NCBI GenBank assembly: GCA_021159335.1
Contig: JAGGRZ010000015.1
Coordinates: forward strand, 1 to 54,322
Reading direction: 5' to 3'
Length of the DNA stretch: 54,322 nucleotides
From: a bacterium
Lineage (GTDB): Bacteria > UBP14 > UBA6098 > B30-G16
Shown piece by piece: positions 1 through 54,322 of this stretch. The notes below the pieces were generated by a model that did no database searches, was not told where the DNA came from, and worked only from the letters and a program-made list of their open reading frames with translations. The first letter of the stretch is position 1; each line of letters opens with the position of its first letter. The translations under genes and the position numbers were made by a program.

Positions 1-618
1 CTCATACATATCACAATATTTTTAGTTATATACTTATCGATGTTATTCATGTTTCGCGAGGACGCGGCTATAGTTCGATACATTGTTCCAATATTTCCCC
101 TTATCATATTGATATTCCTTTATGGCATTAATGAACTTATAAGAGACAAAAAATTAAACAAAATTATAATTTATCTGATACTTGTACTTATGCTCATAAG
201 CGCGACCGTTGCCTATGTGAAAACCGTGCGTACCAGCTTGCCATCCTTAATCTCAAACATAAAAGGAGACAGATTCGCAGGTTACAACCCAACCTATTCA
301 AATTTCATATTGGCGTGTGAATGGATAAGAAACAATACGCCCGAGGATGCCCTGATACTATGCAGAAAACCTCGGCTCGCATGGTATTTCTCAGGAAGGA
401 AAGTAGCCGAGTATCCATATGCAGAACCTCCAAAAATAATCGATTTTATAGATTCTGCGGGTGTGGATTTCGTAATAGTTGACAGAATGACATATTCGAC
501 AGGATATATATTAATCCCGGCGATAAATCAGTATCCTGAAAGGTTCGAAATAAAATATGTAACCGATAACGAGCCAAAAACTTTTGTGTTGAAAGTGCTC
601 CCCAAAACCGTAAAATAA
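1..618 (+). CDS. C-terminal part of a membrane glycosyltransferase-like protein (GT-C/ArnT type), truncated by window edge
   Basis: The frame is open from base 1, so the real start lies upstream; 205 residues are visible. They begin in a hydrophobic stretch, followed by the RYIVPIFPL segment and two further membrane helices (about residues 24-42 and 53-72). A soluble tail of about 125 residues follows, with a WIRNNTPEDALILCRKP stretch. An Arg-Tyr followed by a Pro-rich hydrophobic helix, then a periplasmic domain opening with a WI-NTP-like stretch, is typical of polyprenyl-phosphate-sugar-dependent GT-C transferases of the PMT/ArnT superfamily. In those proteins the catalytic acidic residues sit in the N-terminal half, which is not present here, so the substrate cannot be judged. 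It could also be a DUF2723-like or other multi-spanning protein. Confidence 0.6.
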   Translation, partial: LIHITIFLVIYLSMLFMFREDAAIVRYIVPIFPLIILIFLYGINELIRDKKLNKIIIYLILVLMLISATVAYVKTVRTSLPSLISNIKGDRFAGYNPTYSNFILACEWIRNNTPEDALILCRKPRLAWYFSGRKVAEYPYAEPPKIIDFIDSAGVDFVIVDRMTYSTGYILIPAINQYPERFEIKYVTDNEPKTFVLKVLPKTVK

Positions 619-648
619 TTAGAAGAAGCACGACATTTACGGGAAGAA

Positions 649-1791
649 ATGAGCAAAAACAGTTTTAAAATAATCTTATTAATTCTGTTGATAGGACTTT
701 TTACAGCCTCCAACAGCTCAATTCTCAACAGAGTTAAAAAAGCAGCTATTCTTACGGCTCAAAAAATTCGCAATTATGGTCTTTCTCTTCACGAAGCTAT
801 GTGGTACAGAAAACTTGCTGATGGTTCCGTTCAATGTGAACTTTGCCCGTTCAGATGCATAATAAAGGAGGGCGAGCGAGGAATCTGCGGTGTTCGTGCC
901 AATATCGATGGTAAACTTAGAACGCTGGTTTACTCAAGACCAGTAGCGGTCCATATCGACCCTATAGAGAAAAAGCCCCTTTTCCACTTTTTGCCGGGCA
1001 CCAAGTCTTTCTCAATTGCTACAGTGGGCTGCAACCTATCATGCATTTTCTGCCAGAACTGGACTATCTCACAGGCACTGCCCGAGGAAACACCTTTTGT
1101 CGTTATGACACCTCAAGATGTAGTCAGAAAGGCACTGGAAACGGGCTGCAAATCAATCGCATACACTTACTCCGAACCATCTGTGTTCTACGAATACATG
1201 TATGATACTGGCGTGCTTGCCCACAAAGCTGGACTTAAAAATGTGTGGATAACATGCGGTTACATTAACGAAAAACCTTTAAGGCAACTTGCGAAAGTTA
1301 TCGATGGCGCAAATGTCGACCTTAAAGGCCCAGAAAGCTTCTACATAAAATACACGAAATCCTCGCGAAAAACGGTTCTTAACACGCTCAAGATACTTCG
1401 CCAAGAGGGCGTCTGGATAGAGGTAACCAACTTAATCATACCGGGCGCCAATGATGACCCCGACACTATTCGCGAAATGTGCCGTTGGCTGGTCAAGAAT
1501 CTCGGTCCCGATGTTCCCCTTCATTTTTCGAGGTTCTATCCCAACTATAAACTAAACGATAGGCCCCCTACTCCCGTCAAAACCCTCCATATGGCAAGGC
1601 GAATAGCGCTCGAGGAAGGTATAAAATATGTCTATATTGGCAATGTTCCCGGTGATGCTGGAGAGGACACATATTGCCCCACCGACGGCAAAAAGCTCAT
1701 CGATAGAGAGGGATACTGGATAGTCGACTATAAGCTCGATAGCAATGGTTGCTACGGGAAAAGCTGCTGCGTACCCGGGGTGTGGAAATAA
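649..1791 (+). CDS. amrS: AmmeMemoRadiSam system radical SAM protein with N-terminal hydrophobic segment
   Basis: This radical SAM enzyme binds a 4Fe-4S cluster through C128, C132 and C135 in GCNLSCIFCQNW, the CxxxCxxC signature. Upstream is the family's extra cysteine region (C63, C66, C70, C80, in CELCPFRC and GICGVR), followed by SRPVAVHIDPIEKKPLFHF. These features match the AmrS/PflA-like family found with AMMECR1 and Memo proteins; the physiological reaction is not settled to my knowledge. Length (380) is normal except for about 45 extra N-terminal residues holding a hydrophobic run (residues 8-22), which could be a signal peptide or anchor. Neither the AMMECR1 nor the Memo partner is in the window. 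A GGAAG element precedes the ATG. The gene starts 30 bp after the glycosyltransferase and may be co-transcribed with it. Confidence 0.87.
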   Translation: MSKNSFKIILLILLIGLFTASNSSILNRVKKAAILTAQKIRNYGLSLHEAMWYRKLADGSVQCELCPFRCIIKEGERGICGVRANIDGKLRTLVYSRPVAVHIDPIEKKPLFHFLPGTKSFSIATVGCNLSCIFCQNWTISQALPEETPFVVMTPQDVVRKALETGCKSIAYTYSEPSVFYEYMYDTGVLAHKAGLKNVWITCGYINEKPLRQLAKVIDGANVDLKGPESFYIKYTKSSRKTVLNTLKILRQEGVWIEVTNLIIPGANDDPDTIREMCRWLVKNLGPDVPLHFSRFYPNYKLNDRPPTPVKTLHMARRIALEEGIKYVYIGNVPGDAGEDTYCPTDGKKLIDREGYWIVDYKLDSNGCYGKSCCVPGVWK

Positions 1792-1841
1792 GGGGTTAAT
1801 TATTGAAAAATTTTCGGAAAACACAGCAAAAGGAGGATTAT

Positions 1842-1856
1842 ATGAAAAATTACTAA
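1842..1856 (+). other. Four-codon mini-ORF behind a strong Shine-Dalgarno
   Basis: AAAGGAGG at about 1829-1836 is followed 5 bp later by ATG and only MKNY before a TAA stop. The gap between amrS and the secreted protein at 1911 is otherwise short and featureless. It may be a translated minigene, a leader, or the decayed start of a lost gene; there is no way to tell from sequence alone. Confidence 0.25.
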
Positions 1857-1910
1857 GAATTAGGCGAGGAGAGCAAAAATTGTAGCCAAAAAATAAGAAA
1901 GGGGGAAAAT

Positions 1911-3473
1911 ATGAAGTGTTTAAGATCTATGATTTTAATTCTAATATTGATTAACATTGTGCACGGCTCAAATTTTTCCAGAAAAATTGAATTGTCATAT
2001 CTCGATATTGTCCGCGAACTCGCCCAAACACCAGATGGTGGATATATCCTTGTGGGAATACTCAGTAATCCATCAGAAATGGGCTTCTCTCCATATTTGA
2101 TTAAGTTCGACCAAAATGATTCAATAATTTGGATAAAAGCGCTGGACATAACGAATCTTGACACAGCAATTATTCCCATTTGCCCTACTCAGGATAGTGG
2201 TTGCGCTATTGTTATCAATTCAGATTTCATGGTTACAGCACCAAAAACGACTATTGTCAAATATAGTAAATCTGGAAGAATCCAGTGGGCGACCCAGATA
2301 TCATTTCCAGATACAATAAGTATTTGGCGATTTCCAGATATTACCCAAATTTCGGATGAAGGATTTATTATTCTTATTCCAATAACTATTTCATCATTAA
2401 ACTCACGAATAGGCGTATTTAAACTTAACTCAGCTGGAACACTTGAGTGGTCAAAGACAATCTCAACTCCTAATTCCGTCACCAAAGCAAAAGTAGTGCC
2501 TGAAACGAACAACAAATTCACAGTCGCCCTACAAACATTTGCCCCCGGAACAAACAGCATAGTTTTAGCTCAATTAAGATCCTCAGCCCGAGCAATAAGA
2601 ACACGCCAATTTTCATTCGTTACAGATGTCAGACTATCGGACTTCAAGAAAACCAGCGATGGTGGATATATAGTTGCTGGCAAATGCAGAGACGCAATCG
2701 GTTACTGGAATATATTTTTGATTAAAGTCGACAGCATACTTTCGTTAAACTGGGCAAAAATATTTGGCTTAAATCGCATGAACCTTGCGGTTAACCATGT
2801 TGCACAAACATTTGACGGTGGGTACATAATTGCTGGACAACTAATAAAAAATTATAATCCAAAGGAATTTCTTGTGGCAAAATTCGACTCCGCTGGCGAT
2901 TTAAGCTGGGCAAAAGTAATACCCGATAGTCTTAGCAGTGCTGAAGATTTATTCCAGAAACAAGATAGTTCAATCATAGTTATAGGAAAAACGACTAAAT
3001 ACGCTCGTTATGTGCAGGCTTCAATACTGGCAAAATTCGAGAGAAACGGTTACAATTGCCTTACTGTAGATACTATGCTCACTTCATCTGTCATGTCTCC
3101 GTCAATATCTCTTGGAATCGTAAGAGCAGAAACTTTGTTGATTACATCGAGTCATCCGACCGTTGTGGATACCCCAATTCCTTATGTTGATTCCTTGATA
3201 TGCTACTCTACAAAAGTGGCTGAGGAAACGAAAACCCCTATGCCCTTAAAAGTAAGTTTGCAACCTAACCCATTCAACAACGCCTGCATCATATCCGCAC
3301 CGAATGCTGCATCCATCGAAATTTTCGACATAAGCGGAAAAAGAATTGCACAATTTATGCGCTCAAATGTCCTGTGGAAACCCGACGAAAAATTAAGAAG
3401 TGGAGTATACATAGTGAGAATTAGACTCAGAAACGGAAAAACCCTGAGTTATAGGGCATTTTTCATTAAATAA
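1911..3473 (+). CDS. Secreted DGGYI-repeat protein with Por/T9SS-type C-terminal sorting domain
   Basis: Residues 1-19 form a signal peptide (basic start, ILILILINIV core, cleavage near HG-S). The body carries repeated blocks spaced about 50-60 residues apart with motifs such as TPDGGYILVG, TSDGGYIVAG and TFDGGYIIAG, each followed by a KFD or KVDS strand and a W-AK strand; this looks like a beta-propeller. From about residue 440 a Por-type sorting domain follows: LQPNPFN, then IEIFDISGKRI, then LRSGVYIVRIRLRNGK, ending in an FFIK-like terminus. In FCB bacteria this domain directs type IX secretion and surface attachment. A strong AAAGGGGG site precedes the ATG. Substrate or adhesive role is unknown. 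No type IX machinery gene is visible in the window. Confidence 0.8.
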   Translation: MKCLRSMILILILINIVHGSNFSRKIELSYLDIVRELAQTPDGGYILVGILSNPSEMGFSPYLIKFDQNDSIIWIKALDITNLDTAIIPICPTQDSGCAIVINSDFMVTAPKTTIVKYSKSGRIQWATQISFPDTISIWRFPDITQISDEGFIILIPITISSLNSRIGVFKLNSAGTLEWSKTISTPNSVTKAKVVPETNNKFTVALQTFAPGTNSIVLAQLRSSARAIRTRQFSFVTDVRLSDFKKTSDGGYIVAGKCRDAIGYWNIFLIKVDSILSLNWAKIFGLNRMNLAVNHVAQTFDGGYIIAGQLIKNYNPKEFLVAKFDSAGDLSWAKVIPDSLSSAEDLFQKQDSSIIVIGKTTKYARYVQASILAKFERNGYNCLTVDTMLTSSVMSPSISLGIVRAETLLITSSHPTVVDTPIPYVDSLICYSTKVAEETKTPMPLKVSLQPNPFNNACIISAPNAASIEIFDISGKRIAQFMRSNVLWKPDEKLRSGVYIVRIRLRNGKTLSYRAFFIK

Positions 3474-3542
3474 CTGTTCCCCAGCATTTCTTGCTCAAAC
3501 AGAATTAACACGGCTTACCTTTACCTTGCGAAATTAGCCCGA

Positions 3543-3558
3543 GATTAATTTATTAATC
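3543..3558. promoter_or_regulatory. 16-bp perfect inverted repeat at the lpxA start
   Basis: GATTAAT and ATTAATC flank a 2-bp centre, ending 3 bp before the lpxA ATG and occupying the place where a Shine-Dalgarno would sit. No purine-rich ribosome binding site is seen. It may be a repressor site or an AT-rich coincidence. Confidence 0.3.
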
Positions 3559-3561
3559 AAA

Positions 3562-4359
3562 ATGGGTATTAAGATACATCCTACTGCGTATGTTTCGCCT
3601 GGTGCTGAGCTTGGCGATGGGGTCGAAGTTGCTGAGCACGCTATAATACGCGATGAGGTCGTGCTGGCTGAGAATGTTTATGTCGGACCCTCAACTATAA
3701 TAGAAGGTCCCACCAGCATCGGCGAAGGAACGAAAATTCTTTTTGCCGCATCCTTGGGACTCCCCCCGCAAGACCTCAAATACCGTGGCGAGAAAACCGA
3801 ACTCATAATAGGAAAAGAGAATGTGATACGAGAATTCGTTACCATTCATCGTGGCACAAAAGGCGGCGGCGGAAAAACGATAATTGGCAACAACAACTTG
3901 CTTATGGCCTACACACATGTTGCGCACGACTGCAAAATAGGGAACAATGTTATATTAGCCAATCTTGCCCAACTTGGTGGACATGTACTAATTGAGGACA
4001 TGGCTATACTTGGCGGAATGGTAGCCGTACACCAATTCGTAAGGATTGGTAAGCTCGCTATGATAGGCGCATCATCGCTCGTTTTGCAGGATGTGTTGCC
4101 TTTTGCTTTGGTTTCAGGTAATCCAGCACGGGTAAGAGATATAAACAGAATCGGTATGAGAAGGAAAAATTATCCTCGCGAGAAAATAGATGCAGTTCAT
4201 AAAGCGATAAAACTTATTGCGCACTCAGGATTGGCACTACCGCGAGCTATACAAAAAATAAAGCGTGAGGTCGCCAACACTGACGAAGTAGAGCACATCA
4301 TTAAATTTGTGGAGAACAAAAGCAGCCGAGGCATAATGCGGGGAAAAATATGTCAATAA
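3562..4359 (+). CDS. lpxA: Acyl-ACP--UDP-N-acetylglucosamine O-acyltransferase
   Basis: This enzyme catalyses the first step of lipid A synthesis, transferring a 3-hydroxyacyl chain from ACP to UDP-GlcNAc in the cytoplasm. The N-terminal two thirds is a left-handed beta-helix of hexapeptide repeats. The motif IREFVTIHRGT and the catalytic histidine H122 in THVAHDCKIGNN (equivalent to E. coli H125) are present, followed by GGMVAVHQFVRIG. The C-terminal helical region is also complete. Length 265 is close to the usual 262. It is not beside lpxD or fabZ as in proteobacteria, but its last codons overlap the next gene by 10 bp. No Shine-Dalgarno is visible, and an inverted repeat abuts the start. 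Its presence implies a lipopolysaccharide outer membrane. Confidence 0.95.
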   Translation: MGIKIHPTAYVSPGAELGDGVEVAEHAIIRDEVVLAENVYVGPSTIIEGPTSIGEGTKILFAASLGLPPQDLKYRGEKTELIIGKENVIREFVTIHRGTKGGGGKTIIGNNNLLMAYTHVAHDCKIGNNVILANLAQLGGHVLIEDMAILGGMVAVHQFVRIGKLAMIGASSLVLQDVLPFALVSGNPARVRDINRIGMRRKNYPREKIDAVHKAIKLIAHSGLALPRAIQKIKREVANTDEVEHIIKFVENKSSRGIMRGKICQ

Positions 4360-4964
4360 ATCCCAATGACGACATCCACAACATTAGATTCCTTTGTTTC
4401 GATTTCGAGATGACGGGGCTCGACCCTTTACGCGATTCAATAATCGAGATAGGTGCGGTTCCACTTTTCGGGACCGAATTTGATGGAGAAGTCTTTTTTA
4501 CTCCTGTCCAACCCATGACTTTCGTAAGCACACAAAGCAAGAAGGTTCACGGACTCGACGGCGATGAGCTATGGATGGCACCCACAGCTGAGGTAGCTCT
4601 TTCAGAGTTCATTCAACTTGCGCAGGGCAGAATACTTATGGGACAGAATCCTGCCGTTGACCTTGCGTTCCTGTGGTACAACGCAAAAAATATCGGCTTC
4701 TCACCGCCCACCGACTGGGCTATCGACATATCAAAAGTCTTCTCAAAAATTTTCCCGTCACACAAGCATCTAAACCTAAGCTCCATGGCGGAACGAGTCG
4801 GAATAACAACAAGAAGATGGAAACACAATGCTCTTGACGATGCACTTTTAGTTGCGCAGATATTCCAGAAAGTGGTGCCAACATTAAGCAGACATGGAAT
4901 AAGAACTCTTAGAGAACTAAGGAACCTTGCTTCAGTAAGAAGAATTGAGGACAACTATGTTTAG
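4350..4964 (+). CDS. DnaQ-like (DEDDh) 3'-5' exonuclease
   Basis: The protein has the three exonuclease motifs of the DnaQ superfamily: ExoI FDFEMTGLDP (D18, E20), ExoII GQNPAVDLAFL, and ExoIII HNALDDA, where the histidine marks the DEDDh subtype. At 204 residues it is a bare exonuclease domain, like PolIII epsilon subunits or standalone proofreading and repair nucleases; which of these cannot be decided here. The ATG lies inside the end of lpxA (10-bp overlap), so translation is probably coupled. The stop overlaps the start of the following permease, giving a tight lpxA-exonuclease-permease string. Confidence 0.8.
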   Translation: MSINPNDDIHNIRFLCFDFEMTGLDPLRDSIIEIGAVPLFGTEFDGEVFFTPVQPMTFVSTQSKKVHGLDGDELWMAPTAEVALSEFIQLAQGRILMGQNPAVDLAFLWYNAKNIGFSPPTDWAIDISKVFSKIFPSHKHLNLSSMAERVGITTRRWKHNALDDALLVAQIFQKVVPTLSRHGIRTLRELRNLASVRRIEDNYV

Positions 4965-6639
4965 CACCATATTTAAACTAAAACTAAAACTTATTCTGAG
5001 ACTTATTTTCACAGGTGACGCGGAACACTGGGCTAAAGTAGCAACGGCGATAGTGGTTATAGGCGGCTTTTTCGCTGGAATATATTACATTTTCCTGCGA
5101 ATATTCAATTATTTCATCTCAGTAGAGGAAATAGGTGTTGCACTCGCCGACAGAGTAATATCCATAGGCTTTCTTGCTTTTTTCGTGATGCTTTTGATAA
5201 GTAACATTATAAGCTCCATTTCCACACTTTTTCGCTCAGCAGAAACGGAATACTTCATGTCCATCCCAATGACCCACAGTCAGGTTTTCTGGAGCAGGTT
5301 TGTGGACAACTTCTTCTACTCTTCATGGGCAACGGCAGTAGCTGGTTTCCCTATGGCTTTAGCATACATAATTACCAATCACATTCCAGTCTGGCGGTCA
5401 ATATGGGTTTTTGCTGCGCTTCTTGTTTTCCTTATCATCCCAGCGCTACTTGGCGCAGTTATCGCCATGATTCTTATGATAATAGCGCGAAAATTCACTT
5501 TCAAGTGGACTGCAATATCATTGGTAATAATAAGTTTGGCTGTTATCTACATATATGTAAAAAACAACCTTTCAGGCGGGCTAATGTATAATGTGCTCGG
5601 GGATATGACCATGCTCAACTACTACCTAAGGGAACTCGGCAGTTATAGAAATCCATATTTTCCACATATATGGTTTGCCGAAATAATGCGCTCCCTTAGG
5701 TTAGGAGACTTCCGCCACGGTCTCATGTTCAGTTCTGCTTTGGCATCATCCGCACTTTTTGGATTGCTCGTTACTGATATCATTGCCAAAAAAATCTTCT
5801 TCCCGTCTTTCGAAACAGCCTTAACGATGACTCAAAAGAAGCAAAGAAAAATCCGCTCTATATTCAAATCATTAGTATGGCGAGGATTAGCATTCGTGAG
5901 TCAGGATGTCCGCGCGCTAACCGCAAAGGATGCCAAGCTATTTTTCCGTGACGCCAATCAATGGTCGCAATTCACCGTGCTTCTCGTGCTTTTAATCCTC
6001 TATCTTGCCAATTTGCGTTTCGTTCCCCGCCACATAACGAGCACATATCTTCTGACATTAATAGCTTTTGCTAATTTCGCATTTTGCGGGTATATACTTG
6101 CGACGCTGTGTGTACGATTCGTGTATCCAGCTATAAGCATGGAGGGCAAAAGTCTTTGGGCACTGCTTTCCTCTCCTTTAGAAATTAAAAAGCTTTTTCG
6201 GGAAAAGCTTTCAACATCGTTTCTCGTATTTTTGATAGTTGCAGAACTAATAGCACTTATTTCGAACAGTATGCTTGCTTTTAACACTATAATAACTGTG
6301 CTAACCGCAGTGGGAATTTTCCTTATGAGCATATCACTTGTGAGTCTTAACACGGGACTGGGAATGGCCATGCCGAATTTTGAGGAGCTGAATCCTATGC
6401 GAATAGCAAGCTCGGGCGGTGGCATGATAGCTGCATTAACTTCGTTAATATATGTGGGAGCTATGGTAATACTTCTTGCGGTTCCTGCACACAGATACAT
6501 GCTCTTTGTCAGAACCGGGCAACCATTCTCAACAATTGAAATGGCAATAATTATTGGCATGGCAGCGCTTGTTAATGCTCTCGCAATGTATTTCCCGTTA
6601 AAAGTGGGTATGAAAAGATTTGCGAATCGAGACTTCTAA
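4957..6639 (+). CDS. ABC-2-type transporter permease-like membrane protein
   Basis: There are about twelve hydrophobic segments, with soluble joints between them. Two YFMSIPMT / LLSSPLE-like elements (about residues 105 and 410) resemble the conserved 'P-hot/P-cold'-type joints of large ABC-2 exporter permeases, in which such loops contact the ATPase. The ATG at 4957 is chosen over the in-frame TTG at 4945 because GAGGA sits 5 bp upstream; this gives 560 residues and an 8-bp overlap with the exonuclease stop. No ATP-binding subunit is found on either side, so the partner must be encoded elsewhere or the call is too specific. Substrate unknown. Confidence 0.6.
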   Translation: MFSTIFKLKLKLILRLIFTGDAEHWAKVATAIVVIGGFFAGIYYIFLRIFNYFISVEEIGVALADRVISIGFLAFFVMLLISNIISSISTLFRSAETEYFMSIPMTHSQVFWSRFVDNFFYSSWATAVAGFPMALAYIITNHIPVWRSIWVFAALLVFLIIPALLGAVIAMILMIIARKFTFKWTAISLVIISLAVIYIYVKNNLSGGLMYNVLGDMTMLNYYLRELGSYRNPYFPHIWFAEIMRSLRLGDFRHGLMFSSALASSALFGLLVTDIIAKKIFFPSFETALTMTQKKQRKIRSIFKSLVWRGLAFVSQDVRALTAKDAKLFFRDANQWSQFTVLLVLLILYLANLRFVPRHITSTYLLTLIAFANFAFCGYILATLCVRFVYPAISMEGKSLWALLSSPLEIKKLFREKLSTSFLVFLIVAELIALISNSMLAFNTIITVLTAVGIFLMSISLVSLNTGLGMAMPNFEELNPMRIASSGGGMIAALTSLIYVGAMVILLAVPAHRYMLFVRTGQPFSTIEMAIIIGMAALVNALAMYFPLKVGMKRFANRDF

Positions 6640-6654
6640 CTGCAAAAGCTTGGC

Positions 6655-6683
6655 TTGACATAATTTTGATATATAGATATTTT
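6655..6683 (+). promoter_or_regulatory. Probable promoter for the large repeat protein
   Basis: A perfect TTGACA (6655-6660) is followed after 17 bp by TATTTT (6678-6683), 27 bp ahead of the ATG at 6710. The same -35/-10 pair recurs upstream of other genes in this window, including a non-coding RNA, which supports it. Confidence 0.55.
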
Positions 6684-6709
6684 AATTTTCAAATTAAAGA
6701 AATTTCTAA

Positions 6710-9700
6710 ATGAAACACGCTACTAACGAAAAAAATCAAAGTTTGAGAATTTGTGTATTAATTTTTGCTTTCTTAACTTTGGTATCCTACCTTTCTGCTC
6801 AATCCTCGAGCAGCTACAAAATAGAGTGGAACACGATAGATGCTGGCGGCAGTGAGGGAGACCTCATGCGCTCAACTAACTACAAGTCCACAGCTGCCGT
6901 TGGTCAATCCACGCCTATCGATGTCAGCTGGCTTCATAGCACACACAAACTCGTTCACCTAGGTTTCAGAAAAATTGACCTCGACTGGAGACCACCATTA
7001 ACCCAGTTTTTCGGCGACATCGTTACCTACGATACCATATCGGCCGACTCAATACTTCTTTTCTGGATAGGCAACGACACGACTCCAGAGGAAGGTTTCG
7101 GCTGGGGAATGTGGGTTTACGACCTTCAATACAGACCCAGCACAACCGGCACATGGACATCTTTACTTACCGAATCCCCCGATACATCGTACATGTTCAG
7201 AGGCATGACCGATGGAATGTGGTATTACTTTCGTGTCCGTGGACACGACCTTGCAACCAATGTTCCCGATTGGGACACATCTTTGGTCGCGATAGACTCC
7301 GTTTATTGCCAGCTAATACTCTATAATTTAGTTGTGGAGACCGGCTTTCCTGACGGAATAATAATAGTTGACGGCGCAAGCTACACCTCACCTTTCATTG
7401 AGTACTTTTCGGGGACAATAACACACACTATCGCGGTCTACGAAACAGTTGTCGTTGGTGATTCAGTCAGATACATCTTCAAGCAATGGGAAGATGGTGA
7501 TACATCTCTTCTGCGGACGGTAACTATTTTGGGTGACTCAACGCTAACCGCGATATATAAGCCGCAATACAGGCTAATCATAGCCAACCCTTCAGGCTAC
7601 GATACTCCATCACCTGACACAGGGCATTACTGGATAGATTCAGCTGGTACAGTGCTTGCAACCATGACTACCTCTCCAGTTACTGTCGCTGCGGGTTCGT
7701 TGGCGTACTGCATAGGATTCTACGGAACCGGCTCAGCACCCGATTCAGGATTTGGCACCAGTGTATACTTTACAATGAGTTCTCCCTCAAGCATTACATG
7801 GCGATGGATAACAGTTCCAGAAGGAACTCCCGAATGCACGCTTTATGTTTACTCACAATATGGTCATCCGATGCCATCGGATACAACCGTTTATCCATGT
7901 GGCACACACATAGTCGCCACGGTTGAGGAATCCATTTTGGTTGGTGGCTTATGGCACCACTGCACAGGATGGCTTGGTGGTGGAGCAGTACCCGATTCGG
8001 GAACCACCAACACCGTTGCTTTCACGCTAACAGCGACATCGTGGATAGTATGGCAATGGGACTCGCTGTGGCTGCTGCCACTGGTAGTGGAAAACGACGG
8101 GATAACTCCATCTGATACCGACGGTTACGATACCCCCTCTCCTCCACCAGGATTTTATTGGGTTCCGAAAGACACGATAGTAAACGCATCAATACACATA
8201 ACGGACGCTGCGGCATTCATGCGCTACATAGGGTATTGGGCAAGTGGGTCCATATTCCCGCCGGCGGGTATAGACTCATTGCTGTCGTTCAGAATGACAC
8301 AGCCAACATGGTTGCACTGGCGGTGGGCACCTGCGGGAACAACCATAGTCTGTCTCGCGGTATTCTCCGAGTATGACGCACCCAATCCACCCGTTGGGGT
8401 CACATGCTACCCGTACGGAACTACCATAAATGCTTCGGTAGCGCCAATGACAGCTGACAGCCACTATTGCACGGGCTACTGGGGAAGCGGCTCTGTGCCG
8501 ACAGATACAACCGGAACCGACCCCACCCCCTGGGAAGTAAGCTTCAGTCTTACCGAGAATTCGCAACTCGTGTGGATGTGGGATTCACTCGTGAGATTCC
8601 CGCTTGTAGTCAGGAACGAAGGGGTGTCTCCAACCGATACGGACGGTTATGATACACCAATACCTACAGTGGGGATTCATTGGTATGATAGCGGTGACAC
8701 AATTTTCGCGCACATAAACCGCTACGACTCTGCAGCTTCTATGCAATGCATAGGTTTCTGGGGAAGTGGGTCAGCACCAGGAGCATCATCGGATACTGCG
8801 GTGGAATTTACGATAAGACTTCCAAGCTTTATAAGCTGGCGATGGGCACCATTAGGGACCACCATAGTCTGCTTAACCGTTTACTCCGAATACGGCACAC
8901 CAATGCCTCCAAGAGGGACATCGTGTTATCCTATATACACAACAATCACAGCAACAGTTGACGAGTCCGTGTATGTTTCAGCTATAGGTGATTGGGTTAA
9001 TGTAAGAGGTTACCGTGGTTCGGGTTCTGTTCCTGATAGTGGTTTTGGAAATTCGGTAACATTCACAATAGACACTTCCTCGTGGATAGTATGGCAATGG
9101 GATACTACGCTTCGCTGGCCATTTGTCGTGGTAAGTGCGCATGATGCTCCTACTCCACCTGTGGGCACAAATTGGTTCGACGATGGCGACACAATAAATG
9201 GTCATGTCTGGCTTACAGACGGGGCATGGGCTTGCATCGGATACAACGGCTTCGGTGACCTTGATAGCAGTTTCACTCACTTTTTCGAATTCGTGATTCA
9301 TTCACCTTCAGGGGTGGAATGGCTGTGGAGCACTACAGCAAAAAGAATTATAGTTCAGAAAAATCCGCTCTCCGATACACTCGGATTCATAACTATAAAC
9401 GGAGTAACATTCTATAACTCATCATCTGAAACACTTTATGCTGAAGCCGGAGAAACGCTTGAGCTTTCCGTATCACAAATAGACTATCTGCCAGATTCGC
9501 TAAACAGATTCCACTTCAACATGTGGCTTGACAGCGTATACGACACATCGAGAACATACATCGTTGTAACTGATACCATCTTCTATGCCAACTATGTGCC
9601 GCAGAATCTGGTTATCGTGAGGAAAATACCGTCTTCAAATGTTTTCGGAACCCTTACTGTTGATACTACTACTTATACCGACTCAGCGTCTGTATACCAA

Positions 9701-10648
9701 GAGCTCTGGCTTGAGAACGGAAGCATTCACATGTTCACAGTATCAGACTACGATACATCGGCAACCGCAAGATATGACTTCACCCAATGGGATGATAGCA
9801 GCACATCGCCCACAAGGGTCATAATAGTCATGGGACCTGACACGCTGACCGCATATTACTCGGCAAGCTATTTGATAACAATAGTGAAAAACCCTGCTGA
9901 ACCTTATGGTTGTATTTATTTACCAGATACCAGTATCTGCGGTGCCTCCATAGCTTCCTTCTGGAGCGATGAAAGCACAACGGTAAGTTTTGGTGTTAGT
10001 TGGCGCGACACGGTTCCCGGAACCGATTCAATGTACACCTTCAGCATGTGGGAAGACAGCACAACAGATACCATGCACAGTTCGATTTTAGTGGTTGAAC
10101 CTGACACCTATGTGGCATATTACATCGGCTCGATATATGTTATCTGCTTACAGCTTGATCAATACGGCTCAGTCGGCGGGGCAGACTCGCTTTATTGGAA
10201 CCCAGGAACGGTTAGCGTAAACGAAACTCGCTCAATGGGACCAGGAAGTATGGGCGGAAGAATAAAAGCAACGAACTGCGGAACTGTAGATTTAAGGCTT
10301 TCGCTAAGAGTGCAGGGCACATATAATGCCTCGACGGGCGATACAATTCCATGGTCACCTGGATATTCACCTGGTAATAATCGCTTCGTCCTAAGAGCAA
10401 ACATTAGAAACACAGACTGGCCCCCGATAAGCTACCTTCCCACTAATGATTACATACCATCCACATGGCGTTACGCCACTAATAGCACTGATACACCGCC
10501 CTCTATATTTGGACCGGCAGGAGGAAGAATAACTCCGTCGGGAAGTGTTTATATGTTTATGCAGTTCATCGCGCCCACGGCATCGTCCGTGTATGGCGTG
10601 CCGATTGTTATCGTTGTTAATGTCAGGGCTCAAATAAGGTTGCCATAG
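6710..10648 (+). CDS. Giant secreted protein with FN3 domain and tandem InlB-B-like repeats
   Basis: At 1312 residues this is the largest protein here. A signal peptide (residues about 12-31, ending LSAQ) precedes a short N-domain and an FN3-like domain (about 95-195, with YDLQYRP and WYYFRVRGHD). Then come about eleven repeats of 75-90 residues. The first and last three are of one type, with an F-QW-D core and a following Y-A-Y strand. The seven central ones carry YDTPSP or SEYGTPMPP, then GTGSAPDSG, then I-WRW or IVWQWD. They resemble divergent InlB B-repeat (Flg_new) domains of surface proteins. The end (about 1130-1312) is a separate domain closing in VVNVRAQIRLP. No T9SS tail or membrane anchor is seen. 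Asp, Ser and Thr are abundant and Lys scarce compared with neighbours. Probably an extracellular or surface structural or adhesive protein; function unknown. Confidence 0.72.
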   Translation: MKHATNEKNQSLRICVLIFAFLTLVSYLSAQSSSSYKIEWNTIDAGGSEGDLMRSTNYKSTAAVGQSTPIDVSWLHSTHKLVHLGFRKIDLDWRPPLTQFFGDIVTYDTISADSILLFWIGNDTTPEEGFGWGMWVYDLQYRPSTTGTWTSLLTESPDTSYMFRGMTDGMWYYFRVRGHDLATNVPDWDTSLVAIDSVYCQLILYNLVVETGFPDGIIIVDGASYTSPFIEYFSGTITHTIAVYETVVVGDSVRYIFKQWEDGDTSLLRTVTILGDSTLTAIYKPQYRLIIANPSGYDTPSPDTGHYWIDSAGTVLATMTTSPVTVAAGSLAYCIGFYGTGSAPDSGFGTSVYFTMSSPSSITWRWITVPEGTPECTLYVYSQYGHPMPSDTTVYPCGTHIVATVEESILVGGLWHHCTGWLGGGAVPDSGTTNTVAFTLTATSWIVWQWDSLWLLPLVVENDGITPSDTDGYDTPSPPPGFYWVPKDTIVNASIHITDAAAFMRYIGYWASGSIFPPAGIDSLLSFRMTQPTWLHWRWAPAGTTIVCLAVFSEYDAPNPPVGVTCYPYGTTINASVAPMTADSHYCTGYWGSGSVPTDTTGTDPTPWEVSFSLTENSQLVWMWDSLVRFPLVVRNEGVSPTDTDGYDTPIPTVGIHWYDSGDTIFAHINRYDSAASMQCIGFWGSGSAPGASSDTAVEFTIRLPSFISWRWAPLGTTIVCLTVYSEYGTPMPPRGTSCYPIYTTITATVDESVYVSAIGDWVNVRGYRGSGSVPDSGFGNSVTFTIDTSSWIVWQWDTTLRWPFVVVSAHDAPTPPVGTNWFDDGDTINGHVWLTDGAWACIGYNGFGDLDSSFTHFFEFVIHSPSGVEWLWSTTAKRIIVQKNPLSDTLGFITINGVTFYNSSSETLYAEAGETLELSVSQIDYLPDSLNRFHFNMWLDSVYDTSRTYIVVTDTIFYANYVPQNLVIVRKIPSSNVFGTLTVDTTTYTDSASVYQELWLENGSIHMFTVSDYDTSATARYDFTQWDDSSTSPTRVIIVMGPDTLTAYYSASYLITIVKNPAEPYGCIYLPDTSICGASIASFWSDESTTVSFGVSWRDTVPGTDSMYTFSMWEDSTTDTMHSSILVVEPDTYVAYYIGSIYVICLQLDQYGSVGGADSLYWNPGTVSVNETRSMGPGSMGGRIKATNCGTVDLRLSLRVQGTYNASTGDTIPWSPGYSPGNNRFVLRANIRNTDWPPISYLPTNDYIPSTWRYATNSTDTPPSIFGPAGGRITPSGSVYMFMQFIAPTASSVYGVPIVIVVNVRAQIRLP
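7568..9340 (+). repeat. Seven central protein repeats arranged as three two-repeat units plus one
   Basis: Repeat starts fall near 7568, 7835, 8074, 8341, 8594, 8861 and 9116. Odd-numbered and even-numbered copies resemble each other more than their neighbours, so the higher-order unit is about 506-522 bp (about 173 residues) and was duplicated as a pair. A 23-bp stretch at 8039-8061 recurs exactly at 9080-9102, showing that some similarity survives at DNA level. Confidence 0.7.
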
Positions 10649-10742
10649 CGAAACAATCATCAGAGCAAACGGGAAGAACTATAAAGTTTTTGATTTTTAA
10701 AATCCTCTAAAATCTGCCAAACACTATCCTTAAAAACATACC

Positions 10743-10770
10743 TTGACTAAAGGTCATTAAAGGATATTTT
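10743..10770 (+). promoter_or_regulatory. Probable promoter for the DUF1858-ribF pair
   Basis: TTGACT (10743-10748), then 16 bp, then TATTTT (10765-10770), 15 bp upstream of the ATG at 10786. It has the same form as the promoter at 6655. Confidence 0.5.
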
Positions 10771-10785
10771 CACTTCATAAAAATC

Positions 10786-11094
10786 ATGGAACAGATAAAA
10801 ATACAAAAAGACATACTTATTGAGGACCTCGTTGAACGGTATCCAGACGCTATTCCGTGGCTTTCGGAGCGAGGTATTGTGTGCCTTGTTTGTGGTGAAC
10901 CTGCATGGGGTACGCTTGAGGAACTTGCTCGCAAAAAAGGAATAGAAAACATAGACGAGCTGGTGAACCAACTATCGGAATATTTGACGAAAGTCGCAAA
11001 AGGTGAAATAGCAAGGACTCAGAAAAAGCCGGAAGATACTATCTACTTGGAAATCAAGCCTGACGATGAAAAAGATAACGATAAAAGGTCATGA
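10786..11094 (+). CDS. DUF1858 domain protein (CxxC redox-type small protein)
   Basis: This 102-residue protein follows the DUF1858 pattern: IEDLVERYPDAIPWL, then GIVCLVCGEPAWGTLEELA, then a short helical tail. The paired cysteines C33 and C36 sit in the CLVCG motif typical of the family, which is often linked to hybrid-cluster and redox proteins; a metal or disulfide role is inferred. The last 40 residues are Lys/Glu/Asp-rich and probably disordered. The 3' end overlaps ribF by 29 bp, so the two are translated from one message. A role in flavin or redox metabolism is only suggested by this context. Confidence 0.78.
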   Translation: MEQIKIQKDILIEDLVERYPDAIPWLSERGIVCLVCGEPAWGTLEELARKKGIENIDELVNQLSEYLTKVAKGEIARTQKKPEDTIYLEIKPDDEKDNDKRS

Positions 11095-12025
11095 AGAAGA
11101 TGTGCTCACAGATTCTGCCCTGATGATAGGAAGTTTCGACGGGGTTCACCTTGGTCATAAGGCAATAGCTGATACATTAATAGCAATATCCAGACAAAAA
11201 GGGTTAAAACCTTATGCCTTAACCTTTGAGCCACATCCACGACTGGTTCTTGGAAACAACATAAAGCTTTTGACGACACATTACGAGAAATTCATGCTTC
11301 TAAGCAAGCTCGAACTCGATGGCGTCGTTTATGTGGATTTCAACAGGCAAATCGCCGACATGTCTTATGCTGACTTCGTGGAACAATTCATAGTCAAAGC
11401 TCTCGGCGCGAAACTCGTGGTTGTGGGATATGACCATCACTTTGGTCGTGGTCGCGAGGGTAACCCCGAAAGACTTACAGAGCTCGGAAAGCTTATGGGA
11501 TTCGATGTAAAAGTTGTTCAACCAATAAAACTTGGCGAAAAGACTATAAAAAGCAACACCATACGGGAACTTGTCGAATATGGCGACATAGCCGAGGCAA
11601 ACGCGATGCTTGGTCATCTTTACCTTATCTCAGGTATAACCGTCAAAGGAAAAGGGCTTGGCGAACAAATAGGCTATCCAACCGCAAACATTGAAGTTCC
11701 CGAAGAAAAACTGCTGCCCCTGAACGGCGTCTACGCAGCTATGGTCGGATTTAATGATAATTTTCCCGACATGCCTGCTGTCGTCTATATTGGGACTGCT
11801 CCTACAGTATCTGGTAAAAAGAAGATGGTTGAAGTCCACATATTTGACTTTGAGGGAAAACTTTATGGCACCCGACTCAACATAGGGTTGGTGGACTTCA
11901 TAAGAGTAGAGCGGGAATTTTGCTCAACTGAGGTCCTTAGGGCTCAAATAGAAAACGACATAGAAAGAGCAAAACAGATAATAAATCGTCACATTAAAAA
12001 AGAACCAGCTCACAAAACCATTTAA
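11066..12025 (+). CDS. ribF: Bifunctional riboflavin kinase / FAD synthetase
   Basis: RibF converts riboflavin to FMN and FMN to FAD in the cytoplasm. The N-terminal adenylyltransferase domain shows IGSFDGVHLGH (H28 and H31, the HxGH nucleotidyl-transferase motif), then GYDHHFGRGREGN and the SNTIREL element. The C-terminal kinase domain shows KGKGLGEQIGYPTANI, then NGVYA and the FE/LYG core. At 319 residues it is full-length. The ATG lies within the DUF1858 gene with only a weak purine site, so translational coupling is likely. No FMN riboswitch is seen upstream of the pair. Confidence 0.95.
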   Translation: MKKITIKGHEEDVLTDSALMIGSFDGVHLGHKAIADTLIAISRQKGLKPYALTFEPHPRLVLGNNIKLLTTHYEKFMLLSKLELDGVVYVDFNRQIADMSYADFVEQFIVKALGAKLVVVGYDHHFGRGREGNPERLTELGKLMGFDVKVVQPIKLGEKTIKSNTIRELVEYGDIAEANAMLGHLYLISGITVKGKGLGEQIGYPTANIEVPEEKLLPLNGVYAAMVGFNDNFPDMPAVVYIGTAPTVSGKKKMVEVHIFDFEGKLYGTRLNIGLVDFIRVEREFCSTEVLRAQIENDIERAKQIINRHIKKEPAHKTI

Positions 12026-12038
12026 GCATTAAGACGAC

Positions 12039-12692
12039 TTAATCCCAACAAAGCCCAATATACGCAGCGAATCCCCTCGGTTGAACCTCACCACCAGGTA
12101 TTACCATTATGTCATTTATTTTCACAGCATCGTATTCCAGAGGTGTACCATCGTAGTATGATGCCTCGCCGAAAATTCCTAAAAAAAGCACCCTTATCTT
12201 AAAACCAGCACTTATCATCCATATTGGCTTCCAGTTTTGGTGGTTCTCATAGGGTTTGAAAACTGGTGTTGCACCCGGCAGGGAATACTGAACTCTGTTT
12301 AGCACTGTCGCGAACGATACACCACCGCCTATCATCGTAAAAAACTCGAGCCCTGCTATAAGCTGCGAGAAACCGACCTTAAACCCCGGAGCCACTATCA
12401 CCGCCGTGTAGCCTATTCTTCGCCAAAGGTGAGCTATCGTGAATGTCGAATCGAGCAACTTAAAATCAACCTCTGTTTGCCTGGTGCCATTTATCCTGAC
12501 ACTCAGGTCAAGCATAAAATTTCGCTTTGACTTCAAGGTTAAGCCAATAATTCCGGAATTACCTGTGCTACCGTCGATCTGCTCAGCCTGTGAGGCGAAC
12601 TGCCCAACTCCCAATCTCGCTCCGACACCCTGAGAGTAGCAGTCAGTGGCAAAAAGCAAAAATAAAACTATTTTAAAAAAGCGATTTTTCAT
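12039..12692 (-). CDS. Secreted protein, probable small outer-membrane beta-barrel
   Basis: I do not recognise a family. Residues 1-20 form a signal peptide (MKNRFFK, hydrophobic core, then CYSQ). The rest alternates short amphipathic strands with glycines and ends in YIGLCWD, an aromatic-containing last strand of the type used by outer-membrane barrels. The gene lies downstream of tmk with a 73-bp gap and converges with ribF across 13 bp. It may be transcribed with lysC-tmk or from its own promoter. Function unknown. Confidence 0.6.
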   Translation of the reverse strand: MKNRFFKIVLFLLFATDCYSQGVGARLGVGQFASQAEQIDGSTGNSGIIGLTLKSKRNFMLDLSVRINGTRQTEVDFKLLDSTFTIAHLWRRIGYTAVIVAPGFKVGFSQLIAGLEFFTMIGGGVSFATVLNRVQYSLPGATPVFKPYENHQNWKPIWMISAGFKIRVLFLGIFGEASYYDGTPLEYDAVKINDIMVIPGGEVQPRGFAAYIGLCWD

Positions 12693-12765
12693 TAATCTTC
12701 CAAATTATTCTTCTAATAATCCTCTTTAAAGGATAATCATAATTAACGAAATTTCAAGCTATTAA

Positions 12766-13389
12766 TTAAATTATCTCTTTTATTCGATTTTTTATTCTCT
12801 CAAAAACGCTCTCAATACTGCCTTCGCCGTTGATTACAACAAATCTTTCTGGTTCTCTACCAGCAATCCACAGGTAGCCAGCTCGGACTTTCTCAGTGAA
12901 CTCGCGGGATTCAGCCTCGAGTCTATCAGGTTTCTTGCCTGATTTAGCCATTCTTTCTGCCGCTGTCCCAGGGCTTACATCGAGAAAAAATGTAAGGTCA
13001 GGTTTCAAACCGCCAGTGGCAAACAGGCAAGTTTTCATTACCTCTTCGGGATCGAGCCCCCTCGCAAAACCTTGGTATGCCACCGATGAATCGAAAAACC
13101 TGTCCGAGATAACCCATTTACCGCTTTTTAATGCAGGAAGTATGACTTCATCGACAAGTTGCGCTCTTGCCGCTAAATAAAGCATAAGTTCAGCTTTGGG
13201 CGAAATAGCAAAATTGTTGTGTGAAAGAAGAATTTTCCTTACCGCCTCGGCAAATTTTGTTCCGCCTGGCTCTCTTGTCAGAATAACATCAAAACCCAGC
13301 CCAACAAGATAATCATAAAGCATTTTTGCCTGCGTAGTCTTACCGCTACCGTCAATGCCTTCATAGGTGATAAACTTGCCGAAATTCAT
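12766..13389 (-). CDS. tmk: Thymidylate kinase
   Basis: Tmk phosphorylates dTMP to dTDP. The Walker A loop [11 protein letters not shown] (residues 10-20), the dTMP-binding [13 protein letters not shown], the [13 protein letters not shown] segment (DR-F/Y signature) and a lid with [13 protein letters not shown] are present. Length 207 is standard. The ATG overlaps the lysC stop by 4 bp (ATGA), so it is translated after lysC. Confidence 0.95.
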
Positions 13390-14576
13390 AACTTCTCCTC
13401 TTCAGCTATAAGTCTTTTGTGAAGCACCTTCTCGGCAGAAGCAACAAAATCCTTAGGCAGGATTATGAACACCGATTGATTGGTAGTTCCTATGTGATGA
13501 TAAGGAATAGCATTTTTCTCGAGGATTTCTGTTATCAAAACTATTGCTTCAGCGCTGTGTGCTATTCCGTATCCGCTCGCAGCAACCAATCCAGCATCGT
13601 AAATTCTGAATGTATCTCGCCCGGTATCTCTTATAAGTTTATCAACTTCGGGAAGCTGGTCCGGCAAAATCCAGAAACTAAGCCTTATGTTCACATTCTC
13701 CACGGTAACCGATGGATTTCTTAAGTTGGTTCTAAGCTCGTCAAGTTTCCTGACAACATTTCGGAAAGATTCCCTGGGTAATGTGGCTTCAATCCAGTAA
13801 ATTTCCGGGTGAGATGATACGGCAATAAATTTTGCCCCTTCGAGAGATTTTGACTTTACCATGGTATAGTTCCCTTCCTTCATGCTTGAGGCAAGGACTA
13901 ATTTTACGCCGAATTTCCTTGCCATCTCTACGGCGCGCGAATGAACGACCTTCGCGCCAAAAAATGTCATATCGAACAATGTTTCATAATCTATTTCATC
14001 TATATGTCTTGCACCTTTAACTTTTTTGGGGTCAGCTGAGTATATGCCATCCACATCTGAGTATATTTCGCACACATCGGCACCGAGAGCACATGCTAAT
14101 GCTACTGCCGTAGTATCCGACCCACCGCGTCCAAGCGTTGTTATCTCACGCCGACCCGAAACACCCTGAAAGCCCGCTACTATAACTATTTTGTCATTAT
14201 TAAGCTCCTCTATTATTCTGTTCGCCCGAATTTCCACAATCCTTGCGCGAGTGTGATTATCGTCGGTTATTATTCCGCTTTGCGAACCTGTGAAAGAAAT
14301 TGCTCTACCTCCATTGCACCATATAGCCATGGAAAGAAGAGCCATCGAAATCCTCTCGCCCGCTGTGAGAAGCATATCAAGTTCCCTTTCCGGAGGATTG
14401 GGAGAAACAAGCTTGGCAAACTCAAGAAGCCTATCGGTTGTGTCAGACATTGCGGAAACCACGACAACCAGCTTTTCGCCGCTTTTTTGCCTTTTTACTA
14501 TCTTCTTTGCGACCTGCTTTATGCGGCTTATCGTCGCGACACTTTTACCGCCGTATTTCTGGACTGTTATCTGCAT
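13386..14576 (-). CDS. lysC: Aspartate kinase
   Basis: LysC phosphorylates aspartate, the entry to the Lys/DAP, Thr and Met pathways; with asd (30.1 kb) it would feed the meso-DAP used by MurE here. Visible motifs are KYGGKSV at the N-terminus (family KFGGTS), [23 protein letters not shown], and the [13 protein letters not shown] loop. About 130 C-terminal residues resemble the tandem ACT regulatory region but have drifted, so the inhibitor cannot be predicted. The Lys in place of the usual Thr of KFGGTS is unusual. The gene sits 3 bp after the upstream membrane-protein gene and overlaps tmk. Confidence 0.92.
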
Positions 14577-14579
14577 AAG

Positions 14580-14873
14580 TCACGAGAACCTGGCATAAAT
14601 GTAGATTATCATTATAAGCGCAAGAAGAAACGGCAGGACTCCCAGACCAACCTCTATGGCACCGAAAAGTCCGAACCTTTTCTCGCGTTCGACACGGAAA
14701 TTAGCTATAATTCCCGCCACCGCGAAAGGGAAGGCAGAGAAATACAAAGCAACCGCAATACCAACCATTATTCCGCTCGTCTCGGAAATCTTAATCGCAA
14801 TAGACTGAATTATGAATCCCAGTATGACAAGGATAAAAGACAGATGTGCTAATTCTTTTGGTCTTCCGAACAT
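14580..14873 (-). CDS. Small three-helix membrane protein, unrecognised
   Basis: This 97-residue protein has three hydrophobic segments (about residues 10-27, 35-57 and 72-93) joined by short charged loops such as NFRVEREKRFG. GGAGG lies 5 bp before the ATG. It is the first gene of the string leading to lysC and tmk, with a 3-bp gap to lysC. No family is recognised and the link to aspartate kinase is positional only. Confidence 0.65.
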   Translation of the reverse strand: MFGRPKELAHLSFILVILGFIIQSIAIKISETSGIMVGIAVALYFSAFPFAVAGIIANFRVEREKRFGLFGAIEVGLGVLPFLLALIMIIYIYARFS

Positions 14874-14902
14874 TTTTCCTCCAAACTGCTTTTAACATAA
14901 AA

Positions 14903-14929
14903 TTACCCTAAAATTCTGTGTAAGTCCAT
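14903..14929 (-). other. Eight-codon upstream ORF (possible leader peptide) before the lysC operon
   Basis: On the minus strand a perfect AAGGAGGT (14945-14938) is followed 8 bp later by an ATG reading MDLHRILG and then TAA, 29 bp upstream of the next gene's ATG. A strong ribosome site in front of so short an ORF suggests a leader or minigene. It contains no Lys, Thr or Met codons beyond the start, so classic amino-acid attenuation by the aspartate family is unlikely. Confidence 0.35.
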
Positions 14930-15011
14930 TTAATTTTACCTCCTTGCAAGAATCAAGTTTTCAAAGCCAATTCAGCACAAATGATATCAAAAAGTATATC
15001 GTAAAAAAATC

Positions 15012-15039
15012 TTGACAATCAACTTTTGATTTTTAATTT
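15012..15039 (+). promoter_or_regulatory. Probable promoter for tRNA-Gly/tRNA-Cys
   Basis: TTGACA (15012-15017), then 16 bp, then TAATTT (15034-15039), 11 bp before the first tRNA base. The -10 is weaker than elsewhere, but the -35 is perfect and the position is right. Confidence 0.5.
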
Positions 15040-15050
15040 CTTACACTGAT

Positions 15051-15123
15051 GCGGGAGTAGCTCAGGTGGTAGAGCGCTACCTTGCCAAGGTAGTCGTCGC
15101 GGGTTCAAGTCCCGTCTCCCGCT
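15051..15123 (+). tRNA. tRNA-Gly (anticodon GCC)
   Basis: A full cloverleaf: acceptor GCGGGAG pairs with CTCCCGC, the D arm is GCTCAGGTGGTAGAGC, and the anticodon stem CTACC/GGTAG encloses TTGCCAA with GCC at 15084-15086. The T arm is GCGGGTTCAAGTCCCGT and the discriminator is T73, as usual for Gly. CCA is not encoded and must be added after transcription. Confidence 0.97.
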
Positions 15124-15131
15124 TATTTTTT

Positions 15132-15203
15132 GGCGGCGTAGCCAAGTGGTAAGGCAGAGGCCTGCAAAGCCTCGATTCACCGGTTCGAATCCGGTCGCCG
15201 CCT
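15132..15203 (+). tRNA. tRNA-Cys (anticodon GCA)
   Basis: Acceptor GGCGGCG pairs with CGCCGCC, the D arm is GCCAAGTGGTAAGGC, and the anticodon stem GAGGC/GCCTC encloses CTGCAAA with GCA at 15164-15166. The T arm is ACCGGTTCGAATCCGGT, with discriminator T73 as expected for Cys. CCA is not encoded. It lies 8 bp after tRNA-Gly, so the two share a transcript. Confidence 0.97.
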
Positions 15204-15277
15204 GAATTGGAAAACAACAAAAGTAGATGCTAAAAATAAAAAACAAAATACTCTCGTCAGCCAACCTATCATATCAC

Positions 15278-15306
15278 TTGACAGAAACAAAAATTTTTGC
15301 TTTTAT
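15278..15306 (+). promoter_or_regulatory. Possible promoter for accB-pilT
   Basis: TTGACA at 15278-15283, with a 17-bp spacer to TTTTAT (15301-15306). The TTTTATAC run allows other registers. It ends 21 bp before the accB ATG. Confidence 0.4.
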
Positions 15307-15327
15307 ACCCTCAAAGGGGGAAATTAA

Positions 15328-15828
15328 ATGAAAATAGAAAAGTTAAAGGAGCTGATAAAACTTGTTGAGGAAAGTGAGATATCATCGCTTGAAATCCATT
15401 ACTTTCTTGGCAAAAAGATAGTTATAAAGAAGAATCAGAACCACTTTGCTGTGCAGCCGGTTATAACTGGTCCTGCTGCCGTAGCAGGCACAGAGGCTAA
15501 ATCATTACCTGTCAAGGAAGAATCAAAGCCACAGGAAGCAGAACAAGCAAAGGAAGAGGCAAAAGAAGAAGAACTGGAAGAGGAAAAGTTATACAAACTT
15601 ACGGCACCAATGGTTGGAACATTTTACAGGCGACCATCACCGGGCTCACCTCCTTATGTTGAGGTGGGCGACCACATAAAGCCGGGTCAGGTTGTTTGCC
15701 TTATAGAGGCGATGAAGCTATTCAACGAAGTAAAAAGTGAAGTTTCAGGCACTATAAAGAAAGTTCTTGTCGAGGACGCCTCACCAGTAGAATTCGGTCA
15801 ACCTTTGTTTTTGGTCGAACTCGATTGA
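15328..15828 (+). CDS. accB: Biotin carboxyl carrier protein of acetyl-CoA carboxylase
   Basis: AccB carries the biotin that shuttles CO2 in acetyl-CoA carboxylase. The N-terminal 35 residues (MKIEKLKELIKLVEESEIS then a KKIVIKK strand) are the AccB-type dimer or interaction segment. A Glu/Lys/Ala/Pro linker (about 50-88) leads to the biotinyl domain with EAMKLFNEVKSE; K130 is the biotinylated lysine. AAAGGGGG precedes the ATG. The usual partner accC is not next to it; instead pilT starts 9 bp after the stop. The N-terminus argues for AccB rather than a decarboxylase carrier. Confidence 0.9.
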   Translation: MKIEKLKELIKLVEESEISSLEIHYFLGKKIVIKKNQNHFAVQPVITGPAAVAGTEAKSLPVKEESKPQEAEQAKEEAKEEELEEEKLYKLTAPMVGTFYRRPSPGSPPYVEVGDHIKPGQVVCLIEAMKLFNEVKSEVSGTIKKVLVEDASPVEFGQPLFLVELD

Positions 15829-15837
15829 GGGTAGATC

Positions 15838-17040
15838 ATGCTCGACTTAGTGGCACTTCTCAAAAAAATGCCCGAATTGCCAGCCTCGGACCTACATCTA
15901 AGAGTTGGAACGAGACCAGTCTATAGGGTTAATGGAAAATTGGTTCGGGTGAATTTGCCGCCGGTAACTCAAGAGGACATGGAAAGGCTTGTTCATCAAA
16001 TACTTACGCCAGAAAGACTTCAGAGATTCAAGAAAGAATACGAACTCGACTTTGCCTATCAGCTTGAGACTGGCGAGAGATTCAGGGTAAACCTTTTCCA
16101 CCAACGGGAAACATACGCCGCTGCGATAAGGTTGATAAATACATATATTCCATCGTTCGAGGAGCTTAATCTTCCTGATGTGATAAGAAAAATAGCCGAT
16201 AACCGTCGTGGACTTGTGCTCGTTACCGGAGTTACTGGTTCGGGTAAGTCGACAACGCTTGCCGCGATGATAGACTATATAAACTCTACGCGCGCTGAGA
16301 ACATAATAACCATAGAGGACCCCATAGAGTATCTCCACACCAATAAAAAAAGCATTATAGCCCAAAGAGAGCTTGGGATAGACACGCTCTCATTTGCCGA
16401 GGCATTAAGGCGAGCAATGCGCCAAGACCCCGATGTGATACTTCTCGGGGAGATCCGAGATGCTGAAACGATGCAGATAGCGTTAATGGCTGCTGACACC
16501 GGACATCTCGTGCTTTCAACACTTCATACGCTCGATGCTTTGCAGACAATCTATCGAATTCTTTCCTTCTTCCCGCCTCATCAGCATCAGGAAATAAGGC
16601 TTGTGCTTTCGTCAACCCTAAGGGCAATAATCTCTCAGCGTCTCGTTCCGAGGTCGGACAAACCGGGGCGTGTCCCCGCTGTGGAAATACTCATTGGAAC
16701 CGCAGCAGTAAGAGAATGTATAGTTAATCCCGAGAAAACATCGGGGATACGCGACCTTATTGCAGAAGGCACAGTGCAATACGGAATGCAAACTATTGAC
16801 CAGTCGCTGTTTTACTTCTACCAGCGTGGTATGATTTCACTCGAGACCGCGCTTGCTAATGCCTCGAATCCTGATGATTTCAAGCTAAGAGTTGCTGGTG
16901 TCGTTGGTGGTTCCGATCGCGGATGGAAAGAATTTGAGATAGAAAAACTGAAGGAAAAGCGCGCAAAGGAAGACAAAGAAAGTGATAAGAGTGAGGACGA
17001 AGAGCCTCCACTTGCTGAGAATAGAGGATTTGATCTTTAA
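15838..17040 (+). CDS. pilT: Type IV pilus retraction ATPase PilT
   Basis: PilT is the hexameric ATPase that depolymerises type IV pili and drives twitching. Motifs: ASDLHLRVG at the N-terminus, AIRLI, Walker A GVTGSGKSTT, the Asp-box IITIEDPIEY, Walker B VILLGEIRD, and the His-box TGHLVLSTLHT. Length 400 is slightly above the usual 345-370 because of an acidic/lysine-rich tail (from about residue 360). No other pilus gene is in the window. It sits 9 bp after accB and is probably co-transcribed with it, an unusual pairing. Confidence 0.93.
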   Translation: MLDLVALLKKMPELPASDLHLRVGTRPVYRVNGKLVRVNLPPVTQEDMERLVHQILTPERLQRFKKEYELDFAYQLETGERFRVNLFHQRETYAAAIRLINTYIPSFEELNLPDVIRKIADNRRGLVLVTGVTGSGKSTTLAAMIDYINSTRAENIITIEDPIEYLHTNKKSIIAQRELGIDTLSFAEALRRAMRQDPDVILLGEIRDAETMQIALMAADTGHLVLSTLHTLDALQTIYRILSFFPPHQHQEIRLVLSSTLRAIISQRLVPRSDKPGRVPAVEILIGTAAVRECIVNPEKTSGIRDLIAEGTVQYGMQTIDQSLFYFYQRGMISLETALANASNPDDFKLRVAGVVGGSDRGWKEFEIEKLKEKRAKEDKESDKSEDEEPPLAENRGFDL

Positions 17041-17057
17041 CAAATTATTCTGTGATA

Positions 17058-17085
17058 TTGACTTATTGTTTTAGATAGTTATTTT
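17058..17085 (+). promoter_or_regulatory. Promoter of the SRP RNA
   Basis: TTGACT (17058-17063), 16 bp, TATTTT (17080-17085), with the paired 5' end of the RNA 6 bp downstream. Placement in front of an independently recognisable RNA end makes this the best-supported promoter in the window. Confidence 0.65.
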
Positions 17086-17090
17086 TTATA

Positions 17091-17368
17091 GGGTCCGTGC
17101 TAAGCGGGGGGTTGCCGGTCCCCTGAACCCGAAACCCGGCATATGCGGGGCTTAATTCCCGCTCTGAGGTTCACCTGTTTTCGGGCAGGTTTTGCGGCGG
17201 TGGCGATGATGTTCAGGTCCTGCGCAAACAGCGCTATCTGAACCCCGCCAGGCCCGGAAGGGAGCAACGGTAGGATAGTTAGCTGTTGTGCCGCAGGGTA
17301 GCCTGAACGGAGTCACCAAAGCAAGACCACCGAAATACAAGGGAATCGAGGAGCGGGTGCACGGACCC
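17091..17368 (+). ncRNA. ffs: Signal recognition particle RNA, large type with Alu domain
   Basis: The ends GGGTCCGTGC (17091-17100) and GCACGGACCC (17359-17368) pair perfectly over 10 bp, giving a 278-nt molecule. The S domain carries the GGAA apical loop (17256-17259) inside the conserved GCCAGGCCCGGAAGGGAGCA. The Alu half has GTGCTAAGCGGGG near the 5' end and TGCCGCAGGGTAGCCTG at 17288-17304, matching the Bacillus-type scRNA rather than the ~114-nt 4.5S RNA. It acts with Ffh in co-translational targeting to the membrane. The next gene starts 24 bp after it, with no terminator between. Confidence 0.95.
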
Positions 17369-17392
17369 ACAAGGTTCCAAAAAGGAGCTATA

Positions 17393-18277
17393 ATGCTTTA
17401 TGTAGGAATAATACTGGTATTAATAGGGATACTAAGTATAGCACTCCTCTTATTACACAGGCGTCGCACAGAACCACCCACCGAATCCCAGATAGAAAGC
17501 GAAGCAAAAATCGAGGAGAAAATAAACTTCATAACTCAAGGCCTTCCCGAATACGACGACATTGTCGAAATCCTCGAATCAGAAGACCCAACCGTAGTAA
17601 AATTGTCACGCATATTCGATAAACTGCTTCTAAGCAATAGGATATCAGCCGCTGAAAAAATAGCTGACCTTATACTCGAAATAGCCCCTGAGTCAGCAGT
17701 AGGATACATGCGATTAGGACTCGTATCCATGAGAAGAGGAAATTTCGAGAAAGCCGAAAGATACCTGAGAACCGCGCTGGACATATCTCCTTCGCTCGTC
17801 AAAGCTATGAATAACCTTGCATACATCCTCAACTACCAGAAAAGATTTGCGGAAACCGTTGAGCTAATGGAAAAAAACATGGACATCGTAAACCAAAACA
17901 CTGTGGCAATGATAAACCTTGCCATAGCTTATTTTCATCTCGATAAAATTAAGAATGCATTTGAGCTTCTTAATAAAGTTTACAAGAAAGACCAGCAAAT
18001 ACCTGAGGTGCACCTTTACATAGGTCATTGCCTAATGAAACTTGGCGAACATGATAAAGCAATGCTGGCTTACCAACGCTATAAAGCTTTGGTTGGGCAG
18101 GAAGGCGCCGAGAAACCAAGCGATGAAGCAGGAAAAGCCGAAGAGTCTCAGCAAGAGATACCTCAAACAGAAATAGCTACCGAGAAGAAAGAAATAGTCA
18201 TCTCTGAAAAAGAGGACGAAAAGGAATCCGAACAGCCCCAAAACCCCGATGAAGAGCTTCTGGACGAAGAGAAATGA
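17393..18277 (+). CDS. Membrane-anchored TPR protein
   Basis: The start is the ATG at 17393, with AAAGGAG 5 bp upstream; a longer in-frame opening to 17288 would run into the SRP RNA and is rejected. The 294-residue protein has one N-terminal membrane helix (residues 2-24, followed by HRRR, which should hold the rest inside). Then come three or four TPR units (about 85-240) with GYMRLGLVSMRRGNFEKAE, AMNNLAYILN and LYIGHCLMKLGEHDKA. The last 60 residues are Glu/Lys-rich and disordered. The architecture resembles LapB-type or generic scaffold proteins; the partner is unknown. Confidence 0.75.
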   Translation: MLYVGIILVLIGILSIALLLLHRRRTEPPTESQIESEAKIEEKINFITQGLPEYDDIVEILESEDPTVVKLSRIFDKLLLSNRISAAEKIADLILEIAPESAVGYMRLGLVSMRRGNFEKAERYLRTALDISPSLVKAMNNLAYILNYQKRFAETVELMEKNMDIVNQNTVAMINLAIAYFHLDKIKNAFELLNKVYKKDQQIPEVHLYIGHCLMKLGEHDKAMLAYQRYKALVGQEGAEKPSDEAGKAEESQQEIPQTEIATEKKEIVISEKEDEKESEQPQNPDEELLDEEK

Positions 18278-18390
18278 AGATTAAGTAATTTATTAACCCA
18301 CCATTTCCCAGACTGTAAAAATATCTCAACTAAACCATTGCGTTTACCCTATTTTAGGCTATTTTATCTCAAGTAAAGGAAGGAGTATCT

Positions 18391-19146
18391 ATGGCAATTC
18401 TTCTTGTAAACGACGATGGTATATATTCGCCGGGATTGCTGGCGCTTTACAGGAAATTCAGGGATGAATACGATGTGGTTATCGTAGCACCCGACAGGGA
18501 GCAAAGTTCAGTGGGGCATGCTATAACGCTTTCCGACCCTGTTAGGATTCATGAGGTCGTTCAGGATGGTAAGTTTTTTGGTTATGCCGTGAGCGGCACC
18601 CCCGCCGATTGCGTGAAATTAGCTGTAAGAGTTATACTTAAAAGACCGCCGAATCTTATTATTTCAGGAATAAATCAAGGAGCCAATGTTGGAGCATCAC
18701 TGATATACTCCGGCACTGTTTCCGCTGCCACGGAAGGAACGATGTTGTCAATACCATCCATAGCGGTTTCACTCGACACGCGGAGACCCGACGCAGATTT
18801 TTCCGTTGCGGCTGAATTCACTCTGGAAATAGCGAAAAAGGTTTTAAAATTCGGTTTGCCAGCAGGGGTTTCATTAAACATAAACATACCCGCGCTATCC
18901 AGAGAGAAAATCAAGGGAATAAGGATAACACGACAGGCGATAACTTACTTTGACGATTTTTTCGAGCGAAGAATCGACCCGCAAGGAAGAACATATTACT
19001 GGATGAGCGGCACGATGGTTGAGATTGACCGCGGCGAGGACTCCGACCTTATGGCACTTAAAGAGGGGTATATCTCGATTACACCGATAAAATATAATCT
19101 TACCGCAGTGGAATATTTCGATTCGCTAAGAAAACTTTTCGAATAA
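18391..19146 (+). CDS. surE: 5'/3'-nucleotidase SurE
   Basis: SurE is a metal-dependent nucleoside monophosphate phosphatase involved in stationary-phase survival. LLVNDDGIYSPG gives the metal-binding D8 and D9. GHAITLSDP supplies the conserved Ser, and ISGINQGANVG the conserved Asn. GTVSAATEG completes the family pattern. Length 251 is normal. GGAAGGAG precedes the ATG. It heads a compact run of four genes (surE, SDR, glycosyltransferase, tgt). Confidence 0.95.
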   Translation: MAILLVNDDGIYSPGLLALYRKFRDEYDVVIVAPDREQSSVGHAITLSDPVRIHEVVQDGKFFGYAVSGTPADCVKLAVRVILKRPPNLIISGINQGANVGASLIYSGTVSAATEGTMLSIPSIAVSLDTRRPDADFSVAAEFTLEIAKKVLKFGLPAGVSLNINIPALSREKIKGIRITRQAITYFDDFFERRIDPQGRTYYWMSGTMVEIDRGEDSDLMALKEGYISITPIKYNLTAVEYFDSLRKLFE

Positions 19147-19165
19147 AAACCTTACCAAATTTACT

Positions 19166-20026
19166 ATGAGAGTAAAAATTCTCATAACGGGCGGGAATGG
19201 CATGCTCGGCGCCGATGTGGTGCCAATACTTTCGGAAAAATTCGAAACCGTTGTGCCAACAAGGTCTGAACTCGATGTCACAAATAGAGAAAATGTAATC
19301 GAAACTATTAGAAATGGTGGATTCGACTGGGTTATACATCTTGCCGCGCTGACCGACCTTGACTGGTGCGAAGACCATGTAGAGGAAACGATTAGCGTTA
19401 ATGCCTTAGGCACAAAAAATATAGTCGATGCTTGCGAAATGGCAGGCTGCAGAATCGCTTACATATCAACGAGTGGCGTCTTTTCAGGCAACAAACGGAC
19501 CCATTACACAGAGGACGATATGCCTGCACCAATAAATATTTACGCTCTTAGCAAGTATCTTGGCGAGCTTGCAGTCTCGGCAAAAAATGAAGGTAAATGG
19601 CTTATACTAAGGGTTGGCTGGCTTTTCGGCGGTGGTGAGAAGGACAAAAAGTTCGTGGGAAAAATATTCAACCTAATGAAAAAAGCCGATAAAATTGAAG
19701 CTGTAGCCAATATCTGGGGGTCACCCAACTACTCGGTTGATGTCGGGGAATTAATAGTAAAATTCATCGAATATAATGCCTATGGATTGTTTCATGTGGC
19801 TAATTCGGGCGAACCGGCATCGCGGTTTGACATGGCAGTAGCGATTAAAGAATTTCTCCGCGCGAATGTGGAGATACAACCTGTTGGCGCAGAAAAATTC
19901 CCCACCAAGGCAAAACGACCAAGAATGGAAGCCATAAAAAGTATACGATTGGAAGAGCTTGGGATAAAACCGAGACACTGGAAAGACGCGCTCGGAGACT
20001 ACATAAAAAGGCTTATGAAGCTGTGA
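19166..20026 (+). CDS. rmlD: RmlD-like NAD(P)-dependent sugar-nucleotide reductase
   Basis: An extended short-chain dehydrogenase: Rossmann TGGNGMLGADV (about residues 8-18), VIHLAALTDLDWCE with the RmlD-type AA-T-D pattern, the STSGVFSG strand, and the catalytic YALSK pair. The C-terminal GLFHVANSGEPASRF and KRPRMEAIKS are typical of dTDP-4-dehydrorhamnose reductases. It would make dTDP-rhamnose or a related sugar for the glycosyltransferase encoded next (4-bp GTGA overlap). rmlABC are absent from the window, so the exact sugar is inferred. Confidence 0.82.
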   Translation: MRVKILITGGNGMLGADVVPILSEKFETVVPTRSELDVTNRENVIETIRNGGFDWVIHLAALTDLDWCEDHVEETISVNALGTKNIVDACEMAGCRIAYISTSGVFSGNKRTHYTEDDMPAPINIYALSKYLGELAVSAKNEGKWLILRVGWLFGGGEKDKKFVGKIFNLMKKADKIEAVANIWGSPNYSVDVGELIVKFIEYNAYGLFHVANSGEPASRFDMAVAIKEFLRANVEIQPVGAEKFPTKAKRPRMEAIKSIRLEELGIKPRHWKDALGDYIKRLMKL

Positions 20027-21183
20027 GCAAAAGGCTAAACATAGCCATAATAGGAATCCGTGGCATACCAGCACGATACGGCGGATTCGAGGTTACTGCT
20101 GAAAATGTGGCGTTAAAGCTTGTTCAGCGGGGGCACAGTGTAACGGCATATTGCCGCGGACGAGCAAAAGGAAAACCAAACGAATACCACGGAATAAAAC
20201 TTAAATACCTCCCATCATTGGAATTACCCCATCTTTCAACACCGAGTCACACATTTATTAGCGCCATAAGTATTATCGGGAAAAAGTTCGATGTTATATT
20301 CGGCTTTAATGTCGGCAACGCGCTCATATTCTGGCTTCTTAAGCTATTTGGCAAGAAAACTGTTCTTTTTGTTGACGGTCTCGATTGGAAGCGGGAGAAA
20401 TACGGTCCTTTCGGGCGGTGGTTTCTGAAGCGAAGCGAGGCTATAGCGATTCACGCTGCTAAACACATAGTCGTGGATGCTATCCCTGCCCAGAAGCATT
20501 ACGCGGAAAAGTACGGTTATCATGCGCATTACATCCCCTCAGGAGCCAATGTTGTGGAAAGCGTACCGAGGACGGGAATACTGGAAAGGCTCGGACTAAC
20601 GCCAAAAAAATACGCATTATCAGTAGGCAGGCTAACCCCTGAAAAGAGACAACACCTTATCGCAAAGGCGTTCAAAAGAGTGAAAACAGATTACAAAATG
20701 GTTATAGTGGGCGGGAATAAATACAACCCTCAATATGTAAGAAAAGTCTTTGATGAAGCCAAGGATGACGACAGGATAATTTGCACTGGTCCTCTGTACG
20801 GTGCTGATGTGGATGAGCTTTATTTTAACGCAGCGGTGTTCGTAAACGCATCAAAGGTGGAGGGAACATCTATTTCGCTTTTGCAAGCTATGGGCAGCGG
20901 ATGTGCACTTTTGGTAAGCGATATTCCCGAAAATGTTTCAGCTACTATGGGAGCTGCACTGATATTCGACCACGAGGACCTTAACGACTTCGTGGAAAAG
21001 TTCCAGGAGATTCTCAGCAACGAAAATTTAATGCAGAGCTTATCGCAGAAAGCCAGAGATGTGATACGAAACCATTACTCGTGGGATGTGACGGCTGACA
21101 AATTTGAGAAACTACTTCTCGATGCAGCAGGAGTAGAAAAACTCGAGGAATCAATCGAATCCACTATGGCGGAGACATCATGA
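20023..21183 (+). CDS. Glycosyltransferase family 4 with DUF1972-type N-terminus
   Basis: The protein opens with IAIIGIRGIPARYGGFEV, the hallmark of DUF1972 rhamnosyl- and related transferases, followed by the GT-B fold. The C-terminal donor domain contains SVGRLTPEKRQHLIAKAF and the EGTSISLLQAMGSGC E-x7-E-like region. The start is a GTG overlapping the rmlD stop by 4 bp; the next gene starts by a 4-bp overlap too. It probably transfers rhamnose or another deoxysugar onto a surface polysaccharide; the acceptor is unknown. Confidence 0.82.
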   Translation: MSKRLNIAIIGIRGIPARYGGFEVTAENVALKLVQRGHSVTAYCRGRAKGKPNEYHGIKLKYLPSLELPHLSTPSHTFISAISIIGKKFDVIFGFNVGNALIFWLLKLFGKKTVLFVDGLDWKREKYGPFGRWFLKRSEAIAIHAAKHIVVDAIPAQKHYAEKYGYHAHYIPSGANVVESVPRTGILERLGLTPKKYALSVGRLTPEKRQHLIAKAFKRVKTDYKMVIVGGNKYNPQYVRKVFDEAKDDDRIICTGPLYGADVDELYFNAAVFVNASKVEGTSISLLQAMGSGCALLVSDIPENVSATMGAALIFDHEDLNDFVEKFQEILSNENLMQSLSQKARDVIRNHYSWDVTADKFEKLLLDAAGVEKLEESIESTMAETS

Positions 21184-22328
21184 TAGAATTCGAGGTTATA
21201 GCAGTTGACTCAGAAACAAAAGCCCGCGCAGGAGTTATAAGAACCCCTCATGGAGATGTTCCTACTCCCGTTTTCATGCCTGTAGGAACACAGGGCACGG
21301 TTAAAACAATGCCGTGGCGCGACCTTATAGATTTTGGCGTGCGGATAATACTTTCCAACACATATCACCTTTATCTTCGCCCGGGTCACGAGCTTATCGC
21401 TCGTCTCGGAGGTCTCCATGAATTCATTGGCTGGAAGCGAGCGATACTCACCGATAGTGGTGGCTTTCAAGTTTTTTCTATGGCAGAGCTTACGAAAATT
21501 AGCGATGAGGGAGTGCGATTCCAATCGATTTACAATGGTGGTTATCACTTTTTCACGCCTGAGAAAGCTGTGGAAGTTCAATTCGCGCTAAGACCGGACA
21601 TAATGATGTCATTTGACCAATGCACCAGTTATCCGATAAATTTTGACGATGCCAAAAAGGCAGTTGAACGAACGAGTCGCTGGGCAAAAAGAGGTTACGA
21701 ACATTGGCGGCGACTTATCGATAACGATAAAAACCCCGAAACAGCACCTTCACTTTTCGGAATAATTCAGGGCAGCGTTTATCCGGAACTAAGAAAAATG
21801 TCTGCCGAGGACATTCTTGCGATAGATTTCGACGGCTACGCTATAGGTGGGCTTTCAGTGGGTGAGCCCAAACACGAAATGTTCGAAATGGTTAGTATCC
21901 TCGAACCCATGATGCCCAAAGATAAACCTCGTTACCTCATGGGTGTGGGGAAACCCGAGGACATAATACAAGCGGTAGCTATGGGTATGGATATGTTCGA
22001 CTGCGTGATACCGACCCGGAACGCAAGGAACGGTTCAGTTTATACATGGGCAGGTAAGATGTCGCTTAAAGCATCTTACTACATGGATGACCCCCGCCCT
22101 ATCGACCCCAATTGTCAGTGCTACACATGTAGGAATTACTCGCGAGCGTACATAAGACACCTTTTTTCGGCTGGTGAACTTCTCGCGCCATATCTCGCCA
22201 CCCATCATTCGCTGTATTTTTTCTCGGAATTCATGCGCGAGATAAGACAGGCAATAATAGAAAACCGATTTGGTGAATTTATGAAAGATTTTCTCTCAAG
22301 CTTCGACCCTGAAGCGGCGCCGAGGTGA
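21180..22328 (+). CDS. tgt: Queuine tRNA-ribosyltransferase
   Basis: Tgt exchanges G34 for preQ1 in tRNA-Asp, -Asn, -His and -Tyr. Motifs: TDSGGFQVFS (D92 in the base-binding site), YAIGGLSVGEP, the nucleophile region MFDCVIPTRNARNGS, and the zinc site CQCYTCRNYSRAYIRHL. At 382 residues it is full-length. The ATG overlaps the glycosyltransferase stop (ATGA). Its substrate tRNA-Asp (GUC) is encoded in this window at 27.4 kb, and surE, rmlD and tgt form one operon without obvious functional unity. Confidence 0.96.
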   Translation: MIEFEVIAVDSETKARAGVIRTPHGDVPTPVFMPVGTQGTVKTMPWRDLIDFGVRIILSNTYHLYLRPGHELIARLGGLHEFIGWKRAILTDSGGFQVFSMAELTKISDEGVRFQSIYNGGYHFFTPEKAVEVQFALRPDIMMSFDQCTSYPINFDDAKKAVERTSRWAKRGYEHWRRLIDNDKNPETAPSLFGIIQGSVYPELRKMSAEDILAIDFDGYAIGGLSVGEPKHEMFEMVSILEPMMPKDKPRYLMGVGKPEDIIQAVAMGMDMFDCVIPTRNARNGSVYTWAGKMSLKASYYMDDPRPIDPNCQCYTCRNYSRAYIRHLFSAGELLAPYLATHHSLYFFSEFMREIRQAIIENRFGEFMKDFLSSFDPEAAPR

Positions 22329-22343
22329 GGAAGGTTTACAAAA

Positions 22344-22754
22344 TTACAGTCCCCTTTTCTTCACGCGCTTTTTGCTCGTCTTTCCCGATTTTTTACTCTT
22401 GGATGTAGGATAAGTCTTGGCCTTCCTGATGGACTTCTTCCTCTCCCCTTCTCCAGACTTTATCAATTTTTTGCTTTGAAGCCTATCGTCAATTCCGTTG
22501 CTATCGTTGTCAATGAAATAGTCAAAAATTCCCTTTATTTCTTCTTCAAGTTCCGCTTTTGATTCAGGGCTCGAGATTATTTCCTTGATTATTGCCCTAA
22601 ATACCCCGCTTGACTTCTTAATAGTGCTATGGGTTGATTTTACTTTCGCCCTGCTTTTCAGGCTGTCCTCACCGGCTGACCGCAACCTCTGAGAAAACAA
22701 CGGCGTTGTTAATATGAGGGCAACTATCGCTATGTTCAAAACTTTTCTCATCAT
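22344..22754 (-). CDS. Small secreted basic protein with a DxDxNGxxD calcium-loop motif, unrecognised
   Basis: Residues 1-22 form a signal peptide ending near LFSQ. A Ser/Lys-rich stretch follows, then a helix (about 50-80). Next is one loop, DNDSNGIDDR (residues 82-91), of the type found in thrombospondin type 3, dockerin and EF-hand calcium sites. The last 35 residues are dominated by Lys, Arg and Ser. Length 136. It lies 41 bp downstream of the CCCC protein in the same direction and converges with tgt across 15 bp. The ribosome site is weak, and either of two adjacent ATGs could start. Function unknown; the basic tail may bind polyanions. Confidence 0.6.
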   Translation of the reverse strand: MMRKVLNIAIVALILTTPLFSQRLRSAGEDSLKSRAKVKSTHSTIKKSSGVFRAIIKEIISSPESKAELEEEIKGIFDYFIDNDSNGIDDRLQSKKLIKSGEGERKKSIRKAKTYPTSKSKKSGKTSKKRVKKRGL

Positions 22755-22795
22755 CTTAATGTTCAGCAGTTTTATTGCCGTGTCAATACATTTGT

Positions 22796-23431
22796 TTAAA
22801 TTCGTCGTCGCGATGTCGGTTTGGACCGTCTTGTTTTCGGCTTGGTTCCATGATATTTTCGAACTTTCATTCTTTTGTGCGGTGTTCGATAAGTTTTTGT
22901 GGTTACAGTTTCTCTCCGCAATACTGTTGTTCCAGACGAATTCGCTCGCGCCCGCGTTGTTCTATAGGTCATAGTTGTGGTTCGTGACCTTGTAACGGTC
23001 TCATGATGCGATGTCGTTCGATATGTAGTTACTTCGCCAAGCCCGTGCCTCCGAACCAGTTCCCGTGCCATGTCGGTGTATGTATATCGATGCGGCAATC
23101 TCACGGCTCTGCGCCAGTAATAACGATGACCAATGTAAACTCGCTCGCAACCAATGCAGGGGTAGCGGTAATATACATAACGATACCAACCGCACGGGCT
23201 GAAATAAATCCTTACTATCCTTCGGCAACATGGTGGCCAATAATCGTATGGAAGGTATATAATCTCCTCGCAGCAGCAACAATCGAAATAATCGTCACAA
23301 TCCCAGATATCTATCCTCAATCCAAACGAAATTCGTATGTTATCCCAACAACAGCAACACTGCGCATTAGCTTTGTCGGCGAACGAAATCGCCAAAACAA
23401 GGATAAGCGTGGCGTATAATATCTTTTTCAT
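22796..23431 (-). CDS. Secreted cysteine-rich CCCC-motif protein, unrecognised
   Basis: A signal peptide (residues 1-23, ending ANA) should release a mature chain starting QCCCCWD. Fourteen cysteines fall within residues 25-95: CCCC at 25-28 and 51-54, CC at 68-69, and singles at 45, 80, 92 and 95, in a Tyr/Trp/Pro-rich context. A Thr/Arg-rich segment (134-182) with repeated TYRTT-like strings and a basic Lys/Arg/Ser tail (183-211) follow. An extended GGAGGTGAT ribosome site precedes the ATG, which suggests high expression. It has no family I know. The composition suggests a disulfide- or metal-stabilised envelope protein. Confidence 0.7.
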   Translation of the reverse strand: MKKILYATLILVLAISFADKANAQCCCCWDNIRISFGLRIDIWDCDDYFDCCCCEEIIYLPYDYWPPCCRRIVRIYFSPCGWYRYVYYRYPCIGCERVYIGHRYYWRRAVRLPHRYTYTDMARELVRRHGLGEVTTYRTTSHHETVTRSRTTTMTYRTTRARANSSGTTVLRRETVTTKTYRTPHKRMKVRKYHGTKPKTRRSKPTSRRRI

Positions 23432-23444
23432 CTTAAATCACCTC

Positions 23445-24350
23445 CTAATTAAATGAAAGGTTCTCTTGCTTATACTCTTTTCCAAAGACTTTAACTTTAT
23501 GCTCGCGAAAGATTTTGGGTAAAGCGACTTTGTCTTTATTTCCATCGGGGGTCGAAAGCTCAGGATTACCTCTATCCGTTTGATATGCCCAGTCGAAAAC
23601 CACATAGTCCCCGCAAAGACATTTTATCCTTATGTGAGCAAAGTGATTGTCTCTCGTCCACACAAGGTATGAATATCCTTCATAGATATTAACCTTAGCA
23701 CCGCTTATCCAGCCATCCTCTGGTGCCCAATCAACATCTGTTAAATCATCCGTCGGTCCGTAAATTAGAATGTCGGTGTTTTCATCGCAGGCTTGAATGT
23801 AATAGCTTTCATCGTAGTCATCATAACCAAAGAAAATGTCAGCGCATGGGCAGTCATACGGCACCACAGACTCGGCGGAAAAGTCATATCCAGCATCATC
23901 AGGAAATTCTTCGACAATATATGCGCGATAGCTATGCCCTTCTGGTCGCGGTGTATCAAACACAAGTTCGTCGGAGAGTTCACTTTCGTTACCCCATTCA
24001 TCAAAGGCGGAGATAGCATAGTAATATGTGTGTCCATTAACTACATCGTAATCTACATAATTTGCTGAGCGGGTTTCGGCGATTAAGTAGTAATAGCCAT
24101 GTTCTGTCCGTGAGCGCCAAACACGATAACCAGCGAGGTCACAGGCACGAACGGGGTCCCAGTAAATATATATTTTACCATCGCCAGTTACAGAATGAAC
24201 ATTCTGAGGGACTGGTGGCGCCCAATAGTCCTCATAATCGTAATCATCACATGGTGGCGGGCAATACCATCGCGGAACATCACACCCAACCGCAAAAACA
24301 AGTATAACACTTAAAAGCATCAAAAACTTTATTTTGTTCGAGTGTTTCAT
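23445..24350 (-). CDS. Acidic FN3-domain lipoprotein, unrecognised
   Basis: The ATG at 24350 is chosen because GGAGGTGAT lies 4 bp upstream and it begins a lipoprotein signal ending VFAVGC (C23 lipidated); a longer opening to 24488 has neither. After a Cys/Asp/Tyr-rich CPPPCDDYDYEDYW segment comes an FN3 domain (about 47-133: GKIYIYWDP, then YRVWRS, then YYYAISAFDEWGNES). A second domain (about 140-265), rich in Asp, Tyr and Trp with CPC and CLC pairs, has no known relative. The mature protein is strongly acidic, in contrast to the two basic secreted proteins encoded after it. Confidence 0.72.
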   Translation of the reverse strand: MKHSNKIKFLMLLSVILVFAVGCDVPRWYCPPPCDDYDYEDYWAPPVPQNVHSVTGDGKIYIYWDPVRACDLAGYRVWRSRTEHGYYYLIAETRSANYVDYDVVNGHTYYYAISAFDEWGNESELSDELVFDTPRPEGHSYRAYIVEEFPDDAGYDFSAESVVPYDCPCADIFFGYDDYDESYYIQACDENTDILIYGPTDDLTDVDWAPEDGWISGAKVNIYEGYSYLVWTRDNHFAHIRIKCLCGDYVVFDWAYQTDRGNPELSTPDGNKDKVALPKIFREHKVKVFGKEYKQENLSFN

Positions 24351-24452
24351 TTTATCACCTCCGCTTAATACTAAACAGTTAGTGTGCCAATTTTGTATTC
24401 CTTTGGCATTCAATAATTTAACAATCCGAGGATTTGGTTTTACATCTTTCTT

Positions 24453-24469
24453 TGCACAAAAATTGTGCA
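24453..24469. promoter_or_regulatory. 17-bp perfect inverted repeat between lipoprotein gene and purL
   Basis: TGCACAA and TTGTGCA flank AAA, in the 190-bp divergent region. Arms of 7 bp with mixed base composition suit a dimeric regulator. A second, looser pair, TGCCAA (24385-24390) and TTGGCA (24403-24408), lies closer to the lipoprotein gene. The regulated gene is unknown. Confidence 0.4.
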
Positions 24470-24540
24470 TGCCAAGAACTCTTTTCAATGTTGCTTGGGC
24501 GACATTATCGATTATTTTAGGCTAATTGAGAATTGAACTT

Positions 24541-26754
24541 ATGCGGGACGACTCAATGCGAGAGCTGGCAAAGAAACTTGGGCTTACCGACGAAGAATAC
24601 GATAGGATAGTTAAGATTCTTGGCCGAGAACCGAACTACACAGAAGTAGGAATATTCTCCGTCATGTGGTCAGAGCATTGTTGCTACAAAAGTTCACTGA
24701 TCCACCTTCGGCGTTTCCCCAAGGAAGGTGAGAGAGTTTTAGCTGAACCAGGTAAGGAAAACGCGGGAGTGTTAAAACTCAACGACGAGTGGGCAGTAGC
24801 ATTCAAAGTTGAAAGCCACAACCATCCCTCTGCCATAGAACCATTCCAGGGAGCCGCTACAGGAGTTGGCGGTATTCTTCGCGACATATTCTGTATGGGA
24901 GCGTATCCTATAGCGAGTTTTGATTCACTACGGTTTGGCGAGCTTAGCGACCCAATCGCAAAACACCTTTTCGACGGAGTGGTAAGAGGTATCGCTTTTT
25001 ACGGCAACTGTTTTGGCGTGCCCACTGTGGGTGGTGAAATATATTTTGACGATTGTTACCTCGGTAATCCACTGGTTAATGTTATGGCAGTAGGAATTGT
25101 AAGGATAAAGAACTTAGTATCAGCAAGAGCATCGGGACCGGGCAATCCAGTCGTGTATATCGGTTCGTCAACTGGTCGCGACGGAATTCATGGTGCATCT
25201 TTCGCCTCCGTTGAGCTAACCGAAAAATCCGAGGAAGACAGACCGGCAGTTCAAATAGGCGACCCATTCACAGAGAAGCTTCTCTTAGAGGCTACACAGG
25301 AGCTCGTTGAAAAAGGTCTGGTTCTGGGGATGCAGGACATGGGCGCGGCAGGCTTAACATCGTCGTCGGCGGAAATGGCAGCAAAAGGCGGAGTAGGGAT
25401 TGAACTCGACCTCGATAAAGTTCCGCTGCGAGAAGAATGCATGACTCCATACGAAATAATGCTTTCCGAATCGCAGGAAAGAATGCTTCTCATAACAGAG
25501 AAGAATAAGCTTGATGAGATAAAGAGGATACTTGATAAATGGGGGCTTCATTATTCAGTCGTGGGAAGAGTTATTGAAGAGCCTGTATTACGAGTTTATT
25601 GGCGTGGAGAGATTGCGGCGGAAATACCTACATGGGCGCTTCTTGCTGGCGAAGGTGCGCCGATTTACGACCGCCCGCAAAAGAAACCAGATTGGCTCGA
25701 AACATTGCAAGCTCAGGACCCAATAGCCGAACTTCCCGAAATCGATGCCGGGGATTTGCTGCCAAAATTGCTTGGTATGCCTACCATTGCGTCCAAAAAG
25801 TGGGTTTACCGTCAGTACGACCACCAGGTAGGGATAAGAACGGTAATGCTTCCTGGTGATGGTGATGCAGCAGTAATGCGCATTATGGAGACGGGACAGT
25901 TCCTTTCTATAGCCATGGATGGCAATGGAGCCTACAGCTACCTCGACCCATACGCTGGCGGAGCTATAGCAGTTCTTGAAGCAGCAAGGAATGTAGCAGC
26001 AACAGGCGCAAAACCCATAGGAATAACCGACTGCCTTAATTTCGGCAACCCAACCAAGCCGGAGGTAATGTATCAATTCGCCAATGCAGTCTCGGGGATT
26101 GCTGACGCATGTCGGGAGCTTGGAATACCTGTTACAGGTGGGAATGTTAGCTTTTACAATGAATCGCCAAAAGGAGCAGTATTCCCAACGCCAGTAGTAG
26201 GAATGGTCGGCATAATTGAAGACGAAAGCTACATAACCACAATGAACCTTAAGGCACCCAGGCATGTTATCGCGGTTATAGGCAAAACAGATGCAGAAAT
26301 AGGCGGAAGCCAGTTACAAAAAATCATGTTCGGAAGATATTTCGGAAAGGCACCAAAGCCCAAAATAGCTGAGAACAAAAATGCGATAGAGCTTTTGCTA
26401 ATGCTAATCCATGAAGGCATAGTTTTGTCAGCTCACGATGTTTCAGATGGAGGAATTGGCGTTGCACTGGCGGAAATGGCAATAAAATCGGACGGTATAG
26501 GTATGGAACTAACTATTCCTGAAAATTTGGCTCCAGAAATATTCCTTTTTTCCGAGACTCAAGGGAGATTCATCGTCGAAATTGAAGAGAAAAACATCGG
26601 CGCATTACTTAAATTTGCGGAAAAATTCGGAATAAAATGTGAGGTGCTTGGAGCTACTACAGATGAGCCACTACTTAAAATTAATGACTGGGTTTTCGAG
26701 GTGGGTAGGCTTCGGGAAATATACGAGGGGACAATCCCGAGCATAATGAGTTAA
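24541..26754 (+). CDS. purL: Phosphoribosylformylglycinamidine synthase subunit PurL
   Basis: This is the ATP-dependent synthase subunit of purine step four (the small-PurL type, which needs PurS and PurQ). [16 protein letters not shown]-like and [20 protein letters not shown] segments form the active site, and the paired AIRS-type halves are complete. About 737 residues, the size of the Bacillus-type enzyme. The ATG at 24541 is preferred over a TTG at 24526; neither has a clear ribosome site, so the start is uncertain by a few codons. No other purine gene is nearby. Confidence 0.95.
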
Positions 26755-26796
26755 TTTTTAATGACTTAGTTTAGTTATTTAGCATAGGGGGTTGGG

Positions 26797-27369
26797 ATGT
26801 CGCTCAAACCACCAAAGTATGTTAAAACAGTTCGTGACCTTATCTACTGGTATTATGCTGAACTTATAGCACGAGCAGCGGGTTTTAAGGACAATTACGG
26901 TTTCGTTGTCTCGCGGTGGAAGAAACTTAAATCAGGTCAGATGAAATGGTCGTCAACAATTCGTGATCATCAAAAGGAATGGGAGAAAGGCAAAGTCTGC
27001 GTTTACTGTGGCTCGCAAAAGAACCTCACACTTGACCACATTATTCCTGTATCGCGAGCTGGCGTCGACCCGAGGATAAAAGCTCTTCTCGAATCCACCG
27101 ACAATATTGTCTGGGCGTGTAAGAAGTGCAATTCAAGCAAGCGTGACAAGGATGTATTCGAATGGTACGGCAAAGAAGGCATCGACAAAATACCGAAGCT
27201 CGTTCTATCTAAATTCCTGAAGCTCGTTTACAAAATTCACGAAACGCAGGGCACACTTGACCTTGAAGACCCAAACATGGACGGAGTTCTGGACATTTAC
27301 GACCTCGGAGTCGTAATAACCGACCTACTGCGGAGAATCACGAAAACCAAAAAGCGGCAGAATAGTTAA
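26797..27369 (+). CDS. Stand-alone HNH endonuclease-type protein with four-cysteine zinc site
   Basis: C68 and C71 (CVYCGS) and C108 and C111 (CKKCNSSK) form a structural zinc site around LDHIIPVSRAG (D80, H81) and N112, the HNH nuclease core. About 60 residues on each side are unassigned. The tail contains DPNMDGVLDIYDL (about 158-170), which resembles a calcium-binding dockerin or EF loop. AGGGGG precedes the ATG. There is no methyltransferase, integrase or other mobile-element gene beside it, so whether it is a restriction-like, repair or domestic nuclease is open. Confidence 0.78.
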   Translation: MSLKPPKYVKTVRDLIYWYYAELIARAAGFKDNYGFVVSRWKKLKSGQMKWSSTIRDHQKEWEKGKVCVYCGSQKNLTLDHIIPVSRAGVDPRIKALLESTDNIVWACKKCNSSKRDKDVFEWYGKEGIDKIPKLVLSKFLKLVYKIHETQGTLDLEDPNMDGVLDIYDLGVVITDLLRRITKTKKRQNS

Positions 27370-27378
27370 AATGAAAAA

Positions 27379-27453
27379 CGGGGCCGACCAGATTTGAACT
27401 GGCGCTCTCCGGCTTGACAGGCCGGCGTGTTTACCAGGCTACACCACGACCCC
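27379..27453 (-). tRNA. tRNA-Asp (anticodon GTC)
   Basis: Read on the minus strand, acceptor GGGGTCG pairs with CGGCCCC. The anticodon stem GCCGG/CCGGC encloses CTGTCAA with GTC, and the T arm GCCAGTTCAAATCTGGT and discriminator G73 (the Asp identity base) are all present. CCA is not encoded. On the same strand a TTGACA (27497-27492) with TAAATT 16 bp on (27475-27470) lies upstream as a likely promoter. Confidence 0.96.
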
Positions 27454-27580
27454 GTTATCAAGCTTAATGAATTTATCAAAATGGTATTTTTTGTCAAGGG
27501 AAAATGGCATCCACAAATTTTTTGAGCCCTTGCGATTTCCCGAATAAACCTTATTTTTAATCGTGTTCAAGGAGGGAAAT

Positions 27581-28126
27581 ATGGAAAGGATTTGGAATGA
27601 GATTCCGCAGATTGAGCTTATAGAGAACCAAGAGTTGCGCCAGAAAGTTAAGAAATGCTTTGAGGAAGCACTGAAACGAAGTTCCTTTGACGAGGAACAG
27701 GCACTAAATATACCATTCACGCTTTTAATACCCAACTGCCCAGTAACACTACTGCAACACACTGCAACAGTTACTGATATAGCAATAGCATCCGCAAAAG
27801 CAATGATTAAGCAATACCCTGAACTAAAGATAAACATGGACTATCTTATTGCGGGCGCCATTCTTCACGATGTAGGAAAACTTCTCGAATATGAATACAA
27901 AGGAGGCGAATACAAAAAAAGCGATTTTGGCAAATTTGTTCGTCATCCTATAAGCGGGGCAGCCTTAGCGCTTGAGCTTGGTCTTCCTAAGGAAGTTGCT
28001 CACATAATAGCGACACACTCGCACGAAGGCGACCGTGGCTACCGTTCACCTGAAGCTGTTATAGTAAACAAAGCTGACTTCATAGCTTTTGACACTCTTA
28101 GAAGTTTTCTTGGATTAACAAAATGA
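27581..28126 (+). CDS. HD-domain phosphohydrolase-like protein
   Basis: The start is the ATG at 27581, with GGAGGG 4 bp upstream; the in-frame GTG at 27563 has no such site. The 181 residues contain an HD domain: H60, then H96-D97 in AGAILHDVGK, then HP at 122, H145/H148 in IIATHSHEGD, and D166. This fits the HDIG metal-dependent hydrolase class acting on nucleotides or phosphodiesters. The substrate is unknown. It overlaps tsaE by 4 bp and begins a three-gene operon with tsaE and rng. Confidence 0.8.
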   Translation: MERIWNEIPQIELIENQELRQKVKKCFEEALKRSSFDEEQALNIPFTLLIPNCPVTLLQHTATVTDIAIASAKAMIKQYPELKINMDYLIAGAILHDVGKLLEYEYKGGEYKKSDFGKFVRHPISGAALALELGLPKEVAHIIATHSHEGDRGYRSPEAVIVNKADFIAFDTLRSFLGLTK

Positions 28127-28542
28127 AAATTATAACAAAAAGTGCTTCCGAAACGATAGAACTTGGCAAGAATATAGCAAAACAGCTTGAGTCGGGTGAC
28201 ACAATTCTTTTGTTTGGTGAGCTTGGAAGCGGCAAAACCACAATAATAAAAGGAATATGCGAAGGCTTGGGAATTAAGATGGTTAAAAGTCCGTCATTTG
28301 TTATTATCAACATATATAACGGTTTGCATACTATATACCACATTGATTTATACAGAGTTGATAATCTTGATTTAGCCACTGCCTCCGAAATTGCAGAATA
28401 TATTTTTGATGAGGATGCTATAAAAACCGTAGAATGGGCAGATAGACTTCCTTCAGAGTTAGTTCCGCCTGATTCTAAATATATATATATTGAATTTCTT
28501 TCGGAAAACGAACGAAAAATCACATTGAAAGGATTACAATGA
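28123..28542 (+). CDS. tsaE: tRNA threonylcarbamoyladenosine biosynthesis ATPase TsaE
   Basis: TsaE is the P-loop ATPase that resets the TsaBD complex making t6A37 in ANN-decoding tRNAs. Walker A GELGSGKTT (residues 33-40), SPSFVIINIY, the IYHIDLYRV strand and VEWADRLP are the diagnostic elements. Length 139 is typical. ATGA overlaps join it to the HD gene before and rng after. The tsaB and tsaD partners are not in the window. Confidence 0.93.
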   Translation: MKIITKSASETIELGKNIAKQLESGDTILLFGELGSGKTTIIKGICEGLGIKMVKSPSFVIINIYNGLHTIYHIDLYRVDNLDLATASEIAEYIFDEDAIKTVEWADRLPSELVPPDSKYIYIEFLSENERKITLKGLQ

Positions 28543-30056
28543 ACTGGATAGTAGTTAATGTTCAGCTTCACGAGAGAAGGGTTGCGATACTTGAGGATGG
28601 GAAATTGGTCGAGCTTCTTCTGGAACGCTCCGACCAGCGACGCATAGTAGGTAATATATATAAAGGTGTGGTCGAAAATATTGTTCCGGGTTTGCAGGCT
28701 GCATTCGTCGAAATAGGACTTCCGAAACGAGCATTCCTTCATGTCAGCGACATTTCGCGATTCAACCCGTTTAGTGACTCAGAAACTGAGGAGGGTAACG
28801 AAGAATTTGTTCAGCCCACACTAAAGCGAAACGGGACCTTAATTCAGAACATATTGAAACGAGGCCAAGAGATACTGGTTCAGATAGTTCGCGACCCTAT
28901 AGGCACCAAGGGTCCACGATGCACGACGCAATTAACCCTCGCTGGACGATATATAGTTCTTATACCTGGCGCAAAGCATATAGGTATTTCACGACGCATC
29001 AACGACAGAGCCGAACGCGCAAGACTTAGAAGAGCCATTTCTGCGCTCAAACCACGCGACTGTGGAGTTATAGTTCGCACTATTGCCAAAGGCAGATCGG
29101 CGGAAGTTCTCAAACAAGACCTTGAGCAACTTATGGCAGCTTGGGAAAAAGTCAAACAGCGAGCTATAGCCATGCCGCCTGGTTCTCTTATATATCGAGA
29201 TGCGGGGATGATACCAGCACTTATAAGGGATCAATTTTCACCAGATATAGAAAAATTTATTATTGACTCCAAAGATGAATATATAAAAGTTGTCAAATAT
29301 GTTAAGCAAGTTGCACCCGAACTTGTGGACAGAATAGAATTGTATAAGGGAAAGGAACCTATATTCGACCATTACGGGATTGAGCCGCAGATAGACGCCA
29401 TGATGAAACGCGAAGTTAGACTTCCCAGTGGAGGACAAATAGTTATAGATCAGACTGAGGCTCTTGTTGCCATTGATGTTAACACGGGAAAATTTGTAGG
29501 AAAAAAGCATTACGAGGATACATTGCTTAAAGTTAACCTTGAGGCGGCAGAGGAAATAGCACGCCAACTTCGTCTACGCGATCTTGGTGGATTGATAGTT
29601 ATAGATTTTATTGACATGGAGAGTCCTGAAAATATATCAAAGGTGGAAAAAGCTTTCAAGCTTGCTATGAAAAGAGATCGAGCGCACAAAAAAATTCTGC
29701 CTATGAACGAATTTTGTATGCTTATATTAACACGAGAAAGGGTGCAACAATCGATAATATCAAGACTTACAGAAATATGCCCTACCTGTGAAGGCGTTGG
29801 AAGAATATACTCGCCAAGCACCATGGTTGCAAACATTGAACGCTGGCTAATGAGGGCAAAGGGCAAGGTGAGAAAGAAACTTTTGATATTGGTCCATCCA
29901 TTGGTGGCAGAGGAATTGCTTTCAAATGGTAGACTAAACGACTTTAAGGACCAATATGGATTTTCCCTTACAGTTTTTGCGGACGAAACAGTTGAGCCCA
30001 ACAAGTATAGAATATTTGATGCTGAAAGTGGTGATGAGGTAACCGAAACGGTATAA
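28539..30056 (+). CDS. rng: Ribonuclease G/E family endoribonuclease
   Basis: An S1 RNA-binding domain (about 37-125, starting GNIYKGVVENIVPGLQAAFVE) leads into the RNase H-like and DNase I-like catalytic core. D313 (ALVAIDVNTGKF) and D356 (GGLIVIDFIDM) are the magnesium ligands. CPTC (C414, C417) is the Zn-link that joins the dimer. With 505 residues and no long C-terminal scaffold it is the RNase G/CafA type. It matures 5S or 16S rRNA and turns over mRNA. It overlaps tsaE by 4 bp and converges with asd across 11 bp. Confidence 0.94.
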   Translation: MNWIVVNVQLHERRVAILEDGKLVELLLERSDQRRIVGNIYKGVVENIVPGLQAAFVEIGLPKRAFLHVSDISRFNPFSDSETEEGNEEFVQPTLKRNGTLIQNILKRGQEILVQIVRDPIGTKGPRCTTQLTLAGRYIVLIPGAKHIGISRRINDRAERARLRRAISALKPRDCGVIVRTIAKGRSAEVLKQDLEQLMAAWEKVKQRAIAMPPGSLIYRDAGMIPALIRDQFSPDIEKFIIDSKDEYIKVVKYVKQVAPELVDRIELYKGKEPIFDHYGIEPQIDAMMKREVRLPSGGQIVIDQTEALVAIDVNTGKFVGKKHYEDTLLKVNLEAAEEIARQLRLRDLGGLIVIDFIDMESPENISKVEKAFKLAMKRDRAHKKILPMNEFCMLILTRERVQQSIISRLTEICPTCEGVGRIYSPSTMVANIERWLMRAKGKVRKKLLILVHPLVAEELLSNGRLNDFKDQYGFSLTVFADETVEPNKYRIFDAESGDEVTETV

Positions 30057-30067
30057 AATATATCGAA

Positions 30068-31099
30068 TCAAAACCTTTCTGCGATTATCCCGGCTATTTG
30101 GAGAGCATTAGTGGCTGCTCCTTTTCGCAAATTGTCGGCTACTACAAATAAATGATATATATTTGGTTCATCAAGTTCTTGCCGAATTCTTCCTATATAA
30201 ACTTTTCTCTTTCCACTTATGGCTACTGGAGTAGGATATGGTTCGATAATTTCAATCCCCTCTGAGCGCGATAAAGTATCTTTTACATCCTCCAAACTTG
30301 GTTCGGTTCCGAGCTCCACAAATACTGATTCACTGTGGGCATTTATAACTGGCACGCGAACAGCCGTAACATGTATATTCAAATCAGGCATATTAAGAAT
30401 TTTCCTCGTTTCGTGAATAATTTTATATTCTTCCTTATACAAATCACCTTGGACTACATTGCCTATTTGCGGAACCACATTCGAAAAGTGTGCAGGTGGC
30501 ACGAAATCAGCATATGGATGCTCTGAAACCAGCTCAACCAGCGACTTATTTTCTATCCAATCCCACATATCTTCCCATTCCTCTATAAAACTTGACAGTG
30601 CATCCCTCCCAGCACCCGATATCGCCTGATATGTTGTCACAAATACTCTTTTGATGCCAAACCTCATAAGTGGTGAGAGCGCAACCACAAGCTGAATGGT
30701 GGAGCAATTTGGGTTTGCTATAAGCATTGCATCTCCTATATCATCAGCATTCACCTCAGGAACTACAAGAGGAATTCCCGCATCGAGCCTAAATGCCGAT
30801 GAGTTGTCTATAACCACAACTCCTTTATCAATAAATTTTTTCGCAAATTGTTTTGATACCTCTTCATCAGCACAGAAAAAAGCTATATCCACATTTTCTA
30901 TATTCTCGCTTTTTAAAGAATTAATGCCAATCCTCTCGCCTCTAAAATTTATGAATTTACCTTCAGACAAACCCGAGGCATAAGGAATTATATCATCAAC
31001 CTCAAAATTAAAACCACCCTTCTCCAATTCTTTAATTAGTACTTGTCCTACAAGTCCTGTTGCGCCTATCACAGCAATTTTTAAATTTTTTCTTGTCAT
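30068..31099 (-). CDS. asd: Aspartate-semialdehyde dehydrogenase
   Basis: Asd reduces aspartyl phosphate to the semialdehyde, the step after LysC (encoded at 13.4 kb), toward DAP, Thr and Met. AVIGATGLVGQVLI is the NADP site, C132 in IANPNCSTIQL the catalytic cysteine, and the VRVPVINAHSESVFVE region the substrate site. Length 343 is normal. The ATG overlaps the sppA stop by 4 bp (ATGA), so the two are co-translated. Confidence 0.95.
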   Translation of the reverse strand: MTRKNLKIAVIGATGLVGQVLIKELEKGGFNFEVDDIIPYASGLSEGKFINFRGERIGINSLKSENIENVDIAFFCADEEVSKQFAKKFIDKGVVVIDNSSAFRLDAGIPLVVPEVNADDIGDAMLIANPNCSTIQLVVALSPLMRFGIKRVFVTTYQAISGAGRDALSSFIEEWEDMWDWIENKSLVELVSEHPYADFVPPAHFSNVVPQIGNVVQGDLYKEEYKIIHETRKILNMPDLNIHVTAVRVPVINAHSESVFVELGTEPSLEDVKDTLSRSEGIEIIEPYPTPVAISGKRKVYIGRIRQELDEPNIYHLFVVADNLRKGAATNALQIAGIIAERF

Positions 31100-33369
31100 C
31101 TTAATTTTATAATATATGGCATTAAATAGTAAATGTTTTCCTCAAATAACTTTCTGTTTGTTATTTGCGAAGAGATTAAAGACAAATCTTCTACCAATTC
31201 ATCGTCCAATCCTATATATCGTAAATATTTTATCAATTTCGGCTTCTCATACTGATTGTAAAATTTCAAATTGTACTTTTTATCTATTTCAAGTTTTTTT
31301 GCCATGTCTCTTATTGCTACTTGCAAGCCTCCTATCTCGTCAACAAGGCCTATTTCCTTGGCCTTTGCACCGCTATATATTCTTCCTTGCGCCAATTTCT
31401 CAAGGGAATCAGGTGTCAATCTGCCACGCCCCCAAAGAACGCGTTCTTTGAATATTCTGTATACTTCTTCGAGATTCTGCCTAAATCTTTCACGCTGGTA
31501 AATGTCAAAAGTATCGCTATACGACCAGAAATCAGCGTTTGGTGAAAGATATATGCTGTTAACATTAAGACCTATTTTGTCCAACAATCCACGGATGGAA
31601 AATTTTCCGCCTATGACACCTATTGAGCCAGTTAATGTTAATCTGTCAGCGTATATTTTTGATGCGGCAGAAGGTATATAATATCCACCACTGCCGGCTA
31701 AGGAACCCATGGATGCCCATACAGGCTTCTTTTCTCTCGCTCGTTTTATAGCTTGCCATATCATTTCTGAAGCGAACGCTGAGCCGCCGGGGGAATTAAC
31801 TCTCAAAATTATACCCTTTACATTTTTATCATCGGAAGCAGATTTTATAATTTTGCATATTGTCTCATCACCAGCAGATTTTGACAAGAATATGCCACCA
31901 GGTCTCGATTTGCCATGAATAATGTCACCATCAATAGTTACAATGGCGATTCTTGCTTTATCCGCCCAACTATACGAAATTGGATTTCTATATTTTAATA
32001 TATAACTTAATTTTTTAGCTTTTTTCCATCCATATTTTTTTTCAAAATCATCCCAATACATCAATGTATCAACCATTCCAGCCTGCTTTGCTCCTGAGGC
32101 TGTTTGGGGCGCATCGTTAATCCATCGCCTAACTAAATCAACGCTTTTACCCCTTCCCTCAGCTACTTTGGACACTATCAGTGTATCAAGCTTTGATAGA
32201 AAATCCATTAACTCTTCTCGCATATATTCTGACATAGTGTCCGCCATAAACTGTTCAGCAGCAGTCTTGTATTTTCCGATTTGAACGAAATCCGCTTTCA
32301 CGCCCAATTTGTCCAAAAGCTTTTTCATATAGATCATTTCAACACCTATCCCAGTGAAATTAACGAATCCCATCGGATTCATGATTAAACTATCAGCTAC
32401 TGATGCCAAAAACATCGACCCATTCGCCAAACCATCAGTATATAAAATAACTTTTCCACCATTTTGCCTATATTCCCGCAGCAATTCTCTTAGTTCCTCA
32501 TACTGAGCAAAACTTAATTCTGGTGAATCTAATTTGATAAGTAATCTATCAGGCCTTTTATCGGATAATATAACACTGGTAAGATTATATACAAAATTCG
32601 GAAAACTCTTTTTGGTCAAAAACGGTGCCTCATCGTATTTTCCAGAAATGGTTACCTTTAAACTTTTAATGCGCGGTGATAATATACTTTCAAGTGGACG
32701 CGAAAATGTCGTAAACGATATTTTTGAATTCTTGTCATTATTACCGCAGGTCATTAATGATAAATGCAAAATATCAAATCTAATACCAAAACCATATGTA
32801 TTTCCAGTGTTCCAGTTTGCATATAAATATAATCCTTTAATGGGGTTCAAAATTAACCTCATGCTTTTTATATCAAGTTTATCATTATAGTCTAAATCAG
32901 TCGAAAAGGTTATTATCTCAGTGGCTGGGCGTAAAGCGAACCCAAATCTTATTTTATCATCCCAATTTCTTGAATAGGAAAATCCAAGAGAAAACCACTT
33001 ATACGGTCGAGCCAAAAAGCCCAATCTCCATGAATAAGCCTTCCTATTATCCCGGAAAATCCACCTATAATAATATCCAACCCCAAATCTTTTGCTGCCA
33101 AAACCAATGCCACTTATTAAGTGTTTAACCTCATCCGAATACCCTCCCCCAAGAAAGTAACCTTTACCGCCAGCATAGATAGAAAATTGATTCTCGCCGG
33201 TTTCATGGTTTAGTAAAAGATGAAGATAATTGGCGCCAATAACTCCAGCTACTCCCGGATTAATCGTAAAATCGTTGTAAATTTCAGGAAATGCGACAGA
33301 ACCGCTCATATCTTGTGAGAAGGCCAACAAGAAAAATGAAGCTAAAACCAAAATGGAAAATATTCGCAT
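31096..33369 (-). CDS. sppA: SppA-type (S49) protease fused to an N-terminal outer-membrane barrel-like domain
   Basis: After a signal peptide (1-18, ending AFSQ), residues about 25-235 alternate short strands rich in Gly, Tyr, Phe and Trp (GKGYFLGGGY, then FGVGYYYRWIF, then SLGFSYSRNW, then YGFGIRFD), as in outer-membrane barrels. From about 240 to the end lie two S49 domains in the 67-kDa SppA arrangement. K368 in GKYKTA and S560 in GSLAGSGGYY match the E. coli Lys/Ser dyad (K209/S409). At 757 residues it is about 140 longer than E. coli SppA. SppA degrades cleaved signal peptides; the barrel-like part suggests a different site or substrate. GGAGGT precedes the ATG. Confidence 0.85.
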   Translation of the reverse strand: MRIFSILVLASFFLLAFSQDMSGSVAFPEIYNDFTINPGVAGVIGANYLHLLLNHETGENQFSIYAGGKGYFLGGGYSDEVKHLISGIGFGSKRFGVGYYYRWIFRDNRKAYSWRLGFLARPYKWFSLGFSYSRNWDDKIRFGFALRPATEIITFSTDLDYNDKLDIKSMRLILNPIKGLYLYANWNTGNTYGFGIRFDILHLSLMTCGNNDKNSKISFTTFSRPLESILSPRIKSLKVTISGKYDEAPFLTKKSFPNFVYNLTSVILSDKRPDRLLIKLDSPELSFAQYEELRELLREYRQNGGKVILYTDGLANGSMFLASVADSLIMNPMGFVNFTGIGVEMIYMKKLLDKLGVKADFVQIGKYKTAAEQFMADTMSEYMREELMDFLSKLDTLIVSKVAEGRGKSVDLVRRWINDAPQTASGAKQAGMVDTLMYWDDFEKKYGWKKAKKLSYILKYRNPISYSWADKARIAIVTIDGDIIHGKSRPGGIFLSKSAGDETICKIIKSASDDKNVKGIILRVNSPGGSAFASEMIWQAIKRAREKKPVWASMGSLAGSGGYYIPSAASKIYADRLTLTGSIGVIGGKFSIRGLLDKIGLNVNSIYLSPNADFWSYSDTFDIYQRERFRQNLEEVYRIFKERVLWGRGRLTPDSLEKLAQGRIYSGAKAKEIGLVDEIGGLQVAIRDMAKKLEIDKKYNLKFYNQYEKPKLIKYLRYIGLDDELVEDLSLISSQITNRKLFEENIYYLMPYIIKLR

Positions 33370-33450
33370 TTTTTACCTCCGTTCTCAAACACCTTTACCA
33401 ATATTAGCTTACCCAAATTTTATGAAATTAACAACATATTTTTGCTCAAT

Positions 33451-33482
33451 GAAAACAAAAAGCCCGAGGCAGAACCTCGGGC
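33451..33482 (-). terminator. Rho-independent terminator closing the dcw cluster
   Basis: On the minus strand GCCCGAGG, a 5-nt loop and CCTCGGGC are followed by TTTTTGTTTTC. It lies 28 bp after the ftsZ stop and before sppA, the only strong hairpin-plus-T-run seen in the window. Confidence 0.9.
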
Positions 33483-33510
33483 CCATGACGAATTTATAAC
33501 AAAGGGGGAG

Positions 33511-34797
33511 CTATGCGCCGGATTTGCGAATTATGGCAGGTATCTCGTAATCATCGGGAGAAAAGTCCATAAGACCGGGCACGGATAGCTTCGAAATATC
33601 CTCAGCCTTTTTCTCAATTACCTTCTTTTCAGCGGTTTCCTCAGATTTTTTCTCTGCAAACTCAGATGGTGGCACGAAGGTTGGGCTTCTTTTAGGTGAG
33701 GTTTCCTGAGGGACATTGACTTTGCTCGCTACCTCGTCAGCAATTGTTGGCGTCTCCGCATAATCTATGCTTCTCGTGAATCTTTGCGCTGCAGTTACCG
33801 TGGGCACAACTTTCTGTTGCCTCTGCCTTTGCTGGAACCCCGCTGCTATAACAGTTATTCTTACTTCGTTCTCCATGTTCTCATCCACTACGACCCCGAA
33901 AATAATGTTTGCATCTGGCCCAGCTTGCTCAGAAATAAGGTTTGCTGCATCAGAAGCCTCAGCGAGACTAAGTGACACATCCCCTGTTATGTTTATCAAC
34001 ACTCCCCGTGCACCAGTGATGCTGACATTCTCAAGAAGTGGGCTGGAAATAGCGTTTTTGGCCGCCTCTATAGCTCTGTTCTCTCCGCTGGCAAAACCTG
34101 TCCCTATAAGTGCATCGCCACCCATACCCTGAAGAACAGATCTAACATCGGCGAAGTCGAGATTTATAAGCCCTGGCTTTGTTATAAGTTCAGATATGCC
34201 CTGCGTCGCGTGGAACAAAACCTCGTCCGCCATGGCAAAAGCCTTAAGTATAGGCGTCTCGCGATCAACCAGTGTCAAAAGGCGCTCGTTGGGTATCACT
34301 ATAAGAGTATCGACTACTCCCTTTAACTCCTCGATGCCTTTTTCAGCGTTTATCTGCCTGTTTTTCGCCTCGAATTTAAACGGTTTGGTCACTATAGCTA
34401 CAGTAAGTATACCAAGTTCCTTCGCCATTTTGGCTATAACTGGTGCAGCGCCAGTTCCTGTCCCACCACCCATTCCTGCGGTAATGAAAAGCATGTCGGT
34501 ATCCTCAAGATGCTCTCGTATCAAATCTTTGTCCTCCTCAGCAGCTTTCCGCCCAATTTCGGGGTCACCGCCTGCTCCAAGACCGCGGGTTAGTTTACTT
34601 CCAATATGAATTTTTGTAGGAGCCTGACATCTCTGCAAAGCCTGCAAATCAGTATTAACTACGATAAACTCCACATCGGTAAGCCCTGCTTCGATCATCC
34701 TTGTGACGGCATTGCCACCGCCACCGCCCACACCTATAACTTTCAGGTGGGCTACGGGCTTTGTCACCAACTCCTCAGGCGCGAACTCAAACGGCAT
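33511..34797 (-). CDS. ftsZ: Cell division protein FtsZ
   Basis: FtsZ is the tubulin-like GTPase that forms the Z ring. [11 protein letters not shown] at the N-terminus, the tubulin signature [10 protein letters not shown] and the T7 loop region [11 protein letters not shown] are all present. A Glu/Lys/Pro linker leads to the conserved C-terminal peptide [11 protein letters not shown] that binds FtsA. At 428 residues it is complete. A strong AAGGAGG site lies before the ATG, in keeping with high expression at the end of the operon. Confidence 0.98.
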
Positions 34798-34824
34798 GAC
34801 TACCTCCTTTTTAATGTGTTGTTT

Positions 34825-36045
34825 TCACAATCTCTCATAAATCCATTGCCTTAACGACTCCCAAAAACTCGCATTAAGCGAGTCGCTCTCATCGCAGTCT
34901 ATACCAAGAATTTCCCTTTTATACGCAAGAAGCATCCCACCAACGAGGGTGGCGAATTGATGCCTTCTAAAGCCCTTGGGAGCTCTGATCTCTATTTGAG
35001 GCTCAGCCAATCGTGCAGGCAGGCCAAAAACCCTTGACGCAACAACATCAACACCATGAAGCAACGCGCCACCACCCGTAAGTATAACACCCTGTGTAAA
35101 AACATTTTTACTTATTTCTATCTTGTTTGTTAATATAATTTTCTTACACAGCTCAAATATCTCCTCCACTCGCGCCGATATAACTTTTGAGGCGAACTTT
35201 AGATTAACAGTATCGCTTTCCCAATCCTCAGTGGTCGGTATTAGAATTGATGCGTGTTCTATTATCTCCTCAGGAAGAGCATTCCCAAAGTTCCTCTTAA
35301 GCCCTTCAGCTGTGGCTTTTGATAGCCTTAACATATAAACGAGGTCTTGCGTTATAATATTTCCTGCAAGATGGTGAGCTTCAGTTAAAACAAGCTTTCC
35401 GTCTATATAAACTAAAATATCCGTTACATCCGCACCGATATCTATGATTATCGCATTTTCCCAGTGCCTATCCTCTGAACTAACCCCCTCCGAAATAGCG
35501 AGCTGACCCGCTATAAGTTCATCCGCATATACACCTGCCATATTGAATGCAGCCTGAGCATTGTCAACAGAAGATATAGAAGCCGCAAAAGCAATTATAT
35601 CACCTTCATAAATTTGCTCTGAAAAGTCATTATCCGCTTTCGAATCATTTTCAACAAAGAACTTGAAATCTATCAATTTCCCATCAGGCATCATTGAAAA
35701 TATTTCAGATGAGCCTATAGCCTTAAATATAGCATCGACCATTTTGGCGCGATTTCCTTCCTTTCTTACTCTGACTCCTTTGGACACGAATGATTTCACA
35801 CCACTTCCGCCAAGAATCCCAAATACTTTTTCAGGCATAATATCGGCCATCTCTATCGCATTTCTCATTACAACTTTTATTGTGGCAGCAGTTTTCTCTG
35901 GCTCTATAACCGCTCCCTGAACAATTCCGTCAGTCTCTTTTGCACATATAGATTTTATATTTATTCCCTTTCTCGAAGCGCCGAATATCGCAGCCCCTAT
36001 TTTGCTCGTGCCTATATCTATTACTCCGAAAATATGCTCACTCAT
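34825..36045 (-). CDS. ftsA: Cell division protein FtsA
   Basis: This actin-like ATPase tethers FtsZ to the membrane. GVIDIGTSKIGAAIF is phosphate-1, IDIGADVTDILVY phosphate-2, and VILTGGGALLHG the adenosine motif. The C-terminus (SFWESLRQWIYERL) is an amphipathic membrane-targeting helix. The start is the ATG at 36045, overlapping the ftsQ stop (ATGA) with a GGGGGGA site just upstream, rather than a TTG four codons earlier. 406 residues. Confidence 0.95.
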   Translation of the reverse strand: MSEHIFGVIDIGTSKIGAAIFGASRKGINIKSICAKETDGIVQGAVIEPEKTAATIKVVMRNAIEMADIMPEKVFGILGGSGVKSFVSKGVRVRKEGNRAKMVDAIFKAIGSSEIFSMMPDGKLIDFKFFVENDSKADNDFSEQIYEGDIIAFAASISSVDNAQAAFNMAGVYADELIAGQLAISEGVSSEDRHWENAIIIDIGADVTDILVYIDGKLVLTEAHHLAGNIITQDLVYMLRLSKATAEGLKRNFGNALPEEIIEHASILIPTTEDWESDTVNLKFASKVISARVEEIFELCKKIILTNKIEISKNVFTQGVILTGGGALLHGVDVVASRVFGLPARLAEPQIEIRAPKGFRRHQFATLVGGMLLAYKREILGIDCDESDSLNASFWESLRQWIYERL

Positions 36046-36785
36046 TGTTCCCCCCAACTTCTTACCATATATTTTTCCTTGTATCTAACCACAGCCTGTC
36101 CGGAAAACCTGAAGTCTATTTCATCAACTTTTTGTATATCTTTTCCAATATTGTCGAGCACCACATTTAATTTATCCCATATATCCCAATCATCACCGAC
36201 AAGTACTTTAACTCCACTTTCACGCAATATAATGATTATCTCGTCTTCATATGGCGCTATAACCTCGGAGATTATGTCCAACATTCCGCTTTCATGTTCT
36301 GCTATATAATTTAAAAAATTCAGTGCTAAATTCGCGGATTTACAGTTCACAATTGTATATGGTTCTACAATGCAATCTTCTATAGGAGTTATTATGGGAA
36401 GGTCTATAATTCCGCTATACCCTTCCATCGGTAACACTTCGCCATTTTCCGTTAATCCCCAAAATCTACCTGTATTTAACAGATAAGCTGGCTTTTTCTC
36501 AACTACAGATATATACAAAGTATGAGGATATTTTATATACACATCCGCAAGCTCAATTTCCTTCATATTCATCAATTTTCTTTTTATTCTTTCAACATTA
36601 ACCAGAAGAAGATTCCTGCCAGTTGTCAAACCGATAGTATGTAATATATAATCTTTTGATAATCTTATATTACCTGTAACTATTATCCTGTTAAGCCTGA
36701 ATAACGGGTTTACAACAAGAATCCAGAGCATCGAAATGCCCACAACAAGCGATATAGCAAGCAGTATTTTAGCAAAATTTTGCAT
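36042..36785 (-). CDS. ftsQ: Cell division protein FtsQ/DivIB
   Basis: A single N-terminal membrane helix (about residues 5-27) is followed by a POTRA domain (RLNRIIVTGNIRLSKDYI, the F/L-x-V-x-G-N-x4 pattern) and a beta domain with the ISVVEKKPAYLL strand. It links the early and late divisome through FtsB/FtsL. Length 247 is usual. The start shares one base with the murB stop (TAATG). Confidence 0.9.
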   Translation of the reverse strand: MQNFAKILLAISLVVGISMLWILVVNPLFRLNRIIVTGNIRLSKDYILHTIGLTTGRNLLLVNVERIKRKLMNMKEIELADVYIKYPHTLYISVVEKKPAYLLNTGRFWGLTENGEVLPMEGYSGIIDLPIITPIEDCIVEPYTIVNCKSANLALNFLNYIAEHESGMLDIISEVIAPYEDEIIIILRESGVKVLVGDDWDIWDKLNVVLDNIGKDIQKVDEIDFRFSGQAVVRYKEKYMVRSWGEQ

Positions 36786-37696
36786 TATATATTCCCCAAA
36801 ATTTTTATTTCCAGCTCGAGTTTAACTCCAAACTTTTTGTATACAACGTCACGAATTAGCTCAATAAGACTCATAACATCCCGTGCGGTTGCACCGCCGA
36901 CATTAACGATGAAGTTCGCATGTTTCTCGGAAATTTTGGCCCCGCCTATTTGTTTTCCTTTCAAGCCTGCATCGTCAATAAGCTTTCCGGCATGAAGCCC
37001 TGGAGGATTTCTGAAAATACATCCAGCACACTTTGCGTCGATCGGCTGGCTCTCGGCACGAAGGGTTTTAAAGTAATTTATTCTTTCCAGTGCATACTTA
37101 GCGCCCACTTTTGGAAGTTCAAACTTGGCAGAAAGTATTACCGACCCAGAAGGTATGCCAATCCCTCTGTAGTTTATCACGAGGTCGGCTTTCCTCAGCA
37201 CCTTTGTTTTACTGCTGCCCACCCATATTTCCAACTCCATCAGCTCGTCAGCTATCTCCACTCCGTATGCCCCTGCATTCATCGCCACGGCTCCTCCCAC
37301 GGAACCTGGGATTCCAGCAAGTGGCTCAAGACCTCCGAATCCATCTTTAGCAACGGTAAATATAGCCCTGGATAAAGGCAGCCCCGCCTCAAAAACCCAG
37401 ACACCGCCCCCGAGTTTAACTATGCCGTCCAATCCTTCACCGATAACCACGACAGCGCCCGAAAAACCGTCATCGCTCGCGAGAACATTGGTCCCTTTGC
37501 CGAGCACATAAACCGGGATTTCCGCTTCCGCCAATATTTGCAAAACTTTTATTAATTGTTCTTTGCTCGAGGGGAATAGGACCAAATCCGCAGGTCCCCC
37601 TATACCGAATGAAGTAAGCAGGGATAGCGGGTAATTCCTTTCGATTCGACAAATTCCCTTAATCTCATCGATAACTTTTTCCACATCAGCTACCAT
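36785..37696 (-). CDS. murB: UDP-N-acetylenolpyruvoylglucosamine reductase (MurB)
   Basis: MurB reduces UDP-GlcNAc-enolpyruvate to UDP-MurNAc using FAD and NADPH. PVYVLGKGTNVLASD and GIPGSVGGAVAMNAGAYG are the FAD-binding elements. INYRGIGI carries the Tyr-Arg site, and GCIFRNPPG the proton-donor position, which is Cys here rather than the commoner Ser. Length 303 without the type I insertion indicates the short type II form. It starts 4 bp after murC. Confidence 0.95.
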   Translation of the reverse strand: MVADVEKVIDEIKGICRIERNYPLSLLTSFGIGGPADLVLFPSSKEQLIKVLQILAEAEIPVYVLGKGTNVLASDDGFSGAVVVIGEGLDGIVKLGGGVWVFEAGLPLSRAIFTVAKDGFGGLEPLAGIPGSVGGAVAMNAGAYGVEIADELMELEIWVGSSKTKVLRKADLVINYRGIGIPSGSVILSAKFELPKVGAKYALERINYFKTLRAESQPIDAKCAGCIFRNPPGLHAGKLIDDAGLKGKQIGGAKISEKHANFIVNVGGATARDVMSLIELIRDVVYKKFGVKLELEIKILGNI

Positions 37697-37700
37697 AGTA

Positions 37701-39113
37701 TCATTTCTCCCTTTCGACTTTAGCGCTTAACTGCTTCAAAAACTCATCCCCCACTTTCCAGATATTTCCCGCACCTATTGTCATAACTATGTCGTTAGGT
37801 TTCGTTATTTTAAGAAGCAATGCTGGTATATTCTCCATTTTGGGTTCGTAAAACACACTTCTATGACCGTAGTCTTTTGCAGCACGAGCGATAAGCTCTC
37901 CCGTAACGCCTTCTATAGGTTCCTCACGAGCACCGTAAACATCAGTAACCACGAGCACATCCGAATCGAGAAATGCCTTGCCGAACTCGTGGGCAAATTC
38001 CTTCGTTCTTGAGTAAAGATGAGGCTGGAACACAGCTACTACTCTCCTGTCGTAGGTCATTTTGGCTGCTTGGAGAGTAACTCTTATCTCCGTGGGATGA
38101 TGAGCGAAATCATCAATAACGAGAATACCGCTTACATACCCCTTAATCTGGAATCTTCTGTAAACACCTTGGAATTTTGCCAGTCCACGCTTTATATCCT
38201 CGAAATCAAGCCCGAGCTCAATACCCACTGCTATGGCAGCAAGTGTATTCTTTACATTATGGAGCCCAACCAATTTCGTGTGCACCGAACCGACTGGCTT
38301 ATCGCTTACAAGAACTTCGAAATCGGTTCCCTTCTCGGAAAAACTTATTTTTACCGCCCTAACATCAGCCTGAGTTGAAAGCCCGTAAGTAATAACTCGT
38401 CGCTCAATTTTTGGCATCAACTCCTGCAACGGTGGTTCATCTATGCATAGTATGACAGCACCGTAAAAAGGAACTTTATTCATGAACTGCAGGAAAGCAT
38501 CGAAAAGATTCTCTATGTCGCCATAGCTTTCCATGTGCTCTCGTTCAATGTTGGTCACGACAGCAATGGTCGGTGAAAGTCGCAGGAACGACTTGTCGAA
38601 CTCATCAGCTTCCGCGACAAGATACTGCCCCGTGCCGAGTCTAACATTGGAGCGCAAGTTAACCACTCTCCCGCCAACGATAACAGTAGGATCGACATCG
38701 GCCTCAGTTAGCACCTGCCCTATAAGTGATGTCGTAGTGCTTTTGCCATGTGTACCCGCGACAGCAATGCCGTATTTAAGCCTCATCAGTTCCGCCAACA
38801 TCTCAGCACGAGGTATGATCGGAATACCGCGTTCCTTTGCGGCGATTACCTCGGGATTGTCGCTCTTTATAGCGGACGAGACCACCACCACATCAGCATC
38901 ACCAACATTTTCAGCGGAGTGCTCATAGAAAACCTTCGCCCCAAGCCTTTCAAGCCGTTTTGTTACATCGCTTTTTCGGATGTCCGAACCAGTAATTTTG
39001 TAACCAAGATTAAGCAGAATTTCCGCTATCCCGCTCATTCCACTTCCTCCAATCCCGACGAAATGGAGCCACTTGACTTTCCTCGACATGTAACCCGGTC
39101 TTGGCGTCATCAT
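37701..39113 (-). CDS. murC: UDP-N-acetylmuramate--L-alanine ligase
   Basis: MurC adds L-Ala to UDP-MurNAc. The N-domain FVGIGGSGMSGIAEIL (about 18-33), the P-loop AGTHGKSTTT (119-128) and the DDFAHHPTEI segment are diagnostic. 470 residues. Two ATGs in tandem (39113 and 39110) overlap the murG stop. The second is better spaced from the GGAGG that forms the end of murG, so the true start may be 39110. Confidence 0.96.
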   Translation of the reverse strand: MMTPRPGYMSRKVKWLHFVGIGGSGMSGIAEILLNLGYKITGSDIRKSDVTKRLERLGAKVFYEHSAENVGDADVVVVSSAIKSDNPEVIAAKERGIPIIPRAEMLAELMRLKYGIAVAGTHGKSTTTSLIGQVLTEADVDPTVIVGGRVVNLRSNVRLGTGQYLVAEADEFDKSFLRLSPTIAVVTNIEREHMESYGDIENLFDAFLQFMNKVPFYGAVILCIDEPPLQELMPKIERRVITYGLSTQADVRAVKISFSEKGTDFEVLVSDKPVGSVHTKLVGLHNVKNTLAAIAVGIELGLDFEDIKRGLAKFQGVYRRFQIKGYVSGILVIDDFAHHPTEIRVTLQAAKMTYDRRVVAVFQPHLYSRTKEFAHEFGKAFLDSDVLVVTDVYGAREEPIEGVTGELIARAAKDYGHRSVFYEPKMENIPALLLKITKPNDIVMTIGAGNIWKVGDEFLKQLSAKVEREK

Positions 39114-40201
39114 CCCTCCTCGGAATCACCTCTTATCTCAGCATAGATAAACTCAGCGATAACTTGCGATGCATTGGGCTTGGCTATCTCCAACATAGCC
39201 TTTGACATTGCATCGAGCTTTTCCTTATTCCTGAGAAGCCCATCAATCGTTTCGTACAGAATCTTTGGGGTAAGCTCACGCTGTTCTATTACTATTGCTG
39301 CGCCTTTCTCAGCAAAAACCATGGCATTCTTGCTCTGATGGTTTCCGGCAGCATAGGGATACGGTACTATTATAGCTGGCAAACCAGCAGCGGCTATTTC
39401 TGCCAAAGTTATAGCGCCCGCACGACACACTACGAGGTCGCTCGCTCTATACGCAGACCACATATCGTCGATGAAGTCGAGAATTTTAATAGGCTCTTTT
39501 CTTTTAGCAATCCAGTTTCTAAGGTCCTCGAAATCTCGCTTTCCACACTGCCAAAGAAGCTGACATTTTTGTGGAAAACCTACTTCCTCTATCATCAAAC
39601 GCATTATTGTATTCAGCGGAGATGAGCCTTGGCTCCCGCCGGTGAGTAGGACCGTGGGCAGGGAGGGAGAGAGGCCAAATCTCTCTCGACAGGAGCTTTT
39701 ATCTTCGCTCATCTCCATGGGGGTGATGGGGTTACCTGTATGGATGGCAAACTTCTTACGCCACAAATATTTTTTAGCTTCATCAAAACCGAGAAAAACT
39801 TTTCGTGCGAAAACCGAGCCAAATCTCGTTGCAAGCCCGGGATACGAATTCTGTTCCTGAAGGAATATCGGCACACCCGACATAGCAGCCGCCAATATCG
39901 CAGGTGCGCTGACATATCCGCCCGTTCCTATAAGCGCGTTTGGTCTAAATTTCTTTATTATAGAAAGGGACTTAAGGACACCTTTAAAAAGCGCAAACAC
40001 AGCCTTAAAACCTTTCCATGGCTTGGCTTCGATAAGTTTCAGTTGAAAGCCGGCCTTTGGGACCAGAGAGGTCTCAAGTCCCCGCTTCGTGCCGACGAAA
40101 ATGAACTCGGCTTCTTCGTCGACTTTCCTGAGCGCTTTTGCAATATTAAGCGCTGGAATTATATGTCCGCCTGTTCCTCCTCCGGCCATGATATATCTCA
40201 T
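39110..40201 (-). CDS. murG: UDP-GlcNAc--lipid-intermediate transferase MurG
   Basis: MurG adds GlcNAc to lipid I on the inner membrane face to make lipid II. MAGGGTGGHIIPALNIA is the first G-loop, GTGGYVSAPAILAA the second, TGGSQGSSPLN the third, and CRAGAITLAEIAAAGLPAI the donor-binding site. Length 363 is normal. It overlaps ftsW before and murC after by 4 bp each. Confidence 0.97.
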   Translation of the reverse strand: MRYIMAGGGTGGHIIPALNIAKALRKVDEEAEFIFVGTKRGLETSLVPKAGFQLKLIEAKPWKGFKAVFALFKGVLKSLSIIKKFRPNALIGTGGYVSAPAILAAAMSGVPIFLQEQNSYPGLATRFGSVFARKVFLGFDEAKKYLWRKKFAIHTGNPITPMEMSEDKSSCRERFGLSPSLPTVLLTGGSQGSSPLNTIMRLMIEEVGFPQKCQLLWQCGKRDFEDLRNWIAKRKEPIKILDFIDDMWSAYRASDLVVCRAGAITLAEIAAAGLPAIIVPYPYAAGNHQSKNAMVFAEKGAAIVIEQRELTPKILYETIDGLLRNKEKLDAMSKAMLEIAKPNASQVIAEFIYAEIRGDSEEG

Positions 40202-41334
40202 GTTTCTAACGCTATTTTTATTGGTTTCTCATTTAACGACACAGCCAAATACCTCGATATATTCAGCAAAATTCCCACGCTAAACATATGAACCAATAGC
40301 TGTGACCCACCATAGCTAACGAACGGGAGCGGAATTCCAGTAGTAGGGATAAGCTTTGTCACAACTGCAATGTTAATGGCTGAAAAGTAAAAGATTTCAG
40401 CCGAGATACCGAACGCAAGGAGCATTCCAAACATATCTTTTGCGCGAACCGCTATCTTAATGCCATGATACACTATGGTGCCTATCAAAAATATCGTTAT
40501 TGCGCATCCCAGGAAGCCCAACTCGTCCCCAATTATCGCGAAAACGAAATCGGTATGCACCTCTGGCAAAAACAAAAGTTTTTGGAAGCTTTTCCCAAGT
40601 CCTTCACCGAAAAATCCACCGCTCCCAAGCGCTATAAGAGACTGCCGTGTTTGATAGCCGTGTCCTGTTGGGTCCTCATAGAATAGGAATGCAAGGATTC
40701 TCGCTCTCGCATACGGCGAGACCACTACAACAAACATTATAGCGACCGTTAGCCCAACGAGCATTATAACAAGGTATTTTTTCGGCATACCGGCTACCAC
40801 AAACATCGTTAGTATCACAAGGCTAAGACCGACTGCCATTCCTATATTTGGCTGAATTAGAATCATGCCCAAAACCAGCGCCACTGGTAGAACCACCGTT
40901 AACGATACTTTTCTTATGTTCTTCCAGTCAAAACCTGGACAGGACAACCTGGTTGCCACAAACATTATCAAAGCGAGCTTGGCGAATTCTGAAGGCTGAA
41001 TAGTCCAGCCGAATATGTTTATCCAGCGTCTTGCGCCCTTTATCGCACCTGAACCACCGAGATAAGGAGTTAGCGTTGCCAAAATCAACACAACACTCGC
41101 ACCCAAAATTAGGGGGGAAAGTTTTCGCCATTTCCTGTAATCTATCGATGCAGCGATTATTAAACCGACAAAACTCAGAAACACTTTAAGCAACTGACGG
41201 ACGAGGAAGAAATTCATGTCACCGCCGAATCGTTTGTAACTAATCATGGTCGATGCGCTGTAAACCATTACAGTTCCGAAAAGGACCAGAGCCACAGCAG
41301 CGAACAACAGTTTTATGTCAATTTGCCTGCTCAT
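40198..41334 (-). CDS. ftsW: SEDS peptidoglycan glycosyltransferase FtsW
   Basis: FtsW polymerises lipid II at the septum together with FtsI. About ten membrane helices, with family segments VYSASTMISY, GARRWI, QPSEFAKLALI and SYGGSQLLVHMFSVGILLNI. The ATG at 41334 is chosen (378 residues), 17 bp inside murD. A GTG three codons upstream lacks a ribosome site, and the one at 41334 is weak (GGTG), so the start is not fully certain. Confidence 0.95.
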   Translation of the reverse strand: MSRQIDIKLLFAAVALVLFGTVMVYSASTMISYKRFGGDMNFFLVRQLLKVFLSFVGLIIAASIDYRKWRKLSPLILGASVVLILATLTPYLGGSGAIKGARRWINIFGWTIQPSEFAKLALIMFVATRLSCPGFDWKNIRKVSLTVVLPVALVLGMILIQPNIGMAVGLSLVILTMFVVAGMPKKYLVIMLVGLTVAIMFVVVVSPYARARILAFLFYEDPTGHGYQTRQSLIALGSGGFFGEGLGKSFQKLLFLPEVHTDFVFAIIGDELGFLGCAITIFLIGTIVYHGIKIAVRAKDMFGMLLAFGISAEIFYFSAINIAVVTKLIPTTGIPLPFVSYGGSQLLVHMFSVGILLNISRYLAVSLNEKPIKIALET

Positions 41335-42679
41335 TTTTCGCACCAGTTATTTTTTTCACCAGCTCTTTGAATACTTTACCACGGTGCTCGAAATTTTTGA
41401 AAGCATCGAAACTCGCGCATCCCGGTGACAGAAGAACCACATCACCCTTCTTCGCAAGGTTTATCGCGGTCTCAACAGCTTCTTGAAAATCCTTAACCAC
41501 AGTCGAAAAACCAGCCGCGCCACCAATTTGTTGCGCCATTTTCTTCGCTGTAGCACCCGTGAAAACAGCGGCTTTAACCTTTTTGGTCACCAAACCGCTC
41601 AAATACGAAAAATCAGCTCCCTTATCGTATCCACCAGCAATAAGAACTATCGGCCTATCAAACGATAGAAGAGCAAATCGAAGCGATTCCGGGTTTGTAG
41701 CTTTGGAATCATTAACAAAAAGTATCCCATTCCACAAAAGAAACCTCTCCAACCTGTGTTCAATACCTGAGAACCTCCTTAGCGTTTCAGCCAGAGATTC
41801 TTTTGGGACCTCAAACGGTATCGTTGCCGCGACACTTGCTAAAGCATTTGCAAGGTTATGAGGTCCGGGTATTCCGATTTCATCTTTGCTAAGGATCGGT
41901 TCGTCACGACGCATGATAATGCTATTCGAAAGCCACGCGCCATTCACTCGCCCATCACACATCGTGAAAGGAAGCACATCAGCAACGATCTTCCCCTCAA
42001 GCTTAGCCACCTCAGGCTGATCAATGTTCAGCACTGCGTAGCTGCCCGGCTTCTGCGTCTCAAAAAGTCTGAACTTCGCGCGATAATAGTCATCCACGGT
42101 ATCGTATCTGTCCAAGTGATCGGGAGCAAGATTAAGAAGAATCCCAACAAAAGCGCTGAAACTATATATGGCTTCGAGTTGAAAGCTTGAGAGCTCAAGG
42201 ACAGTTATAGAATCAGAACTCGTGCTTGTAACAACATCTGAATACGGTTTTCCGATATTTCCAGCCAGGAAAACTTTTTCGCCTGAATCTTCGAGAATTC
42301 TCGCTATAAGTGTCGCAGTAGTGCTCTTACCGTTCGAGCCTGTAACAGCAACAACACGGCCTTTTTCGAACCTAAATGCGAATTCAATCTCGCTAATCAC
42401 AGGGATTCCCATTTCACGCGCCGCTTTTATAACATCTATACTCAAAGGGACACCGGGACTTACCACGAGCAAATCGGATTGAAGGACACGAGGAGTATGA
42501 CCACCAACCTCGACATCTATTCCCAGTTCATTAAGAGCTTTTGCTTTTTCGATAAGCTCCTCATTCACGGCCGCATCAGAAACGAAGACTTTAAATCCGG
42601 CCTTCTTAGCAAGTTTGGCAGCAGCAATTCCACTTCGAGCAAGTCCGAGTATAGATATTTTTTTAGCTTGATTCACCAT
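41318..42679 (-). CDS. murD: UDP-N-acetylmuramoylalanine--D-glutamate ligase
   Basis: MurD adds D-Glu to UDP-MurNAc-L-Ala. ILGLARSGIAAAKLA is the N-terminal nucleotide-sugar fold, VTGSNGKSTTATL the P-loop, and LELSSFQLEAI and DSKATNPES the Mur ligase centre and C-domain. Length 453. It begins 3 bp after mraY and its 3' end overlaps ftsW. Confidence 0.96.
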   Translation of the reverse strand: MVNQAKKISILGLARSGIAAAKLAKKAGFKVFVSDAAVNEELIEKAKALNELGIDVEVGGHTPRVLQSDLLVVSPGVPLSIDVIKAAREMGIPVISEIEFAFRFEKGRVVAVTGSNGKSTTATLIARILEDSGEKVFLAGNIGKPYSDVVTSTSSDSITVLELSSFQLEAIYSFSAFVGILLNLAPDHLDRYDTVDDYYRAKFRLFETQKPGSYAVLNIDQPEVAKLEGKIVADVLPFTMCDGRVNGAWLSNSIIMRRDEPILSKDEIGIPGPHNLANALASVAATIPFEVPKESLAETLRRFSGIEHRLERFLLWNGILFVNDSKATNPESLRFALLSFDRPIVLIAGGYDKGADFSYLSGLVTKKVKAAVFTGATAKKMAQQIGGAAGFSTVVKDFQEAVETAINLAKKGDVVLLSPGCASFDAFKNFEHRGKVFKELVKKITGAKNEQAN

Positions 42680-42682
42680 GAT

Positions 42683-43783
42683 TTACCTTACTTTGAACGA
42701 AACCAATCCTAAGACCGCGAATATTATCCCAAGAATCCAGAACCTTACCACGATCTTTGGTTCAGCCCACCCCATAAGCTCGAAATGATGATGTATAGGC
42801 GCCATTCTGAAGAGCCTTTTCCCGCCAGTTCTCTTGAAATAGATGACCTGAAGTATCACAGACAATGCCTCCGCAACGAGGACGAATCCTGCGATGAGGA
42901 GCATAAACTCCTTTTTGAGTATCACTGCTATGACACCCAACGCAGCCCCCATCGACAGCGCGCCGGTATCACCCATAAAAATTTCGGCGGGATACGAATT
43001 ATACCATAAAAACCCCAGTATAGCACCAGCCATTGATGCACAGAATATCGATAGTTCGCCGCTTCCGGGAAGATATATAATATTAAGATATGCGGTAAAA
43101 TCCTGTCTGCCCGAAACATAAGCTACTACAGTGAATGTCGCTGCAAGGATTCCCACAAGCCCCGCTGCAAGACCATCAAGACCATCGCTAAGGTTCACTG
43201 CGTTGGACGCTCCTACTATTACAAGCATAGTAAATAGTATATAGCCGATGCCCATATTTATATATAAATTTTTAAGAAACGGCACTTCTGTTATAGTGCG
43301 TAAATCGAGCCCCGACGGAGTTTTTAAAGGATATAGATATATCATAATGCTTATGGCAAGAGCCAACATAAACTGGCCGTAAAGTTTATATCTTGCCAGA
43401 AGACCTTTTGGTTTATGTTTTACATCTTTTAGGTAATCATCAACAAATCCCATTGCCCCGGCGAGCACGACCGAAACAAGAGAAAGTATTATATACGGGT
43501 TGCCGATTTTTGCCCACAGTATAGTTCCCATCAAGACACCTGCGATAATAACCAAACCGCCCATCGTAGGGGTGCCTTTCTTTCCCTGATGTCTCTGGGG
43601 AACATCCTCTCGAATTTTGGTGACCCAATGCCTTTTTTTCAGGTATTTTATCAATGGTGAACAAAGAAAAACAGACACCAAAAAGCTCGTAGTAGCTGCC
43701 ATAGCAAGTCTAAAGGTGATATACCTAAACAGGTTGAACACTATATACTTTTTCGCCAGTGGATATAAAATATAATACAGCAT
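42683..43783 (-). CDS. mraY: Phospho-MurNAc-pentapeptide transferase MraY
   Basis: MraY transfers phospho-MurNAc-pentapeptide to undecaprenyl phosphate, giving lipid I. There are ten membrane helices. FVDDYLKD, NLSDGLDGLAAG, GDTGALSMG and the MAPIHHHFE histidine motif are all intact. 366 residues. AGGAGGG lies 4 bp before the ATG, which shares one base with the murF stop. Confidence 0.97.
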   Translation of the reverse strand: MLYYILYPLAKKYIVFNLFRYITFRLAMAATTSFLVSVFLCSPLIKYLKKRHWVTKIREDVPQRHQGKKGTPTMGGLVIIAGVLMGTILWAKIGNPYIILSLVSVVLAGAMGFVDDYLKDVKHKPKGLLARYKLYGQFMLALAISIMIYLYPLKTPSGLDLRTITEVPFLKNLYINMGIGYILFTMLVIVGASNAVNLSDGLDGLAAGLVGILAATFTVVAYVSGRQDFTAYLNIIYLPGSGELSIFCASMAGAILGFLWYNSYPAEIFMGDTGALSMGAALGVIAVILKKEFMLLIAGFVLVAEALSVILQVIYFKRTGGKRLFRMAPIHHHFELMGWAEPKIVVRFWILGIIFAVLGLVSFKVR

Positions 43784-45159
43784 TATCCCTCCTCATCGGC
43801 CTTTGCCACACCAAATCTTTCAATGAGTGATTCCACAAACCTCTTCATCCCCATAGCATTAGAGCCTTTAACTAAAATCAGGTCACCATCTCTGACTTCC
43901 TCAAGTAGCTGCGTCTCAAGTTTTTCTGGGTCAACGAACCAGAAGATTTCTGAATCAAGCCCCATTTCCAAAGCGCGGGCGTTGGCTAACTCCATTCTCG
44001 GTCCAAAGAGAAATGCAACATCAACTCCATGTTTTTTTATGAGGTCTGCAACCTTGCGATGATAGATCTCCTCGTATTCACCCAGCTCGAGCATATCACC
44101 CAAGACAGCTACCTTTCTTTTTGCGTCAAGCATCGCCAGAACACCTAATGCCTCGTCAAGCGCGATAGGATTTGAATTGTAAGAATCGTCTATTATGGTC
44201 ACATTTCCTGCTTTTATCAGGTTAAGTCTTGAGGGCGGCGGTTTGAAAAGCTCCAGCGCCTTTGAAGCTATAACCAATGGCACATCGAAGAAGTCAGACA
44301 CTGCAATAGCTGCCAACGCCGAGTAAACTGCTCCTCTACCCAATGCATTGAGTTTAAAGCTAATCCCTCTGAAGGTGAATGATGCTTTCCCATTGACGAA
44401 AGAAAGCTCAATCGGCTTGTAATCACCTCGATTTATCCCAAAAGTTATTACTCTCCTATTGATTTTGTCCGCCACCGAGATAAGCTCATCACAGTCTGCA
44501 TTTATTATGACCGGCGAATCAGGGGGCATGTGATTCGTTATCTTAATCTTTTCTGAAAGTATGTTCTCGACCGAACCCAATCCTTCAGTATGGACCGGGG
44601 CGATAGAGGTTATTACCGCTACATCAGGAGCAGCAATTTCCGAAAGCCGCTCCATCTCACCCACAGTATTTATACCAAGTTCCACAACGGCAAATTCAAC
44701 ATCCTCGCCCATCTCGAGTATAGTCAGCGGAAGTCCGATAAGATTGTTATAATTCTTTTTCGCTGAGTGAGTCGTGTATTTAGTTGCAAGAATCTTTGCT
44801 ATCATCTCTCTGGTGGTCGTCTTCCCCACAGAACCAGTTATCCCGATAGTTTTTGGGTTTAAAGTTCTCCGATACTCTTTAGCCAACTCACCAAGCGCGA
44901 AAAGCGTGTCATCGACAATAATCTGAGGTATATCTACATCAATTTTTCTTTCCACAACCGCAGCTATCGCCCCGTTTTGATACGCATGGGAAACGAAATC
45001 ATGTCCGTCACGCTTACCCTTAAGTGCGAAAAACACCTCTCCCGGGGCAATAGTTCTCGAGTCCACAGACACTCCGCGTGCGTATACCTCTCCCGCCTCT
45101 TTTGGCACAAGCTTGCCCTTCATTACCGCTGCTATTTTCGCGAGTCTCTCAGCCTTCAT
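43783..45159 (-). CDS. murF: UDP-MurNAc-tripeptide--D-alanyl-D-alanine ligase
   Basis: MurF adds D-Ala-D-Ala. VDSRTIAPGEVFFAL is the N-domain, GITGSVGKTTTREMI the P-loop, and IIDDSYNSNPIALDEAL the C-domain signature. 458 residues. GGAG lies 6 bp before the ATG, and the gene overlaps murE by 11 bp. No ddl gene is found in the cluster, so its D-Ala-D-Ala comes from a ligase encoded elsewhere. Confidence 0.96.
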   Translation of the reverse strand: MKAERLAKIAAVMKGKLVPKEAGEVYARGVSVDSRTIAPGEVFFALKGKRDGHDFVSHAYQNGAIAAVVERKIDVDIPQIIVDDTLFALGELAKEYRRTLNPKTIGITGSVGKTTTREMIAKILATKYTTHSAKKNYNNLIGLPLTILEMGEDVEFAVVELGINTVGEMERLSEIAAPDVAVITSIAPVHTEGLGSVENILSEKIKITNHMPPDSPVIINADCDELISVADKINRRVITFGINRGDYKPIELSFVNGKASFTFRGISFKLNALGRGAVYSALAAIAVSDFFDVPLVIASKALELFKPPPSRLNLIKAGNVTIIDDSYNSNPIALDEALGVLAMLDAKRKVAVLGDMLELGEYEEIYHRKVADLIKKHGVDVAFLFGPRMELANARALEMGLDSEIFWFVDPEKLETQLLEEVRDGDLILVKGSNAMGMKRFVESLIERFGVAKADEEG

Positions 45160-46645
45160 TATTAACTCCCCAAAAAGCTTTTATCGCATCTCGAGCAACT
45201 TCCACATCGTCAAAATGGATAATTTTATCTCCGATAATCTGGTAATCCTCGTGTCCCTTCCCGGCTATCAGCACTATATCTCCAGCTTTAGCGTTTTCTA
45301 TTGCGTGGAAAATGGCTTTTCTTCGGTCCGCTATTCGTATCCAGTTGTCGCGGCACACGCCCTCAATTATCATGTCTATTATTTTTTCGGGGTCCTCGGT
45401 TCTGGGATTGTCCGATGTTATCACCACATAATCCGCATATTTAGTAGCCACCTCACCCATTATTGGCCTTTTGAGCTTATCTCTATCGCCACCTGCCCCA
45501 AAGACCACTATCACCCTGCCACGAGTTAGTTTCCGAGCTGCGGTTATAAGATTTCTCAACGCTTCGGGAGTATGAGCATAATCGACAACCACAGTAAAAG
45601 GTTGCCCAAGCTCAACTTTCTCAAAACGACCGCGCACACCTTTGAACGCAGCTAATGACGAGATGACTTTCTCGGGTGGAAGTTCGTCGACCAAAGCTGA
45701 TGCAAAAGATGCCAAAGCATTGTAAACATTAAATTTACCCGGAACATTTATTTGCAAATCAAATCGTCCCCAGGGTGAATTAACCTCAAACTTGCTCCCA
45801 TCAATGGATAATCTCTTTACCGTAGCTTTAACATCGCATCTTGCTGACTCAATTCCATAAGTTAAAAGCCTACCCCTATTTGCCTTGATAACCTCGTCGC
45901 AGGCTGGGTCGTCCACATTAACTATGGCGATGGAATCGTCTCTTAACTTAGAAAACAGAATACATTTGGCGGCAAGGTAAGCTTTCATGTCACCATGATA
46001 ATCAAGGTGGTCCTGCGAAAGGTTCGTGAAAATAGCTTTTGAGAAATCAATGCCCCAAACTCTTCTTTGATGTAGTCCATGTGAGGATACTTCCATTGCC
46101 ACGGCCTGTATGCCCCTTTCTCGCATGGAAGAGAACAACTTCCATATCGTTTCAGCATCAGGTGTGGTTATAGGTAGCTTCTCAAGCTTCCCTTCTTCAA
46201 ACATGAATCCGAGTGTCCCTATGACACCCGTTTTCACCCCCGCATCATTCATTATCCTGTGGAGCATGTGCGTTACAGTCGTTTTTCCGTTGGTTCCCGT
46301 GACCCCTATTACTTCGTCAGGCTGAGGACCGTAAAATTCTTTCAATGCGAGAACCAACGCCTCACGCGAATCCTCAACGACAAGAATCGGCAACTTCTCT
46401 TTCACCTCAAGTTCTGGATCAGAAATTATTATCGCATTGGCTCCAGCTTTTATAGCATCCTCGATAAACATGTGACCATCTTTTGTAACACCCTTAACAG
46501 CAACGAATAGGGAACCGGTGGTTACTTTTCTTGAGTCTGCCGTTACATCGACAACGACTCTATTTTCAGCCTCATTAAGCATATATCCACCGATGGTTGC
46601 CTTAATTTTCCCAAAAATCTCCGCTATTTTTACTACTTTTCCCAT
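45149..46645 (-). CDS. murE: UDP-MurNAc-L-Ala-D-Glu--meso-diaminopimelate ligase
   Basis: The Mur ligase P-loop VTGTNGKTTVTHML (about 115-128), VVVDYAHTPEALRNL and FGAGGDRDKLKRP are clear. The substrate motif is DNPR (412-415) in SDNPRTEDP, which in this family marks meso-DAP rather than lysine. The start at 46645 is kept, although it lies 44 bp inside ftsI, because the first 30 residues supply the helix that precedes the TADSR strand in relatives. 498 residues. Confidence 0.96.
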   Translation of the reverse strand: MGKVVKIAEIFGKIKATIGGYMLNEAENRVVVDVTADSRKVTTGSLFVAVKGVTKDGHMFIEDAIKAGANAIIISDPELEVKEKLPILVVEDSREALVLALKEFYGPQPDEVIGVTGTNGKTTVTHMLHRIMNDAGVKTGVIGTLGFMFEEGKLEKLPITTPDAETIWKLFSSMRERGIQAVAMEVSSHGLHQRRVWGIDFSKAIFTNLSQDHLDYHGDMKAYLAAKCILFSKLRDDSIAIVNVDDPACDEVIKANRGRLLTYGIESARCDVKATVKRLSIDGSKFEVNSPWGRFDLQINVPGKFNVYNALASFASALVDELPPEKVISSLAAFKGVRGRFEKVELGQPFTVVVDYAHTPEALRNLITAARKLTRGRVIVVFGAGGDRDKLKRPIMGEVATKYADYVVITSDNPRTEDPEKIIDMIIEGVCRDNWIRIADRRKAIFHAIENAKAGDIVLIAGKGHEDYQIIGDKIIHFDDVEVARDAIKAFWGVNNEG

Positions 46646-48755
46646 TTAGCTCGTTTCTTACTATGGACATTCCTCTGACTTTGCATTCACAGCCGATTTT
46701 TACCTCAGTGAACGGTGCCGGCTCTTGCTCCACGACAACACCGTAACCGCTGATAATTGGTTTAACTCCAAGCTCAGTAAGCTTTTTCATCGCATCCCTT
46801 ATGCTTAGACCTCTTAGATCTGGCAGGATTACTTTATTAGTTTGGCCTTCTCTTTCGCCCAGATAAACCCAGACTGTTTCGCCAACCTCAACTTCCGAGT
46901 AAGCTTTAGGAACCTGAGATATAACCACATTACCAACACCTATAATTTTCGGAATTAATCGCCTTTTTCTCAGAACTTCCTTAGCTTGAGCTGCGGGCAT
47001 AAACCTCAAAGCGGGAACAGCAGTTTTCACATTACGGTAGGCACTAACAGCTAATTTCAACGAACGAGGAGATTCAACTATTCCAGCGCTGACGGCTTTC
47101 TCGATTATGGCTCTGAACACAGGAGCCGCTACAAAACCACCATAATATTTTCCTGCTTTGGGATTGTCAATAACTATAACACCCACTACTTTAGGGTCCT
47201 CAAAAGGCGCAATGCCAGCGAACGAGGAATAGTACTCATGGCTTTTATATTTAGTGGTGCCATACGCATGTTTCTTGCTCGTCCCAGTTTTGCCGGCGAT
47301 CTTTACATAAGGTGAATTTGCTGATCTTGCGGTTCCACGAGTAACGACTTTCCGCAATATATTATAAACCGTGTCTGAAACCCATTCTGGTATTACCTGT
47401 CTGACCATAAGCGGCTGACGAATTACCTCTGTATTGCCATCACCAGAAACAGCTTTTGAAACAAGAAATGGCCTATTCATTCTACCATGATTCGCGATAG
47501 CTGAGTATGCGCACGCAAGCTGAATCGCAGTTACTCTAACCTCATAACCCATGGGTAGAGTCGCCATAGTAGGTATGGACCACTTTGAAGGACTATTTAG
47601 CTTTCCATCCGCTTCGCCGGGAAAATCAACATTGGTTATAGTTCCGAAGCCGAAAAGTTTTATGTATTTATAGAAGGTTTGTTTATCAAGTCTTTTTGCG
47701 ATTTTAACTATGCCTACATTGCTCGAATTTATAAGAATTTCCGGTGCACGGAGTAAACCATAGCCATGAACATCCCTAACATCACGCATGTTAATTCTCA
47801 GGTATCCATTTCCAGTATCAATTGTATCATCGAGTGCAAGCTTGCCCTCAGCTAAAGCGCAGCAAAATGTGACTATTTTAAAAACTGACCCAGGCTCAAA
47901 CTCATCGGTTATTGGGCGACAACGCCTGTAACCATCAGGAAAATCGCCTGGGTGATTGGGGTCATAATTAGGAAAAGAGGATACAGCTAATATCTCACCA
48001 GTTTTGGGATTAACAAATATTGCCATACCTGCATCGGCAGCATTCCGCAAAACAGCATCTTCAAGTTCCTTATCCACTATCTCTTGTAGCCTAATGTCCA
48101 GTGTGGTGTATATATCCTTGCCCGGTTTGGCACTTTTTAACAAATCGCCATAGACGGGATATTTATTCCCCAGCGCATCGTGAACGAGAACCTTTTTTGC
48201 TGGAGTGCCTTTAAGATAATCATTGTAGTAAAGCTCAAGCCCCTCGATACCATTCCCGTCTGCATCGACACAACCTATAATGGTCGAGCCAATTTTTCCG
48301 TGAGGATAATTTCGGCTATATTTTGGATTTACACTAATCCCCGGAATGGCTAAACTTTCTATTTTTCGACCTATCTCTGGAGAAACTTTACGTTCGAGGT
48401 AAACATAGTATCTGCTTATACTGTTCCTTATTTTATTGTAATAGAATCCTCTCTCACGCCCCGTTAATCGTGTCAGGATTGAGTCTACAAAATTGGTATC
48501 CTTAATTTGCGAAGGGTCGGCTATAAGCTCGTAAAAAAGGTTATTTATGGCGAGAGGAATGCCGTTTCTGTCGTATATATTTCCTCGTGGAGCAGATATA
48601 TTTACAGATATAAGATGCTGTTTTCTTGCTAACTCACGGTAATACCTCGTTTTAAAAATTTGTATAGCTGCAAGCCTGCAAACGAGAATTACCAATACTA
48701 CAAGCCAAAAAACTATAACAGTAGTAAGCCGATTTATTTTTCTATGCACTTCCAT
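46602..48755 (-). CDS. ftsI: Septal transpeptidase FtsI (PBP2x/SpoVD-like) with two PASTA-like domains
   Basis: One N-terminal membrane helix (about 10-30), a pedestal starting APRGNIYDRNG, then the transpeptidase domain. The catalytic triad motifs are S290-x-x-K293 in EPGSVFK, SSN (344-346) and KTGTS (489-493). The last 140 residues form two PASTA-like domains (about 580-640 and 650-705, the second starting VILPDLRGLSIRDAMKKL). PASTA domains on septal PBPs are best known from Gram-positives and occur in several diderm phyla. 717 residues. It starts 7 bp after ftsL. Confidence 0.95.
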   Translation of the reverse strand: MEVHRKINRLTTVIVFWLVVLVILVCRLAAIQIFKTRYYRELARKQHLISVNISAPRGNIYDRNGIPLAINNLFYELIADPSQIKDTNFVDSILTRLTGRERGFYYNKIRNSISRYYVYLERKVSPEIGRKIESLAIPGISVNPKYSRNYPHGKIGSTIIGCVDADGNGIEGLELYYNDYLKGTPAKKVLVHDALGNKYPVYGDLLKSAKPGKDIYTTLDIRLQEIVDKELEDAVLRNAADAGMAIFVNPKTGEILAVSSFPNYDPNHPGDFPDGYRRCRPITDEFEPGSVFKIVTFCCALAEGKLALDDTIDTGNGYLRINMRDVRDVHGYGLLRAPEILINSSNVGIVKIAKRLDKQTFYKYIKLFGFGTITNVDFPGEADGKLNSPSKWSIPTMATLPMGYEVRVTAIQLACAYSAIANHGRMNRPFLVSKAVSGDGNTEVIRQPLMVRQVIPEWVSDTVYNILRKVVTRGTARSANSPYVKIAGKTGTSKKHAYGTTKYKSHEYYSSFAGIAPFEDPKVVGVIVIDNPKAGKYYGGFVAAPVFRAIIEKAVSAGIVESPRSLKLAVSAYRNVKTAVPALRFMPAAQAKEVLRKRRLIPKIIGVGNVVISQVPKAYSEVEVGETVWVYLGEREGQTNKVILPDLRGLSIRDAMKKLTELGVKPIISGYGVVVEQEPAPFTEVKIGCECKVRGMSIVRNELNGKSSKNSGDFWEN

Positions 48756-48762
48756 TTAACCA

Positions 48763-49188
48763 TTAAAGTTTCGGTTTCTCATGCTGACGAGAAAACACCA
48801 ATCTCTTGCTTTTAGACTGACTTTTGCCGCCCCCGAAGAAATTGATTATTTTAGCAAATATACTATTTCCACTTGATATATATTCAGGATTGTTATATTC
48901 TATCTCAACTATAACGAGCTTTTCTGGAGGAGTATAATCGAGTCTACAGCCCGATTTGGCCATCATCTCGATTCTGCTTCGGGATTTGAGAGCGGAAACT
49001 TTGGTTAACAACTGTATATTGTAGGTTCTCAGCGCTTCTCTTTGTTCTTCAAGCTTGGCTATCTCGCTTGATAAAGGAACTATGACGCTTCTCTGCCAAA
49101 CCAAAACCAGACAGTACACAAAGGCAAGGAATAATAGTATAAAATATATAATGTATTTACCCTGGTCGACTTGCCTACCATTAAGCAT
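48763..49188 (-). CDS. ftsL: FtsL-like division protein
   Basis: It occupies the usual place between rsmH and ftsI. One membrane helix (residues 12-30) is followed by a coiled-coil (about 35-65, EIAKLEEQREALRTYNIQ) and a SRIEMMAKSGCRLDYTPPEK region, the FtsL pattern in which the coil pairs with FtsB. The final 45 residues are Gly/Ser/Lys-rich. A strong AAGGAGGG precedes the ATG, which lies 8 bp inside rsmH. Sequence similarity in this family is low, so the call rests on architecture and position. Confidence 0.85.
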   Translation of the reverse strand: MLNGRQVDQGKYIIYFILLFLAFVYCLVLVWQRSVIVPLSSEIAKLEEQREALRTYNIQLLTKVSALKSRSRIEMMAKSGCRLDYTPPEKLVIVEIEYNNPEYISSGNSIFAKIINFFGGGKSQSKSKRLVFSRQHEKPKL

Positions 49189-50137
49189 ACTCCCTCCTTA
49201 CTTTTTCAGCGGCTCTTAACCTTGCAGAACGAGCTCGAGGATTAGCTTCTATCTCTTCTGCGGAAGGTCTTATGGGCTTTTTAGTGATTATTTCCAACTG
49301 CTTCACATGACCACACCTGCAAACCGGTACTCCCGGCGGGCATATACAATCCTTGGACTCAGTGACGAAAAATTTCTTAACAACTCTATCCTCGCCAGAG
49401 TGATATGTAACGACGACAAGTCTTCCACCGGGCTTAAGCAGTTCAAGCGAGCCGTAAAGCGCGCTATTTAGTTTGTAGAGTTCATCATTAACCTCTATCC
49501 TTATTGCCATAAAAACTTTTGGTACTACTTCATCCCACATGGTTTTCGGGACAGCGCTTTTAACAACATCAGAAAACGACAATGTATCCTCTATTGGTGC
49601 ATGTTGCCTTCTTTGGACTATGGCTTTAGCTATCTTTCGTGCTTGTTTGACATCCCCGAATTTTCTCAAAACATTCTCCAATCGTTCAAGAGAATATGTG
49701 TTAATTACTTTATACGCAGTCTTTTCACTCTTCATATCGTATCGCATGTCGAGCGGTCCTTTAAGTTTCATCGAAAAACCTCTTATGGGTTCAGCCAAAA
49801 GTTCACTTCTTAAACCCAAATCGAAAACTATACCGTCAACGAAATCAAAACCTGCTTCCTCACGAACGAGCTCTTCAATCTGAGCGTAGTCGCCAACGAC
49901 AGGGACGAAGCTATCGCCAAATCTTGCAAGCCTTCTCGTCGCTACCTTAATGGCTGATTCGTCGATATCGATACCTACGACCGTCGACTTTCCACCGGTT
50001 TTGCTAAGAATCGCCTCAGAGTAACCGCCATCACCCACAGTAGCATCGACATAAACGCCCTCCTCCCGAACACACAAGTATTTCAACATCTGGTCAACTA
50101 ATACGCTCTTGTGGATTTTCGCCTCCCGTTTTGGCAC
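49181..50137 (-). CDS. rsmH: 16S rRNA (cytosine1402-N4)-methyltransferase RsmH (MraW)
   Basis: RsmH methylates C1402 in the 16S decoding site. The conserved HKSVLVDQML opening, the SAM loop YVDATVGDGGYSEAIL, IVFDLGLRS and SYHSGEDR-type (VTYHSGEDRVVKKFF) motifs are present, with a late zinc-like CICPPGVPVCRCG segment. The start is uncertain: there is no ATG before the conserved HKSVL. GTG at 50137 is used here (318 residues), with GTG at 50146 and TTG at 50161 as alternatives. All lie within the end of mraZ. Confidence 0.93.
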   Translation of the reverse strand: MPKREAKIHKSVLVDQMLKYLCVREEGVYVDATVGDGGYSEAILSKTGGKSTVVGIDIDESAIKVATRRLARFGDSFVPVVGDYAQIEELVREEAGFDFVDGIVFDLGLRSELLAEPIRGFSMKLKGPLDMRYDMKSEKTAYKVINTYSLERLENVLRKFGDVKQARKIAKAIVQRRQHAPIEDTLSFSDVVKSAVPKTMWDEVVPKVFMAIRIEVNDELYKLNSALYGSLELLKPGGRLVVVTYHSGEDRVVKKFFVTESKDCICPPGVPVCRCGHVKQLEIITKKPIRPSAEEIEANPRARSARLRAAEKVRREYA

Positions 50138-50588
50138 GCCTTCCACGGATAAGAGACCCAAAGAACTTCATAGCCCCAGAATCATAATCGACCTTCTGGG
50201 ACTTGGTATACGCTGAATATCTATCTGGATTCCATATTTCTATCCAATCCACTACCCCTAAAATCAACACATCATCTTTTATACCGGCTTCTTCCTTAAG
50301 GACACTTGGTAAAAGGATTCTTCCCTGGTTATCTATTGCGACAAAGTGTGCCCATGAGGCGAATTCACGGTAAAATGCAAGGCTTTCCTCGAAAGAAAGC
50401 TCGGAAGCATCGAAATTATTTATGAACTCTTCAAATTTGTTGGCGGGAAAAAGTGCTATGCAGCCGCCTATGCCTCTCGTCAAAACGAACTCCGTATACC
50501 CCAAGCCCTTACCAGCAGTTCTTAGCCTTGCTGGAAGAGCAACTCGCCCTTTACTATCGATTTTATGTCTGTACTTTCCATAAAACAT
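50094..50588 (-). CDS. mraZ: Transcriptional regulator MraZ
   Basis: MraZ is the dcw-cluster repressor, a ring of AbrB-like domains. Two DxxGR loops are seen, KIDSKGRVALPARLR near the N-terminus and AIDNQGRILLPSVLKE in the second half. The ATG at 50588 begins MFYGKYRHKID, as in relatives, rather than a TTG three codons upstream; 164 residues. The ribosome site is poor. It is the first gene of the cluster, directly downstream of its presumed operator repeats at 50648-50682, so negative autoregulation is expected. Confidence 0.95.
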   Translation of the reverse strand: MFYGKYRHKIDSKGRVALPARLRTAGKGLGYTEFVLTRGIGGCIALFPANKFEEFINNFDASELSFEESLAFYREFASWAHFVAIDNQGRILLPSVLKEEAGIKDDVLILGVVDWIEIWNPDRYSAYTKSQKVDYDSGAMKFFGSLIRGRRAKTGGENPQERIS

Positions 50589-50647
50589 AGGCGGCAACTT
50601 ACAAAAAATGTTAAAGAACCAAATTAACTTGTTTTAACAATGAGCTT

Positions 50648-50682
50648 TCCACATATTTCCACTTCTTACCACTTCCTACCAC
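50648..50682 (-). promoter_or_regulatory. MraZ operator: four GTGG direct repeats at 10-bp period
   Basis: On the minus strand GTGG(T/A) occurs four times, at 50682-50678, 50672-50668, 50662-50658 and 50652-50648. Every start is exactly 10 bp apart, one helical turn, with AT-rich 5-bp spacers. MraZ is known to bind TGGG-N6 or GTG-type direct repeats of this period ahead of its own gene. The repeats lie 60 bp upstream of mraZ and just after the promoter. Confidence 0.85.
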
Positions 50683-50712
50683 CAAATAAATCGAACAAAA
50701 AAAATTTGTCAA
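50683..50712 (-). promoter_or_regulatory. Probable promoter of the dcw cluster
   Basis: Minus strand TTGACA (50712-50707), then 18 bp, then TATTTG (50688-50683), abutting the first MraZ repeat. A shift of one or two bases in the -10 is possible. MraZ bound to the repeats would cover the transcription start. Confidence 0.55.
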
Positions 50713-50863
50713 CAAAAAAATCGAATTTTTTAAAAATTTTTTTAATCCAAAATGCTAACTTATTTAATTTCAATGTGTTAAGAACTTAAAAATTTTTTCT
50801 TTGTTTTCCTTAAAAATGATGGTTTATTTTGCAAGTTGGTTTTGAAGCTATTAAGGAGGGATT

Positions 50864-51526
50864 ATGAACATAGAAACAATTCTTAAAGACATAAAATCTT
50901 ATTACGAAAGGATAATAGACCAGCTCATTCCGATAGTTATTGAACAGACGGGCAGAGGCGAAAGAGCCTACGATATTTTCTCACGGCTTCTTAAAGATAG
51001 AATAATTTTCCTTGGCACCGCTATAACTGACCAGGTTGCCAATCTCGTTGTGGCGCAGCTTTTATTCCTCGAAGCCGAGGACCCAACGAAGCCTATTTCA
51101 CTATACATAAATTCTCCTGGCGGATTTGTTACTGCAGGGCTTGCTATTTACGACACCATGCAATTCATTAAAGCGCCAGTTTCAACCACTGCGGTGGGGC
51201 AGGCATCCTCTATGGCAGCTGTCTTGCTTGCAGGCGGTGAAAAAGGCAAAAGAACCGCTCTACCTAACTCGAGAATAATGATCCACCAGCCATGGGGCGG
51301 TGTTGAGGGACAGGTGACGGACATCGAAATCCACGCAAAGGAATTGCAAAGGCTTAAGCAACTCCTCAACGAAATTCTTGCATTCCACACCGGACAACCC
51401 ATAGAAAAGATCGAGAAAGATACTGATAGAAACTACTTCATGTCCGCTCAGGAAGCTCTTGAGTACGGTATTATAGACAAAGTTTATGAAAGGCCATTAC
51501 CTAAAAAGGGAAAGCAGGGAAGCTGA
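50864..51526 (+). CDS. clpP: ATP-dependent Clp protease proteolytic subunit
   Basis: ClpP forms the double-ring peptidase chamber used with Clp[12 protein letters not shown] is the oxyanion segment, S116 in [10 protein letters not shown] the nucleophile, and H141 in IMIHQPWGG the base. The third triad position, Asp171 in E. coli, aligns with N190 in [13 protein letters not shown]. Length 220, with an N-terminal extension of a size similar to a propeptide. AAGGAGGG precedes the ATG. It is not accompanied by clpX, lon or tig. It diverges from mraZ across a 275-bp AT-rich spacer. Confidence 0.95.
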
Positions 51527-51535
51527 TAAAACTAT

Positions 51536-51563
51536 TTGACAACGATGGTGACTTTAATATCTT
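51536..51563 (+). promoter_or_regulatory. Possible promoter for the ExbB-ExbD-TonB operon
   Basis: TTGACA (51536-51541), 16 bp, TATCTT (51558-51563), 38 bp upstream of the ExbB-like ATG and only 9 bp after the clpP stop. It has the same layout as the other TTGAC promoters in the window. Confidence 0.45.
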
Positions 51564-51601
51564 TTCAGGGAAATTAAGAGAAAAAACAAAGGAGTGTTTC
51601 T

Positions 51602-52228
51602 ATGGTATACTACTTTAATAAAGGCGGCTTTTTGATGTGGCCACTTTTGGGTCTTTTAATTATAGGCCTGGTCATAGCTATAGTGAAATTGTGGACCCTA
51701 TTAAGGTCAAAAATAAACTCAAAAAAATTCCTTAAAGACATTCTTGAAGCGATAAAGAAAGACGGTCCTCAAAAGGCTATCGACTTATGCGAACACACTC
51801 GTGGACCTGTATCAGCAATATTCCATGCTGGCTTATCGAGGCTGGACAAGGGAATAGAGTATGTCGAGCGTTCCATAGAAAACGAGGCAGCAATACAAAT
51901 GGGGATACTTGAGAAAGGCATGATCTGGCTGTCCACGATAATATCCATCGCTCCCATGCTCGGCTTTCTTGGCACAGTTCAGGGAATGATAGTGGCTTTC
52001 GATCAAATAGCGAGGTCAAACGATATAGTGCCATCAGAGGTTGCTGGTGGAATATCGATAGCGCTTCTTACTACATTTTTCGGGCTTGCTATAGCGATAC
52101 CAATGCAGTTCTTCTACAACTGGTTCGTCTCGATTATCGACAGCATAGTTGTTGATATGGAAGACTCAGCTAACCAATTAATAGAGAACCTTATAGATAT
52201 GGGAATTTTAAAACACGCGGAAAAGTAA
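51602..52228 (+). CDS. exbB: MotA/TolQ/ExbB proton channel family protein
   Basis: Three hydrophobic segments (about residues 8-28, 112-135 and 150-178) enclose a large cytoplasmic loop. The family core ISIAPMLGFLGTVQGMIVAF and GGISIALLTTFFGLAIAIP is clear. It forms the proton-driven motor with ExbD and powers TonB (or Tol) at the outer membrane. 208 residues. AAAGGAG lies 7-8 bp before the ATG. Two ExbD genes and a tonB gene follow immediately, so ExbB is preferred over TolQ. Confidence 0.9.
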   Translation: MVYYFNKGGFLMWPLLGLLIIGLVIAIVKLWTLLRSKINSKKFLKDILEAIKKDGPQKAIDLCEHTRGPVSAIFHAGLSRLDKGIEYVERSIENEAAIQMGILEKGMIWLSTIISIAPMLGFLGTVQGMIVAFDQIARSNDIVPSEVAGGISIALLTTFFGLAIAIPMQFFYNWFVSIIDSIVVDMEDSANQLIENLIDMGILKHAEK

Positions 52229-52231
52229 ATC

Positions 52232-52675
52232 ATGGCATTAGAAATAAAGAAAAAACAACATCTTCAAAAACAGGCTGAAATACCAACGGCTTCACTTGCG
52301 GATATAGTTTTCCTTTTGCTCATATTTTTTCTCGTTACCACATCTATGAATCCAGATAAGGGGCTTGGATTAACTCTTCCGCCACCCGGTGAGGAAATAA
52401 AACTATCAAAGGAAAATATATTGTCAGTATATGTAAATTCAAAAGGTGAGATACTCGTTGGGGAACAGGTTATATCGCTTGACCAGCTTAAAATGAAAGT
52501 TAAGGAACGGGTTCGGCAAAACCCGAAACTCGTAGTATCATTAATAACTGATATAAATGCAAAATATAAATATATGATAGACGCTCTCGACGAGATAAAA
52601 CTCGCGTTTGATGAGTTAAAAAAGGAGAATCCAGAGTTTAAGGAGAGAATCTCATTGGCAACGCCAGCATTCTAA
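52232..52675 (+). CDS. exbD: ExbD/TolR family protein, copy 1
   Basis: A cytoplasmic start leads into one membrane helix with the protonatable Asp in TASLADIVFLLLIFFLVTT, then SMNPDKGLGLTLPPPG and a periplasmic domain (VYVNSKGEILVGEQVISLDQL). 147 residues. It lies 3 bp after exbB. It differs from copy 2 in most of the periplasmic domain, so the two probably form a mixed or alternative stator. Confidence 0.9.
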   Translation: MALEIKKKQHLQKQAEIPTASLADIVFLLLIFFLVTTSMNPDKGLGLTLPPPGEEIKLSKENILSVYVNSKGEILVGEQVISLDQLKMKVKERVRQNPKLVVSLITDINAKYKYMIDALDEIKLAFDELKKENPEFKERISLATPAF

Positions 52676-52687
52676 AGAGGAAAAGCG

Positions 52688-53107
52688 ATGAAGATAGAAG
52701 CAAAATCAAAAGGGTCATCTAAAATTCCAACGGCATCAATAGCTGATATCGTATTCTTGCTTCTTATATTCTTCATGACTGTAACGGTATTCAGGCAATA
52801 TCAGGGGTTAAGAGTTCAGCTTCCACCAGCGAAAGCGACGAAGAAAATAGAGCGCAAAAGGATGATAACTCATATATGGATCAACGCACAAGGCGAAATA
52901 AACATAGATGACATGATGGTTCCACAAGAGCAGGTGGTAAGCATAATGCGCCAGAAAATGATCGAAAATCCAGCTACGATAGTCTCCCTTCGCGCAGACC
53001 AATCAGCCAGATATGAGATAGTAGCAAAACTTCTCGAACAACTCAAGCAAGCGAACGCATTAAGAGTTAATTTCGCAACGCTCACCGAGGGAGGTGGGCG
53101 AAGATGA
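52688..53107 (+). CDS. exbD: ExbD/TolR family protein, copy 2
   Basis: It has the same architecture as copy 1: TASIADIVFLLLIFFMTVTV with the channel Asp, then QLPPAKA and a periplasmic domain with HIWINAQGEINIDDMMV. 139 residues. AGAGGAAAA precedes the ATG. It overlaps tonB by 4 bp. Tandem exbD copies next to tonB are common in FCB-type and delta-proteobacterial clusters. Confidence 0.9.
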   Translation: MKIEAKSKGSSKIPTASIADIVFLLLIFFMTVTVFRQYQGLRVQLPPAKATKKIERKRMITHIWINAQGEINIDDMMVPQEQVVSIMRQKMIENPATIVSLRADQSARYEIVAKLLEQLKQANALRVNFATLTEGGGRR

Positions 53108-53730
53108 AATATAAAGACCCAAAAGCAGATTTAAGGTATTGGTTGCCGGTTGTTAATCGAAAGGCAACGATAATAACATTGCTTTTTCTCATGCTCATAT
53201 TCCTTGCTTTTCCGAGGTTCAGGGCAAAGCCACTAAAGAAGATAGAATATCAAGTCGCCATTCAGGTAGAAAATGTTCCCATAACAAAGCAGGAAATAAA
53301 GAAGAAACAGCAACCCAAAGCCAAACTTGCGGAGGTTATAGAGGCGGAGGAAGAGGAAACTCCTGATACTGTTGAGCTTGCTGAAACAGCTATCGATGCC
53401 AAAGCTCCACCACCGCCACCACCAACAGAAGAAGTATTCGACTTCTTTGCCGTCGAAGAGAAGCCAAGAGTTCTTAAAAAAGCTCTACCAAAATATCCTG
53501 AGCTCGCTAAAAAATCAGGACTTGAGGGCGTCGTAGTAGTCGAATTCGTTGTTGACACAAACGGTTCAGTTGTTCCTAACAGCGCCAAAGTTATACAAGC
53601 AAGACCTGAAGGTATATTCGAGGAAGAAGCGCTTAAAGCTATATATAAGTGGAAATTTAGCCCTGCTATGCAACGCGACAGGAAAGTAAGGGTTAGATGG
53701 CAACAGCCTATTATTTTCAAACTCAAATAA
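53104..53730 (+). CDS. tonB: TonB family energy transducer
   Basis: An N-terminal cytoplasmic stub and a membrane helix (about 20-36, TIITLLFLMLIFLAF) are followed by a Lys/Glu and PPPPPP linker that spans the periplasm. The C-terminal TonB domain (about 120-208) has the KALPKYPELAKKSGLEG motif, VVVEFVVDTNGSV, and the EEEALKAIYKWKFSPAMQ signature. 208 residues. It delivers ExbBD energy to outer-membrane receptors, none of which is encoded here. Confidence 0.92.
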   Translation: MKYKDPKADLRYWLPVVNRKATIITLLFLMLIFLAFPRFRAKPLKKIEYQVAIQVENVPITKQEIKKKQQPKAKLAEVIEAEEEETPDTVELAETAIDAKAPPPPPPTEEVFDFFAVEEKPRVLKKALPKYPELAKKSGLEGVVVVEFVVDTNGSVVPNSAKVIQARPEGIFEEEALKAIYKWKFSPAMQRDRKVRVRWQQPIIFKLK

Positions 53731-53731
53731 T

Positions 53732-54322
53732 ATGAAGGCATTGACAAAATTTTTATTTATTGTCCTTTTGTTCACCATATCCTTTTCTGATTCATTTTAT
53801 GTAATAACAAAAAATGATACACTATCCTTTAGTGATTCCGTTCTTTTTTCACCAAAGTATGTTTCTATTACTTATTCATTAGCTGCTTCGGGCTATATTG
53901 ACTCTTTTGATATAAATTACCTCGTTCATAACAGCGCGATTGATTTTTATACGAAGGATTCGTTATTCGCAAAAGTTATCCTCGTCAAACCCCGACCTAA
54001 TGATAGTCTTATTTTACTTCTCTGCGACTTTGTTCCCTATTTCCTTATTCATCCGCTATCTACTGAAACCAAAACTCCGCTTAAAGGTGTATCAAAAATT
54101 ATTGTTCTTTTGCTTTTGCCAATATTATATGTTTTTATACTGATTATCTTAAATAAAATATCGAAAAAACTTATAAAGAATGCTATTTATCAAGAAGGGA
54201 AGCGAATAAGAGGCGTAAAAATTGGTAAATATATTATTCTTTCTCAGCGAGATGAACTTAGATTAATAATTGCTACAATAAATATATTAAAATATATCGT
54301 TGACATAATACTATTTTATCTG
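53732..54322 (+). CDS. N-terminal part of a probable MscS-type mechanosensitive channel family protein, cut by window edge
   Basis: The frame opens with ATG one base after the tonB stop and runs to the last base without a stop, giving 197 visible residues. There is a signal peptide (about 1-19), a Ser/Asp/Tyr-rich extracytoplasmic segment to about residue 110, a membrane helix (about 124-141), and a basic linker with GKRIRGVKIGKYIILSQRDE. A further hydrophobic helix starts at about 178. The linker and following helix resemble the lead-in of MscS-like channels from FCB bacteria, but the diagnostic pore region lies beyond the window, so the family call is tentative. Confidence 0.45.
   Translation, partial: MKALTKFLFIVLLFTISFSDSFYVITKNDTLSFSDSVLFSPKYVSITYSLAASGYIDSFDINYLVHNSAIDFYTKDSLFAKVILVKPRPNDSLILLLCDFVPYFLIHPLSTETKTPLKGVSKIIVLLLLPILYVFILIILNKISKKLIKNAIYQEGKRIRGVKIGKYIILSQRDELRLIIATINILKYIVDIILFYL

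Follow-up and report, generated by a model that had tools for sequence, protein, structure and literature searches.

A recurrent cluster of three exported-protein genes, usually behind a sigma-54-type site, in little-known bacterial phyla

A previously unremarked cluster of genes for exported proteins recurs in many little-known bacterial phyla, usually behind a sigma-54-type switch, and probably builds or services something outside the cell. It is described here from a window of 54,322 nucleotides, the whole stretch of DNA that was analysed, which is contig 15 of a 2.06 Mb genome estimated to be 98% complete. In this genome the cluster consists of three minus-strand genes, called A, B and C below, which, as judged from sequence, very likely form one functional unit. 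Gene A (positions 23445-24350) encodes an acidic lipoprotein of 301 residues, in which a lipobox with its lipid-bearing cysteine at Cys23 is followed by an FN3 domain and a predicted HmuY-like domain. Gene B (22796-23431) encodes an exported protein of 211 residues, rich in Cys, Trp and Tyr and ending in a basic Ser/Thr/Arg/Lys tail, and gene C (22344-22754) a small exported protein of 136 residues that has a single calcium-loop motif and a tail rich in Lys and Arg. The age and spread of gene A exceed what the window sequence alone reveals.

The original prediction had described three adjacent minus-strand genes for exported proteins, separated by 13 bp (A to B) and 41 bp (B to C). The coordinates, the signal peptides at the N-terminus of all three proteins and the sequence motifs (CPPPC, CPC and CLC, two CCCC clusters and one DxDxNGxDD) are all confirmed. 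So is an extended ribosome site on two of the three genes: the extended Shine-Dalgarno sequence GGAGGTGAT lies on the minus strand before A (24354..24362) and before B (23437..23445), where it overlaps the stop codon of A, and was not found before C. This site and the lipobox, AVGC, lead us to place the start of A at its ATG and not at an in-frame upstream TTG at 24488. The net charges of the window proteins are -28 for A, +26 for B and +19 for C; no other of the 50 window ORFs of at least 100 residues is as basic as B or C, and only one is more acidic than A. When searched singly against Pfam and NCBIfam, A, B and C gave no match at all. The claim that none of the three belongs to a known family holds for B and C but fails for A, whose homologues and predicted structure point to an FN3 domain and a HmuY fold.

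The AlphaFold model of A comprises two confident beta domains, with an overall pLDDT of 87. The first (residues 45-132; 23955..24218, minus strand) matches the FN3 structure 3mpc both by PDB sequence profile (E 1.2e-9) and by Foldseek (TMt 0.79), and Pfam fn3 is matched in homologues of A. The second (residues 136-267; 23550..23945, minus strand) is assigned a HmuY-like beta fold from AlphaFold, Foldseek and a sub-threshold Pfam HmuY signal. Folded alone it reaches a pLDDT of 96, and its top 13 Foldseek rows from the PDB are all HmuY-type, related Bacteroides lipoprotein or DUF4466 structures, the matches being BfrB, PinO, HmuY, Tfo, BVU_2192 and BfrC together with the BF2707 and DUF4466 lipoproteins. 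The accompanying scores are modest (probability 0.82-1.00, TMq 0.44-0.67, E 1.6e-3 to 0.3). Pfam HmuY (PF14064) is detected at E <= 0.05 in 10 of 76 A homologues, with a best E of 0.002 and one scored homologue below the curated cut-off; A of the window has no PF14064 match over that cut-off, and comparison of its C-terminal domain with the PDB by sequence profile gave no meaningful match. Because the E-values are modest and the profile signal is sub-threshold, the HmuY link is a fold assignment and not proof of family membership. On the models, A is an FN3 domain joined to a domain whose predicted fold matches that of the HmuY-type haemophores. It shares with the HmuY family (PF14064; HmuY, Tfo, PinO, BfrB) its nature as a lipoprotein and an all-beta domain of the same predicted fold, but differs in the fusion to FN3, in its gene neighbours and in its sigma-54 sites.

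At least two Asp or Glu residues lie at positions +2 to +13 after the lipid-bearing cysteine in 75 of the 76 A homologues. In the window protein, the mature start of which is CDVPRWYC, the acidic run comes later, and the published Bacteroidota form of the lipoprotein export signal is absent directly after Cys23. Conserved disulfide pairs in A were considered and rejected, since the cysteine pairs are not kept among its homologues.

B and C appear from their sequences to represent new families. No curated family matches C or its type of calcium loop, and no resemblance to periplasmic chaperones was found for B or C. Within the class to which the genome belongs, B retains its Cys- and aromatic-rich N-terminal half and is Cys-rich throughout, most members carry an R-x-Y-x-x-x-R-W/Y motif, and the last ten residues have a net charge of +3 to +6 in all 13 of the 13 class members; in some lineages B has a lipobox of its own. 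The exact CCCC clusters are not conserved in the class. With these clusters and the cysteine pairs of A both lost among relatives, the disulfide- or metal-cross-linked structure that had been proposed is unsupported. Two candidate homologues of B, the Trp/Tyr-rich middle protein of Stahlbacteria and the DUF4384 protein, were rejected, the alignments covering signal peptides only.

In C, the conserved calcium-binding-type loop DNDSNGIDDRLQ (22476..22511, minus strand) keeps its pattern in all aligned homologues; it is of the form YD-F-D-x-D-x-N-G-I-D-D, a DxDxDG-type loop that is invariant among them. By this motif C may be classed as an EF-hand-like calcium-loop protein with putative calcium binding. 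A Cloacimonadota homologue (L095:4061-4912) has many DxDxDG-type loops, not one. A basic tail is present in nearly all C proteins, although net charge varies. Opposite charge had been put forward for the proteins, with A acidic and B and C basic: across the class, acidic A (-20 to -36) and basic B (+7 to +40) are conserved, whereas C ranges from -11 to +19 and keeps just the basic tail and the calcium loop.

Gene order was compared across the class by searching 61 genomes. All seven relatives of the same family have A, once as a fragment at a contig end, as does the rest of the class, where one genome (G014) gave only a weak match. B and C adjoin A in these relatives; in all class members whose contigs are long enough, the order is A-B-C or, in two genomes, A-B-D-C, D being a DUF4384 and PEGA protein. 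Scattering of the three genes, for which adjacency across relatives had been proposed as the check, was not seen in the class; this fixed order, and the occurrence of A with a C homologue in several phyla, bear out the view of the genes as one unit. Within the class, DUF4384 is restricted to the two A-B-D-C genomes, inside the operon in both, and none was found elsewhere in the window's own genome. Related families and phyla have exported DUF4384 and PEGA proteins (PF14326, PF08308) encoded in the middle of this operon; the window's genome lacks them and has in that place B, which shows no detectable homology to them. In four relatives (L043:3093-4124, L042, L044 and L059) a GT2 glycosyltransferase gene overlaps the stop codon of C or lies immediately behind it. 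It was rejected as a required operon member, since its homologue in the window's own genome is unlinked (G000:C120:20466-21467).

Beyond the class, no fewer than 222 relatives of A turned up when 84,980 species genomes were scanned. The 80 best-matching ones belong to WOR-3/Stahlbacteria/TA06, Hydrothermota, Zixibacteria, Calditrichota and Cloacimonadota, and further from Eisenbacteria, Gemmatimonadota, Ignavibacteria/Bacteroidota and Poribacteria. In many of the wider loci A is followed by a lineage-specific middle gene and then by a C homologue, the middle gene encoding a DUF4384 protein with or without PEGA, a FecR-DUF6600 protein or a Trp/Tyr-rich basic protein. The exported FecR-DUF6600 proteins (PF04773, PF20245) hold the middle position in Hydrothermota and WOR-3 and are aromatic-rich like B, but they were not seen in the window's class and no homology to B could be shown. 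Under a strict definition of C (short, with a signal peptide, a DxDxDG-type loop and a basic tail), 24 of the 80 wider loci have such a gene downstream of A, while none of 2732 other ORFs from these loci qualifies; this background is rough, real genes being a minority among the ORFs. A occurs without B, C or D in Ignavibacteria and Poribacteria, and must therefore have a use alone; and since the middle gene swaps between unrelated families, one fixed complex is not demonstrable. Some Ignavibacteria/Chlorobi loci (L114, L119, L120, L122, L127 and L131) have a second A-like gene after A, which in L119 is Pro-rich and without an FN3 domain, and in Ignavibacteria loci like L102:7280-11107 A stands between pyrR-pyrB-pyrC and a gene of about 147 codons with a histidine kinase of about 1275 residues. 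In a quick maximum-likelihood tree with weak deep branches, A groups by phylum and the gene architectures cluster on the tree (13 changes versus 42 in shuffles), which together suggest that the descent of A has been mostly vertical and is ancient.

A sigma-54 (-24/-12) promoter-like site, TGGCAC-ACTAA-CTGT, lies on the minus strand at 24375..24389, 39 nt before the start codon of A. Its -24 box is perfect and its -12 box weak; with a score of 11/14 it is alone not significant, and it is not among the 12 strict sigma-54-type sites of its genome. In other genomes, sigma-54-type sites are found at the same place before A. Sites of the form GGCAYN5NTGY, sought within 150 nt upstream, precede 54 of 95 A genes, compared with 2 of 619 controls drawn from the same set of loci (Fisher 2.6e-52, the true p being larger because related loci are not independent). 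The window's genome encodes rpoN (PF04552, E 1.2e-53), as do 15 of 17 class genomes, and a gene for a sigma-54 activator with the GAFTGA motif lies directly upstream of A in most Zixibacteria loci. Sigma-54 control of the A family thus appears likely, while in the window itself it is probable only.

The relatives have 5-16 strict sites per genome, one of which precedes A in 8 of 16. The other strict sites, in the window's own genome and in class relatives, precede genes for type IV pilin, HtrA-like, Hsp20, ABC-transporter and small zinc-ribbon proteins, names that are readings of the sequences and not the outcome of database searches. A small set of such sites recurs in the class (L142, L146, L150 and L152 in the window's own genome, L164-L222 in relatives), and the genes behind them, besides type IV pilin, Hsp20 and small zinc-ribbon genes, include receiver plus HtrA-like, HPF and ABC ATPase genes. 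In the accessible part of PMC4641369, sigma-54 is linked to the cell exterior, including exopolysaccharide and pili, and the sites before pilin, HtrA-like and Hsp20 genes fit that published link. A would have the same promoter type as the sigma-54-dependent pilin and exopolysaccharide genes discussed there, and pilin genes in the present genomes carry it. The A-B-C operon is not described in the accessible parts of the sigma-54 regulon work (PMC4641369, PMC12316311). In the literature as far as it could be accessed, no paper on the operon was found, the five papers that mention DUF4384 were irrelevant by title or abstract and there were none on DUF6600.

The reading we favour, plausible if somewhat short of probable, is that A, B and C form one sigma-54-controlled operon whose exported proteins assemble on the cell envelope. 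A would be located on the external side of the outer membrane. B would dock on A, or a protein of the DUF4384/PEGA or FecR-DUF6600 type would do so in its place or beside it, and C would be a small calcium-stabilised partner. With their Arg/Lys/Ser tails, B and C may bind acidic A, lipopolysaccharide or an extracellular polymer. The assembly would be made together with pili and envelope proteases once a sigma-54 activator calls for a change at the cell exterior.

Two other readings draw on parts of the same evidence. An extracellular matrix or adhesion module, in which secreted B and C would bind exopolysaccharide or extracellular DNA by their basic tails and A would be the tether, accords with the conservation of those tails, with the glycosyltransferase gene that abuts C in four relatives and with the reported association of sigma-54 with exopolysaccharide and pili (PMC4641369, accessible part). 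It nonetheless seems unlikely, given that in the window's genome the glycosyltransferase gene lies elsewhere and that a secretion route for B and C across the outer membrane was not identified. An envelope-stress response operon, with A as sensor or scaffold and B and C as periplasmic chaperone-like or protective basic proteins, is in our view just as unlikely. The sigma-54-type sites before HtrA-like, Hsp20 and HPF genes of the same genomes speak for it, as do the histidine kinase and sigma-54 activator genes that adjoin A in Ignavibacteria and Zixibacteria, but such sites also stand before pilin genes, neither B nor C resembles any known family, periplasmic chaperones included, and the low-complexity, Cys/Trp/Tyr-rich character of B would better suit a structural role.

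The fold of A raises a further reading, that of haem or metal capture by A as a HmuY-type haemophore-like lipoprotein, with Cys/His-rich B helping to bind metal. Besides the Foldseek matches of the C-terminal domain to HmuY, BfrB, PinO and Tfo, and the abundance of Cys in B throughout the class, two His residues are common in the A family, His226 in 64 and His236 in 62 of the 76 homologues. Haem is ligated by two His in HmuY, and two Met have been proposed as ligands in Tfo (PMC6200708). The A family, by contrast, appears to lack a conserved His or Met ligand pair: no His or Met is invariant among the 76 homologues, and the window protein has Tyr at position 226 and so only one of the two common His. 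The domain of A, at 132 residues, is also about 45-60 residues shorter than HmuY structures of 175-200 residues. Furthermore, no HmuR-like TonB receptor stands beside A in the neighbourhoods examined, a divergent TonB-type gene in L081 being the exception, and the control indicated is by sigma-54 and not by iron. Haem or metal capture is accordingly regarded as quite improbable.

The envelope assembly may also be set in a broader frame, which is put forward more tentatively than the assembly itself. An undescribed and ancient envelope system would then exist in the phyla around Zixibacteria, WOR-3/Stahlbacteria and Ignavibacteria, in which a sigma-54-controlled HmuY-fold/FN3 lipoprotein would act as a general surface anchor, and each lineage would equip it with a calcium-loop partner and with an exported middle protein of its own that is basic or rich in aromatic residues.

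The comparison names a conserved, co-regulated operon of exported proteins in mostly uncultured phyla, about the cell surfaces of which almost nothing is known. A further suggestion is that the HmuY fold extends well beyond haem capture in Bacteroidota. Finally, it offers a testable sigma-54 regulon for these phyla, composed of the A-B-C operon, type IV pilin, HtrA and Hsp20.
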